From: Agathobacter sp.
Lineage (GTDB): Bacteria > Bacillota > Clostridia > Lachnospirales > Lachnospiraceae
Length of the DNA stretch: 64,000 nt
NCBI GenBank assembly: GCA_022775045.1
Contig: JALFLB010000012.1
Coordinates: 1 to 64,000 of the forward strand
Reading direction: 5' to 3'
Positions 1-64,000 of the stretch are shown one piece after another (the stretch's first letter is position 1; the number at the start of each line of letters is the position of its first letter). Both the position numbers and the translations under genes were made by a program. The notes beneath the pieces are model-generated. The model did not search any database. It saw only the letters and a program-made list of their open reading frames with translations, and had not been told where the DNA came from.

Positions 1-24
1 TACTAATCGGTCGAGGGCTTGATC
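1..24 (+). rRNA. 23S rRNA, 3' end (partial)
   Basis: The first bases match the conserved 3' terminus of Firmicute 23S rRNA (ACTAATCGGTCGAGGGCTTG). The rest of the gene lies before the window. A perfect 10-bp hairpin at 28-50 follows, which could be a processing or spacer structure. No 5S rRNA is visible between here and the tRNAs. Confidence 0.85.
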
Positions 25-27
25 AAT

Positions 28-50
28 GTCGTACATCTCCGATGTACGAC
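28..50 (+). other. Hairpin in the rRNA-tRNA spacer
   Basis: GTCGTACATC (28-37) and GATGTACGAC (41-50) are perfect inverted repeats around a TCC loop, just past the 23S end. A second weaker dyad, ACATAC/GTATGT, follows at about 57-80, and AGTTCT/AGAACT near 91-105. There is no T tract, so these look like precursor processing or spacer structure rather than terminators. Confidence 0.5.
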
Positions 51-163
51 CAGGCGACATACGAGCAGAGCGAGTATGTTGGTAAAAGCGAGTTCTGGAA
101 GAACTTACGGTAAGTTCTGTATGAAATTTTGAAGGTATAATAATTAAATATACTTTTTGATAA

Positions 164-235
164 TCCTCGATAGCTCAATGGTAGAGCACTCGGCTGTTAA
201 CCGAGTTGTTGTAGGTTCGAGCCCTACTCGGGGAG
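164..235 (+). tRNA. tRNA-Asn (GTT)
   Basis: A cloverleaf can be folded by eye: acceptor TCCTCGA (164-170) pairs with TCGGGGA (228-234), the anticodon stem CTCGG/CCGAG holds anticodon GTT at 196-198, and the T arm GTAGG-TTCGAGC-CCTAC is intact. The discriminator base is G235. CCA is not encoded. It sits in the spacer after 23S rRNA and is probably cotranscribed with the rRNA operon. Confidence 0.95.
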
Positions 236-239
236 TTTT

Positions 240-310
240 GGTGACTTAGCCAAGTGGTAAGGCATGGGACTGCAACTCCCTGATCGCCAGTTCAAATCTG
301 GCAGTCACCT
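240..310 (+). tRNA. tRNA-Cys (GCA)
   Basis: Acceptor GGTGACT (240-246) pairs with AGTCACC (303-309). The anticodon GCA is at 272-274, and the T arm GCCAG-TTCAAAT-CTGGC is intact. The discriminator is T310; U73 is a known identity element of tRNA-Cys. It lies five bases after tRNA-Asn, so the pair is one transcript. Confidence 0.95.
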
Positions 311-318
311 TTATTTAT

Positions 319-356
319 AAAGAACTGATGAAAGATACTCATTGGTTCTTTTTTTA
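319..356 (+). terminator. Terminator of the rRNA/tRNA operon
   Basis: AAAGAACTGATGA (319-331) pairs with TCATTGGTTCTTT (339-351) over 13 bp, two of them G-U, and is followed by a run of T. It ends the rRNA-tRNA transcript. Confidence 0.75.
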
Positions 357-358
357 TG

Positions 359-387
359 TTGAAAAAGAAAGATGTCAATGCTAGAAT
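359..387 (+). promoter_or_regulatory. Sigma-A promoter for the DUF6483-like gene
   Basis: TTGAAA (359-364), 17-bp spacer, TAGAAT (382-387). The start codon of the next gene is at 445, giving a leader of about 50 nt. Confidence 0.55.
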
Positions 388-444
388 TTATGAAGGTAAC
401 CAGAGTGTTAGTATCTTAAATCCAATTAATAAGAGGAGAAGCAA

Positions 445-885
445 ATGGAATACGAAAATGATTTTATTATGCGGCAGGTTCGGGATATGGTAAGGATGCT
501 TGCAAAAGTTCTTTTTGGAAAAAATACAGCAACTTATGAATACCATGAAGAATATTTACATGAGAATTCTCTTGATGATGGAGATGGGGAGGAGAATCAG
601 ACAGAAAGCAATCGGAAAAGAGCAAAACTTCTGGCTGCAGACAGATTATATTCGCAATTGATCAAAATGGTTGATGCAGGAGAAATCAACAAAGCAGAAA
701 ATTTGTTGTCCGATGAACTTGATCAGGATGAGGACGAATATTTTGAAGCTGCGCTGGGATTCTATGATTATCTGAATACATTATCTGACGAGTTCTTAGA
801 GGAACATGACTATTCCAGAGAAGAGGTCAAAGATGGAGCACAAAGCCTTGCAGAGCGGAAGGGGCTGGGTGGCCTTGGAGAATAA
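445..885 (+). CDS. DUF6483-like hypothetical protein
   Basis: A 146-residue soluble, strongly acidic protein. The N-terminus (YENDFIMRQVRDMVRMLAKV) resembles what I recall of DUF6483, a small Firmicute family without known function. The rest is mostly helix-forming, with a Glu/Asp-rich segment around residues 30-50 and a mid-region (about 60-115) that could be a TPR-like helical pair. It has no signal peptide or membrane segment. The start is supported by AGAGGAGA 6-8 bases upstream and by a good promoter at 359-387. It is a single-gene unit closed by a terminator at 912-956. No role can be given from context. Confidence 0.75.
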   Translation: MEYENDFIMRQVRDMVRMLAKVLFGKNTATYEYHEEYLHENSLDDGDGEENQTESNRKRAKLLAADRLYSQLIKMVDAGEINKAENLLSDELDQDEDEYFEAALGFYDYLNTLSDEFLEEHDYSREEVKDGAQSLAERKGLGGLGE

Positions 886-911
886 TAAATATAACATGGA
901 AAATTATAAAG

Positions 912-956
912 AAAGCCACTGTAATCATAACTTTTCTGACTGCAGTGGCTTTTTTG
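912..956 (+). terminator. Intrinsic terminator
   Basis: AGCCACTG (914-921) pairs with CAGTGGCT (943-950), followed by TTTTT. It ends the 445-885 gene and may also act on the converging gene that ends at 982. Confidence 0.8.
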
Positions 957-981
957 TAGTGAAAAAATTTGGCGAATATTG

Positions 982-1971
982 TTAAGATAAAAGTTGCATA
1001 ATAATCCGGATTACCCAGTAAATCATGAATACAAGTACTCCGATATTGACAAAGTATGTTGCAAATCGTTTTCCTTTTGGAACAGAGTATTGGGTTTTCC
1101 AGAAATGAATCTTTTTAAAGTTTACGCAGAAGAGTACAATTCCAGCAATAACCAGGCCTATGATTAAAAATGCATATAGACAGAAAAGCAGCATTCCCGG
1201 AAGGTGGCTCATGGTAATTTCCATGATTTTTTCCTGAGGCATGTCAGGGGCAGACATTATTTCGGAAAATCCACTAAGCTTTAAAAGAGCAAGTGATACG
1301 ATAGAACCAAAGAAATTGATCAGCATATGCATGAATATGGTGTATTTTACATTGCGGGTTTTAACATAGACAAAACCGAAGACTCCGCCAATGACAAATG
1401 CATATGCAAACTGGTTAAGGTTTCCGTGAAACAGACCAAAGAACAGGGCAGAGAAAAGGACAGAGATACCCTCTCCATATTTTACAGTACGGTCAATTAA
1501 AAATTTACGGAAAAGGAGTTCTTCGGCAATAGGGGCAAGCAGTACCATAATAAGCACATTACACCATACATCGTTGCTGGTGGCGATATTGAGGATGTCA
1601 TTGGATACCGCTGAACCCTTTACGGCAGAGATTATGGCAGTAATTATATTGCCAAATATATTTGCAAGGTACATGCCGGAATAACAGATGATAAAGGTGA
1701 TGATCCACTGTCCAATCGACATTTTCTTTTTTTCTGAAGAAGTTTCTTTTGGAACAGTTTGAATCAGTAATCCCATAAGAGGCATGGAAATCGCATACAT
1801 GGTTAGCATTAGAATTAAAAAATATGCTGTAGAATTATTTAGGATATTTGGAAAATAGCGATTTATAATAAAGTACTCCAGATATTGTATTCCAATAATA
1901 ATCAGTGAACCGAGAAGATACATCAGTCCGAGTTTTGAAAAGTGTTGTCTTGTTGGTTTTAATGTTTCCAT
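982..1971 (-). CDS. CPBP-family intramembrane metalloprotease
   Basis: A polytopic membrane protein of 329 residues with about eight hydrophobic segments. It carries the CPBP (Abi, PF02517) signature in order: EELLFRK (EExxxR), then FGLFHGN (FxxxH), then HMLINFF (HxxxN). These residues form the intramembrane glutamic/metallo-protease site typified by Rce1. Bacterial members act in CAAX-like processing, bacteriocin self-immunity or signalling; the substrate here is unknown. An in-frame ATG lies seven codons upstream at 1992, but AAGGAG is nine bases before the ATG at 1971, so I place the start there. It is monocistronic, with a strong promoter at 2008-2036. Confidence 0.85.
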   Translation of the reverse strand: METLKPTRQHFSKLGLMYLLGSLIIIGIQYLEYFIINRYFPNILNNSTAYFLILMLTMYAISMPLMGLLIQTVPKETSSEKKKMSIGQWIITFIICYSGMYLANIFGNIITAIISAVKGSAVSNDILNIATSNDVWCNVLIMVLLAPIAEELLFRKFLIDRTVKYGEGISVLFSALFFGLFHGNLNQFAYAFVIGGVFGFVYVKTRNVKYTIFMHMLINFFGSIVSLALLKLSGFSEIMSAPDMPQEKIMEITMSHLPGMLLFCLYAFLIIGLVIAGIVLFCVNFKKIHFWKTQYSVPKGKRFATYFVNIGVLVFMIYWVIRIIMQLLS

Positions 1972-2007
1972 TTTATTATACTCCTTAATCATACTGTTTA
2001 TATGCTA

Positions 2008-2036
2008 TATATACACTTAATACACATATTTGTCAA
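2008..2036 (-). promoter_or_regulatory. Sigma-A promoter for the CPBP gene
   Basis: On the minus strand: TTGACA (2036-2031), 17-bp spacer, TATATA (2013-2008), about 40 bases before the start codon. Confidence 0.65.
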
Positions 2037-2129
2037 GTACTACCATCATTTTCTGTTAAGTTGATGCAACAAAATATAACGTATATGACACTGTAATAAT
2101 GTAAGAACAGAAAAAGGGGATGAATAAAG

Positions 2130-2234
2130 GTGAGGAGGAGGTATTTGATATCTGCAGGTATTGATGGAAAGATTTCTAAGACAGATGCGCTACAAAGTAA
2201 TAGTATGGTAAAATTTATTGAATCAAAGAAATAA
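2130..2234 (+). CDS. Possible small ORF before the sigma factor gene
   Basis: A GTG-initiated frame of 34 codons (MRRRYLISAG...), with AAAGGGGA nine bases upstream and its stop 21 bases before the ECF sigma factor. It is basic, has no membrane segment, and matches nothing I recognise. It could be a leader peptide or chance. The rest of the 1972-2255 gap holds only the CPBP promoter and AT-rich sequence. Confidence 0.2.
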   Translation: MRRRYLISAGIDGKISKTDALQSNSMVKFIESKK

Positions 2235-2255
2235 CTGTATAGTTAAGAGGAGCTT

Positions 2256-2777
2256 ATGGAAGAACGTTTATTAGTAAAGAGGGCAAAGCGCGGTGATGTG
2301 GATGCCTTTGCTGAGTTATATGGGAGTATATACAAAAAATTGTATCAATTTGCACTGTATACTCTTAAGAATCCCGAGGATGCGAAGGATATCGTGAGTG
2401 AGGCGGTGACAGATGCGTTTGAAAACATCAGACAGCTGAGGAAGGAGGAGGCCTTTTCCAACTGGATGTACCGGATTGTGGCCAACAAGTGTAACCGGAA
2501 GATGAGAGAATATTACGTCCGAACGGAAGAACTGACAGAGGAAAATGTTGGAGCAGACAACAGCGTGACCTGGGATGAAAGAGAAGAATCGATGGAGATC
2601 CGGCGGGTATTTTTCGAACTGCCCAGTGAGGACCGCATGATCGTGGGGATGCATGTGTTTCTTGGGTATAAGACACGGGAGATTGCACAGATGCTGGCGA
2701 TGAATGAGAACACCGTGCGCTCGAAGGAGAAAAGGGCCATTGAGAAAATGGGAAACAGGCTGAAAGGATTGAGGTGA
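2256..2777 (+). CDS. ECF-type RNA polymerase sigma factor
   Basis: A 173-residue sigma-70 family protein with region 2 (about 10-75: DVDAFAELYGSIYKKLYQFAL... NWMYRIVANKC) and region 4 (about 115-165: FLGYKTREIAQMLAMNENTV, a helix-turn-helix for the -35 element). Regions 1 and 3 are absent, as in ECF sigmas. AAGAGGAG precedes the ATG. The next gene starts four bases after the stop and encodes a membrane protein whose cytoplasmic N-terminus probably holds the sigma factor inactive. I could not identify a convincing ECF-type autoregulated promoter upstream. Confidence 0.9.
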   Translation: MEERLLVKRAKRGDVDAFAELYGSIYKKLYQFALYTLKNPEDAKDIVSEAVTDAFENIRQLRKEEAFSNWMYRIVANKCNRKMREYYVRTEELTEENVGADNSVTWDEREESMEIRRVFFELPSEDRMIVGMHVFLGYKTREIAQMLAMNENTVRSKEKRAIEKMGNRLKGLR

Positions 2778-2781
2778 GTTT

Positions 2782-4851
2782 ATGAGTCATGAAAATCAGA
2801 ACATGGAGGAAATTATGAGAAAGATTGAGGAGTCTGCACAGGATGTAGAAGTGCCGAAGGAGCTGGAGCCGGAACAGATTAAGGGAAAACTTTTAGGATT
2901 AAAGCAGAAGAATCATTTTCCAAGGAGACACATGGTTGAGGCTGCCGCTGCGATTGCATTGGTTGCTGTAATCGGGGGAGCCGGTGTGTTTGGGCGAATG
3001 ATTCAGACTAGTAATATCGAAAATGAATCTGTTGCAAATGAGAAGCAGAAGAATACAGTGTCTGAGCTGGATCAGAAGGCAGAAAAGGAGCATCAGAAAC
3101 CGGAGAAGAAAAAGGAGAAAGTGGGAGACTATCACCTCGCAAAGAGTTATGATGAAATCTACGATTCTGTTACCTATATGGAGGATAGCAGATTTAAAGA
3201 TGGTGTGGAAGGTTTTGTAGAAGGTGGTGCATTATCGGATATATATTTTGAAAAGGAAAAAAATACAACTACAGGAATCGTGGAGGATGCTGTAGAGTCT
3301 TCAGGCACAAATTCGGGTTCCGATTATTCAAAGACGAATTTGCAGGTAGAGGGTGTGGATGAAAGCGATTTTATCAAAAATGACGGAAGCTATCTCTATG
3401 TTCAGGAAAGTGATATGGTTTCGGTAATTGATATCCGGAATGAAAAGATGAAGACTGTGGCGCAATTAAAGCCGGAACTTGATTTGAGAGATTCTATTGT
3501 GGATATGTATGTGGATGGAAATCGTCTGTATCTTGTGATACAAAAGTATGAGACGACAATGGAAAATAAGAAAGATCAGGTGTCATCTTTTGTGGAAGAG
3601 GATGTTGCATGTACCGATGTAATTTATATGGATACGAAAACCAGCGTGATGCTGCAGACTTATGATATGAAAGATCGGATTTCCAGCAAGTTGCTTGGAA
3701 GTGTTACAGTGGATGGATATTATCACAGCTCCCGCAAAGTTGGAGATTATGTTTATCTGTTTACAGACCGGTATGTAGGAGGTCTGATGGAGAAAGATAA
3801 GAAGGAGCTTATTCCGCAGATCAATGGGGATGATGTGTCAGCAGACTGTTTTTATTTGAGAGAAGATGCAGTCAACGAATTTATCGCTGTTTCCATTGAT
3901 GGGAACAAGCCGGATCAGGTTGTGGACCGCATGGTTGTGATGAATTCCAATGTGGACATTTATATGGGAACGGAATCCATCTGTCTGTATGGCTATAGCT
4001 ATGATTCGTATGACGCATATGCATCAAGTTCTACTAATTTAACAAAGTTCAGTTATAAGGACGGATACATGAATGCGGTGGCAGCAACTTCTGTTAAGGG
4101 TACTATTGAGGACGTGTTTGCTATTTCAGAGGAGAATGGAATTCTGCGGGTGCTGACAACGGAATGGAAGAATGAGTCGGAGAATCGGCTTTATCTGCTT
4201 GATCAGAATCTGAAGCTTTTGGGTTCCCTGGATGATATTGCAAATGGTGAGGAAATCTATGCGGCAAGATATCTTGGAAATATTGCTTATTTTATCACGT
4301 ACCACAATACAGACCCGCTTTTTGCAGTCGACATTTCGGATCCGCAAAATCCGAAAATGCTGGGGCAGTTGGAAGTGACGGGATTTTCCGATTATCTGCA
4401 TCCGTACGGTGAGAATATGCTGCTTGGCATTGGGTATGAGACGGATCCGGATACAAGTGAGAGGCTGGGGGTTAAGCTTACGATGTTTGATATTTCCAAT
4501 CCGAAGAAGCTAAAAGTTATGGATTCTGTCGTGATAAAGGGCGATGAATGCAGTGCGGCAAGTAATTATAAGTGTGCCCTGGTGGATGTGGAAAAGAACC
4601 TGATCGGATTTGATGTGAATGACTATGAAGCGAGTGGTTCAGATCAGAAGTATATGGTGTACAGTTGGGATGGCAATCATTTTCACAAGGAGTTCTCAAA
4701 GAAACTATCATGTGACGAATGGGGGAAAATCCGCGGATTATATGCCGGCAGCAGATTTTATGTGGTAGAAGCGAAGTGCGGAGGCTATAAGATTCGGTCT
4801 TATGATATGGAACATGATTTTGAGGCTATTGATGAGTTGAAAACATATTAA
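2782..4851 (+). CDS. Membrane-anchored beta-propeller protein, putative anti-sigma factor
   Basis: A 689-residue protein with a cytoplasmic N-terminus (1-48), one membrane helix (about 50-70, AAAAIALVAVIGGAGVFG), a charged Lys/Glu linker (about 80-115), and a large extracellular region. From about residue 180 (LQVEGVDESDFIKNDGSYLYV) it matches the beta-propeller family PF09826 as I remember it. Genes of this type usually sit behind an ECF sigma gene, as here with a four-base gap, so the N-terminal stretch likely binds the sigma factor while the propeller senses an envelope signal. It lacks a recognisable zinc-finger HxxxCxxC anti-sigma motif. The anti-sigma role is inference from architecture and context. 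Confidence 0.8.
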   Translation: MSHENQNMEEIMRKIEESAQDVEVPKELEPEQIKGKLLGLKQKNHFPRRHMVEAAAAIALVAVIGGAGVFGRMIQTSNIENESVANEKQKNTVSELDQKAEKEHQKPEKKKEKVGDYHLAKSYDEIYDSVTYMEDSRFKDGVEGFVEGGALSDIYFEKEKNTTTGIVEDAVESSGTNSGSDYSKTNLQVEGVDESDFIKNDGSYLYVQESDMVSVIDIRNEKMKTVAQLKPELDLRDSIVDMYVDGNRLYLVIQKYETTMENKKDQVSSFVEEDVACTDVIYMDTKTSVMLQTYDMKDRISSKLLGSVTVDGYYHSSRKVGDYVYLFTDRYVGGLMEKDKKELIPQINGDDVSADCFYLREDAVNEFIAVSIDGNKPDQVVDRMVVMNSNVDIYMGTESICLYGYSYDSYDAYASSSTNLTKFSYKDGYMNAVAATSVKGTIEDVFAISEENGILRVLTTEWKNESENRLYLLDQNLKLLGSLDDIANGEEIYAARYLGNIAYFITYHNTDPLFAVDISDPQNPKMLGQLEVTGFSDYLHPYGENMLLGIGYETDPDTSERLGVKLTMFDISNPKKLKVMDSVVIKGDECSAASNYKCALVDVEKNLIGFDVNDYEASGSDQKYMVYSWDGNHFHKEFSKKLSCDEWGKIRGLYAGSRFYVVEAKCGGYKIRSYDMEHDFEAIDELKTY

Positions 4852-4857
4852 TCTTTA

Positions 4858-4898
4858 GAAAAACGGACAGTTTAAAATTATCAGACTGTCCGTTTTTT
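4858..4898 (+). terminator. Intrinsic terminator of the sigma/propeller operon
   Basis: AAACGGACAGT (4861-4871) pairs with ACTGTCCGTTT (4885-4895) with a T tract. Confidence 0.85.
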
Positions 4899-4921
4899 TA
4901 TGATATTCAATTAGAAATTGC

Positions 4922-4950
4922 TTGCAGTAGAGGTGGCTACCCTATATAAT
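4922..4950 (+). promoter_or_regulatory. Sigma-A promoter for the ABC-2 exporter operon
   Basis: TTGCAG (4922-4927), 17-bp spacer, TATAAT (4945-4950). The leader to the start at 5001 is about 45 nt. Confidence 0.6.
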
Positions 4951-5000
4951 GAAAAGGGTAAACATATGTTTTGGTTATAGAGATAATAGGGAGATTAGTT

Positions 5001-6014
5001 ATGATTCAAGTGGAACACATTGTAAAGGAATTTGTTTCGCCGAAGAAGTATCCGGGCCTTAAGGGAGCCATCAAGGGGCTTTTTTCGACGGAGAAGGTGC
5101 GTAAGCTTGCGGTGGATGACATTTCTTTTTCAATTGATGAGGGGGAGATTGTCGGGTACATAGGAAGTAACGGTGCGGGCAAGTCTACGACCATCAAGAT
5201 GATGACGGGTATTCTGACCCCGACGAAGGGGCAGTGTATCATCAATGGTGTTGATCCCAGCAAGGATCGTATGAAGAATGCGAAGAATATTGGTGTTGTA
5301 TTTGGACAGAGAACTCAGCTTTGGTGGGATCTGCCGCTGTCAGAATCCTACACGATTTTAAAGGAAATCTATGATGTGTCGGATGCAGATTATGAAGAAC
5401 GGATGGAGTTTTTGAATGAAGTGCTGGATCTACCGGACTTTTTTGACCGGCCGGTGCGGACACTTTCTCTCGGACAGAGAATGCGCGCGGATCTTGGTGC
5501 GGCTCTTATACATAATCCGAAGGTGCTGTATCTGGATGAGCCTACCATCGGTCTGGATCTGGTGGTAAAGGATAAGATTCGTGAGGCAATTCGTGTAATT
5601 AATGAGAAGTATCATACTACGGTTATTCTCACGACCCATGATATAGGGGATATCGAGGAGCTTTGCAGTCGGATCATCGTAATCGATGAGGGTCACAAGA
5701 TTTACGACGGAAGTTTGGCGGAACTGAAGGATACATACGGAACGAAGCGCAGTGTGATTATGGAGGTGCGTTCTGTGCAACAGGCGAAGAACCTTGACTG
5801 GGTGCAGATTCTCGGCGCGGACCAATCCGTTTTCTCCGTGGAGGGGGACGAGGAGAATAACCAGCTGATGATCTCTTTTGACAAGAATGATCTGCAGGTT
5901 TCCGATGTGATTTCTGCGGCGATGAGCGCGACTGAAGTAAAGGATATCAAAATTCAGGAGACGGAGCTTTCAGAGATCGTCAAGGAAATTTACCGACATC
6001 AATTGAATGTGTAA
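5001..6014 (+). CDS. ABC-2 type exporter ATP-binding protein (COG4586-like)
   Basis: A 337-residue ATPase. It shows Walker A GSNGAGKST (about 57-65), a Q-loop region (GVVFGQRTQLWWDL), the signature LSLGQRMRADLGAAL, Walker B VLYLDEPTIGLD and H-loop TTHD. The long insert before Walker A (PKKYPGLKGAIKGLF) and the RTQLWWDLP segment are typical of the COG4586 branch, which partners with COG4587 and COG3694 permeases, exactly the next two genes. The export substrate of this branch is unknown. A TTG 30 bases upstream opens the frame, but AGGGAG lies seven bases before the ATG at 5001, so I start there. Confidence 0.9.
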   Translation: MIQVEHIVKEFVSPKKYPGLKGAIKGLFSTEKVRKLAVDDISFSIDEGEIVGYIGSNGAGKSTTIKMMTGILTPTKGQCIINGVDPSKDRMKNAKNIGVVFGQRTQLWWDLPLSESYTILKEIYDVSDADYEERMEFLNEVLDLPDFFDRPVRTLSLGQRMRADLGAALIHNPKVLYLDEPTIGLDLVVKDKIREAIRVINEKYHTTVILTTHDIGDIEELCSRIIVIDEGHKIYDGSLAELKDTYGTKRSVIMEVRSVQQAKNLDWVQILGADQSVFSVEGDEENNQLMISFDKNDLQVSDVISAAMSATEVKDIKIQETELSEIVKEIYRHQLNV

Positions 6015-6024
6015 GGAGGGCGCG

Positions 6025-6843
6025 ATGAAAAAGTTTTTTCGAACTTATCTGCCGTTCACATCCAATGAATTGAAGCGGAATATGGCATATAAAGGGGCAT
6101 TTTATCTTTTTATGGTATGCAGTTTGTTTGCTTCCTTTATCAATTATTATCTGTGGATGGCGATTTATGGGAGTGCAGGAAGTTCTACTCTCGGCGGACT
6201 CAGCCAGAATGAGATGATCGTCTATGTATTCATGAGTTACATTGCATCGACGCTTGTGATGATTTCAATATCCCGCAATGTGAGTCAGGACGTTGTGAAG
6301 GGTAATATTGCAATGACTTTGATCAAGCCGATGGATTACCGTCTGAGTCTGATTGCGCAGTCATTCGGAACGATGATCTATCATTTTTTCATGCCGTCTG
6401 TTTTTGTGTGGATTGCGCTTGAGATTTACAAAGTAAAGGTGCTCGGACTTCCGGTGGTACATATCAGCAATATTGTGCTGTTTCTCGTCAGTGTGTGCAT
6501 GAGCTTTCTGATTTATGTGCTGTTCGATTTTTGTTTTGGCATGATAGCCTTCTTTACGACCTATATTTTCGGAATGCAGATGGCAAAGGATGCGCTGCTA
6601 TCGTTTCTGACAGGACAGCTGATTCCTCTGTCGTTTTTTCCGGAGGTGGTGCAGAGGATTTTTGATTTTCTCCCGTTTTCATCCATGGTGTACACGCCTG
6701 TTATGATTTATCTCGGTAAATATACCGGAAGTGCGCTGATGTTTGTGTTGGCGCGGCAGGCGGTATGGGTTGTTCTTTTGTATCTGTTGGGAAGTGTGAT
6801 CTGGAGACAGGTGACAAAACGTCTGATTGTGTTAGGAGGTTAA
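6025..6843 (+). CDS. ABC-2 type permease (COG4587-like)
   Basis: A 272-residue membrane protein with six predicted helices and an N-terminal cytoplasmic tail (KKFFRTYLPFTSNELKRNMAYKG). It is the first of two permease subunits for the ATPase at 5001-6014. The ATG at 6025 follows AAGGAGG by six bases; a longer frame overlaps the ATPase gene but has no ribosome site. It belongs to the drug/daunorubicin-type ABC-2 exporter group by gene neighbourhood. Substrate is unknown. Confidence 0.85.
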   Translation: MKKFFRTYLPFTSNELKRNMAYKGAFYLFMVCSLFASFINYYLWMAIYGSAGSSTLGGLSQNEMIVYVFMSYIASTLVMISISRNVSQDVVKGNIAMTLIKPMDYRLSLIAQSFGTMIYHFFMPSVFVWIALEIYKVKVLGLPVVHISNIVLFLVSVCMSFLIYVLFDFCFGMIAFFTTYIFGMQMAKDALLSFLTGQLIPLSFFPEVVQRIFDFLPFSSMVYTPVMIYLGKYTGSALMFVLARQAVWVVLLYLLGSVIWRQVTKRLIVLGG

Positions 6844-6847
6844 CGGG

Positions 6848-7648
6848 ATGAAAACGATAAAAAGATATTGCCGCCTGTATAAGGTACTGGTGTCACAGTT
6901 TTTTAAGGTAATACTGCAGTCCAAGGTGGATTTTCTGATAGGTCTTGTGGGTTTTCTTCTGACGCAGGTAATGGGAATTATCTTTCTCTATCTGGTGTTC
7001 GGTCAGATTCCGAGTCTGCAGGGCTGGACACTGGATCAGTTGATCTTTATTTATGGGTTTGCACAGATTCCGAGAGGAATTGATCATCTCCTGACGGATA
7101 ATCTGTGGCTGGTTTCTTACTGGATGGTCATTGACGGTGATTTTGACCGCTATATGCTGCGGCCGATGAATGTCTTTTTCCAGGTAATCTGTGAGAAATT
7201 GCAGCCAGATGCCCTTGGAGAATTACTGGTGGGAATTATTCTTGTGGTGTCATCCCTTTCCAAGGGGATTGTAGCCGTTGATGTGGTACACGTCCTGCTC
7301 TTTTTTGTGTCAGTGATTGCAGGGGCAGTTATCTACACTTCTGTCAAACTGTTTTTTACTTCGCTGGCATTCTGGGTGAAACAGAGTGGTCCATTTTTGC
7401 AGGTGGCATATGAGATGGCAGAGTTTGCGAAATATCCGACAGAGATTTATGCAAAGGGCATCCGTTTTATTATTACGTGGATAATTCCGTTTGCATTTGT
7501 GGCGTATCTGCCGGCCAGTTATTTTCTGATGGGGCGAGGAGCACTGGAGACCATCGGTGTGGAGTGCGTGATCGCAGTTGTATTCTGGTTTGTTGCATAC
7601 AGCCTGTTCCAATATGGAACAACAAAGTATGAGAGTGCGGGAAATTAA
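6848..7648 (+). CDS. ABC-2 type permease (COG3694-like)
   Basis: A 266-residue polytopic membrane protein, the second permease of the exporter. It begins with a short basic tail, then about six hydrophobic segments, and includes the motif DGDFDRYMLRPMN after the second helix pair, which I associate with COG3694. GGAGGT lies at the end of the preceding gene, eight bases before the ATG. The three genes are spaced by 4-10 bases and form one operon. It probably forms a heterodimer with the preceding permease. Confidence 0.85.
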   Translation: MKTIKRYCRLYKVLVSQFFKVILQSKVDFLIGLVGFLLTQVMGIIFLYLVFGQIPSLQGWTLDQLIFIYGFAQIPRGIDHLLTDNLWLVSYWMVIDGDFDRYMLRPMNVFFQVICEKLQPDALGELLVGIILVVSSLSKGIVAVDVVHVLLFFVSVIAGAVIYTSVKLFFTSLAFWVKQSGPFLQVAYEMAEFAKYPTEIYAKGIRFIITWIIPFAFVAYLPASYFLMGRGALETIGVECVIAVVFWFVAYSLFQYGTTKYESAGN

Positions 7649-7672
7649 AATTGGAGCAAGAGGTGAAACAAC

Positions 7673-8584
7673 ATGATTTATACGGTAACCTTTAATCCTT
7701 CGCTGGATTACATAGTGACGGTTCAGGATTTTATGATGGGAATTGTGAACCGGACCAGTCAGGAGATTATTTTTCCGGGAGGAAAGGGGATTAATGTATC
7801 GATGGTTCTTAAGAATCTTGGCTGTGAGAGTACGGCGCTGGGATTTATGGCTGGATTTACCGGAAAAGAAATTACCCGTCTTTTGGAGAAAAAAGGCATT
7901 ACCACAGATTTTATCCATGTAAAAGACGGAAATTCAAGAATCAATGTGAAGCTGCGGGCACAGAAGGAGACAGAGATTAACGGGCAGGGGCCGATGATTA
8001 GATCTGAAGATATTCGGAGTCTTTATGCGAAGCTGGATCAGCTGAAAGAGGGGGATACTCTTGTGCTGGCAGGAAGCATCCCGGATACGATGCCGGAATC
8101 TATTTATATGGATATAATGGAGCATTTGAAAGATAAAAAATTATACATTGTAGTTGATGCAACGAAGGATCTTCTGATGAACGTGCTTCCATACCATCCA
8201 TTTTTGATCAAACCGAATAATCATGAGCTGGGTGAGCTTTTTCACACAGTTCTGACAAACAAGGATGAGGTTATCTACTATGCGAAGAAGCTTCAGGAAA
8301 AGGGGGCAGGAAACGTTCTGGTATCTATGGCAGGTGATGGTGCGGTACTTGTGACGGAGAATCATGAGGAGTTTCAGAGCAAGGCTCCAAAGGGACATGT
8401 GGTCAATTCTGTCGGTGCGGGTGATTCCATGGTGGCAGGATTTTTGTATGGATACGGGAAGACGGGAAGCTATGAGGAAGCTTTTCGATATGGAATCTGC
8501 ACGGGAAGTGCCAGTGCATTTTCCGAGGAACTGGCAACAAAAGAAGAAGTTGAAACTCTGTTGGGGAGAAGCGTAGAAGAATAA
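7673..8584 (+). CDS. fruK: 1-phosphofructokinase family kinase (FruK/LacC type)
   Basis: A 303-residue PfkB-family sugar kinase. It shows MIYTVTFNPSLDY at the start, the substrate-binding GGKGINVS (about 38-45) and the ATP/anion-hole motif GAGDSMVAGF (about 247-256) with the catalytic Asp. These are the hallmarks of fructose-1-phosphate kinase, and tagatose-6-phosphate kinase LacC is the main alternative. No fructose-specific EII or DeoR regulator lies beside it, so specificity is not settled by context. It is followed by HPr and enzyme I, which supports a role with PTS-imported sugars. Confidence 0.85.
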   Translation: MIYTVTFNPSLDYIVTVQDFMMGIVNRTSQEIIFPGGKGINVSMVLKNLGCESTALGFMAGFTGKEITRLLEKKGITTDFIHVKDGNSRINVKLRAQKETEINGQGPMIRSEDIRSLYAKLDQLKEGDTLVLAGSIPDTMPESIYMDIMEHLKDKKLYIVVDATKDLLMNVLPYHPFLIKPNNHELGELFHTVLTNKDEVIYYAKKLQEKGAGNVLVSMAGDGAVLVTENHEEFQSKAPKGHVVNSVGAGDSMVAGFLYGYGKTGSYEEAFRYGICTGSASAFSEELATKEEVETLLGRSVEE

Positions 8585-8683
8585 TAAAAATGCAGTCAGA
8601 TCTATAATTACCAAAATAATGTTTGGAATTGTAAAAAAGTACACACAATAGTTATGAATATTAAATGGTAAGGAGATCTGATG

Positions 8684-8941
8684 ATGAAAGAATTTAAGTA
8701 TGTAATCAAGGACGAGCAGGGGATTCATGCGCGCCCGGCAGGAAGTTTTGTAAAAGCAGCAGCGTCATTTCCATGCAGTATCACCATTGGAAAGGACGGC
8801 AAAGATGTGGATGCCAAGAGAATACTTGGTGTCATGGGACTTGGGGTAAAATGCGGGCAGGAGATCGTTATCAAAGCAGATGGCGAGCAGGAAGAGGAAG
8901 CAATCGATACGCTTAGTAAATTTCTTGAGGATAATTTGTAA
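8684..8941 (+). CDS. ptsH: PTS phosphocarrier HPr-like protein (Arg at position 46)
   Basis: An 85-residue HPr. With the second of two adjacent ATGs as start, the catalytic histidine is His15 (GIHARPAG), the standard numbering. AAGGAG lies eight bases upstream. The enzyme I contact surface is conserved, but the regulatory serine that HPr kinase phosphorylates in Firmicutes (Ser46, normally K-S-I-M-G) is Arg here (AKRILGVMGLG). This protein should carry phosphate from enzyme I to EIIs but could not form HPr-Ser-P for CcpA-dependent catabolite control. It is upstream of ptsI, separated by a structured repeat. Confidence 0.9.
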   Translation: MKEFKYVIKDEQGIHARPAGSFVKAAASFPCSITIGKDGKDVDAKRILGVMGLGVKCGQEIVIKADGEQEEEAIDTLSKFLEDNL

Positions 8942-8962
8942 TCTTTGTAACTATTTACAATT

Positions 8963-9044
8963 CTTAGAATAAGATCAGCAGTTTTGTCACGTATGTAAGA
9001 AGATGCTGATCTAATTGGTAAGGTGACTCGAATAGAGTCGCCGC
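8963..9044 (+). repeat. Structured intergenic repeat, copy A (before ptsI)
   Basis: An ~82-bp element with two hairpins: AATAAGATCAGCA pairs with TGCTGATCTAATT, and GGTGACTC pairs with GAGTCGCC around GAATA. The same element occurs in reverse orientation at 23911-23997, in the sense of panB. Stem sequences differ between copies while pairing is kept, so the structure rather than the sequence seems conserved. Confidence 0.7.
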
Positions 9045-9074
9045 CCAATAAGAACGGGAGGAGGTACCATCAAC

Positions 9075-10691
9075 ATGACAATTGAGGGGAAAAGTGTGTA
9101 CAGCGGGGTGGCAATTGGCCGTCTTGTGATATACCAAAAAGCAGAGAATCAGATAAAACGGACAAAGATTACGGATCGGGAAGCAGAAATCAAGCGCTTT
9201 GAAGAGGCAAAAGATACAGCTGGCAGACAGCTGGCTTTACTTTATGAAAGAGCATTGAAGGAAGTCGGGGAGACGAATGCCGCCATTTTCGAAGTGCATC
9301 AGATGATGCTTGAGGATATGGATTATACCGAGGCAATCGTCAATATGATCCGGACGCAGGAAGTCAGCGCAGAGTATGCAGTTGCCATGACAGGTGATAC
9401 CTTTTCCGAGATGTTTGCGCAGATGGATGATGATTATATGCGGGAGAGGGCTGCGGATGTGAAGGATGTGTCGAACCGGCTTGTTCAGATTCTGCAGGGA
9501 AAAGCTGAAGGAGGTCTCGATACAGATGAACCGTTCATTTTGTTGGCAGATGATCTTGCTCCCAGTGAGACAGTTCAGCTGGATAAGTCAAAGGTGCTCT
9601 CCTTTGTCACGCGGCATGGTTCCACGAATTCCCATACAGCAATCCTCGCCCGGACAATGAACATTCCGGCTCTGATTGGAGCTGATTTTCCGGAAGATGC
9701 CGAGGGAAAGATGGGAATTGTAGACGGCTATGAGGGAAAACTGATTATTGATCCTGCGGTGTCGGTTTTGGAAGAGTATCAAAAACGGAAAAACCAGGAG
9801 GAAGAAAAAAGACGTCTTCTGCAGGAGTTGAAAGGAAAGGAGAACGTAACAAAAGACGGAACCAGGATTAATCTCTATGCCAATATTGGAAATGTGGCAG
9901 ATATTGCTTCGGTACTTGCCAATGATGCAGGAGGAATCGGCCTTTTTCGGAGCGAATTTTTGTATCTTGAGAGCAATGATTACCCCACGGAGGAGGAGCA
10001 GTTTCAGGCATACCGTAGGGCTGCGGAGATGATGGCAGGCAAGAAGGTCATCATTCGTACTCTTGATATAGGGGCGGACAAGCAGGTGGATTATTTTGGG
10101 TTGGATAAGGAAGAAAATCCGGCAATGGGCTATCGGGCAATCCGAATTTGTCTGGAGCGCAGGGATGTATTCAAGACGCAGCTTCGCGCACTGTATCGGG
10201 CAAGTTATTATGGAAATATCGCAATTATGTTTCCGATGATTATATCAGTGGCAGAAGTAAGGACGATTAAGACCATCATTGCAGAGGTAAAAAAGGAACT
10301 GGATGCAGAGTTTTTTCCATATAAAGAAGTGGAGATTGGAATAATGATTGAGACACCGGCAGCAGTGATGATGAGTGAGGAACTGGCTCAAGAGGTGGAT
10401 TTCTTCTCGGTGGGAACAAATGACCTCACACAGTATACATTGGCAATCGACCGGCAGAATCCAAAGCTGGATGATTTTTATGATTCTCATCACCCGGCAA
10501 TTTTAAAAATGTTGAAAATGATTGTGGACAACGGACATAAGGGTGGATGCTGGGTTGGTATCTGCGGGGAACTTGGCGCGGATATCACGCTGACGGAGAC
10601 GTTTTTAAGGATGGGATTTGATGAACTGTCCGTCAGTCCATCCGTGGTTTTAAAGGTTCGTCAGCAGATTCGTTCGCTGGATTTGAGGTAA
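9075..10691 (+). CDS. ptsI: PTS enzyme I (phosphoenolpyruvate-protein phosphotransferase)
   Basis: A 538-residue enzyme I. Order of domains: HPr-binding N-terminal helices (1-140), the phosphohistidine domain with the active-site His in GSTNSHTAILAR (about 188), and the PEP-binding TIM barrel (about 250-530) with GIGLFRSEFLYL, TLDIGADKQ, MGYRAIR, MIETPAAV and the acid-base Cys in GICGEL. It transfers phosphate from PEP to HPr to drive sugar uptake. GGAGGAGGT lies about nine bases before the ATG. It follows HPr with the repeat element in between, so its expression may be tuned by that structure. Confidence 0.95.
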   Translation: MTIEGKSVYSGVAIGRLVIYQKAENQIKRTKITDREAEIKRFEEAKDTAGRQLALLYERALKEVGETNAAIFEVHQMMLEDMDYTEAIVNMIRTQEVSAEYAVAMTGDTFSEMFAQMDDDYMRERAADVKDVSNRLVQILQGKAEGGLDTDEPFILLADDLAPSETVQLDKSKVLSFVTRHGSTNSHTAILARTMNIPALIGADFPEDAEGKMGIVDGYEGKLIIDPAVSVLEEYQKRKNQEEEKRRLLQELKGKENVTKDGTRINLYANIGNVADIASVLANDAGGIGLFRSEFLYLESNDYPTEEEQFQAYRRAAEMMAGKKVIIRTLDIGADKQVDYFGLDKEENPAMGYRAIRICLERRDVFKTQLRALYRASYYGNIAIMFPMIISVAEVRTIKTIIAEVKKELDAEFFPYKEVEIGIMIETPAAVMMSEELAQEVDFFSVGTNDLTQYTLAIDRQNPKLDDFYDSHHPAILKMLKMIVDNGHKGGCWVGICGELGADITLTETFLRMGFDELSVSPSVVLKVRQQIRSLDLR

Positions 10692-10783
10692 GTTTTTACG
10701 GGAGAGGATTCGAAAGGTGATGTAGAAAATATGAGATAGTGAATGAAAGCAATGAAGCTTCACAGTTAGGAGAGAATAGAAAC

Positions 10784-11638
10784 ATGAATAATAAGACAAC
10801 CGGCACACTTTATCTGTGTGCAACACCAATCGGAAATCTTGAGGACATCACATTCCGAGTCCTGCGGACGCTCAAGGAAGTTGATCTGATCGCGGCGGAG
10901 GATACCCGCAATTCCATCAAACTGCTCAACCATTTTGAAATCAAGACGCCGATGACGAGCTACCATGAATACAATAAAATTGATAAGGCATACCAGCTGG
11001 TGGACAAGCTGCGCGCGGGAAAAAATATTGCACTCATTACGGATGCAGGTACTCCGGGAATTTCCGATCCGGGAGAAGATATCGTGCGCATCTGCTATGA
11101 AGAGGGAATTCCCGTTACTTCCCTTCCGGGCCCGGCGGCGTGTATTACGGCGCTGACGATGTCCGGGCAGCCCACCAGACGTTTTGCGTTTGAAGCGTTT
11201 CTGCCGAAAGATAAAAAGGAACATCAGGCGGTGCTACAAGAACTCAGGGAGGAGACACGATCAATTATTATCTATGAAGCACCGCATCACCTTGTGCGGA
11301 CACTTTCGGAGCTTGCCGATACGCTCGGCGGGGATCGGAAGCTTACCATATGTCGCGAATTGACGAAACGGCATGAGGAAAAAATGCAGATGACACTGCA
11401 GGAAAGTCTTACATACTATGAATCTCAGGAACCACGCGGAGAGTATGTGCTGATCATAGCAGGAAAATCTCGTGCGAAGATCGAAGAGGAGAAGCGTGCA
11501 GGCTGGGAAACGATGAGTGTCGAGGAGCATATGGCTCATTATGAAGCTCAGGGAATTGAGCATAAGGAGGCAATGAAGCTTGTGGCAAGGGATCGTGGTG
11601 TCAGAAAGCGGGACATATATCAGCAACTAATAAGATGA
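10784..11638 (+). CDS. rsmI: 16S rRNA 2'-O-ribose C1402 methyltransferase
   Basis: A 284-residue tetrapyrrole-methylase-fold enzyme that methylates the 2'-O of C1402 in 16S rRNA. Diagnostic motifs are GTLYLCATPIGNLEDIT at the N-terminus, AAEDTRNSIKLL, the SAM loop ITDAGTPGISDPG and LPGPAACITAL. The C-terminal part (KRDIYQQL) is the usual small helical domain. A longer frame starts at 10739, but AGGAGA lies before the ATG at 10784. No terminator is seen between ptsI and this gene, so read-through is possible. Confidence 0.95.
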   Translation: MNNKTTGTLYLCATPIGNLEDITFRVLRTLKEVDLIAAEDTRNSIKLLNHFEIKTPMTSYHEYNKIDKAYQLVDKLRAGKNIALITDAGTPGISDPGEDIVRICYEEGIPVTSLPGPAACITALTMSGQPTRRFAFEAFLPKDKKEHQAVLQELREETRSIIIYEAPHHLVRTLSELADTLGGDRKLTICRELTKRHEEKMQMTLQESLTYYESQEPRGEYVLIIAGKSRAKIEEEKRAGWETMSVEEHMAHYEAQGIEHKEAMKLVARDRGVRKRDIYQQLIR

Positions 11639-11674
11639 TTCCATAGAAAAAACGCTGATCGTGGATGCAATGCT

Positions 11675-11752
11675 TCAGAAGGGAAGAACAGTTGGACGTG
11701 TATATTATTGAAACATAAAGTAGCCAACCGCCTTCCCTGAAAGGTATTCTGT
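11675..11752. terminator. Possible two-way terminator between converging genes
   Basis: TCAGAAGGGAAG...GTTGG and CCAACCGCCTTCCCTGA can pair with small bulges across the 11639-11760 gap between rsmI and the converging DUF885 gene. There is no clean T tract. Confidence 0.3.
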
Positions 11753-11760
11753 GATTTCGT

Positions 11761-13500
11761 TTAGTTCATTATTTGTTCTTCTACGATTGTAAACGGCGCA
11801 GGGCCGGTGCGCAGGATTGCTTCATGGAAAGCGACCGCATCGAAACTGTCGCCGTATTTTTCTTCATAGAAACTCCGGAGCTGTCGGAATTTTAAATAGC
11901 CGACATAATATTTCAGGTAATTTCCCGGTTCATCCAGTATAAGATCCGTGATCGTTTCTATGGCTTCCAAATCGGTGAAACCATAAGTAGCCCAGAATTT
12001 TTCCATATCTGCCTGCTCCCATCCATAATAGTGAATTCCAATGTCAGAGGTGGCGTACAGACTTAAAACAGCCGCCTGATTATGTTGCAGAAGTCCGGCA
12101 AGATCATCAGGCAGTCCGGCATAGTAGTAAGCCTGCATCTCCACATAAGTGGCCCATCCTTCCGTATACCCCGGGTAGTTAAGGAGGGAGCGGATTGGTT
12201 CAAGACCATAGTGATACGACTGGATAGTCTGGTAGAGATGTCCAGGATAGCCTTCGTGTGCGAGTGTCGTGAAATAATACAGATCGCTGTAAGCATTGGC
12301 ATCATTGATATAAATACGGTTTTTCGAGTAATCATCAATTGGGGCCGTTATGTAGAATGCCGGTGCCAGATATTCCGAAAGTGACGGGTCTACATGGCAG
12401 ATCTGACAATCGGTTTCTGGTGGCTTTGGAAAATCTTTTCGCATGGCAGAAGCAAGTGCGGTGAGCATTTTTTCTTCATTATCAAGATCTGTATCAAGAT
12501 CCGGGGATTCTGTGGCAAGTTTTGGATTTTTAGCAAGAATATCGGCACAGACGGACAGATCCTCTTTGCGGGCATCCTCAATTTGCTGATACAGGCTTTC
12601 TACACCATCATCACAGCCGGTATTGCAGGCAACCAGTGCCTCGTAGTAGGCTTTCCCATTTTCGTAGTTGCACAACCCCCAGTCGTTACGGCCGCTTCCC
12701 AACAGGCTGGTGAGACCGGATATCATTAGCTCATAGGCAGGAATTACATGTTCGGCAATGACTGTTTTGTTGCGTTCTATATAATCCTGTTTTTGGGAAT
12801 CCGTCAGACCATCAAAGGATTCAAGGCGATTGGAAAAGGTGTCAAAGAGAAAATTATCCTCCGGGTTTTCCGTAAAAACTTCGCATCCATCGATTACTTT
12901 CATGCAGCTGCGGTCTGACATGAAAAGACCGGCATCTGACTTTTCCTGTTCGTAATCCAGAAGCTGTGCATAATAGGAATCCATCTGGGAAAGCAGGGTC
13001 AGGTAATCCTCGATGTCCTGTTTGCAGTAAAACTGGTATTCTGCCAGTAAAACCGGCAGCTGGGAAGTTACACCGCTTGAGGGGGTTAAGACTTCCTCAT
13101 AGAAGGGAAAATCCGTGAGGGATTGTTGTCGGGAAATGTAATCGGTTAGTACACTGCAGGTCAGTTTTTCTTCGCGATTGAGAGAATGGCGGGAGTATTG
13201 CTTTAGCTGGTTGCGTAACTTTTCAAGCTCCTGTGCGGATTCTTTCGGGGAATTGCCGGAGATGCTGCCAAGTGTCACATCGTAAGAGTCGATGCCGGCG
13301 GCCTTGGGATTTGTCAAGGTAAAATGCAGATTCATGGTGTTATCAGTAACCTCGTCCTGAAAGAGTTTTGTACAGAAATCATCGAAACTGTGGCTATTTC
13401 CACCCGTAAACAGACCCGGAAGGCTGCGACAGGTCACAAACAGACCGAGAATCAGAAAGGAAAAAACCAGAATTCGGTATTTTTTCAGAAGAGACTTCAT
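11761..13500 (-). CDS. DUF885-family secreted/membrane-anchored putative metallopeptidase
   Basis: A 579-residue protein with an N-terminal signal-anchor (about 8-25, YRILVFSFLILGLFV) and a large helical domain. The motif HEGYPGHLYQ near residue 420 is the signature of DUF885, related to M32-like helical peptidases, where the two His and the Glu should bind metal; a downstream ELNYPGYTEGWATYVE-like segment supplies another Glu. The ATG at 13500 is favoured because AGGAG is eight bases upstream; longer frames have no ribosome site. Cys27 follows the hydrophobic stretch, but FVTC is a poor lipobox. It probably cleaves peptides outside the membrane; substrate unknown. Confidence 0.8.
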   Translation of the reverse strand: MKSLLKKYRILVFSFLILGLFVTCRSLPGLFTGGNSHSFDDFCTKLFQDEVTDNTMNLHFTLTNPKAAGIDSYDVTLGSISGNSPKESAQELEKLRNQLKQYSRHSLNREEKLTCSVLTDYISRQQSLTDFPFYEEVLTPSSGVTSQLPVLLAEYQFYCKQDIEDYLTLLSQMDSYYAQLLDYEQEKSDAGLFMSDRSCMKVIDGCEVFTENPEDNFLFDTFSNRLESFDGLTDSQKQDYIERNKTVIAEHVIPAYELMISGLTSLLGSGRNDWGLCNYENGKAYYEALVACNTGCDDGVESLYQQIEDARKEDLSVCADILAKNPKLATESPDLDTDLDNEEKMLTALASAMRKDFPKPPETDCQICHVDPSLSEYLAPAFYITAPIDDYSKNRIYINDANAYSDLYYFTTLAHEGYPGHLYQTIQSYHYGLEPIRSLLNYPGYTEGWATYVEMQAYYYAGLPDDLAGLLQHNQAAVLSLYATSDIGIHYYGWEQADMEKFWATYGFTDLEAIETITDLILDEPGNYLKYYVGYLKFRQLRSFYEEKYGDSFDAVAFHEAILRTGPAPFTIVEEQIMN

Positions 13501-13598
13501 GGGCATTGCTCCTATGAGCAGAATTATCATAAATATATGTGAGCAAAAGGGGCAATTATGATACAATGAATGAAAAAGAAGGAAAGGAAGAAAAACAA

Positions 13599-13832
13599 AT
13601 GATGAATCTTGCAGCAATGGGAAAAATTATGAAGGCGAAAGAGGTATTTACGGCAAACCATCCGAAATTTGTGGCTTTTTGGAGTGCCGTGTTTGCAAAA
13701 GGAATTGAGGAAGGAACTATTCTTGAAGTCACGGTTACCAAGCCGGGACAGGAGCCGATGACAACAAATCTCAAGGTGCAGCAGTCAGATCTTGAGATGG
13801 TGGAATCCTTGAAAGAATTGGCAAAGAAATAA
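13599..13832 (+). CDS. Small hypothetical protein
   Basis: A 77-residue soluble protein (MMNLAAMGKIMKAKEVFTAN...), helix at each end with a short beta hairpin (EVTVTKPGQEPMTTNLKV). No named domain is recognised. The start is set by AAAGGAAG about eight bases upstream of tandem ATGs; an upstream ATG at 13566 has no ribosome site. It is divergent from the DUF885 gene and lies 64 bases before spmA. Similar short proteins are common in Lachnospiraceae, but I cannot assign a function. Confidence 0.65.
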   Translation: MMNLAAMGKIMKAKEVFTANHPKFVAFWSAVFAKGIEEGTILEVTVTKPGQEPMTTNLKVQQSDLEMVESLKELAKK

Positions 13833-13896
13833 TGCATAGCCCCTTTGGTTTAAAAATATAATAAACTAATACATGATATAGCGTTGTGGGGGCAGT

Positions 13897-14478
13897 ATGA
13901 ATTATCTATGGGGCGGAATGATTGTCATAGGTGTTGTCTATGGAGCACTGACGGGTAATCTCGGAGCAGTGACGGATCAGGCGCTTGCGTCTGCGAAAGA
14001 AGCCATCAGTCTCTGCATTACGATGGCCGGGGCCATGGCATTCTGGGTTGGTATTATGCGGATAGCTGAGAGAGCCGGTATGATTGAGCGGATTGCACAC
14101 AGAATGAATCCTCTGCTGCAGTTTTTGTTTCCATCGGTACCAAGGGACAGCGATGCACGGACACATATTGCGACAAATATGGTTGCAAATATGCTTGGAC
14201 TGGGGTGGGCGGCAACGCCGGCAGGCTTGTCTGCAATGAAAGAACTGAAAAAGCTGGATGCCCGAAGTGGGCGTGCAACAGATGCTATGTGTGATTTCCT
14301 TATTCTCAATATTTCCTCCCTGCAGCTGATACCGGTGAATATTATTGCATACCGGGGTGAATACGGATCCGTAAGACCTGCAGCAATCGTTGGTCCGGCT
14401 ATGATTGCAACACTGGTATCGACAGGAGCAGCAGTGATCTTTATCAAACTCCGGCAGTTCGTGGCGCATGGTAATTGA
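13897..14478 (+). CDS. spmA: Spore maturation protein A (nucleoside-recognition domain)
   Basis: A 193-residue membrane protein with the Gate/nucleoside-recognition domain (PF07670). Typical sequences are WGGMIVIGVVYGALTGN, FWVGIMRIAERAG and TNMVANMLGLGWAATPAGL. In Bacillus, SpmA and SpmB are needed for proper dehydration of the spore core. The next gene encodes SpmB and overlaps its stop region. This implies the organism or its recent ancestor forms spores. Confidence 0.92.
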   Translation: MNYLWGGMIVIGVVYGALTGNLGAVTDQALASAKEAISLCITMAGAMAFWVGIMRIAERAGMIERIAHRMNPLLQFLFPSVPRDSDARTHIATNMVANMLGLGWAATPAGLSAMKELKKLDARSGRATDAMCDFLILNISSLQLIPVNIIAYRGEYGSVRPAAIVGPAMIATLVSTGAAVIFIKLRQFVAHGN

Positions 14479-14489
14479 GGAGGCAGGAA

Positions 14490-15014
14490 ATGCAGGTGAT
14501 CTCATTTTTATCGGAGGCAATCATCCCGCTTCTGGTATTTCTGATTGTTGGAACAGCACTTGTGCATCATCAGAAGGTATATGAGGATTTTCTGGACGGT
14601 GCGAAAAGTGGTGTGAAGACAGTCATAGAAATTATGCCGACATTGGTCGGACTTATGGTGGCGGTAGGGATTCTGCGTGCGTCAGGATTTCTGGATTTTG
14701 TGTCGGATCTGCTGGGGAAAATGATGGAAGGTACCCGATTTTCCACAGAACTTGTACCTGTAGCAATTATCAAAATGTTTTCGTCCTCTGCCGCAACCGG
14801 CCTGCTTTTGGACCTGTACAAAGAGCATGGAACAGATTCCTTTATCGGTCGTGCTGCATCCATTATGTTGAGCAGTACAGAGACAATTTTTTATACGATG
14901 TCTATCTATTTCATGTCGGTGAAAGTAAAGAAAACCCGCTATACCCTTGCCGGGGCATTGATTGCAACAATAGCGGGAATTGTGGCGAGTGTTCTGCTTG
15001 CGCAAATGTACTGA
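14490..15014 (+). CDS. spmB: Spore maturation protein B (nucleoside-recognition domain)
   Basis: A 174-residue membrane protein homologous to SpmA, with the conserved PTLVGLMVAVGILRASG and KMFSSSAATGLLLD segments. It is expected to work with SpmA in spore core dehydration. The ATG at 14490 follows GAGGAGG that overlaps the spmA stop codon; an in-frame TTG at 14475 lies inside that ribosome site and is rejected as start. Confidence 0.92.
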   Translation: MQVISFLSEAIIPLLVFLIVGTALVHHQKVYEDFLDGAKSGVKTVIEIMPTLVGLMVAVGILRASGFLDFVSDLLGKMMEGTRFSTELVPVAIIKMFSSSAATGLLLDLYKEHGTDSFIGRAASIMLSSTETIFYTMSIYFMSVKVKKTRYTLAGALIATIAGIVASVLLAQMY

Positions 15015-15146
15015 ATTTTCAAGAAAAGAAATGTACAAATTAGGAAAAAAGTATGAAAACAGGTTGACTTTCATAGGGTAAGGGTTCAAAATAGTACATA
15101 CAGTGGGGGATAAATAAAGAATATTTTTACGATTGGAGTGGAGAAA

Positions 15147-16571
15147 ATGGCATTAAAGAAAACAGACAAGATATGTATGCAGGCAGTATCCGAATTGAAA
15201 GATGCAGATTATGCAAAGGCGGATCCACAGATTGGGCAGCTGTATACAAGGCTTGCCAACGGAAGAAAGCAGTTAGAGCAGGTTATGGAGAAGGATCTTT
15301 CTGCAGTTATGAAGATTAGTTCTCTGGACCTTGCATTAATACATTATACTGATCAGATGGGAAATATTTCGAGTGCGGTTGCACAGTCTACGGACGAAGT
15401 GCTGCAGGCGGTGACGGAGAGTGCGCGCGTGGCAGGAGAAGTTTCCAACCAGCACGAGGATCTTACCAATACAATTCTGACGGCATCGGAAGAAAGTAAT
15501 GCAATCCATCAGAATATAGAGAAGGGGCAGAAGGAATTAACGGAGATCAAGGAATTGTCCGGTAAGACGATTACCGAATCCAATGATATGAAGCAGAACA
15601 TGGAGGATCTTATTGATGTCTTAAATCACATGAATGAAGTGATTGCAGGTATCAGTTCAATCTCCGGACAGACGAACCTTCTGGCACTTAATGCCTCCAT
15701 TGAAGCTGCCAGGGCCGGAGAGGCCGGGAAAGGCTTTGCAGTCGTTGCGGAGGAAATCCGGAAGCTGGCAGAGCAGACCCAGAATCTGACAAATAACATG
15801 GGACAGTTTGTAGAGCGAATTAAAGTTGCATCCGGGAAGAGTGCAGACAGTGCCAATACGGCGATTGAAATGCTGGGTGATATGAGCGAACGGATTAGTT
15901 CTGTGTGGGCAATTAATGATGAGAACCAGAACAGTGTTGGTAAAATTGCAGACTCTGTAAGTTCTCTTGCAGCAGTCAGTGAGGAGATTTCCAGCTCCAT
16001 GGATGAGATGGCGAACCAGTCTTCACATATTCAGAAACAGTGTGAAGAACAGCAGGAGGAAATGCAGAACCTTCTTGAGATTGGACAGAAATTAAAAGAA
16101 GCCATCAATCCGGTTCATGCAATCGAGTCTGATCTGGATGAAGCGGCAAAGATGATGGGCAAGATGGGAATGGATGCGTTCTATGTGATGGAGAACCAGA
16201 TATTTGCTGAGCATATGAAGTCTGCCGTGAGCGCACACCAGTCATGGCTTGCAAATCTTAAGAATATGGTTGACCAGCAGGAAATCCTGCCGATTCAGCT
16301 GGATGATACGAAGTGCGGTTTTGGACATTTTTATTATGCAATGGTTCCGCAGAATGAAGCGGTGAAAGCAGTTTGGAATGGTATCAGGGACAAACATAAA
16401 AAGTTCCATGCTTTTGGTAAAGATGTAATGAATGCGCTTTTTAATGAAGATTATGATAAGGCAAGAGCTGTATATCAGGAAGCAGAGAGCTATTCAAAAG
16501 GTCTGATAGCGGATATGCTTGAAGTGGAGCGGATTGTAGAGAATCTGGATGGACAAGGATTAAGCTTTTAA
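15147..16571 (+). CDS. Cytoplasmic methyl-accepting chemotaxis protein with CZB domain
   Basis: A 474-residue chemoreceptor without membrane segments. The N-terminal part is coiled coil; the signalling tip is at about 175-210 ([20 protein letters not shown]); the C-terminal part (about 350-470) matches the chemoreceptor zinc-binding domain PF13682, with His in AHQSWL, the Cys of CGFGHFYY and His in DKHKKFH as probable Zn2+ ligands. It should signal to CheA/CheW from the cytoplasm, perhaps in response to zinc, pH or hypochlorite as in other CZB receptors. The GTG nine bases upstream is less likely as start, given GGAGTGGAG before the ATG at 15147. Confidence 0.9.
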
Positions 16572-16575
16572 GCAG

Positions 16576-16604
16576 TTGACTTTTATGAAAGACAGAATTA
16601 TAAT
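16576..16604 (+). promoter_or_regulatory. Strong sigma-A promoter for ktrBA
   Basis: TTGACT (16576-16581), 17-bp spacer, TATAAT (16599-16604). The leader before ktrB is only about 30 nt, too short for a c-di-AMP riboswitch. Confidence 0.75.
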
Positions 16605-16641
16605 ATTTCATATTTCATAGAGGATAGGGCAATATCATAAA

Positions 16642-17997
16642 ATGAATGGGTTATTTCAAAAACATCGGACAAAAAGATTGAACCAGGTGCAGTATATTGC
16701 AGCTGGTTTCTTTCTCATTATACTGATCGGGACATGTATTCTTATGCTGCCGATTGCGTCGAAAAGTGGCGAGTTTACAAGCTTTTTTGACGCACTTTTT
16801 ACAGCAACCAGTGCAACCTGTGTGACAGGACTTGTGGTGTTTGATACATATCTGCACTGGAATCTGTTGGGACAACTGGTCATTTTGTTTCTGATTCAGA
16901 TCGGTGGTCTGGGGTTTATCACCATCAGTGTGGGTTTTGCGATGGCCTTCCAGCGTAAAATCGGTCTTCGAGAGCGAGATCTGGTTAAGGAAAGTGTCAA
17001 TGCACTGGAAATTGGTGGAATTATTAAGCTTACGCGCAAGATTTTGAATGGAACCCTGTTTTTTGAAGGAATCGGTGCACTTTTGCTGTCCTTCCGCTTT
17101 GTGCCGCGGTTCGGTCCGGTAAAGGGAATTTATTTCAGTATTTTCCATGCGGTATCTGCATTTTGCAATGCTGGTTTTGATCTTATGGGTGGGCAGGGTG
17201 AGTATTCTTCCTTTGTTAATTATGTGGGGGATCCGCTGGTCAATCTTGTGATTATGGCACTGATTGTCGTGGGCGGTCTCGGTTTTGTGGTTTGGAGCGA
17301 TATTTCCATTAAGAAGTTCCACTGGAAGCAATATTCACTGAATACGAAGCTGGTACTTTCCATTACTGCAGGACTCATTTTTGGGGGAGCTCTTCTTTTG
17401 TTTCTTTTTGAGCAGGGGAACACACTGGAGGGATTATCGGCAGGAGAACAGGTCCTCGCATCTTTGTTTGGTTCTGTGACGGCGCGTACCGCTGGATTCA
17501 ATACGGTAGATACAGGGGCATTACGGCCGGAGAGTAAGCTTTTAACTATCATTCTGATGTTTATCGGTGGAAGTCCGGGATCAACAGCCGGTGGAATTAA
17601 GACCACGACATTTGCTGTGATGATGCTCTATGTCATATCGAATCTTCGCGGGGAGAGTGGCTGTAATATCTTTCACAGGCGCATTAGCGATGAGGTTATC
17701 AAGAAGGCCAGTATGGTGTTTTGTCTGAATCTGATTTTGGGGCTGACCAGCACACTTTTGATTATGGCAACCAGTAATCTGGGCATGTCGGATATTCTTT
17801 TTGAGGTGTATTCGGCTATTAGCACGGTCGGTATGACAACCGGAATTACCAGAGACTTAAACACTGTCGGCAGGGCAGTGATTATTTTATTGATGTATTG
17901 CGGCAGAATCGGAAGTATGACATTTGTATTGTCACTGGTGCAAAGACAGGATAAAAGGAATCTGACGCTTCCGACTGAGAAGATAACAATTGGATAA
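16642..17997 (+). CDS. ktrB: Potassium uptake channel subunit KtrB/TrkH
   Basis: A 451-residue membrane protein of the SKT superfamily with four repeated membrane-pore-membrane units. Selectivity-filter segments are visible as TSATCVTGLVV (about 52-62), SAFCNAGFDL, VTARTAGFNTV and STVGMTTGI, each with the key Gly. It forms the K+ conducting dimer gated by KtrA, encoded immediately downstream. Its promoter at 16576-16604 is near consensus, but the ribosome site (AGAGGATAGGG, about 10 bases upstream) is weak. Confidence 0.92.
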   Translation: MNGLFQKHRTKRLNQVQYIAAGFFLIILIGTCILMLPIASKSGEFTSFFDALFTATSATCVTGLVVFDTYLHWNLLGQLVILFLIQIGGLGFITISVGFAMAFQRKIGLRERDLVKESVNALEIGGIIKLTRKILNGTLFFEGIGALLLSFRFVPRFGPVKGIYFSIFHAVSAFCNAGFDLMGGQGEYSSFVNYVGDPLVNLVIMALIVVGGLGFVVWSDISIKKFHWKQYSLNTKLVLSITAGLIFGGALLLFLFEQGNTLEGLSAGEQVLASLFGSVTARTAGFNTVDTGALRPESKLLTIILMFIGGSPGSTAGGIKTTTFAVMMLYVISNLRGESGCNIFHRRISDEVIKKASMVFCLNLILGLTSTLLIMATSNLGMSDILFEVYSAISTVGMTTGITRDLNTVGRAVIILLMYCGRIGSMTFVLSLVQRQDKRNLTLPTEKITIG

Positions 17998-18008
17998 GGA
18001 GAATCGTG

Positions 18009-18659
18009 ATGAAATCAATTTTAATTATTGGAATGGGTAAATTCGGCCATCATCTCTGTGATAACCTCATAGATCTGGGTAATGATGTTATGGCGGTTGA
18101 TGCAAATGAGGAAAAGGTGGCGGATCTGATTTATAAAGTAACAAATGTCCAGATTGGAGACTGTACAAATCCGCAGGTAGTAAAAAGTTTGGGTGTTGGG
18201 AATTTTGATATTGTATTTGTGTGTATCGGGGCAAATTTCCAGAACAGTCTTGAAGTGACAAGTCTTGTCAAAGAGATGGGTGCCAAGTGTGTTATCAGTA
18301 AGGCGAATCGTGATGTACATGCCAAATTCTTACTTCGAAATGGTGCGGATGAGGTCATCTATCCGGATCGCGATATCGCAATCAAGCTGGCAAAGAGATG
18401 CAGCATTAATCATGTATTTGATTATATCGAATTGGACGATGAGTATTCCATTTATGAAATTCCGTTGCGTGAGGAATGGGTTGGACATTCCATTATGGAA
18501 TTAAATTTCCGCCAGAGATATGGTGTTGATATTCTTGGTGTAAAGAATGGAGAGAAGATGAATATTTCCCCGGCTGCGGATTATGTGTTTAAGCAGGGGG
18601 AGCACTTGATGGTTCTTTCGAATAAACCGTGTATTGATAAGATTTTGAAGAATATCTAA
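18009..18659 (+). CDS. ktrA: Potassium channel regulatory subunit KtrA/TrkA
   Basis: A 216-residue cytoplasmic ring subunit with an RCK_N Rossmann domain (1-130; GMGKFGHHLCDNL dinucleotide/ATP loop and the acidic VDANEE) and an RCK_C domain (about 135-216), the part that binds c-di-AMP in Firmicute KtrA. It gates KtrB. AAGGAG is seven bases before the ATG at 18009; a GTG codon just before it is too close to the ribosome site. The window also encodes GdpP (50004-52055), the enzyme that degrades c-di-AMP. Confidence 0.92.
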   Translation: MKSILIIGMGKFGHHLCDNLIDLGNDVMAVDANEEKVADLIYKVTNVQIGDCTNPQVVKSLGVGNFDIVFVCIGANFQNSLEVTSLVKEMGAKCVISKANRDVHAKFLLRNGADEVIYPDRDIAIKLAKRCSINHVFDYIELDDEYSIYEIPLREEWVGHSIMELNFRQRYGVDILGVKNGEKMNISPAADYVFKQGEHLMVLSNKPCIDKILKNI

Positions 18660-18688
18660 TCTGTAAGTAAAGAGGGGGCGTAAGGCAG

Positions 18689-19411
18689 ATGGAAGCAGTT
18701 GAGCAGTTTTTAGAGTGGGTAAAGGAATCTGATAATATAGTATTTTTCGGCGGTGCTGGAGTGTCAACGGAGAGTGGCATCCCGGATTTCAGAAGTGTGG
18801 ACGGATTGTATAATCAGAAATATAAATACCCGCCGGAGACGATCTTAAGTCACAGCTTTTACCGTCAGAATCCGGAAGAATTTTATCGTTTTTATCGGGA
18901 TAAGATGCTTTGCCTGGATGCAGAGCCGAACATTACGCACCTTAAGCTTGCGGAGCTGGAAAAAGCAGGTAAGCTCAAAGGAATTGTGACACAGAATATT
19001 GATGGACTGCATCAGAAAGCGGGCAGTAAGAACGTAATGGAGCTGCATGGAAGTGTACTTCGCAATTACTGTGAGAACTGCCATACATTTATGAGTGCTG
19101 AGGATATTCTGCATTCGGAAGGAGTGCCGGTATGTCCGGACTGCGGTGGTCCGGTGAAGCCGGATGTTGTGCTTTACGAGGAAGGTCTCAATCAGAAGAC
19201 GCTGCAGGATGCCGTGTTCTATATCAGCCATGCAGATGTGCTGATTGTTGGCGGTACTTCCCTTGCAGTCTATCCGGCAGCAGGATTGATTGATTATTAC
19301 AACGGGAATAAACTGGTGCTCATTAATAAGAGTGCGACGCCGATGGATACGCGGGCGGATCTGCTGATTCAGGATGGACTTGGGAACGTATTTTCCAGGG
19401 TGGAGGTATAA
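18689..19411 (+). CDS. cobB: Sir2-family NAD-dependent protein deacylase
   Basis: A 240-residue sirtuin. Motifs in order: GAGVSTESGIPDFRS (about 23-36, NAD binding), TQNIDGLHQKAG (about 101-112), catalytic His120 in ELHGS, a Cys4 zinc site (C128, C131, C149, C152) and the C-terminal GGTSLAVYPAAGL and INKS loops. It removes acyl groups from lysines using NAD+. It follows ktrA by 29 bases and precedes a DUF951 gene by two bases. Confidence 0.93.
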   Translation: MEAVEQFLEWVKESDNIVFFGGAGVSTESGIPDFRSVDGLYNQKYKYPPETILSHSFYRQNPEEFYRFYRDKMLCLDAEPNITHLKLAELEKAGKLKGIVTQNIDGLHQKAGSKNVMELHGSVLRNYCENCHTFMSAEDILHSEGVPVCPDCGGPVKPDVVLYEEGLNQKTLQDAVFYISHADVLIVGGTSLAVYPAAGLIDYYNGNKLVLINKSATPMDTRADLLIQDGLGNVFSRVEV

Positions 19412-19413
19412 CG

Positions 19414-19605
19414 GTGAATCAATATCATTATGAAGTGGGAGATATCGTCAAATTGAAGAAGCCGCATCCCTGTGGCAGCCATGAGTGGGAAATCTTACGT
19501 GTTGGTGCAGATTTCCGGCTCAAGTGTTTAGGCTGTGGCCATCAGATGATGGTGACGCGGAAGCTGGTTGAGAAGAATACCAAGGGGCTGCGTAAACCGG
19601 AGTGA
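19414..19605 (+). CDS. DUF951 family protein
   Basis: A 63-residue protein starting with GTG (ribosome site GGTGGAGGT inside the end of the sirtuin gene). The conserved pattern VGDIVKLKKPHPCGSHEWE...CLGCGHQMMVTR identifies DUF951, a small SH3-like family in Firmicutes with a Cys/His set (PCGSH and CLGCGH) that may bind zinc. It is often next to chromosome-segregation or rpsF-type genes. Function unknown. Translationally coupled to the sirtuin. Confidence 0.85.
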   Translation: MNQYHYEVGDIVKLKKPHPCGSHEWEILRVGADFRLKCLGCGHQMMVTRKLVEKNTKGLRKPE

Positions 19606-19624
19606 GGGGATTGCTCTGAAATAA

Positions 19625-19656
19625 AGCGAACCGGCATCCGCCGGTTCGCTTATTAT
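19625..19656 (+). terminator. Terminator between converging genes
   Basis: AGCGAACCGGC (19625-19635) pairs perfectly with GCCGGTTCGCT (19640-19650) around a four-base loop, followed by TTATTAT. It can serve the sirtuin/DUF951 operon and perhaps the converging gene. Confidence 0.75.
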
Positions 19657-19663
19657 AAAAATA

Positions 19664-20986
19664 TTATTTTGTTAATGTTGCCTCTGGTACTTCTTCTTGA
19701 ATATTATCTTGCGGAACCCAGATGCCCTTTTTACCCCACGGTTGAATCATTTTTATCTCTCGCACTTTACCATCCTCCAGAAATGTAATCTTCACCAGAA
19801 CTTCATTTCCTTCAGAAACTTTTTCAAGCTGTACCTTATTCTCATTATTCAAAAGATTTAGCAGATACTGCGCGGACTGAATCGGATCCATTAAAGGATC
19901 GTTTTTATAGTTCGAATTTACAGAGCGTTCGTTAAGTATTTCTCCCAGTCCATTGGTTTTGTAATCCATCGGGGTTATGTTGATTCCTTGTGCATATGCA
20001 GAATCAAATTCCCATGCGGAGGCAATGCTGTCATATACCTGCAATTTTTCCTGCGTTACCTGAAACTGACCATCTTCAAGCGTATAGTGAATTGTTTCCT
20101 TCCATACAGTAACATGTGGATCGGATACCCTCGCATAGTACAAAATCTCTGCTGTCTGGTTTTGTGTATCTATGGAATGCAGCATATAGCCAGTATCGCC
20201 GGAAGTATCCGCACCGGACCAGGGCTGATCTCCCCATGGCCATGGACTGGACCATCCAAATCCACCTCCCATCAAAAGGTCTTGCTTTTCCAGATCATTT
20301 TGCGCATCTTTTGTAGAAAGTTTCATGATTGTTTTCGCATCTCGCTGGCAAAAAGCTTTCGCCCATTGATAGATGGCCTCCTCGGTTTCCCTTTCAGGGA
20401 TTTTCTGTTCATTGCTTTGTGTTGATTGAACGGATTCTCCTGTATTTTCTTCTCCGGTATGCTCCGTCAGCACAAAACTTTGACCGTCTTTTACCTTGAT
20501 GTAGGTAAAATTATCAGATTCTTTTTCGATAAAATAGATGCGATTTCCCTTGATACGGAATCGATTTGTCATACTATCGCCGGCATCAACGTCACCCTTC
20601 ATTGTCAAAATCCCATTGCTTATCGAATAGGTTCCGAAACCTAAACAGCTGCTGAGTGGACCTTCATAATATTCATAGGTTCCATCCTCCTGAAAGGTGA
20701 TATTGAAATCAGCCAATTCAAAACCAGATTCTTCATTATACTCATAGGAGTATGTGCCACATATAAATTTCGTCTGGTTTGTCAGGCAGATTACTGCAAA
20801 AACTACAATCAGAAAGGTAGCGATTATTGCCACCCACGTATGTGGTTTTTTGAAATTCAGTACATTTTTAATCCGTTTTCCGGCATCTCCCTCGCCAAAG
20901 CAAGCCATGCCAGCGGATTCCAACAATTGCACCATTCCGTTCTTCTGTAAAAATGCAAGGAATAATTCGCTCGCTTTCTCCAACAT
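19664..20986 (-). CDS. BlaR1-like membrane protein lacking the M56 peptidase domain
   Basis: A 440-residue protein. A short N-terminal stretch (1-30) leads into FGEGDAGKRIKNVLNFKKP (about 30-48) and a single membrane helix (about 50-70), followed by an extracellular region to the end. The FGEGDAxxRIKNVL...KKP segment is what normally comes after the M56 peptidase domain in clostridial BlaR1/MecR1-like proteins, yet the multi-pass HExxH peptidase part is missing, so this looks like an internal-deletion derivative. The C-terminal half (EEAIYQWAKAFCQRDAKTIMKLS...) resembles the extracellular tail of such proteins. It follows its BlaI-type repressor by three bases, AGGAG preceding the ATG. Confidence 0.7.
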   Translation of the reverse strand: MLEKASELFLAFLQKNGMVQLLESAGMACFGEGDAGKRIKNVLNFKKPHTWVAIIATFLIVVFAVICLTNQTKFICGTYSYEYNEESGFELADFNITFQEDGTYEYYEGPLSSCLGFGTYSISNGILTMKGDVDAGDSMTNRFRIKGNRIYFIEKESDNFTYIKVKDGQSFVLTEHTGEENTGESVQSTQSNEQKIPERETEEAIYQWAKAFCQRDAKTIMKLSTKDAQNDLEKQDLLMGGGFGWSSPWPWGDQPWSGADTSGDTGYMLHSIDTQNQTAEILYYARVSDPHVTVWKETIHYTLEDGQFQVTQEKLQVYDSIASAWEFDSAYAQGINITPMDYKTNGLGEILNERSVNSNYKNDPLMDPIQSAQYLLNLLNNENKVQLEKVSEGNEVLVKITFLEDGKVREIKMIQPWGKKGIWVPQDNIQEEVPEATLTK

Positions 20987-20989
20987 AGG

Positions 20990-21352
20990 CTACTCCTCTC
21001 TATGCTCATCGATGAGTTTCTTGAGCATCTTTGCTTCCTCTTGGGAAATCTTTTTACTGCCCAAAAATGCGGCGACAAATCCCGGCAGCGAACCATCAAA
21101 TGTGCGTTCAACAAAATATGCGGATTCATCTGCCTGCACCTGTTCCTTGGTAATCAGTACGGATACAGTTGCATCCTCGTTGGCGATGTACCCTTTCTCA
21201 CACATCTTGCGGATCACTGTGTAGGTGGTGGATTTCTTCCAGCCAAGCTGTTCATGACACAGCTTTACAAGTTCTCCGGAATTCACCGGGGCGTTGTCCC
21301 ACACCACACACATAAAACGATAATCGCTGTCACATAATTTTGCATATTCCAT
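20990..21352 (-). CDS. BlaI/MecI/CopY-family transcriptional repressor
   Basis: A 120-residue winged-helix repressor of the Penicillinase_R family (PF03965): LCDSDYRFMCVVWDNAPVNSGELVKLCHEQLGWKKSTTYTVIRKM contains the recognition helix, followed by a dimerisation tail. Longer frames exist, but AGGAG lies nine bases before the ATG at 21352. It probably represses its own operon: three matching dyads surround the promoter at 21401-21429. Classical family members are released by a BlaR1 protease; the partner here has lost that domain, so the release mechanism must differ. Confidence 0.88.
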   Translation of the reverse strand: MEYAKLCDSDYRFMCVVWDNAPVNSGELVKLCHEQLGWKKSTTYTVIRKMCEKGYIANEDATVSVLITKEQVQADESAYFVERTFDGSLPGFVAAFLGSKKISQEEAKMLKKLIDEHREE

Positions 21353-21375
21353 TCTGTTCATCTCCTGACTCTTTT

Positions 21376-21447
21376 GGTTTATGATCATCAACCTATAACC
21401 AGTTTATATTTATAAACTAATTTTGTCAAGGTTTATTTTTTTAAACC
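21376..21447 (-). promoter_or_regulatory. Three-operator control region of the blaI-like operon
   Basis: A promoter on the minus strand (TTGACA at 21429-21424, TAAACT at 21406-21401, 17-bp spacer) is bracketed by three dyads of the form RGTTTA-N6-TMAACY: 21376-21393 (just downstream of the start), 21401-21418 (a perfect palindrome over the -10) and 21430-21447 (abutting the -35). Their centres are 25 and 29 bp apart. Confidence 0.6.
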
Positions 21448-21469
21448 AAAATGAATTTGTATCTGTTCG

Positions 21470-21865
21470 TCAGATAAAATCCTCCGTCAGTTTCCCGTGT
21501 TTCTCGTAGTTGGTTACGCGGGCAATCTGGTTGTCTGCATCCACAAATACGACCTTCGGCAGATGCTCCTTTGCCTCTTCCGGTGTCATTTGCGCGTAGC
21601 ACATGATGATGACGTGGTCGCCGACAGCAACCTGCCGTGCGGCGGCACCATTTAAACAGATCATGCCGGAGCCCGGTTCACCGGCAATTGTATAAGTCTC
21701 AAAACGGTTGCCGTTCTCTACATCGACAATCTGGACAAGCTCATACTCGAGGATTCCGGCGGCTTCCAGCAGTTCAGTGTCGATGGTTACACTGCCCACA
21801 TAGTTTAAGTCTGCCTGTTTTACAACGGCGCGGTGAATTTTACCTTTTAACATCGTATAGTTCAT
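21470..21865 (-). CDS. panD: Aspartate 1-decarboxylase
   Basis: A 131-residue proenzyme that makes beta-alanine from aspartate. The self-cleavage site is Gly-Ser in YVGSVTID (about 24-25), which creates the pyruvoyl cofactor; downstream [22 protein letters not shown] is typical. AAGGAG precedes the ATG at 21865, whereas the longer frame from 21901 lacks a site. It is the last gene of a minus-strand order panG-panB-panC-panD, supplying one of the two substrates of PanC. No clear terminator is seen after it; blaI transcription starts just downstream on the same strand. Confidence 0.95.
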
Positions 21866-21916
21866 GAGATTTCCTTTTCTCCTTATTTTAGAATTTTGCA
21901 ATTGCAGATAGGTTAT

Positions 21917-22762
21917 CTAAACTGTTGCGATAAAGTTATCAATCAGTCGTGTTTTTCCAATGTAGACGGCAATTGCCACAAGCACGGATCCGGTCAGTGT
22001 ATCTACCGGAGTGATGGTATTGAACTCAACAACTTCCACATAATCAATTTTGGCAAGAGGCTCCGTCTCAAGCTCTGCAGTGATAGCAGCTTTGACAGCA
22101 GCAGCGTTTGTCTCACCGGAATCCACCAATTCTTTTCCAATCTTGAGACTACGACTTAAGATGAGAGCAGCCTGACGCTCTTCCTGACTCAGGTAGGTGT
22201 TGCGGGAACTCTTGGCAAGTCCGTCCTCCTCACGGATAATCGGACAGCCGATAATTTCGGTGTCGACATTTAAATCCCGGACCATGCGCTTAATGACCGC
22301 CAGCTGCTGGGCATCTTTCTGACCGAAGTAGGCGCGGTCCGGTGTTACAATGTGGAAGAGCTTGAGTACGACGGTTTGTACACCGCGGAAGTGAATCGGG
22401 CGGCTTTTCCCACAGAGTTCTGTGGTGAGTCCGTTCATATCCACATAAGAGCAGAAGCCATCCGCGTACATTTCGTCTGCCTCCGGGTGAAAGATAAGAT
22501 CAACACCGGCATCCTCGCAGAGCTTTGCATCTTTTTCAAGATCGCGAGGATAACTTGCAAAATCTTCGGATGGTCCGAATTGCATCGGATTGACAAAAAT
22601 ACTGACAACCACGCGGTCGTTCTCTTTTCTTGCTGTATCGATGAGGCTCTTGTGTCCTTCGTGCAGGTAACCCATGGTCGGAACAAATCCAACGGTGAGT
22701 CCCTTGCGTTTCCAATTTTTTACCGTCTCTCTAACCTTACTGATTTCTCCATATATTTTCAT
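21917..22762 (-). CDS. panC: Pantothenate synthetase (pantoate-beta-alanine ligase)
   Basis: A 281-residue enzyme that joins pantoate and beta-alanine with ATP. Signature motifs are GFVPTMGYLHEGHKSLI (HIGH-like), NPMQFGPSEDFASYPR, YFGQKDAQQLAVIKRMVRDL and SSRNTYLS (KMSK-like). AAGGAGAG precedes the ATG. It lies between panB (107-base gap, no feature seen) and panD (51-base gap). Confidence 0.97.
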   Translation of the reverse strand: MKIYGEISKVRETVKNWKRKGLTVGFVPTMGYLHEGHKSLIDTARKENDRVVVSIFVNPMQFGPSEDFASYPRDLEKDAKLCEDAGVDLIFHPEADEMYADGFCSYVDMNGLTTELCGKSRPIHFRGVQTVVLKLFHIVTPDRAYFGQKDAQQLAVIKRMVRDLNVDTEIIGCPIIREEDGLAKSSRNTYLSQEERQAALILSRSLKIGKELVDSGETNAAAVKAAITAELETEPLAKIDYVEVVEFNTITPVDTLTGSVLVAIAVYIGKTRLIDNFIATV

Positions 22763-22869
22763 GAACGTTCTCTCCTTTTATTTTCTCCTATAATTCATCT
22801 ATCGTTTCGAATTTACTGATGTGCTTCTGCTGAAACAACATAATTTGGAAAAGGCAATTGCGTATATTG

Positions 22870-23697
22870 TTAATACAGACGATCGATGATACCCTCATCC
22901 ATTTTGAAGGTGTGTTCCTCTGCCGGGAATGTCCCGTCTGCAACCTCCTGCTTATATGCTCGGAAAGCTTCCCGCATCTGGTCGCCGATCTGTGCGTACT
23001 GTTTAACAAATTTTGGCTTCATATCGGAGTACATTGCCAGCATATCCTGGTAAACAAGCACCTGCCCGTCACAGCCTGCACCTGCACCGATACCGATGGT
23101 TGGAATGTTGATGCTCTCAGTAATCTTCGTTGCAAGTGCTTTCGGAACGCACTCGAGAACAACGGCGAAAGCACCGGCTTCCTCCACTGCGCGTGCCTCA
23201 TCGAGAAGCTTCTGGGCGGCCTCCTCGCCTTTTCCCTGAACCTTAAAGCCGCCGAATGCATTGATGGACTGTGGGGTTAGGCCGATATGAGCACATACCG
23301 GAATAGATGCGTCCACGATGGCGCGGATCTGTGGGCAGACCTCCTTACCACCTTCCAGCTTCACGGCCTGTGCGTGGCCTTCTTTGACCAGGCGTCCGGC
23401 GTTGACAACCGCATCATACACAGATGTCTGGTATGACATAAATGGCATGTCAGTGATGAGTAAAGTATCTTTAATTCCGCGGGAAACAGCGGCACTATGG
23501 TGGATCATGTCTTCCATAGTAACCGAGAGTGTGTCCTCGTAACCAAGTACGACCATACCGAGGGAATCGCCTACAAGAATGGCGTTGACTCCTGCTTCGT
23601 CAATCAACTTGGCGGTCGAGTAATCGTAGGCGGTCAGCATGGAAAGCTTCTCGCCCTTTTGCTTTGCTTCCTGAAATGTAACTGCTGTGTTTTTCAT
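22870..23697 (-). CDS. panB: 3-methyl-2-oxobutanoate hydroxymethyltransferase
   Basis: A 275-residue TIM-barrel enzyme forming ketopantoate from 2-ketoisovalerate and methylene-tetrahydrofolate. Motifs include [29 protein letters not shown], the Mg2+-binding Asp residues, VKLEGG, and [29 protein letters not shown] precedes the ATG. It is separated from the upstream gene by about 290 bases that hold structured repeats. Confidence 0.97.
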
Positions 23698-23770
23698 GTT
23701 CTATTCTCCAATCCTTTCATTCATATAACGTTTGAGGCTACATCCCCATATCAATTCTTTACTTGATTTT

Positions 23771-23895
23771 TTGTAACTGTTCAGACCCCCTCCTCATATA
23801 TTCGCAAAACCGCACGTTACATGTTCTTTCTCGCTGCTTCGCAGCCTGTAACAAGGAGGGACCCGCTTCGCGGGAGGATTCCTTATTACACACCT
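23771..23895 (-). other. Multi-hairpin intergenic element before panB
   Basis: The region has alternating complementary segments: TTGTAAC (23771), GTTACA (23816), TGTAAC (23847) and TTACA (23885). It also holds two UUC-looped stems, GCTGC-TTC-GCAGC (23833-23845) and CCCGC-TTC-GCGGG, and a longer stem TGTAACAAGGA with TCCTTATTACA. In the transcript of panB these could form competing structures. No open frame of note is present. Confidence 0.45.
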
Positions 23896-23910
23896 TTTGC
23901 TCATATATGG

Positions 23911-23997
23911 GGAGGTGACTCTATTCGAGCCACCTTACGAATAAGATAATCAGCCTCTTACATGCAAGCATGATGATTCTGATTATCTTATTCTAAG
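23911..23997 (-). repeat. Structured intergenic repeat, copy B (panG-panB)
   Basis: The reverse complement matches copy A at 8963-9044. Stem 1 is 14 bp perfect (AATAAGATAATCAG with CTGATTATCTTATT). Stem 2 is GGTGGCTC with GAGTCACC around GAATA. It overlaps the end of panG and supplies its last codons and stop. Confidence 0.7.
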
Positions 23998-24860
23998 GGG
24001 TTCTGAATAGGTACGATTTTAAATAATATCTGCATCTGTGTGTAATCGCGGTTAGGATTTTTTTCCTGGGCGATGGTCACAAGATGTTTCCCAAGTACCT
24101 GATAGAGTGTTTTCGTTTCCTCATCGGAATCCAAGCAGGCAAGATGTTTTTCCACGGTTCCGGTGTCGCCGCGTTCAATGGGCCCCGTCAGCGCACCAGC
24201 GCAATCCTGTGCAATCACGTTCTCAATATTGCTGCGAACCAGCGCCGCAGTTGCCGAGACTGCCTCCGCCCGGGTAAAGCCGCATTCCTCAAGAAGCCGG
24301 TAGCCGGTGTCCAGTACGGCGATGACCTGATTGCTCAGGATACTTGCGGCTGCATGGTATTTTGGCTTTGCCTCGGCATTGATCCGGCAGACCTGATTGC
24401 CAAAGGAAGTAAGAAGCTTCGTTATGGTGTTAACGGCATATTCCTGTCCTTCCACGGTAAAAAATGCATGCTCCAATTGTTGATAAGAGGAAAATTTGTT
24501 ACTGAACGGTAACATCGGATGAACCGAGCAACAGGAAACTCCTGCCTCTTCGGCTCCGGAAAATGAATCGGATGAAAGTGCGCCACTGCAATGACATATA
24601 ATCTGATTCTTATGTGACAGTTTTTTGACCTCTTCCCAGACGGGGACGATATAGGAATCTCCCGTTGTGATGAACAACAGTTCCGAAGTGTCAACCAGAG
24701 ACTGCAATGTTTCAAAAAAATCTGTCTGTGTAAATTCTGCGGCTTCTTTTGCCGCCGCAAAATCGGTATCATAATATCCCGCAAGCTCCACGCCCTTGCT
24801 GCTTAAATACTTTCCCAGCGAACAGCCAACGCGCCCTGCGCCTATGATGCCTGTTTTCAT
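23988..24860 (-). CDS. panG: Rossmann/DUF2520 protein, probable ketopantoate reductase PanG
   Basis: A 290-residue protein with an N-terminal NAD(P) fold (MKTGIIGAGRVGCSLGKYL, GxGxxG at about 7-12), HCSGALSSD and SVHPMLPF motifs, and a C-terminal helical DUF2520 domain (LVRSNIENVIAQDCAGALTGPIERGD). Proteins of this type next to panBC were shown in Francisella to be an alternative ketopantoate reductase, PanG. No panE-like gene is seen here, so it most likely makes pantoate from the PanB product. AGGAGG is seven bases before the ATG at 24860. The last codons and stop fall within repeat copy B. Confidence 0.75.
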   Translation of the reverse strand: MKTGIIGAGRVGCSLGKYLSSKGVELAGYYDTDFAAAKEAAEFTQTDFFETLQSLVDTSELLFITTGDSYIVPVWEEVKKLSHKNQIICHCSGALSSDSFSGAEEAGVSCCSVHPMLPFSNKFSSYQQLEHAFFTVEGQEYAVNTITKLLTSFGNQVCRINAEAKPKYHAAASILSNQVIAVLDTGYRLLEECGFTRAEAVSATAALVRSNIENVIAQDCAGALTGPIERGDTGTVEKHLACLDSDEETKTLYQVLGKHLVTIAQEKNPNRDYTQMQILFKIVPIQNPLE

Positions 24861-25054
24861 GTTACCACCTCCTAAGCGAAATAGCAGTCCGCGAAAATGG
24901 ACTGGCATATGCTGTAAAATTTGAAAAGGAAATTGTGTCTGCCGGTCGGATCCCAGCTTGAAAGAGGGTATCTGCCGCTTTTTCCTTTTTATCACAATAA
25001 GGTGACAACACTTTATCTGCGATACAGTTTCTTTCCCAGAATACCGTTCGAGGG

Positions 25055-25085
25055 AAACTATAGCACAATAGTTTTCAAAATACAA
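25055..25085 (-). promoter_or_regulatory. Promoter and palindrome for panG operon
   Basis: Minus strand: TTGTAT (25085-25080), 17-bp spacer, TATAGT (25062-25057). The inverted repeat AAACTAT-N6-ATAGTTT (25055-25074) covers the -10 box and could be an operator. The transcript would have a ~190-nt leader (24861-25050) with a small CAGTCC/GGACTG hairpin near the start codon; I recognise no known riboswitch in it. Confidence 0.5.
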
Positions 25086-25102
25086 TCTTTTGGAAAAAAC
25101 TC

Positions 25103-25131
25103 TTGAAAATCCTGTAGAAACATGGTATAGT
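25103..25131 (+). promoter_or_regulatory. Sigma-A promoter for rpsF-ssb-rpsR
   Basis: TTGAAA (25103-25108), 17-bp spacer, TATAGT (25126-25131). The leader to 25211 contains a small CACAGG/CCTGTG hairpin (25163-25179) but not the CCG-bearing S6:S18 motif. Confidence 0.7.
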
Positions 25132-25210
25132 ATATCCTCGTGATAACTATTTTTTCCTTGTTCACAGGCAAATCCTGTGGGCCAGAGACCAAAAGGAGGT
25201 AAAATTTCGC

Positions 25211-25501
25211 ATGAACAAGTATGAATTAGCACTCGTCGTTAGTGCAAAGATCGAGGATGATGCGAGAACAGCAACCGTTGAGAAGGCAAAAGAGTACATC
25301 ACTCGTGCGGGCGGTACTGTTACAGAAGTGGAAGAATGGGGTAAGAAGAAGTTAGCTTACGACGTTCAGAAGATGAGCGAAGCTTTCTACTATTTCATCC
25401 AGTTCGACGCTGCATCAGATGCTCCGGCAAAGCTTGAGCAGGATGTTCGTATCATGGACAATGTTCTTCGTTTCTTATGCGTTAGAAAAGACGAGCAGTA
25501 G
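25211..25501 (+). CDS. rpsF: 30S ribosomal protein bS6
   Basis: A 96-residue ribosomal protein: MNKYELALVVSAKIEDDARTA at the N-terminus and WGKKKLAYDVQKMSEAFYYFIQFDA in the middle are typical. It binds 16S rRNA together with bS18, encoded two genes downstream. AAAGGAGGT precedes the ATG. The gene lacks the acidic C-terminal tail seen in enterobacteria. Confidence 0.97.
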   Translation: MNKYELALVVSAKIEDDARTATVEKAKEYITRAGGTVTEVEEWGKKKLAYDVQKMSEAFYYFIQFDAASDAPAKLEQDVRIMDNVLRFLCVRKDEQ

Positions 25502-25522
25502 TATAAGAAAGTAGGAGATCGT

Positions 25523-25975
25523 ATGAATAAAGTTATTCTTATGGGTAGATTAACCAGAGACGCTGAGATCCGTTACTCGCAGGGGGAGAATTCAACTGCT
25601 ATTGCACGATTTTCACTGGCAGTTGACCGTCGGTTCCGCCGCACCAATCCGAATGGCAGCGACGAGCAGACAGCGGATTTCATTAACTGCGTAGCTTTTA
25701 ATAAGACCGCAGAGTTTATGGAGAGATTCGGCCGCAAAGGAACCAAGTTTGTTCTTGAGGGACGGATTCAGACAGGTAGTTATACCAACAAAGATGGACA
25801 GCGCGTTTATACAACGGATGTTGTGGCTGAGAACATTGAGTTCGCAGAGAGCAAGAATGCTTCCGGCGGAAGCGATTTTGGTGGCGCACCATCTGCTCCG
25901 GCACCGAGTGGAGCTGCCGGGGATGGCTTCATGAACATTCCGGACGGAATCGATGAAGAATTACCATTTAACTAA
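25523..25975 (+). CDS. ssb: Single-stranded DNA-binding protein
   Basis: A 150-residue SSB with an OB fold (1-105: MNKVILMGRLTRDAEIRYSQ... FINCVAFNKTAEFMERFGRKGTKFVLEGRIQTGSY) and a Gly/Ala/Pro-rich linker ending in the acidic tip EELPF, which recruits partner proteins. It sits between rpsF and rpsR, the standard Firmicute order. Confidence 0.97.
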   Translation: MNKVILMGRLTRDAEIRYSQGENSTAIARFSLAVDRRFRRTNPNGSDEQTADFINCVAFNKTAEFMERFGRKGTKFVLEGRIQTGSYTNKDGQRVYTTDVVAENIEFAESKNASGGSDFGGAPSAPAPSGAAGDGFMNIPDGIDEELPFN

Positions 25976-26032
25976 AAGCTGTGATGCTTTCCCGCGTGGA
26001 GCATTGCATAGATTGATAAGGAGGTAATTATC

Positions 26033-26296
26033 ATGGCTTACAATAAGACAGCTGATCGCGATGGCGCTTCTATGAAGAGAAGACCAATGCGCAGAAGAAA
26101 GAAAGTATGTGTATTCTGTGGCAAGGATAATGTCATCGATTATAAGGATATCAACAAGTTAAAGAGATACATCTCTGAGAGAGGAAAGATTCTTCCTCGT
26201 CGTATCACAGGCAACTGTGCAAAGCATCAGAGAGCTCTTACTGTTGCTATTAAGAGAGCACGTCATCTTGCAATGATGCCGTATGTTTGCGAATAA
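26033..26296 (+). CDS. rpsR: 30S ribosomal protein bS18
   Basis: An 87-residue basic protein. [46 protein letters not shown] is characteristic; the CxxC plus CAKHQ cysteines suggest the zinc-binding (C+) form. It pairs with bS6 in the 30S platform. A strong ribosome site (AAGGAGGT) precedes it and an intrinsic terminator follows at 26311-26341. Confidence 0.97.
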
Positions 26297-26310
26297 TAGA
26301 CTGGATATCG

Positions 26311-26341
26311 AAAGCGAAGACCGATTGGTCTTCGCTTTTTG
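26311..26341 (+). terminator. Terminator of rpsF-ssb-rpsR
   Basis: AAAGCGAAGACC (26311-26322) pairs with GGTCTTCGCTTT (26327-26338) and ends in T. Confidence 0.9.
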
Positions 26342-26376
26342 CGCATTTAGAAAGTACTTGGAGAAGGAGTTTACGA

Positions 26377-27672
26377 ATGAAAAAGATAAGAAAAATTAGT
26401 TCTATCATATTAGCATTTACGTTGCTGATAGGCGCTGTGTCGGTGACGGAACTGTATGCACAATCACAGATTGTGATTCCGACAGATGTGCAGAATCCAT
26501 CATCCGACTGCTCGATGTTGGGCATTGAAGGAACCTACTATGCAGAAATTGACAAGGCCTTGGACCGGATTAATGAGATTCGTTACGAAGCCTGTAAAGA
26601 GGGAGTAATAGATCCGGGAACAGGATTGCCACTGACATTGCATGATTATGTGCCAATCAAATGGTCATCGGATCTGGAGTATATAGCCAGAATCCGTGCG
26701 GCGGAGGCAAGCGTGACCATGGGGCATATCCGTACGAACGGAGAGAGTTGTTTTGATATCGTAAGTCCGAATGGAGTGCGCAGCTATGGAGAAGTATTGG
26801 CGTGGAACTGGTCGGATGGCATGATTATGGGCATCAATCAGTGGTATGGGGAAAAGGGAGACTGGGTTAAGCAAAATAAGAATGCTGTTACCGGACATTA
26901 TGAGATTATGATCAATCCAGGATATACTTATGTGGGATTGGCGACATTTTGTACGCAGTCCGGAACGTATTATAACAGCACTGCAGGTGAATTTTGTGGG
27001 GAGACCGGTTTGGACGAAACCCATGGGACAACTGAGAAAAACTGTATTCAACTGCTTGAGGTAAAAAATTCTGCAATAACAGGCAAATATACCATTAACG
27101 GACGCAGTAAGCTGAAAATTGGAAACAGCGCATCGTTGTATGTTGCCACGGATGTATCTTATGCGGGTGGCGGAGGAACCGGATTGTATGTTGTGAATCC
27201 AATCTGGAGTTCATCGGATCCGACCATGGTATCGGTACAATCCGATGGTGCCGTATTCGGTACGGTGAAAGCGCTTTCCTGCGGAAGTGCCTCTGTAATT
27301 GCATCTGCAGGGGGAAGAGAAGTCAAACAGACAATAGATGTGGAACACAAGGGATCAGCGAGTGTTGTGAAGGCAACAACTTCTAAAAACGGGAGTATTG
27401 TAAATAAATGTAATAACTGCGGTAAAATTGTAAGAAAGCAGACCATCTATCGTCCGAAAGAGGTGCGGTTATCCCACACATCATACAAATTTAATGGGAA
27501 GATTCATCACCCGAAAGTTACAGTCGTGGATGCAGCAGGAAAGAAGATCAGCAGTTCCAATTACACCGTCACCTATTCGAAGGGTTGTAAAAAGAAAGGG
27601 ACATACAAAGTTACAATCACATTTAAGGGTAATTATAAGGGCAATATTGTGAAGAAGTTCAAAATTGAATAG
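26377..27672 (+). CDS. Secreted CAP-domain protein with Ig-like C-terminus
   Basis: A 431-residue secreted protein. Signal peptide at 1-27 (KKIRKISSIILAFTLLIGAVSV); a CAP/SCP-like domain at about 45-215 (RINEIRYEACKEG, AAEASVTMGHIRTNGESCFD, WYGEKGDWV, GHYEIMINPGYTYVGLATF), with His of MGHIR and GHYE in the usual cavity positions; a Big2-like segment at about 235-330 (WSSSDPTMVSVQSDGAVFGTVKALSCGSASVIA); and a C-terminal beta-sandwich repeat (LSHTSYKFNGKIHHPKVTV...). CAP proteins bind lipids or act as proteases; here the role is unknown. The start is at GAAGGAG plus seven; an upstream in-frame ATG overlaps the rpsR terminator. Confidence 0.8.
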   Translation: MKKIRKISSIILAFTLLIGAVSVTELYAQSQIVIPTDVQNPSSDCSMLGIEGTYYAEIDKALDRINEIRYEACKEGVIDPGTGLPLTLHDYVPIKWSSDLEYIARIRAAEASVTMGHIRTNGESCFDIVSPNGVRSYGEVLAWNWSDGMIMGINQWYGEKGDWVKQNKNAVTGHYEIMINPGYTYVGLATFCTQSGTYYNSTAGEFCGETGLDETHGTTEKNCIQLLEVKNSAITGKYTINGRSKLKIGNSASLYVATDVSYAGGGGTGLYVVNPIWSSSDPTMVSVQSDGAVFGTVKALSCGSASVIASAGGREVKQTIDVEHKGSASVVKATTSKNGSIVNKCNNCGKIVRKQTIYRPKEVRLSHTSYKFNGKIHHPKVTVVDAAGKKISSSNYTVTYSKGCKKKGTYKVTITFKGNYKGNIVKKFKIE

Positions 27673-27691
27673 AATAAAAGATTTGATTCGA

Positions 27692-27736
27692 CGGACAGGG
27701 ATTGCAGGAGCAAGCTGCAACTCCTGTCTGTTTTTG
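27692..27736 (+). terminator. Terminator of the CAP-domain gene
   Basis: GGACAGG...TTGCAG pairs with CTGCAA...CCTGTCT (27693-27729) and is followed by TTTTTG. Confidence 0.8.
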
Positions 27737-27747
27737 TTTTAGAAAGA

Positions 27748-27779
27748 TTTACTAAAATAGTTTCGCAAAATTTAGTAAA
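27748..27779 (+). promoter_or_regulatory. Dyad upstream of the amylase promoter
   Basis: TTTACTAAA (27748-27756) and TTTAGTAAA (27771-27779) are perfect inverted repeats with GTTTCGCAAAA between them, about 35 bases before the -35 box. The inner sequence resembles LacI-family (MalR-type) operators. A regulator site for starch or maltose control is plausible. Confidence 0.4.
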
Positions 27780-27813
27780 AAGGATGAAAATGCAATTTGA
27801 CTAAACTTTACTG

Positions 27814-27842
27814 TTGAATTTGTCTATCCTAATTCCTATAAT
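27814..27842 (+). promoter_or_regulatory. Sigma-A promoter for the amylase gene
   Basis: TTGAAT (27814-27819), 17-bp spacer, TATAAT (27837-27842). The leader to the start codon is about 100 nt. Confidence 0.65.
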
Positions 27843-27946
27843 CAAGTTTATAATGTTTCTTCTGCATAAAGAACTCAAAGTGATTTAGGGTGCGGATGGG
27901 GCAAATTGACGAAAACAATTCGTAAATGAAGGAGAGGAAGAATATC

Positions 27947-30900
27947 GTGGGAGAGAGAAAAAGAGAACCAATTAGAAAACGGCTGCTGAGCCTGTTGATG
28001 GCGTTTGCAATGGTGTTGACATCGCTGGCGGTGACACCGGTGACGGCGAAAGCGGCGGACTCTGTAAAATTGTACTTTGAGCTGCCGGAAGGCACAAGCG
28101 TAACGGATTGGTGCGTAAATGTCTGGGCTCCAGCGGAGAGTTCGGTGCTGGTAACAGAGGGGGATTCTGAAAATGCATTTCGTCCTTCTTCATGGGGAGC
28201 TGGATCAATATTTCCGACGTTGCTTGCAGATACAAACTTGTCTGGATGGGGATATGTTAAAGTATCTGGAACAGTGGACGGTTTGCAGTTTGTTAACAAG
28301 GACGGCAGCAAGGAGTTCAAGTGCTGGAATGCACAGATCACTAAGAATGGATGCACAGAGGCATATTTTTCTTCGAGTGATGGGAAGTGGTATACTACCG
28401 CTGAAAAAACCACGGAGATAAAAGAACCGGAGATTCAGAATATTTTTGTATTGGCTGGAGAGGCTGGATTGGCAGGAAGCAACTGGAATCATAAGGATAT
28501 GAAGAATCAGTTAAAGCAAGACTCCACTGATCCGAATAAGTTCAGCATTACCTATCAAAATGTTCAGGCAGGCACATACGAATATAAAATTCTGCAGGAT
28601 CCGGAGAATAAAGGTTGGGATTTACCATGGGGAAGTGGATCTGGCAGTGGAGGAAATCGTAAGGTTACAGTAGACGCACCATCAGATGTGACCTTCGCGA
28701 TTGATTTAAATGATCCAAATAAGAATGTTGTAGATCAGGGTGTAAATGTAACTAAAAAACTCTGTCAGACCTTTGTTATTAATAATCCAGCTAATATTGT
28801 CAAGGGAAAAGCGACAGAATTAACTACCTCTGCAGAATATTATGATGGCAGTTCTGCTACACCATCTACTGTTGCTGTTTCCTATGCATTGAAGGGTTCA
28901 CCAGAGGATGTTACATTAACGGGTAATAGTATTACGGTAGCAAAGACATCAACTCGGACAGGGGTTACTGTAATTGCGTCATATGGTGATTTCAAACAGG
29001 ATATTACGATTCCTGTTGTTGATAAGCAGTATACGGTAACAATTAATATGTACTCCCAGGATCTGGAAATGAAGCCGGGGGTGTCCGACGTTTATATCTT
29101 TGAAAATGGCGGAAATCGTAACACTGTCGTTAAGTTAGATACAACCGTAGTAGACGAACAAAATGGTGTCACATGGGTACAGGGTACCACAACGGTTCCG
29201 TACAATTCTCTTGGTATTATTGCCAGAGATGTAGCAGGATCATGGGATGGTGGACAGGATAAGCCAAACCGGTATTATGTGATTGACGAGGAATTAGAAG
29301 AGGTTACCTTATGGTATGAGTATGGTAAGACTCCTACCACAGAAAAGCCAACCATTACTAAGGCGGAACCGAGATATTTTTATCTGGAATATGAGAATCC
29401 GACCCTTGCGGCTGGTGTAACACCACAGTTTTATTCATGGACAACCGGCTATGCGGCAAAAAGAATTGATTTTGAAGCAAATGGTACTGGCAAGTGGATC
29501 GTAAAGGTTCCGGTTAAGCCAACCTGTGCAAAGGTAGATTTTGTCGTTGTATTAGATGCAACAGGGGATCCATGGGTGAAGGATGGTGGAGACCATTCCA
29601 TTTCATTCCCGTTAGACCAGACTGTTGTATGTGCAAGCATTAAAACCGGTGAGGAGCCAAAGCTCAGCGCACCATACAATATTGGATATGAATTACAGCC
29701 AAAGAAAGATCAAATTTCTTTCTACTATCGCGATGATAAGGCACTGATTGAGGGAAAATTAGCTGAATTACAGGTGGCTGTTGAAATCAACGGAACAGAG
29801 CAGCCAATGACTTATAGCGAGAGCAATAAGCGTTTCGAGTATGTCTCCAAAGGATTACAGGATGGACGTATTGATTATCGCTATAAGGTGGGATCGGAAT
29901 ACGTATTGGATAAATACAATCCAAATAAGGAAGTAAAGAATGAGGTAACCTACTCCTATGTGGATTATTACAAGCTGAATGCGACAATTTCAGCAGAAGT
30001 AATGAATCCATCCTTTAACTATAATGAAAACAATGTTGTAAAATTTAAAGTAAATCAGGCTAAGACTGATAAGCAGAAACTGGATGTAGCATCTGCATCT
30101 ATTGATGTTTCTTCTTTAGGCGGCAGCAGTGCACTGGCTATTCAGCCGGAATTACAGGCGGTTACCATTTCCGTAACACAGGATACTGCATTAGGAACTA
30201 AGACATTACCAATCGTGGTAACAGACCAGTACGGGAATGAGTATCATACAACCGTTGATGTGAATGTTGTGGCACGTACAAAGACCTCTGCAGATGATTT
30301 CGACTGGGATGAGGCAGTTATCTACTTTATGGTAACTGACCGTTTCTTTGATGGAAATGAGACAAACAATACTGCAAGTGGTGCAAACACCTATGGTCAG
30401 AATCCGGGATTGTATCATGGAGGAGATTTTGCCGGACTTACTCAGAAGCTGGATTATCTGGATGAGTTAGGAATCAATACCGTTTGGATTACACCAATCG
30501 TGGAAAATATACCTGGTGTTAAGGTAACAGGTACGGGCAGTGCAGATGTTCCGTATAATGCCGCTTTCCACGGCTACTGGGCAAGTGATTTTACAAAGCT
30601 AAATCCGACCCTTGGTACAGAGGAAGAATTTAGAACCTTGATTAGTGAAGCTCATAAGCGTGGCATTAAGATTATGGTTGATATTGTAGTGAATCATGCC
30701 GGATATGGAACAGAAGCTGATTTCAACAAAGTTTTAGATGGTAAAGATATGATTCGTTCCGGATCGGATATTGTTTCCGGAGATGATCAGAAGGATTCCT
30801 TATCTAACTTACCGGATTTTAAGACAGAGGATCCGGCAGTAAGTGCACAGCTGGTAAAATGGCAGACACAGTGGGTAAAGGATTACGGTATCGACTATTT

Positions 30901-32623
30901 CCGTGTAGATACTGTAAAACACGTAGAAAATGCAACCTGGGCAGAGCTAAAAAATTCTCTGACAGAGGTTGATCCGGAATTTAAGATGATCGGTGAGTAT
31001 GCCGGTGGTGGATATGCTGGAAATGGTGGCACATTGGGAACCGGTCAAATGGATTCGGATCTGGATTTCGATTTTAACGATCAGGCAACAAGTTTTGTCA
31101 GCGGTAATATTTCATCAGTAGAAAGCTTTTTGGCATCTAGAAATGCAGCCTTGAATAATACTTATATGACTGGTCAGTTCCTGGGAAGTCATGATGAAGA
31201 TGGTTTCAAGCAGAATTTGATTTCGAACAAGAAAATGTCAGAGGAAGCAGCAACAGCAGCTTCACTGGTTGCAGCAACCTTACAGATTACTGCAAAAGGT
31301 CAGCCGGTCATTTATTACGGAGAAGAAATTGGGTTGACTGGATTAAATAATTATCCATATCAGACAAACCGTTATGATTTTGACTGGTCATTAGTAAATG
31401 AGAATAATGTAACTTATATACATTATAAGAAGATGCTTGCAATCCGAAATAAGTATACAGATGTATTTGCGAGAGGGAACCGAAAAACAGTAGCAGTATC
31501 GGATGAAAAGGGATATGACGTTGTTTCCAGAAGTTATGGTGGAACCACACTTTATGTTGGAATGAACATTAAGTCTCAGGCACAGACCGTAACGATTCCG
31601 GTTAGCGCAAATTCTGGTACTATTATGACGGACCTGTATTCAGGAAAGGTTTATACCGTAAGTAACGGAACCGTTAAGGTAACGATACCATCAGCAGCAG
31701 AGGGGGGCACAGTAATTTTAAAGAAAGGAAGCGCTTCTTCCGGCGGTGGTTCAACAACTCCGACAAAGCCAGATACACCTTCCAAACCAGCTGATACAAA
31801 TGTGACAACAAATCCGGATGGAACGAAAACTGAGGTAAAGACAGAAATCGTAAAGAATGAATCCGGGAAAGAAGTGACTGTGACCACTACAGTAGAAAAG
31901 GATGCGCAGGGCAATGTCACCGGCAGCAAGGAAGTTTCTGTGATTGCAGAAGTATCGAAAAACACTTCTGCAACCGTAACCGTTCAGAAGGATGCCACAG
32001 GTAAGGTGACAAGTGCAACTGCAGAACTAACAACAACCGGAAAGGGTGGAAAGAAAAGTGTGACAGGAACGATTTCAGGTGCTGTTGTTGGTCAGATCAG
32101 TGATGCAGCTGGAACGAAGGATGTGGAGATTTCTGTGACGGTAACCGATGGAAAGAAATCGTACACAGTAAAAGCAGATGCCGAGGATCTTACAGCAGGT
32201 ACAAAACTTAAGGTTGTCGCAATCGATCCTAAGACACAAAAATATGTTTTAGTCAACGCGAAAACCTATAAAGTGGGTAAGAATGGAGATGTCAAAGTAT
32301 CTCTTCCGGGCGGCGAAACTTACCAGTTGATGGATACCAAAGAGGCTGCAGCAGTTGAAAAAGAAATATACAGAACCATTACGGTGAAAGCTTCTTCTGC
32401 AACGGTAAAGAAGGGTAAGAGTACAAAGGTTGAGATGAGCAGTAAATTAGATATGGATAACGTATCTAAGATTACTTATACATCGAGTAAGAAGTCTGTA
32501 GCAACAGTAAGTAAGACAGGAAAAATCACGACTAAAAAGGCGGGAACTGTTACGGTTAAGGCGAAGGTTACTTTGAAGAATGGGAAGACCAAGACAGTCA
32601 GCATGAAGATTAAAGTGAAATAA
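27947..32623 (+). CDS. Large secreted GH13 alpha-amylase/pullulanase-type enzyme with starch-binding modules
   Basis: A 1558-residue exoenzyme. A basic N-terminus and signal peptide (about 14-37, ending AKAA), a starch-binding-like module, an X25-type module (about 170-235, LAGSNWNHKDMKNQLKQDS...), a further carbohydrate-binding-like module (about 365-450) and an E-set domain precede the GH13 barrel (about 785-1140). Catalytic regions: DIVVNH (about 911), FRVDTVKH with nucleophile D988, GEYAGG with acid/base E1017, and GSHDED with D1083. Domain C, a Ser/Thr/Pro linker and repetitive beta domains lead to a C-terminal Big2-like domain. Degrades starch or pullulan outside the cell. GTG at 27947 is favoured (AAGGAGAGG upstream); an ATG at 27926 has no ribosome site. 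No sortase motif. Confidence 0.88.
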   Translation: MGERKREPIRKRLLSLLMAFAMVLTSLAVTPVTAKAADSVKLYFELPEGTSVTDWCVNVWAPAESSVLVTEGDSENAFRPSSWGAGSIFPTLLADTNLSGWGYVKVSGTVDGLQFVNKDGSKEFKCWNAQITKNGCTEAYFSSSDGKWYTTAEKTTEIKEPEIQNIFVLAGEAGLAGSNWNHKDMKNQLKQDSTDPNKFSITYQNVQAGTYEYKILQDPENKGWDLPWGSGSGSGGNRKVTVDAPSDVTFAIDLNDPNKNVVDQGVNVTKKLCQTFVINNPANIVKGKATELTTSAEYYDGSSATPSTVAVSYALKGSPEDVTLTGNSITVAKTSTRTGVTVIASYGDFKQDITIPVVDKQYTVTINMYSQDLEMKPGVSDVYIFENGGNRNTVVKLDTTVVDEQNGVTWVQGTTTVPYNSLGIIARDVAGSWDGGQDKPNRYYVIDEELEEVTLWYEYGKTPTTEKPTITKAEPRYFYLEYENPTLAAGVTPQFYSWTTGYAAKRIDFEANGTGKWIVKVPVKPTCAKVDFVVVLDATGDPWVKDGGDHSISFPLDQTVVCASIKTGEEPKLSAPYNIGYELQPKKDQISFYYRDDKALIEGKLAELQVAVEINGTEQPMTYSESNKRFEYVSKGLQDGRIDYRYKVGSEYVLDKYNPNKEVKNEVTYSYVDYYKLNATISAEVMNPSFNYNENNVVKFKVNQAKTDKQKLDVASASIDVSSLGGSSALAIQPELQAVTISVTQDTALGTKTLPIVVTDQYGNEYHTTVDVNVVARTKTSADDFDWDEAVIYFMVTDRFFDGNETNNTASGANTYGQNPGLYHGGDFAGLTQKLDYLDELGINTVWITPIVENIPGVKVTGTGSADVPYNAAFHGYWASDFTKLNPTLGTEEEFRTLISEAHKRGIKIMVDIVVNHAGYGTEADFNKVLDGKDMIRSGSDIVSGDDQKDSLSNLPDFKTEDPAVSAQLVKWQTQWVKDYGIDYFRVDTVKHVENATWAELKNSLTEVDPEFKMIGEYAGGGYAGNGGTLGTGQMDSDLDFDFNDQATSFVSGNISSVESFLASRNAALNNTYMTGQFLGSHDEDGFKQNLISNKKMSEEAATAASLVAATLQITAKGQPVIYYGEEIGLTGLNNYPYQTNRYDFDWSLVNENNVTYIHYKKMLAIRNKYTDVFARGNRKTVAVSDEKGYDVVSRSYGGTTLYVGMNIKSQAQTVTIPVSANSGTIMTDLYSGKVYTVSNGTVKVTIPSAAEGGTVILKKGSASSGGGSTTPTKPDTPSKPADTNVTTNPDGTKTEVKTEIVKNESGKEVTVTTTVEKDAQGNVTGSKEVSVIAEVSKNTSATVTVQKDATGKVTSATAELTTTGKGGKKSVTGTISGAVVGQISDAAGTKDVEISVTVTDGKKSYTVKADAEDLTAGTKLKVVAIDPKTQKYVLVNAKTYKVGKNGDVKVSLPGGETYQLMDTKEAAAVEKEIYRTITVKASSATVKKGKSTKVEMSSKLDMDNVSKITYTSSKKSVATVSKTGKITTKKAGTVTVKAKVTLKNGKTKTVSMKIKVK

Positions 32624-32636
32624 GTATTGATACCCA

Positions 32637-32663
32637 AGGGGGCGGCGCTTGCGTCGCCCCCCG
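32637..32663. terminator. GC-rich hairpin between converging genes
   Basis: GGGGGCGGCG (32638-32647) pairs with CGTCGCCCCC (32652-32661). It lacks a T tract but lies between the amylase stop and the converging pucR-like stop. Confidence 0.5.
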
Positions 32664-32669
32664 ATGCGC

Positions 32670-33833
32670 TTACAGCATATCCAGCAGCATAAACCCCACA
32701 CTCAGCTGCAGACGGTTGTTCAGTTGTGAGAGGTCCATGTCGAGAAGTTCCGAAATCTTATTCAGCTTGTAGTTGATGGTATTGCGGTGCACATAAAGCT
32801 CATCGGCGGTCTCCTTGACACTGCCGTTGTGGTTTAAGTAGCAGCGCAGCACGACTGCAAGATCCGAATCATTCTTCTGATCATAGTCCAGAAGAGGACG
32901 AATCGTTTTATCGTAATATTCTAAAATAATCTCTTTGTCCTCGATTCCCATGAGCAGTTTGTAAATCCCCATATCAGAATAAAAGACAAGAGAAGGGTCG
33001 ATTTTAGCATTTTCCTGAAGCTTTTGGATTGACTTTGCCTGATGATAGCTTTTATAGACACAGCGGACACTTTTGGTCAGCTTGCCACAGCCCATGGTAA
33101 TGGTTTCGCCATTGGCAAGATAGGAAAGCGTATGTGAACGGATTTCGTCGATGAAACTGCGAAGCTGCTCATCAGATTCAGCAGCAGTTACCACCAGAAT
33201 TTCTGTGTCGTGGGAAAAAACAGCACAGTTTTCATATTTATGCCGGACAAAAGTGCCAATGCTTGCGGTGAGCTGGTCCAACCGTGAGGAAAGAGCAGAA
33301 GAACTGTGCTGAATTTGGAGGATGCAGACGGAATACTTCCAGTTTACGCGAAACCCCTGTTGCGAGAGAGGAACAACATACAATTCTTCCTGTTTTGGGA
33401 AAAAGATGGCGTTTTTAAAAGCGGCGGCAGTTTCGAGAGTTCGCTGGTCGTCCTTGGTGATGGCGAAGCAGAAAATGCGCATTACTTCTGCAAGATGGAT
33501 TTTCCAGGGAATGACGAAAAGAGGAAACTCTTTCTCGTTACAGAAATCCGTGACCTCCTGAGGGATGGACTCGATAAAGGGACCGATATTTACAATCATA
33601 CCGGCGGCATTTTTCTTATAAATGCATTCTGCCAGTGAAAGCAAGGTGATACGGTTGCTAATTCCAAGTCCGGTTACAAAGGCAATCTCGCCGCCTTGCA
33701 GAAAGTCAGAAGCTTCTGTCGTCTCCACCATATGTACCCAGCTTACCAGATTGTGCATGCCGTCTTCTCCGGCAATGAGCGTTACATCCATATGAGCTAC
33801 CTTTTCAATTAATCTCTGTAATTCGACTGCCAT
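32670..33833 (-). CDS. PucR-family transcriptional regulator of the pyrimidine island
   Basis: A 387-residue regulator. The N-terminal PucR domain (PF07905, about 1-120: VAHMDVTLIAGEDGMHNLVSWVHMVETTEASDFLQGGEIAFVTG) senses a purine- or pyrimidine-related ligand in relatives, and the C-terminal HTH_30 (PF13556, about 325-380: LNHNGSVKETADELYVHRNTINYKLNKI) binds DNA. It is divergent from the aminotransferase gene. GGGAGA is six bases before the ATG. Its own transcript is predicted to begin with a terminator-like hairpin (33923-33883). I infer that it binds the 16-bp palindromes at 33976 and 36603 and activates both operons. Confidence 0.85.
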   Translation of the reverse strand: MAVELQRLIEKVAHMDVTLIAGEDGMHNLVSWVHMVETTEASDFLQGGEIAFVTGLGISNRITLLSLAECIYKKNAAGMIVNIGPFIESIPQEVTDFCNEKEFPLFVIPWKIHLAEVMRIFCFAITKDDQRTLETAAAFKNAIFFPKQEELYVVPLSQQGFRVNWKYSVCILQIQHSSSALSSRLDQLTASIGTFVRHKYENCAVFSHDTEILVVTAAESDEQLRSFIDEIRSHTLSYLANGETITMGCGKLTKSVRCVYKSYHQAKSIQKLQENAKIDPSLVFYSDMGIYKLLMGIEDKEIILEYYDKTIRPLLDYDQKNDSDLAVVLRCYLNHNGSVKETADELYVHRNTINYKLNKISELLDMDLSQLNNRLQLSVGFMLLDML

Positions 33834-33882
33834 ATTTCTCCCTCAAATCCATTTCATTCTTAACAGTTACAAAAAGGTTTAG

Positions 33883-33923
33883 AAAAAGGCAACGATTCCC
33901 CAAACGGGGCTCCGTTGCCTTTT
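33883..33923 (-). terminator. Terminator-like hairpin at the start of the pucR-type transcript
   Basis: In the minus direction AAAAGGCAACG pairs with CGTTGCC and ends in TTTTT, with an inner CCCC/GGGG stem. It starts about three bases after the predicted start site and ends 50 bases before the start codon, so it may be an attenuator. It resembles the hairpin at 36684-36729. Confidence 0.6.
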
Positions 33924-33932
33924 GATAAATAG

Positions 33933-33960
33933 ATTGTAGCATTTTTTTATGGATTTGCAA
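33933..33960 (-). promoter_or_regulatory. Promoter of the PucR-type gene
   Basis: Minus strand: TTGCAA (33960-33955), 16-bp spacer, TACAAT (33938-33933). Confidence 0.5.
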
Positions 33961-33975
33961 ATTAAAAAATATTGA

Positions 33976-33991
33976 TTGTGCCACAGCACAA
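33976..33991 (+). promoter_or_regulatory. Candidate PucR-type operator 1
   Basis: TTGTGCCACAGCACAA: inverted repeats TTGTGC/GCACAA with a four-base centre. The exact reverse complement is at 36603-36618. It ends 21 bp before the -35 box of the aminotransferase promoter, a placement typical of activators. Confidence 0.65.
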
Positions 33992-34012
33992 CCAAGTTTG
34001 GGCCGTGGCTTA

Positions 34013-34040
34013 TTGTTTTGCGCGTTGGCTGGCTTATAAT
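34013..34040 (+). promoter_or_regulatory. Promoter of the aminotransferase/dehydrogenase operon
   Basis: TTGTTT (34013-34018), 16-bp spacer, TATAAT (34035-34040). The -35 is weak, as expected for an activated promoter. Confidence 0.6.
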
Positions 34041-34098
34041 GGGGAATATCAAAATGAGTCGCCCAAAAATACAGGGGCAGGAAAGGAAGGTTATGATT

Positions 34099-35424
34099 AT
34101 GACATCACAGGAAATAAAAGAGAATGCAAAGAAATATGTACTTCAGTCTTGGAGCAAGCAGGGACAACTCAATCCAATTCCGGTGGAAAAGGCAGAAGGA
34201 ATTTATTTTTATGATTATGACGGAAATCGTTATACGGATATGTCTTCCCAGCTGGTAAATTTAAATCTTGGCTTTGGCAATCAGGATATAGCAGAGGCGA
34301 TTAAGAAGCAGGTGGATCAGTATTGTTTCGTCGGACCATCCTATGCGGCTGAGTCGAGGGTGACACTGGCAAAAATGATTGTAGACCTGTTGCCGGATAC
34401 ATTCGGAAAAGTCTTTTTCACAAATGCCGGGGCGGATGCCAATGAGAATGCGATTAAGATTGCGCGGATGTTTACAGGCCGGAAGAAGATCTTCAGCCGT
34501 TACCGCAGCTATCATGGTTCTTCCTTTGGCGCAGGAAACTTAACCGGTGAGCCGAGACGTTATCCATTGGAGCCGGGGATTCCGGGATTTGTAAAGTTTT
34601 TTGATCCATATATTTATCGTGAGCCAATCGAGTTTGCGTCTGAGGAGGAAGCAACAAAGTATTATCTGACCAAGCTTCGTGAGCAGATTATCTATGAGGG
34701 ACCGGATCAGGTTGCTGCAATCGTGATGGAGACCATCACCGGTTCAAACGGAATTATTATTCCACCGAAGGGTTATCTCCCGGGCGTGCGCAAGATTTGT
34801 GATGAGTTTGGAATTGTTATGATCTGTGACGAGGTAATGGCAGGCTGGGGACGTACCGGAAAGATGTTTGCTTTTGAAAACTTTGATGTAACACCGGATA
34901 TTGTGACATTTGCCAAGGGTGTAACCTGTGGTTATGTACAGCTTGGTGGTGTAGCGGTCAGCAGTAAAATTGCATCTTACTTTGATGATCATCTTCTTTC
35001 CTGCGGACTGACCTACAGCGGACACCCACTGGCTTGTGCGGCAGGTGTTGCCTGTGTCAACTACTATTCAAAGGCAAATATTCTGGACAATGTTAACAAG
35101 GTTGGAAAAGTATTAGGTGAAAAGCTGGAGGAGCTGAAAGACACCCATGCCTGTGTCGGAGATGTGCGCTATATTGGTTTGTTCTCCTGTGTGGAGCTGG
35201 TTAAAGATAAAGCAACAAAGGAAGCTTTGGTTTCTTACGGCAGTGATCCACAGGGAATTATGGGAAAGATTGTCGGAATGCTCAAGGAACGCAAATTTAT
35301 GACATACTCTCATGAAAATATGATTTTTGTCTGTCCACCACTTATCATTACAGAAGAGCAGTTGACAGAAGAGCTGACAAAGCTTGATGAAGTGCTAGGA
35401 ATCGTGGATAAAGAGTTTATTTAA
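34099..35424 (+). CDS. Class III aminotransferase, probable beta-alanine transaminase
   Basis: A 441-residue PLP enzyme of fold type I, class III. The PLP lysine is K273 in TFAKGVTCGY; upstream are FTNAGADANENAIKIAR, YRSYHGSS and the Asp of MICDEVMAGWGRTG. Substrate cannot be read from sequence, but its place beside a full reductive pyrimidine pathway and an alcohol dehydrogenase fits beta-alanine to malonate semialdehyde, as reported for PydD2-like enzymes of fermenting Firmicutes. Start: of two close ATGs, 34099 is eight bases after GGAAGG, and 34093 is too close. It is the first gene of a two-gene operon 22 bases from the next. Confidence 0.85.
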   Translation: MTSQEIKENAKKYVLQSWSKQGQLNPIPVEKAEGIYFYDYDGNRYTDMSSQLVNLNLGFGNQDIAEAIKKQVDQYCFVGPSYAAESRVTLAKMIVDLLPDTFGKVFFTNAGADANENAIKIARMFTGRKKIFSRYRSYHGSSFGAGNLTGEPRRYPLEPGIPGFVKFFDPYIYREPIEFASEEEATKYYLTKLREQIIYEGPDQVAAIVMETITGSNGIIIPPKGYLPGVRKICDEFGIVMICDEVMAGWGRTGKMFAFENFDVTPDIVTFAKGVTCGYVQLGGVAVSSKIASYFDDHLLSCGLTYSGHPLACAAGVACVNYYSKANILDNVNKVGKVLGEKLEELKDTHACVGDVRYIGLFSCVELVKDKATKEALVSYGSDPQGIMGKIVGMLKERKFMTYSHENMIFVCPPLIITEEQLTEELTKLDEVLGIVDKEFI

Positions 35425-35446
35425 AATCAGGAAAGGAAGTGACAGC

Positions 35447-36598
35447 ATGGCGCATTTTGCAATACCATCCCATATTCTGACAGGAAAGGATGCACTGTCT
35501 TCTGCAATACCTTATCTAAAAGAATATGGAAGCCGGGCATTTATTGTTACAGGCAAGCATGTAGGGAAATCCCCAATGCTTGACCAGTTAAAAAAGACAC
35601 TTGAAAAGGCTCAGATTGCCTATTATGTTTTTGACGGTATTACTGGCGAGCCAACCGATCAGATGATCGAGGAAGGCCTGGCACAGTATCGAAAGGCGGG
35701 CTGTCAGTTTGTAATCGGAATTGGCGGTGGAAGTCCGCTTGATTCGGCAAAGGCGATTGCGGCAATGGCGGTTAACGAGGGAAAGATTGCCGACTACAAC
35801 GGAAAAGAGATTACTGGAAAAGTGCCGGGAATTGTCGCAATTCCGACGACCTCCGGGACAGGATCAGAGGCGACGAAATTTACGATCATTACGGATCAGG
35901 AAAAGGATATTAAAATGCTCCTGAAAGGAGATTGCCTGGTTCCGGATCTTGCGATTGTCGACCCGGATTTCACCATGGATATGCCGAAAAGTGTGACGGC
36001 CGCCACTGGATTGGATGCATTGACTCATGCGGTGGAGGCGTACACCTCGAAAAAGGCGTTTGCGCTGACGGATGTTTTTGCGGTTTCCGCGGTGCGGCGG
36101 ATTATGAAGTATCTGCCGGTTGCATATCAGAATGGTTATGACGCAAAGGCCCGTGAGGAAATGTCGCTTGCGGCGCTGGAGGCAGGATTTTGCATTAATA
36201 ATTCCAGTGTAACGCTTGTACATGGCATGAGCCGACCGATTGGGGCACTTTTTCATGTGCCGCACGGGATCAGTAACGCGATGCTTTTAAAGGAGTGTCT
36301 GGGATTTGCGTTGGACGGAGCGTATGACCGCTTTGCAGATCTTGGGCGCGCAATTGGTGCAGCGACAGAGCAGGACAGTGATGAGGACGCTGCAAAGGCA
36401 CTTCTTACAGAGATAGAAAAGCTCTGCAGTATTTGTGAGGTTCCTACACTTCGTGAATATGGTATTAAGGAAGAAGAATTTTTGCCAGTCATCGAAAAGA
36501 TGGCGGAGGATGCAGTTGCATCCGGCAGTCCGGGAAATACAAGAAAGTCTGTGACGAAAGAGGACTGCATGCGGTTGTACCGTAAAATCTACGGATAA
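35447..36598 (+). CDS. Iron-containing alcohol dehydrogenase, probable malonate-semialdehyde reductase
   Basis: A 383-residue group III metal-dependent dehydrogenase. The NAD(P) loop GIGGGSPLDSAKAIA (about 92-106), PTTSGTGSEATKF, and metal ligands from TGLDALTHAVEAY and LVHGMSRPIGALFHVPHG are all present. In this context it would reduce malonate semialdehyde from the preceding aminotransferase to 3-hydroxypropionate, regenerating NAD(P)+ in fermentation. Butanol or 1,3-propanediol dehydrogenases of the same fold are alternatives in other settings. AGGAAAGGAAG precedes the ATG. Confidence 0.85.
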   Translation: MAHFAIPSHILTGKDALSSAIPYLKEYGSRAFIVTGKHVGKSPMLDQLKKTLEKAQIAYYVFDGITGEPTDQMIEEGLAQYRKAGCQFVIGIGGGSPLDSAKAIAAMAVNEGKIADYNGKEITGKVPGIVAIPTTSGTGSEATKFTIITDQEKDIKMLLKGDCLVPDLAIVDPDFTMDMPKSVTAATGLDALTHAVEAYTSKKAFALTDVFAVSAVRRIMKYLPVAYQNGYDAKAREEMSLAALEAGFCINNSSVTLVHGMSRPIGALFHVPHGISNAMLLKECLGFALDGAYDRFADLGRAIGAATEQDSDEDAAKALLTEIEKLCSICEVPTLREYGIKEEEFLPVIEKMAEDAVASGSPGNTRKSVTKEDCMRLYRKIYG

Positions 36599-36602
36599 GC
36601 AT

Positions 36603-36618
36603 TTGTGCTGTGGCACAA
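36603..36618 (+). promoter_or_regulatory. Candidate PucR-type operator 2
   Basis: TTGTGCTGTGGCACAA is the exact reverse complement of operator 1 and again ends 21 bp before a -35 box, here that of the importer operon. Confidence 0.65.
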
Positions 36619-36639
36619 AAAGGATTGTGTTGCAGCTTA

Positions 36640-36668
36640 TTGAAAAGGATTCGAAGGGAATTTATACT
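36640..36668 (+). promoter_or_regulatory. Promoter of the importer/catabolic operon
   Basis: TTGAAA (36640-36645), 17-bp spacer, TATACT (36663-36668); the start site should be near 36675. Confidence 0.65.
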
Positions 36669-36683
36669 TGCAACATACACAAG

Positions 36684-36729
36684 ACACGGCAAAGGCGCCT
36701 GATGACAGGACTCCTTTGCCGTGTTTTTT
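36684..36729 (+). terminator. Terminator-like hairpin in the importer-operon leader
   Basis: ACACGGCAAAGG (36684-36695) pairs with CCTTTGCCGTGT (36713-36724), with an inner CCTG/CAGG stem, and is followed by TTTTTT. It can end the upstream operon, but it also lies about 10 bases downstream of the predicted start of the importer transcript, so it could act as an attenuator. Confidence 0.75.
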
Positions 36730-36756
36730 AATTGATAGAAAACTGGAGGGAAAGAG

Positions 36757-37548
36757 ATGGGTGAATTACAGGAAAGAGAAATTGAAATACAGATCAAAGA
36801 TCTGGGCGTGACCTTTCAGGATAACGCAGGAAACGACGTACAGGCACTGACCGGCGTCAATCTTGACATCTACAAAGGAGAGTTCATTTCACTGCTTGGA
36901 CCTTCCGGATGTGGTAAGACAACATTACTTCGAAGTATTGCAGATCTGCAGGAACCGACAGAGGGAACGGTACGAATTGGAGGAATGACTCCGAAGGAAG
37001 TAAGACTTCAACAGAAATTCGGTTTTGTATTTCAGCAGCCGGTATTATTTGACTGGCGAACCGTTAAGAAAAATGTGGAGCTGCCACTTGAGATTATGTA
37101 CCAGTCCAAAGAGGAGCGCTCCGAGCGGGCAGACAAGATGTTGGAAATGGTAGGATTAAAAGATTTTGCCAATCATTTTCCAAAGCAGTTGAGTGGTGGA
37201 ATGCAGCAAAGAGTAAATATTGCCAGAGCATTTGGAATCCGGCCGGAAATTCTTTTAATGGATGAGCCGTTCTCCGCACTCGATGAGTTTACCAAAGAAA
37301 AGCTTCACGAGGACCTGCTCCGTATCTGGAGAAAGACGAACAAGACAGTTATCTTCGTTACCCATAACATTCAGGAGGCTGTGTTCCTGTCTGACCGGAT
37401 CTGTGTATTATCTCCGCATCCGGGAAGATTATCCGCAGTCGTAGATGTGGATCTTCCAAGACCACGGACGCTGGAGATGAAAGAGACGCAGCACTTTAAC
37501 GAGCTGGTGCTTAAGGTTCGGAACAGCTTTGAAGGGGGCAGTGTTTAA
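36757..37548 (+). CDS. ABC importer ATP-binding protein (NMT1/nitrate-sulfonate type)
   Basis: A 263-residue ATPase with Walker A GPSGCGKTT (about 48-56), Q-loop VFQQPVLFDWRTV, signature LSGGMQQRVNIARA, Walker B ILLMDEPFSALD and H-loop VTHN. The FDWRTV segment and C-terminal RPRTLEMKET are typical of the TauB/SsuB/ThiZ branch. It energises the two permeases downstream for uptake of what is, from context, a pyrimidine base or nucleoside-like compound. Its stop codon overlaps the next start (TAATG). Confidence 0.9.
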   Translation: MGELQEREIEIQIKDLGVTFQDNAGNDVQALTGVNLDIYKGEFISLLGPSGCGKTTLLRSIADLQEPTEGTVRIGGMTPKEVRLQQKFGFVFQQPVLFDWRTVKKNVELPLEIMYQSKEERSERADKMLEMVGLKDFANHFPKQLSGGMQQRVNIARAFGIRPEILLMDEPFSALDEFTKEKLHEDLLRIWRKTNKTVIFVTHNIQEAVFLSDRICVLSPHPGRLSAVVDVDLPRPRTLEMKETQHFNELVLKVRNSFEGGSV

Positions 37549-38387
37549 TGAAGAGAATAAATAAAATTTTTGATAAAAAATGGGCATCAACAGTTCTTTG
37601 GATTCTCCTGCTTGTTGCAGCATGGGAGATTGGAGCATTTGTTGTTTCCATAACAAAGAGATCTCCGGAAAATATATTGCCGCATTTATACCAGATTATC
37701 GCGGCTGCATTTTCTACAAATAAGGTTTCTTCTGGTATGACGGCAACCATGGTGGTTTTGACGAGCGCGAGGGCAACAATCTTAAGAGCACTGCTTGGAT
37801 TTGCACTTGGAACAGCGGCAGGTTTTTTGCTGGCACTCCTGATGAAGCTGTCAGGAATCTGTGAGAAAATGCTTTTCCCATACCTGATGCTGATTCAGCT
37901 GATTCCGGTGCTGGGACTTGCACCGATCATCCTGTCCATTACAGGAGATATCAATAAAAGTCGTATTATTATCGCAGCAATCTTAAGCTTCTATCCGGTT
38001 GCGACCAATACACTGGCCGGCTTTAAGTCAGTGGATAAGGATAAATATGATCTGATGTATACCTACGCGGCAAAGAAGCACACCATTTATACGAAAGTGC
38101 TGATTCCTTCCGCAATCCCGTACTTTTTTACGGGAACAAAGATTGCGGCGCCAATGGCAATTACGGCATCGATTCTGGTGGATACATTGCAGGGCGATGG
38201 CGGGCTGGGTTGTATGCTTTCCCAGTCTTTGAAACATGCGATGTCGATATACGTATTCTGGCTGATCGTTTTCTTCAGTGCCTTTGTCGGTATTTTCAGC
38301 AGCTACCTGATGAATTGGATTGAGGCCTTGGTATCACCGGAAAAACGCGGAATGCGAAAAGCAAAAAAGATGAAGGGAGGAAACTAG
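37548..38387 (+). CDS. ABC importer permease 1
   Basis: A 279-residue permease of the BPD_transp_1 type with six predicted helices and an EAA-like loop (MYTYAAKKHTIYTKVLIPSAIPYFFTGTKIA). It starts one base inside the stop codon of the ATPase gene. It is a paralogue of the next gene, with the same length, so the importer channel is likely a heterodimer. Confidence 0.88.
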   Translation: MKRINKIFDKKWASTVLWILLLVAAWEIGAFVVSITKRSPENILPHLYQIIAAAFSTNKVSSGMTATMVVLTSARATILRALLGFALGTAAGFLLALLMKLSGICEKMLFPYLMLIQLIPVLGLAPIILSITGDINKSRIIIAAILSFYPVATNTLAGFKSVDKDKYDLMYTYAAKKHTIYTKVLIPSAIPYFFTGTKIAAPMAITASILVDTLQGDGGLGCMLSQSLKHAMSIYVFWLIVFFSAFVGIFSSYLMNWIEALVSPEKRGMRKAKKMKGGN

Positions 38388-38388
38388 T

Positions 38389-39228
38389 ATGGCGCAGAAA
38401 AGAAAGAGACCAAAAAGCCTGTATCGGAGAATGCAGGAAAACGCAAAAGTGCAGGCAGCGGCGACCATTATTCTGCCGGTTCTTTTAGGAATTATAATCT
38501 TAGTACTCTGGCAGACACAGGTACTCCATCACTGGTTTAAGACGGATACCTTTACCCTCCCGCTTCTGGGCAGAATAAAAACAATTTTTATGGAAAATAT
38601 CGGGAAGATCTGGGAGAACGTGGTGGCGACAATGATCGTTGCGCTGGTCGGTTTGGCAATCGGAAGTCTGCTTGGATATGGAGTAGCTATTCTGGCGGCA
38701 CTTTTCCCAAGGGCTGGAAGGGGCGGACTCAGCGTGATTGGCGCATTTGCTTCAATCCCGGTTGTTGCGCTGGCACCGGTTATGAACAATTGGACCAAGG
38801 ATGTATCGAATGATGCAAGCACACGAAGCATGGTGGCAAAAATTCTGGTAGTCATGCTGATCGCTGCGGCGAATATGAGTCTGAATGCCTATCGAGGACT
38901 GACAGAATTAAAACCATATGCAAAGGATCTGATGGCGACCTACGCAGCCAAAAAGCGCACAACACTTTTGAAGCTCCAGTTGCCGAATTCGGTACCATAC
39001 ATATTTGTAGCACTTAAAGTATCAGTACCTGCAAGCATTATGACAGCAATCGTAAGTGAATATTTTGCGGAATACATCATTGGTGTCGGCAGGCAGATTC
39101 GTGAGAACATTGTGCTGGCACAGTATCCAACCGCCTGGGCATACATTGCAACGGCGTGTCTTCTCGGCATCGTTTCATATGTGGTGCTGATGATTGTACA
39201 GAGTATACTTCTCCGGCGATACCATTAA
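38389..39228 (+). CDS. ABC importer permease 2
   Basis: A 279-residue permease with a basic N-terminal tail (KRKRPKSLYRRMQENAKVQ), about six helices and the EAA-like loop DLMATYAAKKRTTLLKLQLPNSVPYIFVALK. The gene follows permease 1 by one base. Together with permease 1 it forms the membrane part of the NMT1-type importer. Confidence 0.88.
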   Translation: MAQKRKRPKSLYRRMQENAKVQAAATIILPVLLGIIILVLWQTQVLHHWFKTDTFTLPLLGRIKTIFMENIGKIWENVVATMIVALVGLAIGSLLGYGVAILAALFPRAGRGGLSVIGAFASIPVVALAPVMNNWTKDVSNDASTRSMVAKILVVMLIAAANMSLNAYRGLTELKPYAKDLMATYAAKKRTTLLKLQLPNSVPYIFVALKVSVPASIMTAIVSEYFAEYIIGVGRQIRENIVLAQYPTAWAYIATACLLGIVSYVVLMIVQSILLRRYH

Positions 39229-39273
39229 TCCCGGAGCAGATATAGATTATGAAAAGATTAGGAGGAAAACTAT

Positions 39274-40416
39274 ATGAAGAAGAGAACATTAAAACTAATG
39301 AGTATGTCCCTTGCGGCAGTAATGACATTTGCAATGATGGCAGGATGCGGTTCCTCATCCGGGGAAGCAAAAAGTGATACACCGGCGGGAACACAGAGTG
39401 CGGCGGACACATCAGCAGTGATGAGTAATGAAGAGATTATTAAGAAGGCAGCCGGTGAAGGAAAGGTCAGCAACTGGGGAATTGGAAATGAATACGAAAT
39501 TCTTGCCTTGCTGGCAAAGTACGGGCTTCCGACAGAGTATTTAAGTGAGGACTTCACCATGGATGCATTTGATGATGATTCCAGTACACTTGCGTCCGCA
39601 ATGACTTACAACGAGCTCGGTCTGGTAAAGAATGACTACGATGGTGGATACGGCTACGGCGATACAGTTGGATACATTGATATGAACGATGAGGGCGTTG
39701 CGATGCTCGAGGACAACATTTTCTGTAAAAAGAGCTTTGCAGCAGAAAATCCGGAGACCGTAAAGGCGTTCCTATATGCATCCTTAAAGGGTTGGGAGTA
39801 TGCGGTTGCAAATCCGGAAGAGGCAGCACAGATCGTATATGAGGCAGGTTCTTCTGTATCCCAGGATCATCAGTCCTACATGGCATCTGAGGTAGCAAAG
39901 CTTGTTTCTACGGATATGAACGGCAATACGGTAACTGAGGTTGGTAAGATTGATGATGAGGCTATGCAGCAGACACTGGATATCGCAAAGCAGTATGTGA
40001 CATTGGATGATTCCGCAGCACAGGATGCTTTTTCAAAGTTGACGCTGGATGATATCCGCGATACCAGTTTTTATGAGGCTGCAGCAGGTTCTTCTGACGG
40101 CAAGTTCAATGTGGAGAAGAGCGAAGTATCTATCCAGCTTAAATGGCTGCCACAGGCACAGTTCATGGGCTACTATGTAGCAGATGCCAAGGGTTACTAT
40201 GATGAGGTTGGTCTGAAGGTTAACATTGTATCCGGTGGTGGTGATATCTCTGAGACAACAGCCGTAAATAACGGAACTGTTGACTTTGGTGTTACATGGC
40301 CTACAAACATGGCAGTTGCAGATGCCGGTGGAATGGATCTGGTTGAGGTCGCTCAGATTTATCAGAGATCCGGTATGACCTTAGTATATAAGTATGACAA
40401 CTTCAAAGCGGAATAG
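39274..40416 (+). CDS. NMT1/THI5-type substrate-binding lipoprotein, circularly permuted
   Basis: A 380-residue lipoprotein: signal peptide with lipobox MAGC (Cys25), then a Ser/Thr-rich spacer. Residues 65-270 (NWGIGNEYEILALLAKYGL... SAMTYNELGLV... LEDNIF... LKGWEYAVANPEEA...) correspond to what is the second part of ordinary NMT1/THI5-like proteins. Residues 284-377 (VSIQLKWLPQAQFMGYYVADAKGYY... GVTWPTNMAVA... AQIYQRSGMTLVYK) correspond to their normal N-terminal part. The order is therefore swapped, with the break in the hinge linker. It should bind the imported pyrimidine-like substrate. AGGAGGAAAA precedes the ATG. Confidence 0.85.
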   Translation: MKKRTLKLMSMSLAAVMTFAMMAGCGSSSGEAKSDTPAGTQSAADTSAVMSNEEIIKKAAGEGKVSNWGIGNEYEILALLAKYGLPTEYLSEDFTMDAFDDDSSTLASAMTYNELGLVKNDYDGGYGYGDTVGYIDMNDEGVAMLEDNIFCKKSFAAENPETVKAFLYASLKGWEYAVANPEEAAQIVYEAGSSVSQDHQSYMASEVAKLVSTDMNGNTVTEVGKIDDEAMQQTLDIAKQYVTLDDSAAQDAFSKLTLDDIRDTSFYEAAAGSSDGKFNVEKSEVSIQLKWLPQAQFMGYYVADAKGYYDEVGLKVNIVSGGGDISETTAVNNGTVDFGVTWPTNMAVADAGGMDLVEVAQIYQRSGMTLVYKYDNFKAE

Positions 40417-40430
40417 GAGATGAAGGAAGT

Positions 40431-41795
40431 ATGGAATTACTGATTAAAGGAGGAACCGTTGTCACCGCGACAGAGAGCTTTGTGTCTGATGTTGCAGTGG
40501 ACGGTGGAAAAATTGTAGCAATTGGAAAGAATCTTCCGTTTAGCGCGGATCAGGTTGTAGATGCGACAGGCAAGCTTGTGCTGCCTGGCGCACTCGATGC
40601 CCACACACACATGGCGATGCCGTTTGGTGGAACTGTTTCGGCAGACAGTTATCTGTCCGGAACAAGAGCGGCCGTGTGTGGTGGCGTTACCACCATTTTT
40701 GATTATCCGGTACAGCACAAGGGAGAGACGATTCTGGGACTGGTGAATTCCAAGAAAGAGATTCTGGAAAAAGATGCATGTTGTGATTATGCATTTCACT
40801 GCTGTATCACCGATCTTAATGATGGAGAGATTTTAGATGAGATGGAGCAGGCAGTGGCAGAAGGAATTACAAGCTTCAAGTGCTTTCTGGTTTATAAAAA
40901 GGAAGGCATGATGGTTGATGACGGAATGCTTGCAAGACTTCTTCTTCGCGCCAAAGAACTCGGTGCCATGATCAATGTTCACGCAGAGAATCCGGATTTA
41001 ATCGATCTCCGTACAGAGCAGTACTTAAAAGAGGGCAAAACTTCTGCATGGTATCACTATATGAGTCGACCGGAGTTTGTTGAAGCAGAGGCTGACAAGC
41101 GTGTTGTTCACTGGGCAAGCCATCTGGATACACCGGTTTACCTCGTACATATGGCAGATAAGGAAGGCTTGGAGGCCTGCATTAAGGCGAAGGAAGAAGG
41201 ACATGAGATCCTGATCGAGACATGTCCGCAGTATCTTGAATTTACCTGCGATGTATATAAGCGGGAGGACGGCCGCAATTTCGTCTGCTCACCTCCAATG
41301 AAGGGGCAGGAGAGCCAGGACGCATTGTGGACTGCGCTGAAGGCAGGTTTCATTGATACTGTGGCAACAGATCACTGTCCATTCCAAAGTTATGAAAAGG
41401 ATTGGGGTAAGGATGACTTTACTAAGATTCCGAACGGCTGTGCCGGTGTCGAAAACCTGTATCCATATATGCTGGATGCAGCAAATGCCGGTAAGCTTTC
41501 CTTTGAGCGTGTGGTAGAGGTATGTTCGACCAATGTGGCAAAAATTTTCGGCTGTGAAAACAAAGGTGCAATTGCAGTCGGAAAAGATGCGGACATTGTC
41601 ATCTACGATAAGGATAAGGATTTCACCATCAGTGTGGATAATATGCATTCCGATTACGATCATACAATCTGGGAGGGCAAGAAGCTGCATGGTTATCCGG
41701 TACAGACATATCTTCGTGGCAAGCTGGTTTACGATAACGGAGACTATGTCGGAACCCCGGGCATGGGCAGCTATGTAAAGAGAAGTCATAGATAA
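40431..41795 (+). CDS. hydA: Dihydropyrimidinase
   Basis: A 454-residue cyclic amidohydrolase opening dihydrouracil to N-carbamoyl-beta-alanine. Metal and active-site motifs: [12 protein letters not shown] (about 55-66), the carboxylated lysine K150 in [23 protein letters not shown] and VATDHCPF. Length and motifs match dihydropyrimidinase/hydantoinase rather than allantoinase or dihydroorotase. It follows the binding protein by 14 bases with AAGGAAG as ribosome site, and is followed by PreA, which makes its substrate. Confidence 0.93.
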
Positions 41796-41811
41796 GAGGG
41801 AGGACGACGCA

Positions 41812-43302
41812 ATGGCATATGAACAGATAAAAAGGAAGAGTGAGACGGGCAGATGCCTTTTGTGTCAGGATGCTCCCTGCAGCAGCTGCTGTCCCAAAGG
41901 ACTTGCGGTGGCAGATATTGTCCGCTCACTTCGCTTCGAAAATATAAAAGGAGCAGCAAGAAAATTAGGTGAAAGTAATCCGTGTGAGGGTTGCAGTGCA
42001 CTGTGCGTCGATGCCTGCACCCGCAGCCGGATTGACAGGGAAATTGATATTCCGATGTTGTTTTCCGGCATAGCAGAAAACGTGCCTCAGGAAAACAAAG
42101 CAGATTTGTCCATTGATTTCTGTGGTGTACACTGTGAAAATCCATTTTTCCTTTCATCCTCTGTGGTGGGAAGTAATTATGAGATGGTGGCGAAGGCCTT
42201 TGATCTTGGATGGGCAGGTGTTGCGTTTAAAACGATTGGCCTGTTTGTTCCGGATGAGGTGTCACCGCGGTTTGCAGCTCTCGAAAAGGAGGACAATCCA
42301 TTTGTCGGCTTTAAGAATATCGAACAGATTTCCGACCATACGTTAGAAGAAAATCTTGGATATTTGCGGAAGCTCAAAGAGAACTACCCGACAAAGGTCA
42401 TCATTGCTTCTATTATGGGGCAGAATGAGACAGAGTGGACAAAACTCGCAAGTTTGATGGAAGAAGCAGGAGCGGATATCATTGAGTGCAATTTCTCATG
42501 TCCGCAGATGGTTGGTGAAGGATTGGGAAGCGATGTCGGAACGAATCCGGAGCTTGTTGCAAGATATACAGCGGCAACCAGAAGGGGGACGAAGCTTCCG
42601 ATTTTAGCAAAAATGACACCGAATATCACCCGCATGGAGATACCGGCGCACGCGGCTATTCAGGCAGGAGCGGATGGACTGGCAGCAATCAACACCATTA
42701 AGAGTGTGATGAATATTGATCTGGAATCCTTTGCATCGGCGCCAGATGTAGATGGAAAGTCGGCGGTTGGCGGTTATTCAGGAAAAGCAGTTAAACCGAT
42801 TGCGTTGCGTTTTATCCATGATCTGAAAAAGGATGCAAGGCTTCGGAATGTGCCCGTCAGTGGCATGGGCGGCATCGAGACATGGAGAGATGCTGCAGAG
42901 TTTATGGCACTTGGCTGTGAGACGGTACAGGTGACAACCAGTGTCATGCAGTATGGCTATCGCATTATTGAGGATATGATCGAAGGAATGAGCGATTATC
43001 TGACAAGTATCGGTGCACATTCCATTCGTGAGATTGTCGGAAAGGCATTGCCGAATGTGGTGCCGGCAGAGGATGTGAACCGGCATAGTATTGAGTATCC
43101 GCGTTTTAACCGTAGCAGCTGTGTTGGCTGTGGAAGATGCTATCTCTCCTGTTTTGACGGCGGGCATCAGGCACTTCGTATGGATGAGAACAGGCAGCCG
43201 GTCATGGATCCGAAAAAGTGCGTAGGTTGTCAGCTATGTAAGCTGGTTTGTCCGACGGGGTCGATTACCGCCGGGACACGTGTGGATAAAAAGATTTCAT
43301 AA
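41812..43302 (+). CDS. preA: Dihydropyrimidine dehydrogenase PreA with extra N-terminal Fe-S domain
   Basis: A 496-residue enzyme reducing uracil/thymine. The N-terminus (1-80) carries two cysteine clusters (C15, C18, C23, C27 and C58, C61, C65, C69), like the Fe-S domain that in E. coli is part of PreT. Then comes the FMN barrel (about 100-420) with the catalytic Cys230 in NFSC and [13 protein letters not shown]. The C-terminal 2[4Fe-4S] ferredoxin domain (about 435-485) has [11 protein letters not shown] and [12 protein letters not shown]. No PreT-like flavin/NAD(P)H domain is fused or adjacent, so electrons may come from ferredoxin or another donor. Confidence 0.88.
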
Positions 43303-43343
43303 TCACATATATAAAATAAATTTTAAAAAGGAAGGTGCAGATT

Positions 43344-44606
43344 ATGTATACATGCAGTTTGGAACGAATGACAGACAAGATTAAAACATTTTCAAAGTTT
43401 GGAGATGCCGGACATGGCGGAATTACCCGTTACTCTCTTTCTCCAGAGGCAATTATGGCAAGAAATGAATTTAAAAAGCGTATGGAGGCAATCGGAGCAA
43501 CAATCGAAATTGACGATGTTGCCAATATGTACGCAACGCTTCCGGGAAGCGATCCGGATGCAAAGAGAATTGTGATGGCGTCTCACTGTGATTCCGTAAA
43601 AAATGGCGGAAATTATGATGGAATCTTAGGTGTCATGTCTGCGATGGAGGTACTTGAGACCGTTGCGGAGAACAACATTCCGCATAAGCATCCTCTTACA
43701 GCGATGATCTGGACAAATGAGGAAGGTTCTCTCTATCCACCGGCAATGATGTGTTCCGGAATTGTGTGCTACGATTATCTGCCGGAAGATATCCGCAGCA
43801 AGTTCAAGTATGAAGACATGATGAATTCGAAGAGCATTCTTGACAATACAAGCACTTTCGGCGAGGCGCTGGAAAAATCCGGGTTCAAAGGAGATAAGAA
43901 GTATCGTCTCTCTCCGGAAAATTATGAGTATTACTTTGAGACACATATCGAGCAGGGCCCAATCCTTGAGGATGCGGGAAATGATATCGGTGTCGTTGAC
44001 TGTGTACTCGGTATGTTTAATTACCGCCTGAAATTCTATGGACAGACCACCCATGCGGGAACTTTCCCGATGCCAAAGAGAAAGGATGCATTTTTAGCTG
44101 CATCACAGGCACTTTGTTATCTCCATGAAGAGATTGACAAGCTGGGATACCCGGAACTTGTATATACAACAGGCGAGGTGGTATGCCATCCATGTGTACA
44201 TACCTGTGTACCGGATTTCTTTGATTTTTCATTTGATGCAAGACATGAGGATCCGAAGGTACTTGAGCAGGTTCTTGAAATTGTAAAGAGTTGTGCAGAC
44301 AGAACCTGGGCAGGCTGTACCTGCGAAGTCGTAAAGGCTTGGAACCGCGATACCGTATACTGGGATAAGAAGCTGGTCGGATTTGTCAAGGAGGCAGCGG
44401 AAGAGCTTGGCGTATCGCACCAGTATATTCATTCCGGGGCCGGACATGACGCACAGTTTGCCGCATACATGCTCCCGGCAACAATGATTTTCGTACAGTC
44501 CAAGGATGGATTATCCCACTGTGAACCAGAGTATTCTTCACCAGAGCACTGTACGGAGGGCGCATCCGTTATGCTGAATGCCGTGCTCAAGGCAGACGCA
44601 CAGTAA
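43344..44606 (+). CDS. M20-family N-carbamoyl-amino-acid hydrolase, probable beta-ureidopropionase
   Basis: A 420-residue dizinc amidohydrolase of the M20/ArgE type: ASHCDSV (zinc His/Asp), GGNYDGILGV, WTNEEGS (catalytic Glu pair), ETHIEQGPILE, HAGTFPM and HSGAGHDA. This is the allantoate amidohydrolase/carbamoylase branch; with dihydropyrimidinase beside it the likely reaction is N-carbamoyl-beta-alanine to beta-alanine, CO2 and ammonia. ATG at 43344 is preferred over an in-frame GTG that lies within the AAGGAAGG site. Confidence 0.88.
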   Translation: MYTCSLERMTDKIKTFSKFGDAGHGGITRYSLSPEAIMARNEFKKRMEAIGATIEIDDVANMYATLPGSDPDAKRIVMASHCDSVKNGGNYDGILGVMSAMEVLETVAENNIPHKHPLTAMIWTNEEGSLYPPAMMCSGIVCYDYLPEDIRSKFKYEDMMNSKSILDNTSTFGEALEKSGFKGDKKYRLSPENYEYYFETHIEQGPILEDAGNDIGVVDCVLGMFNYRLKFYGQTTHAGTFPMPKRKDAFLAASQALCYLHEEIDKLGYPELVYTTGEVVCHPCVHTCVPDFFDFSFDARHEDPKVLEQVLEIVKSCADRTWAGCTCEVVKAWNRDTVYWDKKLVGFVKEAAEELGVSHQYIHSGAGHDAQFAAYMLPATMIFVQSKDGLSHCEPEYSSPEHCTEGASVMLNAVLKADAQ

Positions 44607-44668
44607 AGAATTTGGATGATATTGACACTCACATCATTTGGATAAATTAAGAAATGAGGTCAGAAGTG

Positions 44669-44806
44669 ATGAAGAAGATTCTAGTGAGCAAATGCCTGTA
44701 TGGCGGAGAGATTGTCCGATACGATGGCGGTGATACGACAGAAACAGACCCACGTTTTCTCGAATGGAAAGCAGCAGCTTATCTGGCAGAGCTTGAAGCA
44801 CAGTAG
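44669..44806 (+). pseudogene. DUF523 N-terminal remnant
   Basis: A 45-residue frame (MKKILVSKCLYGGEIVRYDG...) with AATGAGG upstream. It matches the first ~35 residues of DUF523 proteins, which are normally about 150 residues and continue with a CPE motif; here the frame changes to AAYLAELEAQ and stops. It could be a degraded gene or a kept mini-protein. It lies between the M20 hydrolase and the kinase-like gene in the operon. Confidence 0.6.
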
Positions 44807-44820
44807 CGGGAGGTGAAATC

Positions 44821-45447
44821 ATGCAGAATTATGTAATTACAATAGCAAGAGGATTCGGAAGCGGAGGAAAGGATATCGGAACCCGGCTTGGAAAAGAACT
44901 TGGGATTCCCTGCTACGAGCGGCAGATTCTTACAATGGCGTCTGACCAGAGTGGAATCGACGAGAGCGTGTTTGTGGAGACGGACGAGAAGCTGCGGGGC
45001 AAGCATCTGGCGAATTTCCTGCGGCGGATGCCGGTCAGCGGCGTGGTAGAGCCGATGGAGCGAGATTTCATATCGGATGTAAATGTATTCAATATACAGG
45101 CGGATATCATTCGTACGCTGGCAAATACGGAGAGTTGTATCATCATCGGAAAATGTGCAGACGATATCTTGCGTAATTATAGTAACGTGATCAGTGTGTA
45201 TGTGGAAGCACCGCGTGCCGCCTGTGTCAAATCAATTATGGAGAAGATGCATGTTTCCGAAAAGCGTGCCAATTATCTGATTCAGACAACCGATAAATAT
45301 CGCGCCAAGTACTACAGCTACTACACTTCCGGAAAGGATTGGACGAACCCGACCAACTATGACCTGGTGCTCAACAGTGACAGGATCGGCCGTGAGAAAT
45401 GTGTACAGTTAATTAAAGAATATGTCAAAATTCGTTTTGACCAGTAA
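44821..45447 (+). CDS. Cytidylate kinase-like family protein
   Basis: A 208-residue P-loop protein of the Cytidylate_kin2 family (PF13189): ITIARGFGSGGKDIGTRLGKELGIPCYERQIL at the N-terminus (P-loop GSGGKD) and a C-terminal RAKYYSYYTSGKDWTNPTNYDLVLNS. Related proteins are common in Clostridia, and substrates are mostly unknown. It ends the pyrimidine-catabolism operon, 14 bases after the DUF523 remnant, with GGAGGTG as ribosome site, but a link to the pathway is only positional. Confidence 0.8.
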   Translation: MQNYVITIARGFGSGGKDIGTRLGKELGIPCYERQILTMASDQSGIDESVFVETDEKLRGKHLANFLRRMPVSGVVEPMERDFISDVNVFNIQADIIRTLANTESCIIIGKCADDILRNYSNVISVYVEAPRAACVKSIMEKMHVSEKRANYLIQTTDKYRAKYYSYYTSGKDWTNPTNYDLVLNSDRIGREKCVQLIKEYVKIRFDQ

Positions 45448-45509
45448 ATGAAAGATAGAAAGTCCTCACATGAAGTATTTCGTGTGGGGACTTTTCAATC
45501 TTTCATTTA
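45445..45509 (+). terminator. Nested hairpin terminator of the pyrimidine operon
   Basis: Outer stem TAAATGAAAGAT (45445-45456) with ATCTTTCATTTA (45498-45509); inner stem GAAAGTCC-TCACA with TGTGGGGACTTTTC. Confidence 0.6.
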
Positions 45510-45512
45510 CTT

Positions 45513-45529
45513 GTTAAGATAATGTTAAG
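45513..45529 (+). promoter_or_regulatory. Direct repeat, candidate response-regulator site
   Basis: GTTAAG at 45513-45518 and 45524-45529, starts 11 bp apart, about 10 bases before a TTTGATA/TAAGAT promoter (45540-45567). The 11-bp spacing is typical of OmpR/PhoP-type regulators, one of which is encoded in this operon. Confidence 0.45.
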
Positions 45530-45613
45530 GTTTGGCGAGTTTGATAGTAAGAATTCCATGCTAAGATAGGACCATAAAATAAATCACACGATTTGGAAAG
45601 AGGAGGAATTCAT

Positions 45614-46414
45614 ATGTGGAAACGTTCAGACCTGAAAGCGAGAGCGAAGGTTTCATTCAAACGTAACTATTGGAAGAGTGTGCTGATCAGTCTGCTGCTG
45701 GCACTGATTGTGGGAGGCAGCAGTGGTGGCGTTGCAAGTTCTGCAGGGAGTGGTGATGATCCGGAGAGCTACAATGTTACAGAGGAACACAAGAGTACGG
45801 AGAATGATGAGGACCTTCACGAGACGTTTAACGAATTGAATCAGGAAATGGAAAAGGATCTCGGACACTCAGGAAAAATTGCTTTTACAGTAGTTTTTGT
45901 TATTACATTTATAATCGTATTTATGGTATGTATGGCAATCTTCATTATTCTGGCGGCATTTGTAGCAAATCCGCTGGAAGTAGGCTGCAAACGATTCTAT
46001 CTGAGCAACTTAAATGAGCCGGCACAGGTTGGCAATATCGGATACGCTTTTGACAACAATTACAAGAATACTGTGAAGACCATGTTCTTCCGTGACCTGT
46101 TCACCTTCTTGTGGAGTCTGCTTTTCATCATTCCAGGTATTGTGAAGGCATACGAGTACCAGATGATTCCGTACCTGCTTGCAGATAACCCGCAGATGAC
46201 AAAGGAGCAGGCATTTGCTGAGAGCAAGCGCATGATGAATGGCCAGAAATGGAGAGCCTTTGTACTGGATCTGTCCTTCCTTGGATGGAATATTCTGTCG
46301 GCACTTACCATCGGAATTGTAGGAATCTTCTATGTACAGCCGTATATGGATGCAACCCATGCAGCATTGTACGAAGCACTTCGTTATGGTACACCGAATA
46401 GTTCCGTGAACTAG
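45614..46414 (+). CDS. DUF975 family membrane protein
   Basis: A 266-residue membrane protein with a basic N-terminus (MWKRSDLKARAKVSFKRNYWKSV), a first membrane helix, a polar Asp/Glu-rich loop (about 45-88), then four or more helices. The LxxRAKxxFKxNYWK start and the VANPLEVGCKRFYLSN and YQMIPYLLADNP segments are typical of DUF975. Function unknown. GAGGAGG precedes the ATG at 45614. It leads an operon with a two-component system, eight bases from the regulator gene, which suggests it is a target or modulator of that system. Confidence 0.85.
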   Translation: MWKRSDLKARAKVSFKRNYWKSVLISLLLALIVGGSSGGVASSAGSGDDPESYNVTEEHKSTENDEDLHETFNELNQEMEKDLGHSGKIAFTVVFVITFIIVFMVCMAIFIILAAFVANPLEVGCKRFYLSNLNEPAQVGNIGYAFDNNYKNTVKTMFFRDLFTFLWSLLFIIPGIVKAYEYQMIPYLLADNPQMTKEQAFAESKRMMNGQKWRAFVLDLSFLGWNILSALTIGIVGIFYVQPYMDATHAALYEALRYGTPNSSVN

Positions 46415-46422
46415 GAGAGAGT

Positions 46423-47106
46423 ATGAGTTATAAAATTTTAATTGCAGATGATGAGCCGGAGATTCGAAGTCTTCTTCGGCTCTATCTGGAGAATGAAAAT
46501 TATGAGATTGTTGAGGCGGAGGATGGGCAGCAGGCATTAGATCTGCTGCGCCGCCAAAAACCGGATCTGTGCGTTTTAGACATTATGATGCCTAAGATGG
46601 ACGGATTTCATGTGCTACAGGAGATCCGGAAAGAGAGTAATGTTCCCGTCATGATTCTTTCTGCAAAGGATGCAGATTCGGAAAAAATTCTGGGGCTTAA
46701 TCTCGGAGCGGATGATTATCTGGCAAAACCGTTTAATCCATTGGAAGCGGTGGCACGGGTGAATTCCAATATCCGTCGATTTTACGCTCTCGGAACAGGG
46801 GAGGGAGCAGGGCATGCTTTACAGGTACGGGATCTGACACTGGATCAGGAGGCATGTGTTCTTAAAAAGGGAGACAAAACCATTGAACTGACATCTGTTG
46901 AGTACCGGATCATGGAATTGTTTATGCAGCATCCGGGTAAAGTGTATACCAAGCAGCAGATTTATGAGCAGGGCTGGGGAGATATGTATGTGGTGGCAGA
47001 CAACAATATCATGGTCTGTATCAGCAAGCTGCGTGCAAAACTCGATGAGGACCCGGCGGCCTATATCCGCACCATTCGCGGACTTGGTTATCGTCTGGAG
47101 AAGTAG
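46423..47106 (+). CDS. OmpR-family response regulator
   Basis: A 227-residue regulator: receiver domain with the acidic pocket DDE at 9-11, phospho-acceptor D53 in VLDIMMPKMD, and the conserved Lys in LAKPF; and a winged-helix DNA-binding domain (about 130-227) ending IRTIRGLGYRLEK. It is partnered by the histidine kinase three bases downstream, and may bind the GTTAAG repeats at 45513-45529. Confidence 0.93.
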   Translation: MSYKILIADDEPEIRSLLRLYLENENYEIVEAEDGQQALDLLRRQKPDLCVLDIMMPKMDGFHVLQEIRKESNVPVMILSAKDADSEKILGLNLGADDYLAKPFNPLEAVARVNSNIRRFYALGTGEGAGHALQVRDLTLDQEACVLKKGDKTIELTSVEYRIMELFMQHPGKVYTKQQIYEQGWGDMYVVADNNIMVCISKLRAKLDEDPAAYIRTIRGLGYRLEK

Positions 47107-47109
47107 TAT

Positions 47110-48321
47110 ATGCATAGAGAAGACAGTCTGCAGTGGTTTTTGATAAAAAAATTTATAGAGATTCTGGTTGTTGTCGGGATTGCAGAGTATGCAATCAATG
47201 TCATTGTTAATCAGTGTGTGATACCGCTTGTGCTGGTCCGGTTTTTCCCCGGATATGTGGATAGGATTACGGTAGGCGGATTTGAGATTATTCTTTTGAT
47301 GATTGCAATTTTGCTGATTTTAGTAATAAGTGCGTTGCAGCTGATTCTTCCTGCTACAGTCAGGGATACCGCTCAGTTTTTGGGAGAGCAGGTTCAGAAT
47401 GGTTTTTCCCACCTGATGCCGGAACTTCAAACAAACCTGTCCATTGTCCAGATGGATAAGCAAGAGGTGTTGCTCCTCTTTTTGATACTGGTTTTGGTGG
47501 CATATGTCATTCTGCTTCCATATATTATCGGGGCGGTTGTATTTGCGAGGATTATCATGCGGGAATTCAAACAGATCCAGAGGGAGAGGGAGGAAGCACA
47601 GAAGGAATTTGATCGAAAGCGGAATCTGATGCTTTCTGACATTGCTCATGATTTGCGAACACCGATGACAACCGTGTCGGGTTATGCAAAAGCACTTTCG
47701 GATGGCATGGTGACGGACCCGGAACGCAGACAGGAATACCTGGAGTCAATTCAGAACAAGTCCGTGCGGATGAACGATCTGATTAACCTGCTGTTCGAGT
47801 ATGTGAAGCTGGACAGTGACGGTTTTACCCTTGACCGCAAGGAGTTGGATTTGTGTGAACTATTGCGGGAAAATGCGGCCCTTGTTTATTCCGATGTGGA
47901 GTCAGCAGGCATGGAGCTGGAGGTGGAGATTCCGGAGGAGAAAGCTCTGGTATCAGCAGATGCGGTGCAGCTGTCGCGGGTGGTGACAAATCTTCTTACG
48001 AATGCTATGCGACATAACGGATCGGGAACGAAGATTGGGCTTTTCATGATCCGGGAGCTTGACAGGATTTATATTCTGGTGGCGGACAGCGGATCTTTTA
48101 TTTCGGATGAACTGCAGCAGAAGCTGTTTGAGCCCTTTGCAAGGGGAGATGATTCCAGAGGGAGCAGTGGGGGAAGTGGACTCGGGCTCTCCATCGCCAA
48201 AAAGATTGTACAGATGCATGGCTGGGATTTAAAGCTTGTGCAGCAGCCTCAGATTCAGCATTATGCAGGGGTGGAGCGCTATGCGAAGGCTTTTGTGATT
48301 ACGCTCAACATGAATTTTTGA
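47110..48321 (+). CDS. Sensor histidine kinase
   Basis: A 403-residue kinase with three hydrophobic segments (about 12-35, 57-80, 118-145), a short HAMP-like coil (EFKQIQREREEAQKEFDRKR), H-box with phospho-His180 in DIAHDLRTPMT, N-box NLLTNAMRHNG, and G-boxes ADSGSF and GSGLGLSIAKKIV. It lacks a large extracellular domain, so it likely senses within the membrane, as intramembrane kinases do. Confidence 0.92.
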   Translation: MHREDSLQWFLIKKFIEILVVVGIAEYAINVIVNQCVIPLVLVRFFPGYVDRITVGGFEIILLMIAILLILVISALQLILPATVRDTAQFLGEQVQNGFSHLMPELQTNLSIVQMDKQEVLLLFLILVLVAYVILLPYIIGAVVFARIIMREFKQIQREREEAQKEFDRKRNLMLSDIAHDLRTPMTTVSGYAKALSDGMVTDPERRQEYLESIQNKSVRMNDLINLLFEYVKLDSDGFTLDRKELDLCELLRENAALVYSDVESAGMELEVEIPEEKALVSADAVQLSRVVTNLLTNAMRHNGSGTKIGLFMIRELDRIYILVADSGSFISDELQQKLFEPFARGDDSRGSSGGSGLGLSIAKKIVQMHGWDLKLVQQPQIQHYAGVERYAKAFVITLNMNF

Positions 48322-48370
48322 CAGAAAATGGTTCCATAATTGATTATTAATTATGAGAAGAAACTTCCTG

Positions 48371-48399
48371 TTGTATTTTATATGGGAAATCGATACAAT
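48371..48399 (+). promoter_or_regulatory. Sigma-A promoter for the NfeD/band-7 operon
   Basis: TTGTAT (48371-48376), 17-bp spacer, TACAAT (48394-48399). Confidence 0.5.
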
Positions 48400-48437
48400 A
48401 AATCTGATAGAGGGAAAATGAAGAAAGGGGGATTTCT

Positions 48438-48896
48438 ATGAAAACAGTATTAGCTCTGACAGACCCATACATTATTTTGTGGGTCATACTGATTATTGCC
48501 TTTGTAGTTGGCGAATTGGTCAGTGTCGGTCTTACATCAATCTGGTTTGCAGCAGGTTCGCTGGTGGCATTGATTGCCGCAGTGCTTGGAGCGGGACCTC
48601 TGGTGCAGTTTGCGTTTTTTCTTGCGGTGTCCGTACTGTTGCTTGCATCGACGAGAAAATGGGCGCAGAAGTACATCAATTCCAGGACGCAGAGCACAAA
48701 TGCCGACCGCATTATCGGAGAGAGAATTAAGATTACAGAGCGTGTAAGTAACATTGATCAGACCGGGATGGCAGTTGTCCTGGGCAAAGAATGGACGGTA
48801 CGTACCCGCTCAGATAGTGAGGTCATTGAAGTGGGACAATATGCAAAGGTACTGGAAATCAGTGGTGTGAAGTTGATTGTTGAAAAGGAGGATTAG
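48438..48896 (+). CDS. NfeD family membrane protein
   Basis: A 152-residue protein: two to three membrane helices (about 12-75), then a C-terminal OB-fold domain (about 90-150, GERIKITERVSNIDQTGMAVVLGKEWTVRT). It is the short NfeD form that pairs with a flotillin/stomatin-like protein, encoded four bases downstream. It probably organises membrane microdomains. Confidence 0.9.
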   Translation: MKTVLALTDPYIILWVILIIAFVVGELVSVGLTSIWFAAGSLVALIAAVLGAGPLVQFAFFLAVSVLLLASTRKWAQKYINSRTQSTNADRIIGERIKITERVSNIDQTGMAVVLGKEWTVRTRSDSEVIEVGQYAKVLEISGVKLIVEKED

Positions 48897-48899
48897 AAT

Positions 48900-49832
48900 A
48901 TGCCAGGAATGGGAATGTTAGCGCTGGTGATTATCATCATTATCGCGCTGGTAATTATTGTAAGTTGTGTAAAGATTGTACCGCAGGCACATGCGGCAGT
49001 TGTTGAGCGATTGGGCGGTTATTTGACCACATGGTCGGTAGGACTTCATTTCAAAGTGCCGTTTATTGATCGAATCGCAAGAAATGTTCTTTTAAAAGAG
49101 CAGGTTGTTGATTTTCCACCGCAGCCGGTAATTACGAAGGATAACGTAACAATGCAGATTGATACGGTAGTGTATTTTGAGATTACGGATCCGAAGCTGT
49201 ATGCATATGGTGTAGAGAACCCAATCATGGCAATCGAGAATCTGACTGCTACTACGCTTCGTAACATTATCGGTGATCTTGAGCTGGATGAGACACTGAC
49301 ATCACGCGAGACGATTAATACCAAGATGCGTGCAACACTTGATGTTGCAACGGATCCATGGGGTATCAAGGTAAACCGTGTTGAGCTTAAGAACATCATT
49401 CCGCCTAAGGCAATTCAGGATGCCATGGAGAAGCAGATGAAGGCAGAGCGTGAGCGTCGTGAGGCAATTCTTCGTGCAGAGGGTGAGAAGAAGTCTACGA
49501 TTCTTGTTGCAGAGGGTAATAAGGAATCTGCAATTCTTGATGCAGAGGCAGAGAAGCAGGCAGCCATTCTTCGTGCTGAGGCACAGAAGGAAGCAACCAT
49601 CAAGGAGGCAGAAGGTCAGGCAGCTGCAATTCTTAAGATTCAGCAGGCGAACGCAGATGGACTTCGTATGTTAAAGGAGGCATCTCCGGACAGTGCCGTG
49701 TTGCAGCTCAAGAGTTTAGAAGCTTTTGCCAAGGCGGCAGACGGCAAGGCAACCAAAATCATTATTCCATCAGAAATTCAGGGAATTGCAGGGCTCAGCA
49801 AGTCCATCGTAGAGGTCGCAAAGGAAAATTAA
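48900..49832 (+). CDS. SPFH/band 7 (stomatin-like) protein
   Basis: A 310-residue protein: N-terminal membrane anchor (about 5-25), band-7 domain (about 28-185, VPQAHAAVVERLGGYLTTWSVGLHFKVPFIDRI...), then a coiled coil of near-repeats (EGEKKSTILVAEGNKESA, AEAEKQAAILRAEAQKEA) and a C-terminal tail. It resembles QmcA/HflK-type scaffolds and forms an operon with NfeD. GGAGGATTAG precedes the ATG. Likely a membrane scaffold; partners unknown. Confidence 0.92.
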   Translation: MPGMGMLALVIIIIIALVIIVSCVKIVPQAHAAVVERLGGYLTTWSVGLHFKVPFIDRIARNVLLKEQVVDFPPQPVITKDNVTMQIDTVVYFEITDPKLYAYGVENPIMAIENLTATTLRNIIGDLELDETLTSRETINTKMRATLDVATDPWGIKVNRVELKNIIPPKAIQDAMEKQMKAERERREAILRAEGEKKSTILVAEGNKESAILDAEAEKQAAILRAEAQKEATIKEAEGQAAAILKIQQANADGLRMLKEASPDSAVLQLKSLEAFAKAADGKATKIIIPSEIQGIAGLSKSIVEVAKEN

Positions 49833-49855
49833 AAACGGTAGAACGAGTGTAAAAA

Positions 49856-49889
49856 AGCAGGACTATCCCGTGGGATGGTCCTGTTTTTG
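49856..49889 (+). terminator. Terminator of the NfeD/band-7 operon
   Basis: CAGGACTATCCC (49858-49869) pairs with GGGATGGTCCTG (49872-49883), followed by TTTTT. Confidence 0.9.
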
Positions 49890-50003
49890 TATAAAAGTAC
49901 TTTATTTGCGTATATGAAAATGGTATACTAAACATTAATATGGCATTTTATTTTCCGATGGATTGCGCCGGAGACCGGCGTTTATAAAAACAAGGAGAGC
50001 AAG

Positions 50004-52055
50004 ATGAAATCAAAGGTTCGATTTAAGGGTAAGATGAAGTCTTATCTGTGTTGGCCTCTATTACTGACCATTCCTCTGGTATTGGCAGATATAGGGTTTT
50101 ATTTTTATGATGTCTCGACAGGGATTGTGATGTCTGGCTTTACGATTATCTATTTTACGCTGGAGCTGTGTCTGTATCAGTATATGAAGCCCCAGTTGAC
50201 GAATGAGATCGTTAATTTTGCCATGCAGTATGCGACAGTACAGAAGAGGCTGCTGAATGAATTTGAGATTCCGTATGCCCTGCTCGATTATACCGGCAAA
50301 ATTTTGTGGGTCAATGAACAATTTTCGGAACTGACGGGGGTTGACCGGGATTATCATAAGTCGATCACTACCCTGTTTTCTACGATAACCCGGGAGTTTC
50401 TCCAGAAAAACGATGGGACACAGAATGTACGTCTGGAAAAGCAGAACCATGTTTTCCGGATTTCACTGAACCGGATCTATTTTGACGACATTATGGAGCA
50501 GAGCAGCGCAATTGAGATGGAGGGATCCGAGGATTTCCTTACGGCGTTGTATTTGTTTGATGAAACGGAGCTGAATCATTATAAGCAGGAAAATTTGGAA
50601 CAGAAACAGGTTTCTGCTTTGGTGTATATTGATAATTATGAGGAAGCGCTTGACAGTATCGAAGATGTAAAGAGATCTCTTCTGATTGCACTTGTTGACC
50701 GGAAGGTAAACCAGTATTTTGCCAAGAGGGATGCGCTTGTACGCAAGATAGAGAAAGATAAGTATTTTGTTGTATTCAAATATAAATACTTAAAGCCAAT
50801 GATGGAAGATAAATTCAGCGTACTCGAGGATGTGAAAACAGTCAAGGTTGGCAACGAGATGGCGGTAACACTCAGTATTGGTGTCGGAATCAAAGGATCT
50901 TCCTATAATGAGGGATATGAGCAGGCCCGTGCTGCCATTGATCTTGCCCTTGGACGAGGCGGGGATCAGGTTGTCGTTAAGGAAGGTGAAGAGATTGCCT
51001 ATTTCGGCGGCAAGGCGAAGCAGGTTGAGAGGAATACTCGTGTGAAGGCCCGCGTGAAGGCACATGCGCTTCATGAAATTATAGAGAGCCGAGAGAATGT
51101 GATCATCATGGGGCACAGCCTGACAGATGTGGATGCCCTTGGTGCCGGAATCGGTATTTTCTGTGCAGCCCGGGTTCTTGGGAAAAAAGCACAGATTGTC
51201 ATCAATGAGCCAACTACATCGATTCGTCCGTTAATGGAGTGTTTTTCATCGGAGAAGGGGTATCCGGAGGATATGTTTATCGATAGCGAGACTGCGCTTG
51301 ATATGGTCAACCGCAACACGCTTGTGATGGTGGTCGATACAAACCGGCCAAGCTATACGGAGTGTCCGGAACTGCTGACCCAGACAGATACGATCGTAGT
51401 TTTTGATCATCACCGGCAAAGCAGCGAAGTTATTGAGAATCCAATTCTGTCCTACATTGAGCCATATGCGTCCTCCGCATGTGAGATGGTGGCAGAGGTG
51501 CTGCAGTATTTTCAGGAGGGATTTAAGCTTTCCTCGGAGGAGGCAGACTGCATTTATGCAGGAATTCTCATTGATACGAACAATTTTATGACAAAAACGG
51601 GCGTTCGGACATTCGAAGCTGCAGCCTATCTGAAACGTTCCGGCGCAGAGGTCACCAGAGTCCGTAAGATGCTGAGGAATGATATGGCTTGCTATAAGGC
51701 GAGGGCCGAGGCTGTCCGCCATGCCGAGGTATACCGCGGTGCATTTGCCATCTCGGTCTGCCCGAGTGAGGATCTTGAAAGTCCGACGATTGTCGGTGCG
51801 CAGGCAGCAAATGAGCTGCTTAACATTATTGGGATTAAGGCATCGTTCGTTTTGACAGAATATTCCGGCAAAATTTATATCAGTTCCCGTTCCATTGACG
51901 AGATTAATGTGCAGTTGATCATGGAGAGGCTGGGTGGAGGTGGTCATTTGAATGTGGCAGGCGCACAGCTGACAAACTGCACAATATCGCAGGCAAAGCA
52001 TGCGATTATGGAAACATTGGATGAAATGCTTAAAGAAGGAGATATACAGGAATGA
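50004..52055 (+). CDS. gdpP: c-di-AMP phosphodiesterase GdpP
   Basis: A 683-residue membrane enzyme: two N-terminal helices (about 14-55), a PAS-like domain (about 75-165), a degenerate GGDEF domain (about 195-320), and DHH/DHHA1 domains (about 350-680) with [28 protein letters not shown] and [12 protein letters not shown]. The DHH part hydrolyses c-di-AMP to pApA, controlling potassium and osmotic balance; KtrA in this window is a known type of target. The gene overlaps rplI (ATGA) and leads into dnaB, a conserved Firmicute order. Confidence 0.95.
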
Positions 52056-52498
52056 AAATAATATTATTGGAAGACGTAAAAGCACTTGGAAAAAAAGGTG
52101 AGATTGTAACAGTAAGTGATGGGTATGCACGGAATGCGATTCTGCCGAAAAAGCTTGGGGTGGAAGCTACGAGTAAGAATTTAAATGATCTAAAGCTTCA
52201 GAACCAGCATGCGGATAAGGTTGCAGCTGAAAATTTAGAGCATGCGAAGGAGCTTGCCAAGACAGTTGAGACGCAGAAGGTTGTTGTCAAAATTAAGACC
52301 GGTGAGGGAGGAAAGATTTTTGGTTCCATTTCTACCAAAGAGATTGCTCAAGCGGCAAAGGAACAGACCGGATTGGATCTGGATAAGAAGAAAATGCAGT
52401 TGAGCGATCCCATCAAGGCATTGGGAACTTATGAAGTTTCCGTTAAGCTTCATCCAAAGGTTACAGCGAAACTGTCAGTGCAGGTAGTAGAAGAGTAA
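52052..52498 (+). CDS. rplI: 50S ribosomal protein bL9
   Basis: A 148-residue protein with the conserved N-terminal domain [28 protein letters not shown], a long connecting helix and a C-terminal domain ending in QVVEE. The start overlaps the gdpP stop, so translation is probably coupled. Confidence 0.97.
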
Positions 52499-52518
52499 AA
52501 GGAATAGGAGGAAAACGC

Positions 52519-53850
52519 TTGGAGGAGACATTGATCAAGCGGATTATGCCCAATAGTCTTGAGGCGGAACAGTCGGTTGTCGGTTCCATGATTATGGATA
52601 AGGAAGCCATTGTTACAGCGATGGAGATCCTTTTAAAAGAGGATTTCTATCATCAGCAGTACGGAATTCTTTTTGACGCCATGGTGGAACTTTACAGTGA
52701 GGGGCAGCCGGTGGATCTGGTCACGCTGCAGAACAGGCTCAAGGAGAAGGATGTGCCGAGCGAGGTTTCCAGTCTCGAGTATGTTGCGGACTTAATGCGG
52801 GCGGTGCCGACATCTGCGAATATCAAGTATTATTGTAATATTGTAAAAGAGAATGCCATGAAGCGGAAACTGATCCGTGTCATGGAGGAGATAGAGAATG
52901 AGTGCTATGCGGGAAAGGAATCCTTAGAGAGTGTTCTTGATAAGACCGAACATGATGTGTTTGCCCTGCTTTCGAGCAGAACAGGTGGAGATTATGTCCC
53001 GATTCGTCAGGTTGTTATGAATGCTCTTGAGAAAATCGAGAAAGCATCGCAGCAGTCCGGTACGGTCACGGGTATTCCAACCGGATTCATTGATCTTGAT
53101 TATCGCACGGCAGGTCTGCAGCCATCCGATCTGATTTTGGTGGCGGCCAGACCTTCCATGGGTAAGACCGCTTTTGTTTTGAACATTGCACAGTATGTGG
53201 CGTTTCACGAGAATATGTGTACTGCCATCTTTTCTCTCGAAATGTCGAAGGAACAGCTGGTGAACCGACTGTTCTCTCTTGAATCAAGGGTGGATGCGCA
53301 GGCACTTCGTACCGGTAATCTTTCGGATGCCGACTGGGAAAAACTGGTGGAGGGAGCCGGAATCATTGGGGATTCCGAGCTGATTATCGACGACACCCCG
53401 GGTATCAGTATTTCTGAGATGCGCAGTAAGTGCAGAAAGTATAAATTGGAGCATGATTTAAAGCTTATCATTATTGACTACCTGCAGCTGATGTCTGGTT
53501 CCGGGCGCAGTTCGGATAGCCGTCAGCAGGAGATTTCTGATATTTCCCGTTCATTGAAAGCTCTTGCAAGAGAACTGAATGTTCCGGTTGTCGCGCTATC
53601 CCAGCTTTCCCGTGCAGTGGAACAAAGGCCGGATCACCGGCCGATGCTTTCCGATCTTCGAGAATCCGGAGCCATCGAGCAGGATGCCGATGTGGTCATG
53701 TTTATTTACCGTGATGATTACTACAATAAAGATACAGAGCTAAAGGGAATTTCCGAGATTATCATTGCAAAACAGCGTAATGGTCCGATTGGAACCGTTA
53801 ATCTGGCTTGGCTGCCTGAATATACGAAGTTTGCAAATCTTGAGAGATAA
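52519..53850 (+). CDS. dnaB: Replicative DNA helicase DnaB
   Basis: A 443-residue hexameric helicase: N-terminal domain (1-150, PNSLEAEQSVVGSMIMDKEAI) and RecA-like C-terminal domain with Walker A ARPSMGKTAF (about 213-222), Walker B LIIIDYLQLMSG, and SDLRESGAIEQDADVVMFIYR. It unwinds DNA at replication forks. The start is TTG, with AGGAGG seven bases upstream; no better ATG is near. Confidence 0.95.
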   Translation: MEETLIKRIMPNSLEAEQSVVGSMIMDKEAIVTAMEILLKEDFYHQQYGILFDAMVELYSEGQPVDLVTLQNRLKEKDVPSEVSSLEYVADLMRAVPTSANIKYYCNIVKENAMKRKLIRVMEEIENECYAGKESLESVLDKTEHDVFALLSSRTGGDYVPIRQVVMNALEKIEKASQQSGTVTGIPTGFIDLDYRTAGLQPSDLILVAARPSMGKTAFVLNIAQYVAFHENMCTAIFSLEMSKEQLVNRLFSLESRVDAQALRTGNLSDADWEKLVEGAGIIGDSELIIDDTPGISISEMRSKCRKYKLEHDLKLIIIDYLQLMSGSGRSSDSRQQEISDISRSLKALARELNVPVVALSQLSRAVEQRPDHRPMLSDLRESGAIEQDADVVMFIYRDDYYNKDTELKGISEIIIAKQRNGPIGTVNLAWLPEYTKFANLER

Positions 53851-53874
53851 AAATACATAGAGGAGAGAAAGAAA

Positions 53875-54378
53875 ATGTCATTCTTTGATGAAGTGGGCAA
53901 AAAAATTACAGATGTAAGTCAGGAAACTATCCAGAAGACAAAAAACATGGCAGATACTGCGAAAATGAATTCTGCGATTGCGGAAGAAGAGCAGAAAATT
54001 AAGCTTGCCAGTGAACAGATTGGAAGAATTTATGTTCAGAAGTACAGGGAGAATCCGGAGCCGGAATTTGCAGATTATGTTAAACAGGTGATTATTGCGG
54101 AGCAGAAGATTGCGGAGCTGAAACATACGATCCAGGAGTTGAAAGGGATGGTATCATGTCCGCAGTGCAGGGCAATGGTGGATAAAGAAGCAATGTTCTG
54201 TCCGTTATGCGGCAGTGCAATGCCAAAGAAAGTGCAGCCGGTGGTTACATCATATTGTACATCTTGTGGAGCGGCAATTGTCGCGGGCCAGAAATTCTGC
54301 GTGTCCTGCGGAACCCCGGTAAACACAGGAGAGATGCAGCAGTCAGAAGGTCGTGAGGCATCGGAGACAGAAGCATAA
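53875..54378 (+). CDS. Coiled-coil protein with two zinc ribbons
   Basis: A 167-residue cytoplasmic protein: helical/coiled-coil part (1-95, MSFFDEVGKKITDVSQETIQ...), then two zinc ribbons, CPQCRAMV...CPLCGSAM (about 97-119) and CTSCGAAI...CVSCGTPV (about 129-151), and an acidic tail. Nothing enzymatic is visible. It follows dnaB by 24 bases and starts a cluster in which three successive genes encode N- or C-terminal zinc ribbons. Confidence 0.75.
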   Translation: MSFFDEVGKKITDVSQETIQKTKNMADTAKMNSAIAEEEQKIKLASEQIGRIYVQKYRENPEPEFADYVKQVIIAEQKIAELKHTIQELKGMVSCPQCRAMVDKEAMFCPLCGSAMPKKVQPVVTSYCTSCGAAIVAGQKFCVSCGTPVNTGEMQQSEGREASETEA

Positions 54379-54412
54379 GATAGCGGATAGGAGTCCGGAG
54401 AGGAGGAGGAAA

Positions 54413-55819
54413 ATGTTTTGTTCAAAGTGTGGAAGTTCGATTCAGGATGGACATAAGTTTTGTATGAATTGTGGAGCCCCAGTGTCTCAGGTGGAAAAGC
54501 CACAGACACAGAGTACAATGCAGGAGATGAAAAAGCAGCCCCAGAGTGCACCCCGGGAGGTGAAATCACAGAAAAAGGGGAAAAAGAAAGCGGTAACTGT
54601 TGTATTGATCGTTGTTGCAGCATTACTTGTTATTATGGTGGCATTGCTCCTTGTTAAAATATTTGTTTTGGATGGGAAGCAGGATAGCGATTCCGATTCC
54701 GTCTGGTCAAATATTGAAGATGACAGCAGCGAGGGAAAGTCAACAGTATCGGACGAAGAGATTTCGAGCTTGCTGGGAGATACCCTGAATGGGGTCTTAG
54801 AAGAGAAAGGGAATATTACAGAGCTTGAGAGGGAGTTGCGTTATGCAAGAGATGTGCAGGATGCAGAAGGCGTCACAGGTGCATTGATTCAGGATATCAG
54901 TGGAGATGGCGTCGAGGATCTTGTTGTGGCTTATGCGGAGGAGAACTGCCTGTATGCGGACGTATATACCGTTGAAGAGGGTGAAGTGGTTCAGAAGGGA
55001 GATCATCTTCTTGGAGCCGGGTATTTTGCAGACACAACGGGTAATATGGCACTTGGTGGGGTCTACCTCAAAGAGACAGCGGATGGATGGGTACTCACCG
55101 CGGATTCATGGCTGGTTGCAAATCTGTTTGCAGATGGTGTCGTGCGTGATGTAAAGGCAGTGTTGTGCAAAGAGCATTCTTATGATAAAGCAGCAGACTT
55201 TACTTATGCGGGTTCTGCACCGGAGGAAACGGAAATCCAGGATGGAAAAGCTGCGGCAGAAAGTATCGGCATGACAAATATTCAGGATCCGCTGGCAGGT
55301 CCATTTTTTATAACAGATCAAAATGTAACAGCAATCTGCGTGTTTCATGATGAAGTAGAACCAATTTCAGGGAATGCGTTGGAACAGATTGGTGTTGGAG
55401 ATACATTCGGAACATTCTATTCGGCTGCTGTAACAGATGAGAATTACAAAGCAGATGCGGCAGCGTTTTCGGCTCTTATAATAGAATATCAGAAGTTTGA
55501 AATAGAATATCAGAAAAAGAGTGAAGAGCTTTCGCTGGAAGATTCCGGCTATATTCTTCCACAGAGTGCAGACAGAAAGCTGACGGCGGAGGATCTTAAA
55601 GATATCAAGGATGATAAGTGGCTGTTAAAGGTAGCGCGTAACGAGATTTTTGCACGGTACGGCAGAAAGTTTCAGGATGAAAAGCTGCAGGAATATTTTA
55701 ACGAGAAAGACTGGTATGAGCCAATTTACGAACCGGATGAATTTGATGAATCCATGGTATCAGACCTTGAGATGAGCAACGCAAAGTTTATCAAAGACTA
55801 CGAGGATAAATTGAAGTAA
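54413..55819 (+). CDS. Zinc-ribbon membrane protein with extracellular YARHG domain
   Basis: A 468-residue protein: N-terminal zinc ribbon (CSKCGSSIQDGHKFCMNCGAP, 3-24), a polar Gln/Lys-rich linker, a membrane helix (about 58-82), then an extracellular part ending in a YARHG domain (about 395-465: LKVARNEIFARYGRKFQDEKLQEYFNEKDWYEP). YARHG is found outside the membrane in Gram-positives and is thought to interact with the cell wall. GAGGAGGAGG precedes the ATG at 54413; a longer frame overlaps the previous gene without a site. Confidence 0.78.
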   Translation: MFCSKCGSSIQDGHKFCMNCGAPVSQVEKPQTQSTMQEMKKQPQSAPREVKSQKKGKKKAVTVVLIVVAALLVIMVALLLVKIFVLDGKQDSDSDSVWSNIEDDSSEGKSTVSDEEISSLLGDTLNGVLEEKGNITELERELRYARDVQDAEGVTGALIQDISGDGVEDLVVAYAEENCLYADVYTVEEGEVVQKGDHLLGAGYFADTTGNMALGGVYLKETADGWVLTADSWLVANLFADGVVRDVKAVLCKEHSYDKAADFTYAGSAPEETEIQDGKAAAESIGMTNIQDPLAGPFFITDQNVTAICVFHDEVEPISGNALEQIGVGDTFGTFYSAAVTDENYKADAAAFSALIIEYQKFEIEYQKKSEELSLEDSGYILPQSADRKLTAEDLKDIKDDKWLLKVARNEIFARYGRKFQDEKLQEYFNEKDWYEPIYEPDEFDESMVSDLEMSNAKFIKDYEDKLK

Positions 55820-55867
55820 ATAATGGTTATCAATACCGTATGATATACGAAAGAGAGGAAATGCGTT

Positions 55868-57952
55868 ATGAAATGTCCAAAATGTGGAGTAGAACTGGCT
55901 GCGGGTGCAAAATTCTGTGGCGCATGTGGAAGTAAGGTCGAGGAGCAGACTCCGGTTCAGGAAATGCCGACTCAGGAAATGCCGACTCAGGAGATCCCGA
56001 TACAGCCGCAGGCAGATTGGAGTCAGGAACAAGATCCGGCTCCGAAGAAAAATCATGCAAAACTGATCGGTGTGATTGCAGTTGCGGCAGTGGTGGCACT
56101 AGTCGCCATTGGTGGGTTTCTGGTTTTTCACAGTCTGAAGCCGGATACGGAGAAGCAGTTGGTCTATGTCAAAGATGGGGTGCTGTATTATACAGGCAAT
56201 ATGGATAAAGAGAAGGATCCGCTTGAGATTTATGACGGACATGAAGATTACTGTGACTATGATGTAGAATTGTCCAAAGACCAGCGGTATCTGTTTTTTA
56301 TTTGTGAGGAGGACAGCAGCGAGCGCTTGTATCGTGTAAAGCTTCAGAAGCTGACGGCCAATGAGGATAAGAATGATAAGTATATTGAAGAAGTTGATTC
56401 TCACGTGACCGGATATAAGGCAGTTGGATCAGGAAAGGCACTGTATTACAGGGATAGTAATGATTTGTACTATTATGATGGGAAGGAAACCACGGATATT
56501 GACGGGGATGTGATTTCCAATTTCCGCTCCGGAGATATTGTTTACTATCTGAAGTCCGAAGGAGATCCAGAAGATATGCTTTGTTACTTTGATCTTGGAA
56601 GCAGGAAAGTGACAGAGATTGATGATTGTACGAATGTCATTGATTACAATAAGGATGAGGTTCTTTATGTGCAGGGCGAAGATCAGGATTATGATCTGTA
56701 TTTAGCCAAAATCGGTAAAAAGCCGGTAAAACTTGCTGAGGGAATCAGTGAGGTTGACAGCGCAGATCTTGAATCGGGAGTTATCTATTATCTGAGAAAA
56801 GTGGAAACTGAAAAATCTTACTATGACTATGTTGAAGATCCATATGCTCAGGAGGATGCAAAAGCAGCGGAACCTGATGTGAAAGATTTCCTGACGGCTT
56901 CTTCTGCGAAAAAAGCATTGGATGAGTATGTCTATGAAGCATATAAAGAGTATCGGGACGAGTTCTACGATTATTATTGTATTTATAGTGATGAATATGG
57001 TATGTATGTGTACTATGATTATGACTATGATAATGGAAAAGAAAACTATTATCTGATTGACACGGACAAAGACAAGTGGAACAAACTTGATTATGAAGGG
57101 TACCAGGAAGCATACGAGGCATATGAGAAAGTTGGCGAACGAATCCAGCTCCGTGAGGATTTAAAAGAGCAGACCTTCGATGCTGTTTCTTATGATCTGT
57201 GTTGCTATACGGCAAAGGGTGGCGAAAAGGATGTGGTATCTGCGGTCGTTAACACCTATACAGATGCGGAAAATCAGATTTGTCTGTATCAGAAAACCGA
57301 TGAAGAGGATATTGCAAAAGTATGTTCCATTGATGATCTCAGCTATGCAGGAGCATTGGAAAGTTATTTATACAATGAGGAAAGTGAGGCAGATCAACCA
57401 TATTATGCAATGGTTGGCGGCAAGGAGCAGAAACTGGATGATCATATTACAAGTTCCAGCTTTACAGTTTCTGATGATGGAAAAACAATTTTAATTCCAT
57501 GTTACAGCGGTGATAGCAGCGAGCTTTATGCCTTTGAAAACAAATCCGGAGAATTGAAGAAAGTCGGCAAGGTTTGCAGCAATTATGGTTATGGATATTG
57601 GGATGGAGATGCATTTTATTACAGTACCGACGATGGTGATTACTGTGTTTACTCTAATGGAAAGTCCAAAACAATTCTGAAGGATGTGCAGAGTGTAATA
57701 CGGCAGGAAAATGGTGTTTACACTGCTTATACGGATTATAAGGACTATTCCGATAATAAGCTGAGTGTCTTCCATGAAAAAGATGAGACAACGGTTGACC
57801 GTGATGTTGAGTGTTATTGCTACATTAACGATACACGTATCGTATACCGGAAGCATGGAGATCTGTACGTATACCGTGGCGAAGATAAGAATCGTCGAAT
57901 TGACCGTGATGTAAGTTCCTTCTGGTGCGATGGTGCAGAAGTATCATGGTAG
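55868..57952 (+). CDS. Zinc-ribbon membrane protein with large extracellular propeller-like domain
   Basis: A 694-residue protein: zinc ribbon (CPKCGVELAAGAKFCGACGS, 3-22), a short tandem repeat (QEMPTQEMPTQEIPIQ, about 35-50), a membrane helix (about 68-90), then repeated YVKDGVLYYTGN/LSKDQRYLFFI-type strands suggesting a beta-propeller (DUF5050-like). Residues about 351-401 are extremely Tyr/Asp-rich. AGAGAGGAAATGCG precedes the ATG. It overlaps the next gene, an ABC ATPase, by seven bases, linking it to transport. Confidence 0.7.
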   Translation: MKCPKCGVELAAGAKFCGACGSKVEEQTPVQEMPTQEMPTQEIPIQPQADWSQEQDPAPKKNHAKLIGVIAVAAVVALVAIGGFLVFHSLKPDTEKQLVYVKDGVLYYTGNMDKEKDPLEIYDGHEDYCDYDVELSKDQRYLFFICEEDSSERLYRVKLQKLTANEDKNDKYIEEVDSHVTGYKAVGSGKALYYRDSNDLYYYDGKETTDIDGDVISNFRSGDIVYYLKSEGDPEDMLCYFDLGSRKVTEIDDCTNVIDYNKDEVLYVQGEDQDYDLYLAKIGKKPVKLAEGISEVDSADLESGVIYYLRKVETEKSYYDYVEDPYAQEDAKAAEPDVKDFLTASSAKKALDEYVYEAYKEYRDEFYDYYCIYSDEYGMYVYYDYDYDNGKENYYLIDTDKDKWNKLDYEGYQEAYEAYEKVGERIQLREDLKEQTFDAVSYDLCCYTAKGGEKDVVSAVVNTYTDAENQICLYQKTDEEDIAKVCSIDDLSYAGALESYLYNEESEADQPYYAMVGGKEQKLDDHITSSSFTVSDDGKTILIPCYSGDSSELYAFENKSGELKKVGKVCSNYGYGYWDGDAFYYSTDDGDYCVYSNGKSKTILKDVQSVIRQENGVYTAYTDYKDYSDNKLSVFHEKDETTVDRDVECYCYINDTRIVYRKHGDLYVYRGEDKNRRIDRDVSSFWCDGAEVSW

Positions 57953-58644
57953 AGAGAAAACCGGCAGTAGAGATGACCGGAATAGTCAGACAATATCGGA
58001 AAAAACAGGTGCTTCGGGATCTTTCATTTCAGGTGGATTGTGGCAGCTGGATAGCGATTGTTGGAGAGAATGGCAGTGGAAAAACCACACTTTTGCAGAT
58101 TTTGGCAGGTGCAAGTAAGCCGGATTCCGGAACAATCCGTTTTTTTGGAAATGATGCGGGGAAAGGTACGAAGGCCTTCCGAAAATACTGTGGCTATGTT
58201 CCGCAGGAGAATCCACTTTTGGAGGAATTGTCTGTACTGGATAACCTGAAATTCTGGTGTATGGGAAAAAAGCAGAATTTAGACCGGGTGGTAGAGCAGT
58301 TTCATTTGAAGGAGCTGCTTCATACACCCGTCGAAAAGCTATCTGGTGGTATGAAGCGCCGGCTGTCGATTGCTTGTGCATTGTTAGAGCTGCCTCCGGT
58401 TCTCCTGCTGGATGAACCCACGACAGCTCTGGATATATTTTACAGGGAAAGTATTCTGGACTGGCTTTCGGAATATCAGAAGGGAAACGGTACGGTCATT
58501 ATGACATCCCACGAGGAAGAGGAAATCATAAGAGCGGACCGGTGCCTTTTGATGAAGGAAGGGCGATTGATAGAACTTACCTGCAATAGAGAAGAACGAA
58601 TGAACCAAATCAGGAGGGAATTTAAAAATGGAAATGAACTTTGA
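57946..58644 (+). CDS. ABC transporter ATP-binding protein of the zinc-ribbon cluster
   Basis: A 232-residue ATPase: Walker A GENGSGKTT (about 40-48), GYVPQENPLLEELSV (Q-loop), LSGGMKRRLSIACAL signature, LLLDEPTTALD Walker B and the switch His in TSHEEEE. It is of the ABC-2 exporter type and should drive the permeases at 60022 and 61212. The start overlaps the previous stop (ATGGTAG); there is no strong ribosome site, so translational coupling is likely. It overlaps the next gene by 17 bases. Confidence 0.88.
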   Translation: MVERKPAVEMTGIVRQYRKKQVLRDLSFQVDCGSWIAIVGENGSGKTTLLQILAGASKPDSGTIRFFGNDAGKGTKAFRKYCGYVPQENPLLEELSVLDNLKFWCMGKKQNLDRVVEQFHLKELLHTPVEKLSGGMKRRLSIACALLELPPVLLLDEPTTALDIFYRESILDWLSEYQKGNGTVIMTSHEEEEIIRADRCLLMKEGRLIELTCNREERMNQIRREFKNGNEL

Positions 58645-60022
58645 TCCAATGACCGGAGAACCAATTCAAAAAGAGCCGGTGCAGCAGCCACAGATGAACT
58701 TTGATCCGATGACCGGGCAGCCGATTCCGCAGGGAATACCGCAGCCACAGGCGAACTTTGATCCGATGACGGGACAGCCGGTTTCGGGTAAAGGCGGGAA
58801 AAAGAAAGGAAAGGTGATTGCGGCAGTCAGTATTGCAGCAGCAGTTGTTCTTGTAGGAGGAACTGTTTTTGCAGGCGTTAGGAGCGGTGCGTTTCTCGGG
58901 AAATCCGGGAAAGTAATGATGGCGATTGCCAAGACAGTGGCTGATTCAGGAGAACTCTCAGAGAATCTGGAAGGTCTTAGCCTGTTGGAGAGCGATTCTT
59001 ATACCATGGATATGGATGTCAGTATCGATGGAGAAAGTATCGAGGCCTCGCTGAGTAGTACCAAATCCGGAAAACAGGTATCCGGAACCGCTCGGCTTGA
59101 CGATATGCCAACCATTGAGTTCCTTGCAGGAATTGATGATGAGGAGGTAAAAGCACAGATTCCGTTACTGGGCGATCAGGTATTTGTCTATAATTATCAG
59201 AAAGAGAAGACAGGGTATCTGGCAGATCAGCTGGATTCAGAAGACATTGAGGCAATTGATGAGCTGTGTAAGACCATTTATTCAGGAAAAGAGCAGACAG
59301 AGCAGTCAAAGGAACTTGCAAAAACCCTTGCCAGACAGTATAAGGAGCTGGAGTTTACATCTGTTACAAAAGAAACTTTTGAGGTTGATGGGAAGGATCG
59401 TACATGTAAAGGCTATCAGACCGCAATTACAGAAGATTTTATGATGGATTTTTGTGATAATCTTGAGGATTATGCGGAGGAGACCGCAGGAGATGCTTTA
59501 AAAGAAGCGGGATATGATGCGGATCTGTTCGATGATCTGCGGGATGAATTTGAAGATATGCCGGACATGGATGTTACATTTTATATCTATAAAGGGAAGC
59601 TGGCATGTGTTGATCTGGAATGTGAAGGGGAAGATATGCAGCTGGTCTTCCATGGCGGGAAGACGAGAACACAGAATATGGAGCTGATCGTTAATCGTGA
59701 TACGCTGATGGAGCTTGAGGGCGAGACCAACGGAGATACGCAGGATTATCGTTTGTATGCAGCAGGCAGCCGAATTGGTGAACTGGAATACAATACGAAG
59801 ACAGGAGAGTATGAGCTTTCCATTGCAGGTGAGATGGATTTGGATGGAGTGCTGAAAACGGATCGTTCCGGTTTTCAGTTCAGCTGCAGCGGCACAGGAA
59901 TGGACGTTTCTGTTGATGTGAAAAAGGGCGCCAAGCTGCAGAAGATTGAGGGAGATGAACTTGATATCGGAAATGCATCCGAAAGTGAACTGATGGATGC
60001 ATTCTCTCAGTTATATTATTAA
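58628..60022 (+). CDS. Membrane protein with three NFDPMTGxP repeats
   Basis: A 464-residue protein. Residues 3-55 hold three copies of NFDPMTG(E/Q)P(I/V) separated by Gln/Pro linkers. A membrane helix (about 63-85) follows, then an extracellular region of about 375 residues rich in Asp/Glu (NLEGLLLESDSYTMDMDVSIDGESIEAS-like start), resembling the DUF6583-type lipoprotein-like fold as I recall it. The repeats take the place of the zinc ribbon in the neighbouring proteins. AGGAGGGAA precedes the ATG. It overlaps the ATPase upstream and the permease downstream (TAATG). Confidence 0.7.
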   Translation: MEMNFDPMTGEPIQKEPVQQPQMNFDPMTGQPIPQGIPQPQANFDPMTGQPVSGKGGKKKGKVIAAVSIAAAVVLVGGTVFAGVRSGAFLGKSGKVMMAIAKTVADSGELSENLEGLSLLESDSYTMDMDVSIDGESIEASLSSTKSGKQVSGTARLDDMPTIEFLAGIDDEEVKAQIPLLGDQVFVYNYQKEKTGYLADQLDSEDIEAIDELCKTIYSGKEQTEQSKELAKTLARQYKELEFTSVTKETFEVDGKDRTCKGYQTAITEDFMMDFCDNLEDYAEETAGDALKEAGYDADLFDDLRDEFEDMPDMDVTFYIYKGKLACVDLECEGEDMQLVFHGGKTRTQNMELIVNRDTLMELEGETNGDTQDYRLYAAGSRIGELEYNTKTGEYELSIAGEMDLDGVLKTDRSGFQFSCSGTGMDVSVDVKKGAKLQKIEGDELDIGNASESELMDAFSQLYY

Positions 60023-61227
60023 TGGATATGTTTTTTCACTATTGGAAAATGGAATTAAGGAGGGCTTTGGCAGTATTTGCCAAGTCCCTCCGTTATTTTG
60101 TAGTGGCAGTACTTGGATTTTGCGCAGCAGCGTATCTGTGCAGCAGCATCTTTGGGGAATCTGCTAAGCTGGAAAAAGCGGAAGTGGCAGTTGTCGTTCC
60201 GGAGGAGAAAAAAGAAGATTTAGAATTTTTGATTCAGCTGGTTTCCGCCATGCAGAGTGCAAAAAGTATATGCAGACTTTGCACAATGGAGCAGACGGAA
60301 GCGATGGAGAAGCTAGCCGGCGGAGAATTGTCGGCTGTTTTGGTTTTCCCGGAGCATTTTTACAGGGAAGTGGATGAACTGAGTAACACCTCCGTCCGAC
60401 TCTACCTTTCGGAACAGGCATCTGTTAGCACACAGACATTTCAGGAACTTTTGGAAGATGGGATTTCCATGATCCGGACAACAGAGGCCGGTGTTCTGTC
60501 GATACTTTCACAGGCTGATGGGGAGAAGACCAGGGTTGTCCACTCTGAAGTTGGAAACACAGTTGCAATTCGCTACATGGAGGCGGCCTTTGACCGTGGG
60601 ATTCTTTATCAGGATATGATCTGTTCGCCTTATGGAAACTATGGACAGCAGCAATATTATTTTTCCTCAGGACTTCTTTTTGTGCTTCTCGTGATGGGCA
60701 GCAGCTTTGGACATCTTTACATCAAACGTGGCAGGGGAGTGGAGGAAAAGCTGCGTATTTATGGAATGAATGTGTATCGGGTATCATTGGCAAAAGTGCT
60801 TATCATGGCAAATGTACTGCTGTTGCCGGCGCTTCTTGGTGTGATTAGTGCCGCGGTAGTAACACATGTTATGGGGAATTCCTTTTTGTTTTGGGAGATT
60901 CGAATGATTCCGGGACTATTTTTCCTTTGCCTTGCCTTTGCGGTCTGGTATCATGTCATTTATATGCTGGCGGATCAGTCCATGACAGGGACACTTGTGC
61001 TTCTGGCGGTGGAGGTACTTGTTGTGCTTGGATCAGGGCTTCTCATTCCGGTTGACTATCTGCCGGAATTCATGCAGGTGGCAGGGAAGTATCTTCCCCT
61101 GTATCAATGGAATCAGTTCAGTCTGAATCTGTTGTTTGGATATGCGGATTTTTCCCAGTGGATGAAAATGGCCGGTTGGCTGACCGCCGGATGTGCGGCA
61201 GGAGTTTTGTTATGCAAAAAGGATTGA
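60022..61227 (+). CDS. ABC-2 type permease A of the zinc-ribbon cluster
   Basis: A 401-residue ABC-2 permease: membrane helix 1 (about 18-40), a long extracellular loop (about 45-200), then five helices in the C-terminal half (LLVMGSSFGHLYI, LIMANVLLLPALLGVISA, and so on). This is the YhgE/DrrB-like architecture for export of large or lipid-linked substrates. The start overlaps the upstream stop by one base, and the end overlaps the next gene by 16 bases. Confidence 0.83.
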   Translation: MDMFFHYWKMELRRALAVFAKSLRYFVVAVLGFCAAAYLCSSIFGESAKLEKAEVAVVVPEEKKEDLEFLIQLVSAMQSAKSICRLCTMEQTEAMEKLAGGELSAVLVFPEHFYREVDELSNTSVRLYLSEQASVSTQTFQELLEDGISMIRTTEAGVLSILSQADGEKTRVVHSEVGNTVAIRYMEAAFDRGILYQDMICSPYGNYGQQQYYFSSGLLFVLLVMGSSFGHLYIKRGRGVEEKLRIYGMNVYRVSLAKVLIMANVLLLPALLGVISAAVVTHVMGNSFLFWEIRMIPGLFFLCLAFAVWYHVIYMLADQSMTGTLVLLAVEVLVVLGSGLLIPVDYLPEFMQVAGKYLPLYQWNQFSLNLLFGYADFSQWMKMAGWLTAGCAAGVLLCKKD

Positions 61228-62237
61228 GCTGGTATGGGATTTTATTAAAAGAGAATCTGAAGAAAAGGACTACATGGCTTGCAGTATGCACAATGCTTCT
61301 TCTGTTGTATACAGTTTCAGGCATCTGTCTGCCGGCAAGCGACAACCTTACGGTAGGAATCTGTGCAGGAAAGAGTGAGACCGGGAGACAACTCATGGAG
61401 GAACTGCAAGGGGAATCGAGCTGGTACCGGTTTATTGAATATCCGGAGGAAGAGCGGCTGTACCGGGATGTGCAGTCAGGACAGCTGGAGTGCGCATTTG
61501 TGTTCAGTGATCAGTTGGATCAAAAACTGGAGACGGGGAAGCCGGATAATGGAGTTATGTACCTTTGCAGCCCCTACACGACCAAGGGAGAGGTTGCAAA
61601 AGAGACGGTTTTTGCTGCATTTTTCCGCCTGTACAGTGGATGTTTGCTGGAGGAAAGCGGGGAAGAAATTTTTGTACAACCGGATAAGGACCGGAAGAAA
61701 GAAATTCAAAAAAAGAATGAAAATTTTCTGGAGAGTGATTTTTTTCGGATTGAACGGATTCTGGTAAATACAAAAGAGGAAACAGTTTCCCGGGACAGCG
61801 GCTGTTATCCAATTCAGGGGATATTCGGATTGTTTCTTTTGGGATTTATGTATTTTGCAAATGGCCGGATTTATGAGACGGGTGGGAAATGGGTGTCACG
61901 CTGCTTTTCAGGCAGTGAAAGCCTGCTTTTTTCCGTGATGCAGATCCTTGCAGCGGTAACGCTTCCGGCACTTGCAGGGATTGCGCTGCTTCTGACGCTG
62001 CCGGCTTCCCGAGGTATGACCAGGGAACTGATTCGGCTTGTTAGCTTTGTGGCAGTCGGAAGTGTATGGACGGCTATCTGTGCAAAGCCGGTAAAAAGTG
62101 CGCAGGCGTTTGCTGCAAACGGATTCATATTGCTTTTGATGACTGTACTTATTTATCCTGTTTTCCAGGATATTACATTGTTTGTACCGGCAGCAGAGTA
62201 TGTCCGGTATCTGACACCATTTTTCCTATGGATTTAA
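61212..62237 (+). CDS. ABC-2 type permease B of the zinc-ribbon cluster
   Basis: A 341-residue paralogue of the preceding permease: helix 1 (about 17-38), an extracellular loop to about 205, then several helices ([36 protein letters not shown]). It ends at LTPFFLWI, a little shorter than permease A. The ATG at 61212 lies within the end of the previous gene with GGAG about nine bases upstream; the longer frame from 61107 would overlap by 120 bases and lacks a site. Confidence 0.78.
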
Positions 62238-62280
62238 AGATAATGAAATTAGTGGAAATGTTGAAGGAAGGAAGAATATA

Positions 62281-63288
62281 ATGAAAAAGAACGTGTGGAT
62301 CGGATTGATATCAGCAGTATTACTTTTGACAGGATGTACTGCCAGGGTGGAAACCAGCAGGGATGTATCGCGGCAGTCACAGGTGGAATCACAGATACAG
62401 TCCGAGGTTGTTACGGAAGTGGAATCGCAGACAGAGGAAGAACCGGTCGTGATTCCGGAGCCGCAGGAGATCCTGTATGCAAAGACAACTGTCAACGTGC
62501 GGACCGCACCGGATACCGGTTCTGAAGTTTATACCAAGCTGAACAGAGGAGATCAAGTGGATGTGATTGAAGAGAAGGACGGCTGGGCGAGTGTCCTGAT
62601 CGATCGTAATGTCTACTATGTGGCATCTGAGTATCTTGTAACGGAAGAAGAGCTGATGGCTGGGAAGCTGGTTGTCATTGATGCGGGACATCAGGCTCAT
62701 GGGAATAACGGTCAGGAGCCAATCGGACCGGGGGCATCGGAGACCAAGGCAAAGGTAGCTTCCGGGACGGCAGGTGTTGCAAGCGGACTGGCAGAATATG
62801 AACTGACTCTTATGGTGGCGCAAAAGCTGGAGACGGAACTGAACAGCAGGGGATATCAGGTTATCATGGTCAGAACCACCAACGATGTGGACATCAGCAA
62901 TAGCCAGCGGGCAAAGGTTGCAAATGATGCAGGGGCGGATGCTTTTGTTCGAATTCATGCCAATGGTTCTGAAAATTCTACTGCCAATGGAGCAATGACA
63001 ATCTGCCAGACGGCATCCAATCCATATAACGGAGCTTTGCATTCTCAGAGTAAGGCTTTATCCGAAGATATTCTGAATGCACTGGTGGCAAAGACCGGCT
63101 GCCGGAAGGAGTATGTCTGGGAAACGGATACCATGAGCGGCATTAATTGGTGTCAGGTTCCGGCTACAATTGTTGAGATGGGATATATGACCAACCGTGA
63201 GGAAGATTTAAAGATGGCGGATGAAGGGTATCAGCAGAAAATCGCCGAAGGAATTGCAGATGGATTGGATGCGTATTTTGCAGAATAA
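62281..63288 (+). CDS. N-acetylmuramoyl-L-alanine amidase lipoprotein with SH3 domain
   Basis: A 335-residue lipoprotein: signal peptide with lipobox LTGC (Cys19), an acidic Ser/Glu-rich spacer, a bacterial SH3 domain (about 62-118: [39 protein letters not shown]), and an Amidase_3 domain (about 128-333) with zinc ligands His in VVIDAGHQ, Glu in AEYELTL and His in RIHANGS, plus the catalytic Glu of [10 protein letters not shown]. It cuts the amide bond between MurNAc and the stem peptide. AAGGAAGG precedes the ATG. It follows permease B by 43 bases and probably belongs to the same operon. Confidence 0.92.
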
Positions 63289-63318
63289 TGCACCAAATCA
63301 AATACATGCGGGGAACTA

Positions 63319-63348
63319 CTTGAACTTCAAGATGATTTGTACTAGAAT
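63319..63348 (+). promoter_or_regulatory. Promoter of the ferredoxin gene with overlapping palindrome
   Basis: TTGAAC (63320-63325), 17-bp spacer, TAGAAT (63343-63348). The perfect palindrome CTTGAACTTCAAG (63319-63331) covers the -35 box and could be an operator. Confidence 0.55.
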
Positions 63349-63402
63349 ACGATTAAGCCTATAAGGCGGATAATGATCATTATTTTAAGGAGGAACTTTA
63401 TT

Positions 63403-63573
63403 ATGGCATACGTTATTTCTGATTCATGCGTTAGCTGTGGTACATGTGCAGGCGAGTGTCCTGTAGGAGCTATCTCTGCAGGTGCTTCTCAGTATGAGAT
63501 CGATCCAGGTGCTTGTGTAGATTGTGGTACATGTGCAGGCGTTTGCCCAACTGGAGCAATCGCTCAGGGTTAA
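63403..63573 (+). CDS. 2[4Fe-4S] clostridial-type ferredoxin
   Basis: A 56-residue ferredoxin with two CxxCxxCxxxCP motifs (CVSCGTCAGECPVG and CVDCGTCAGVCPTG), one per cubane, in the pseudo-twofold layout typical of clostridial ferredoxin. It is a low-potential electron carrier in fermentation. AAGGAGGA is eight bases before the ATG at 63403; an in-frame upstream ATG has no site. It has its own promoter and terminator. Confidence 0.96.
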   Translation: MAYVISDSCVSCGTCAGECPVGAISAGASQYEIDPGACVDCGTCAGVCPTGAIAQG

Positions 63574-63594
63574 TTATTAATAACATAATAGTCA

Positions 63595-63628
63595 GAAAGC
63601 CGTCGCATGGTTGCGGCGGCTTTTTTGT
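63595..63628 (+). terminator. Terminator of the ferredoxin gene
   Basis: AAAGCCGTCGC (63596-63606) pairs with GCGGCGGCTTT (63613-63623), followed by T. Confidence 0.9.
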
Positions 63629-63631
63629 ACG

Positions 63632-64000
63632 TTATGAATTGCTTGGAAGGACATCCCCTACCTTACGGGACTTGTCCTTTTTCTCTTTCTTTTCTTTCTT
63701 GGAAAAAGGGACGTGTTTACTGCGGAGCTTGCCGCGGATGGCGGCATCGAGCTTCTTGTAGCGCTCTTCCTGGGCGTCCTCCTGCTCCCGGAAAAGATAG
63801 TTCATCTCCTTGAGAACAGTCTCCTTGACCTCCTGTCCGATATCAAGACTCAACGCCTCATTGTTCTGTGCAATAGCCCGTCCTACAATGTCACTCATCA
63901 GTTCCCGGAATTGAGCCATGCGCTCTTCGGCAGAAAGTTCGTTGATGACAGGCATGTCCGTTTCCTTGACCTGGGGAACAGTGGATACGGTTGTCTGCAA
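63632..64000 (-). CDS. Partial hypothetical protein at window edge, possibly the C-terminal part of a MerR-type regulator
   Basis: 122 residues are visible; the frame is open at the window end so the N-terminus is missing. The visible part is helical and charged (LSAEERMAQFRELMSDIVGRAIAQNNEAL... VLKEMNYLFREQEDAQEERYKKLDAAIR) and ends in a Lys-rich tail. The pattern of a KEM-YL-REQEEAEEERYKKLD helix resembles the C-terminal region of clostridial MerR-type or mobile-element DNA-binding proteins as I recall them. This is a weak assignment. Confidence 0.4.
   Translation of the reverse strand: MQTTVSTVPQVKETDMPVINELSAEERMAQFRELMSDIVGRAIAQNNEALSLDIGQEVKETVLKEMNYLFREQEDAQEERYKKLDAAIRGKLRSKHVPFSKKEKKEKKDKSRKVGDVLPSNS

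Follow-up and report, generated by a model that had tools for sequence, protein, structure and literature searches.

In the 64,000-nucleotide stretch of Agathobacter sp. DNA analyzed here (the window), we found a substrate-binding lipoprotein that is a real natural circular permutant: the two parts of its chain follow each other in an order swapped relative to that of the NMT1/THI5-like family. We consider it very probable that this protein is a permuted Type II binding lipoprotein serving an ABC importer of pyrimidines or dihydropyrimidines, because of its swapped Pfam and PDB matches, a break linker common to all aligned pairs, the single clade formed by its permuted relatives, its conservation and its gene neighbors. 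The features are listed in Table 1.

Table 1. Features of the permuted binding-protein gene and its operon in the window
Feature	Positions	Strand	Basis
PucR-family regulator, divergent	32670..33833	-	PF07905, PF13556 above cut-offs
Class-III aminotransferase (putative beta-alanine step)	33976..35424	+	PF00202; NF004718 above cut-off ('hypothetical protein')
Iron alcohol dehydrogenase-like (putative malonate-semialdehyde step)	35447..36598	+	All 13 listed NCBIfam matches (E ≤ 1e-20) below cut-offs
ABC transporter ATPase	36757..37548	+	ABC_tran 4.3e-36
ABC permease A	37548..38387	+	BPD_transp_1 4.3e-23
ABC permease B	38389..39228	+	BPD_transp_1 1.9e-14
Circularly permuted NMT1/THI5-like substrate-binding lipoprotein, 380 aa	39274..40416	+	ORF; PF09084 in two swapped stretches
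Signal peptide, lipobox-like AGC ending at Cys25	39274..39348	+	Sequence
Canonically second part, now first (residues ~63–272): lobe 2, return crossing, helical end of lobe 1 (lobes putative)	39460..40089	+	PF09084 matches, rotation alignment, AlphaFold2 secondary structure
New linker (residues ~273–283), old C-terminus to old N-terminus	40090..40122	+	Rotation alignment; model coil between H265–272 and E284–288
Canonically first part, now last (residues 284–375): start of lobe 1, crossing, strand 368–373 (lobes putative)	40123..40398	+	PF09084 matches, rotation alignment, AlphaFold2 secondary structure
Dihydropyrimidinase/hydantoinase	40431..41795	+	TIGR02033 487.7 bits vs cut-off 393.25
PreA-type dihydropyrimidine dehydrogenase subunit, extra N-terminal Fer4_20-like stretch	41812..43302	+	NF006183 579.1 bits vs 335; PF14691
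Hydantoinase/carbamoylase-family amidase (putative beta-ureidopropionase)	43335..44606	+	TIGR01879 331 bits vs 204; allantoate amidohydrolase model NF006771 also passes, 438.9 vs 399

A sequence-only reading of the window had proposed that the order of the parts is reversed, with the normally second part at residues 65–270 and the normally first part at residues 284–377 behind an intact lipoprotein signal. All of this was borne out. NMT1 (PF09084) was the sole Pfam match above the cut-off, scoring 107.9 bits over the whole protein (cut-off 20.5), and it fell into two separate stretches instead of a single collinear match, profile positions 146–216 preceding positions 2–82. When tested alone, residues 60–276 matched profile positions 157–216, and so align to the C-terminal and not to the N-terminal part of the family, and residues 277–380 matched positions 2–82. 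The canonical relative L111 gave one collinear match, at profile positions 2–216. The proposed boundaries were correct to within a few residues, and the lipobox-like motif does end at a cysteine. Since the protein is homologous to PF09084 and its profile order is swapped instead of collinear, we classified it as a circular permutant of the NMT1/THI5-like family and not as an ordinary member. A PF09084 search of its own genome, which is 90% complete, returned profile positions 146–216 at 39598–39825 and 2–82 at 40156–40398, and no second NMT1 copy, canonical or otherwise, at E ≤ 0.001. No NCBIfam model matched the permuted protein at its cut-off.

The PDB sequences gave the same picture. In both searches, the start of the 4nmy chain aligned to the end of the window protein and its end to the middle, and 3ix1 showed a similarly swapped match, more weakly. 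All matches were NMT1/THI5-like proteins, apart from one putative exported protein (3qsl). AlphaFold2 produced a confident two-part model of the window protein (pLDDT 86.7, pTM 0.84).

We then aligned six permuted with six canonical proteins (36 pairs), rotating the canonical protein through every position. Rotation raised the local alignment score in all 36 pairs, and the best rotations (within 2 points) fell in every pair within one common stretch of about 15 residues, bounded by a strand ending in LLVSK or the like and a strand KVGSW or the like. For the window protein and L111, the score rose from 375 as is to 593 after rotation, with 137 of 288 residues identical (48%); shuffled controls reached a maximum of 56 over all 36 pairs (three shuffles per pair, every tenth rotation). 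On inspection, no remnant of a signal peptide was seen in the linker of about 11 residues at 273–283. The break had been placed in the hinge linker between the lobes. A linker it is, but the hinge itself appears not to be the site: the break would follow the first strand that crosses between the lobes and precede the initial strand of lobe 2, where the lobes are assigned from DSSP and the Type II topology and not from coordinates.

Scanning genome contigs, we obtained 109 relatives, of which the best 80 were kept and 29 left out. We built a tree of the binding proteins from 41 of the 82 permuted rows (every second one) together with all 12 canonical rows; the 82 rows hold at least two doubled records (L114 = L069 and L133 = L060) and two rows from one genome (L105 and L109), and L101 was dropped as incomplete. 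The permuted rows formed a single clade (SH-aLRT/UFBoot 100/100), which answers the question, raised by the sequence-only reading, of whether homologues with the same order constitute a clade. The split between permuted and canonical proteins was recovered from each half alone (support 0.998 and 1.0). Spirochaete rows were scattered at several places among Clostridia, which suggests transfer between lineages, as far as placement in a tree can indicate it. No separation of permuted from canonical operons was observed in the trees of the ATPase, PreA and dihydropyrimidinase; thus, the genes of the operon have partly separate histories.

These comparisons also bear on a different origin, in which the C-terminal part was taken from a different binding-protein gene and fused, without self-permutation. 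The mean identities to the 12 canonical relatives are indeed unequal (36–55% for half A and 31–45% for half B), and in the single-half trees half A is tentatively placed beside L164–L168 and half B beside a larger canonical set. However, both halves match one small canonical group, there is a single break linker, and the complementarity with L111 after rotation is near-complete. Moreover, half A is more conserved within the permuted clade too (80.5% versus 72.9% in sampled pairs). We therefore regard such a mosaic as improbable and retain self-permutation. Whole-gene dN/dS values were 0.04–0.12 in five pairs, and are rough because dS exceeded 1 in four of them; the moved last part gave 0.008–0.093. 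One pair gave 0.54 for the signal region, and three sub-region values were not computable. The low values in the whole gene and in the moved last part indicate strong selection on the re-threaded protein.

With regard to function, the permuted gene lies directly downstream of the genes for an ATPase and two permeases, as expected for the binding component of an importer. Among the 80 fetched stretches (best 80 of 109), homologues were found of permease A in 79, permease B in 79, the ATPase in 75, dihydropyrimidinase in 74 and PreA in 72. Five of the six stretches without dihydropyrimidinase end near the binding-protein gene; L073 does not. The canonical genes L111, L112 and L129 likewise adjoin dihydropyrimidinase and PreA homologues, and across the 12 canonical stretches homologues of usable length numbered eight for PreA and six for dihydropyrimidinase. 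From these neighbors and the known steps of the pathway, the likeliest role is to take up a pyrimidine base or a dihydropyrimidine that is then broken down reductively. The enzymes THI5 and THI13 are among the PDB matches, and a protein of this fold might accordingly have lost its transport role and become a sensor or an enzyme. The importer genes directly upstream, and their recurrence in nearly all fetched stretches, argue against this; in addition, the permease A tree divides as that of the binding protein does (78 permuted, 11 canonical, FastTree support 0.891). We thus judge a non-transport role highly improbable, and a binding protein of the importer remains our reading.

Several further observations concern this neighborhood. 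Residues 4–71 of the PreA-type protein match Fer4_20 (PF14691), a domain familiar from PreT, the partner of PreA. No PreT was seen among the scanned neighbors of the window operon, and two further Fer4_20 proteins (C29 and C55) are encoded elsewhere in the genome. A cytidylate-kinase-like gene (PF13189) follows the operon at 44821–45447 and has homologues in 26 of the 80 fetched stretches. In L039 and L069 (= L114), two consecutive permease-B-like ORF matches stand beside the permuted binding protein. At 27926–32623, the window encodes a protein of 1565 residues that contains alpha-amylase and Ig-like Big_2 domains. A distant canonical set (L130–L132) carries GRQYE in place of the GNEYE motif. 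The 17 kb fetched around L132 showed neither a dihydropyrimidinase nor a PreA homologue, so that the ligand of this set may be different. A preTA-hydA arrangement has been described in Anaerostipes hadrus in the portion of PMC11036815 that we consulted.

The best 80 of the 109 relatives showed 58–92% identity in the best segment, and at 79 of these 80 loci both parts occurred in one frame and in swapped order; at the remaining one (L101), the contig ends before the second part. The loci include Catenibacillus scindens DSM 106146, Ruminococcus bromii ATCC 27255 and the complete chromosome of Anaerocolumna sp. AGMB13025. An artefact of assembly or binning, conceivable for a window from a draft genome of 60 contigs at 90% completeness, is therefore refuted and has practically no chance of being correct, the same order within one open frame being present in other genomes, isolates and a complete chromosome included. 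The permuted members among these 80 belong mostly to Clostridia (Lachnospiraceae, Oscillospiraceae and others), with nine spirochaete loci and one Acholeplasmatales bin carrying two copies. For the set A1, we chose the window protein and 59 of the 80 loci. A lipobox-like cysteine was found by a script rule at 74 of the 80 permuted loci; it was absent from five spirochaete loci (L073, L082, L084, L091 and L092) and one Clostridiales bin (L106), whose proteins, to judge by their N-termini, are probably not lipid-anchored.

A first sample comprised 98 relatives, 40 of which gave a match at E ≤ 0.001. Eight of these were permuted and full-length (own genome included), and two were canonical, with both halves at about 46–49%; the remaining matches were short or weak, many of them to the signal peptide. 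The script used for the order at the 80 loci read the window's own locus and seven relatives' loci (L001–L008, partly same records) as permuted, and L009 and L010 as canonical; these two hence serve as an internal control that the script sees both orders. Prevalence was estimated from even, partly overlapping draws of genomes with the window protein as query, the order being read from match positions. In the draw from the order, 17 of 392 genomes had a match (14 permuted and 3 canonical, the latter in G079, G092 and G1211). Matches were found in 10 of 391 genomes in the class draw, with a permuted copy in seven (the one in G272 being cut at a contig end) and a canonical copy in four, and in 11 of 398 in the phylum draw (2 permuted, 7 canonical with both halves, and 2 with one half only). 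The Spirochaetota draw gave one match in 198, the center genome itself. The distribution of the gene in these draws is patchy. One genome of the class draw, G456, contains both a permuted and a canonical copy. The latter does not look like an intermediate of the permutation, as it comes from the most distant canonical set (L130–L132) and as no homologue of dihydropyrimidinase or PreA (E ≤ 1e-8) was seen in the 17 kb of fetched sequence around it.

A plausible route to the permuted gene would be duplication, fusion and deletion in one ancestor, whereby the old C-terminus would have been joined to the old N-terminus through the linker of about 11 residues and the chain opened at the point where the first strand that crosses between the lobes gives way to the initial strand of lobe 2. 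Both the two-lobed fold and the binding cleft would have been kept, and the protein would still close on its ligand and pass it to the two permeases, while the lipid anchor would now pull on lobe 2, formerly on lobe 1. Compared with canonical NMT1/THI5-like proteins (4nmy of C. difficile, the formylaminopyrimidine-binding protein 3ix1, and L111, L112 and L129), both parts are homologous and the lipoprotein character is shared, whereas the order of the parts is swapped, and the anchor and N-terminus probably sit on the other lobe. It is possible, though we hold this only tentatively, that the permutation exchanged the roles of the lobes within an intact Type II topology, with old lobe 2 now N-terminal and anchored, and the former first crossing strand left as a free C-terminal strand. 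If so, the protein would be a convergent repeat of the OpuAC/ProX rearrangement at an equivalent position, and the membrane-held lobe and the mode of hinge opening would have changed. It would also amount to a natural experiment on the chain order of a transporter protein with comparatively little else changed, since an unpermuted relative with 48% identity is still present next to the same kinds of genes.

OpuAC, ProX, the molybdate-binding proteins and CysB are of Type II. Natural circular permutation was reported for the glycine-betaine-binding OpuAC of B. subtilis relative to ProX, molybdate-binding proteins and CysB, a set in which, according to the sections consulted, any pair is less than 24% identical and the link is structural (PMC2395249). 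The protein described here differs in belonging to another sequence family and in that its permuted and unpermuted forms are up to 48% identical; OpuAC was absent from its PDB sequence matches at E ≤ 1 or 0.01, and the similarity seen was structural only. TpMglB-2 (Tp0684) of Treponema pallidum, a glucose-binding lipoprotein that occurs in treponemes and in gut bacteria of the Gram-positive type, is also a natural permutant, but it has the Type I fold, with a proposed 'Type Ic', and binds another ligand; its permuted part is 13% identical to the expected EcMglB region (PMC4990184, in part). No homology to Type I MglB was found in our protein, for which NMT1 alone exceeded the Pfam cut-off.

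The accessible text of the TpMglB-2 study raises both a mosaic-fusion origin and membrane tethering as a possible reason for the permutation (PMC4990184). In our case the tethering idea is weakened, because the canonical L111, L112 and L129–L132 also have a lipobox and six of the 80 permuted loci (best 80 of 109) lack one. We argue from these six that maintenance of the new order would at least not require tethering. Among the papers listed by searches of open-access literature, a body that excludes most subscription papers, none reported a permuted NMT1/THI5-like protein, and the portions seen of PMC2861598, PMC9732360 and PMC3779223 do not mention permuted binding proteins.

Permutation of binding proteins is thus already known, and the present protein adds an independent example from a different family, one with close unpermuted forms. 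In the printed cases found, as far as the consulted parts of those papers show, permutant and relatives are too diverged (identity below 24%, or of 13% in the part that moved) to isolate the effect of re-threading. Here, the two forms are up to 48% identical with comparable neighbors, the break falls in one linker, and the permuted proteins form a single clade. These close surviving forms, the mapped break and the single clade bring two questions within reach of a test: whether the order of the chain by itself changes how a binding protein closes and docks, and whether such permutations are driven by membrane tethering, the possible reason raised for TpMglB-2. Permuted proteins of this kind also escape collinear annotation, as the failure of every NCBIfam model to reach its cut-off illustrates. 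Taken together, the sequences suggest that evolution can re-thread a nutrient-catching lipoprotein with its job apparently kept, the re-threaded protein being a stable form in many related bacteria.
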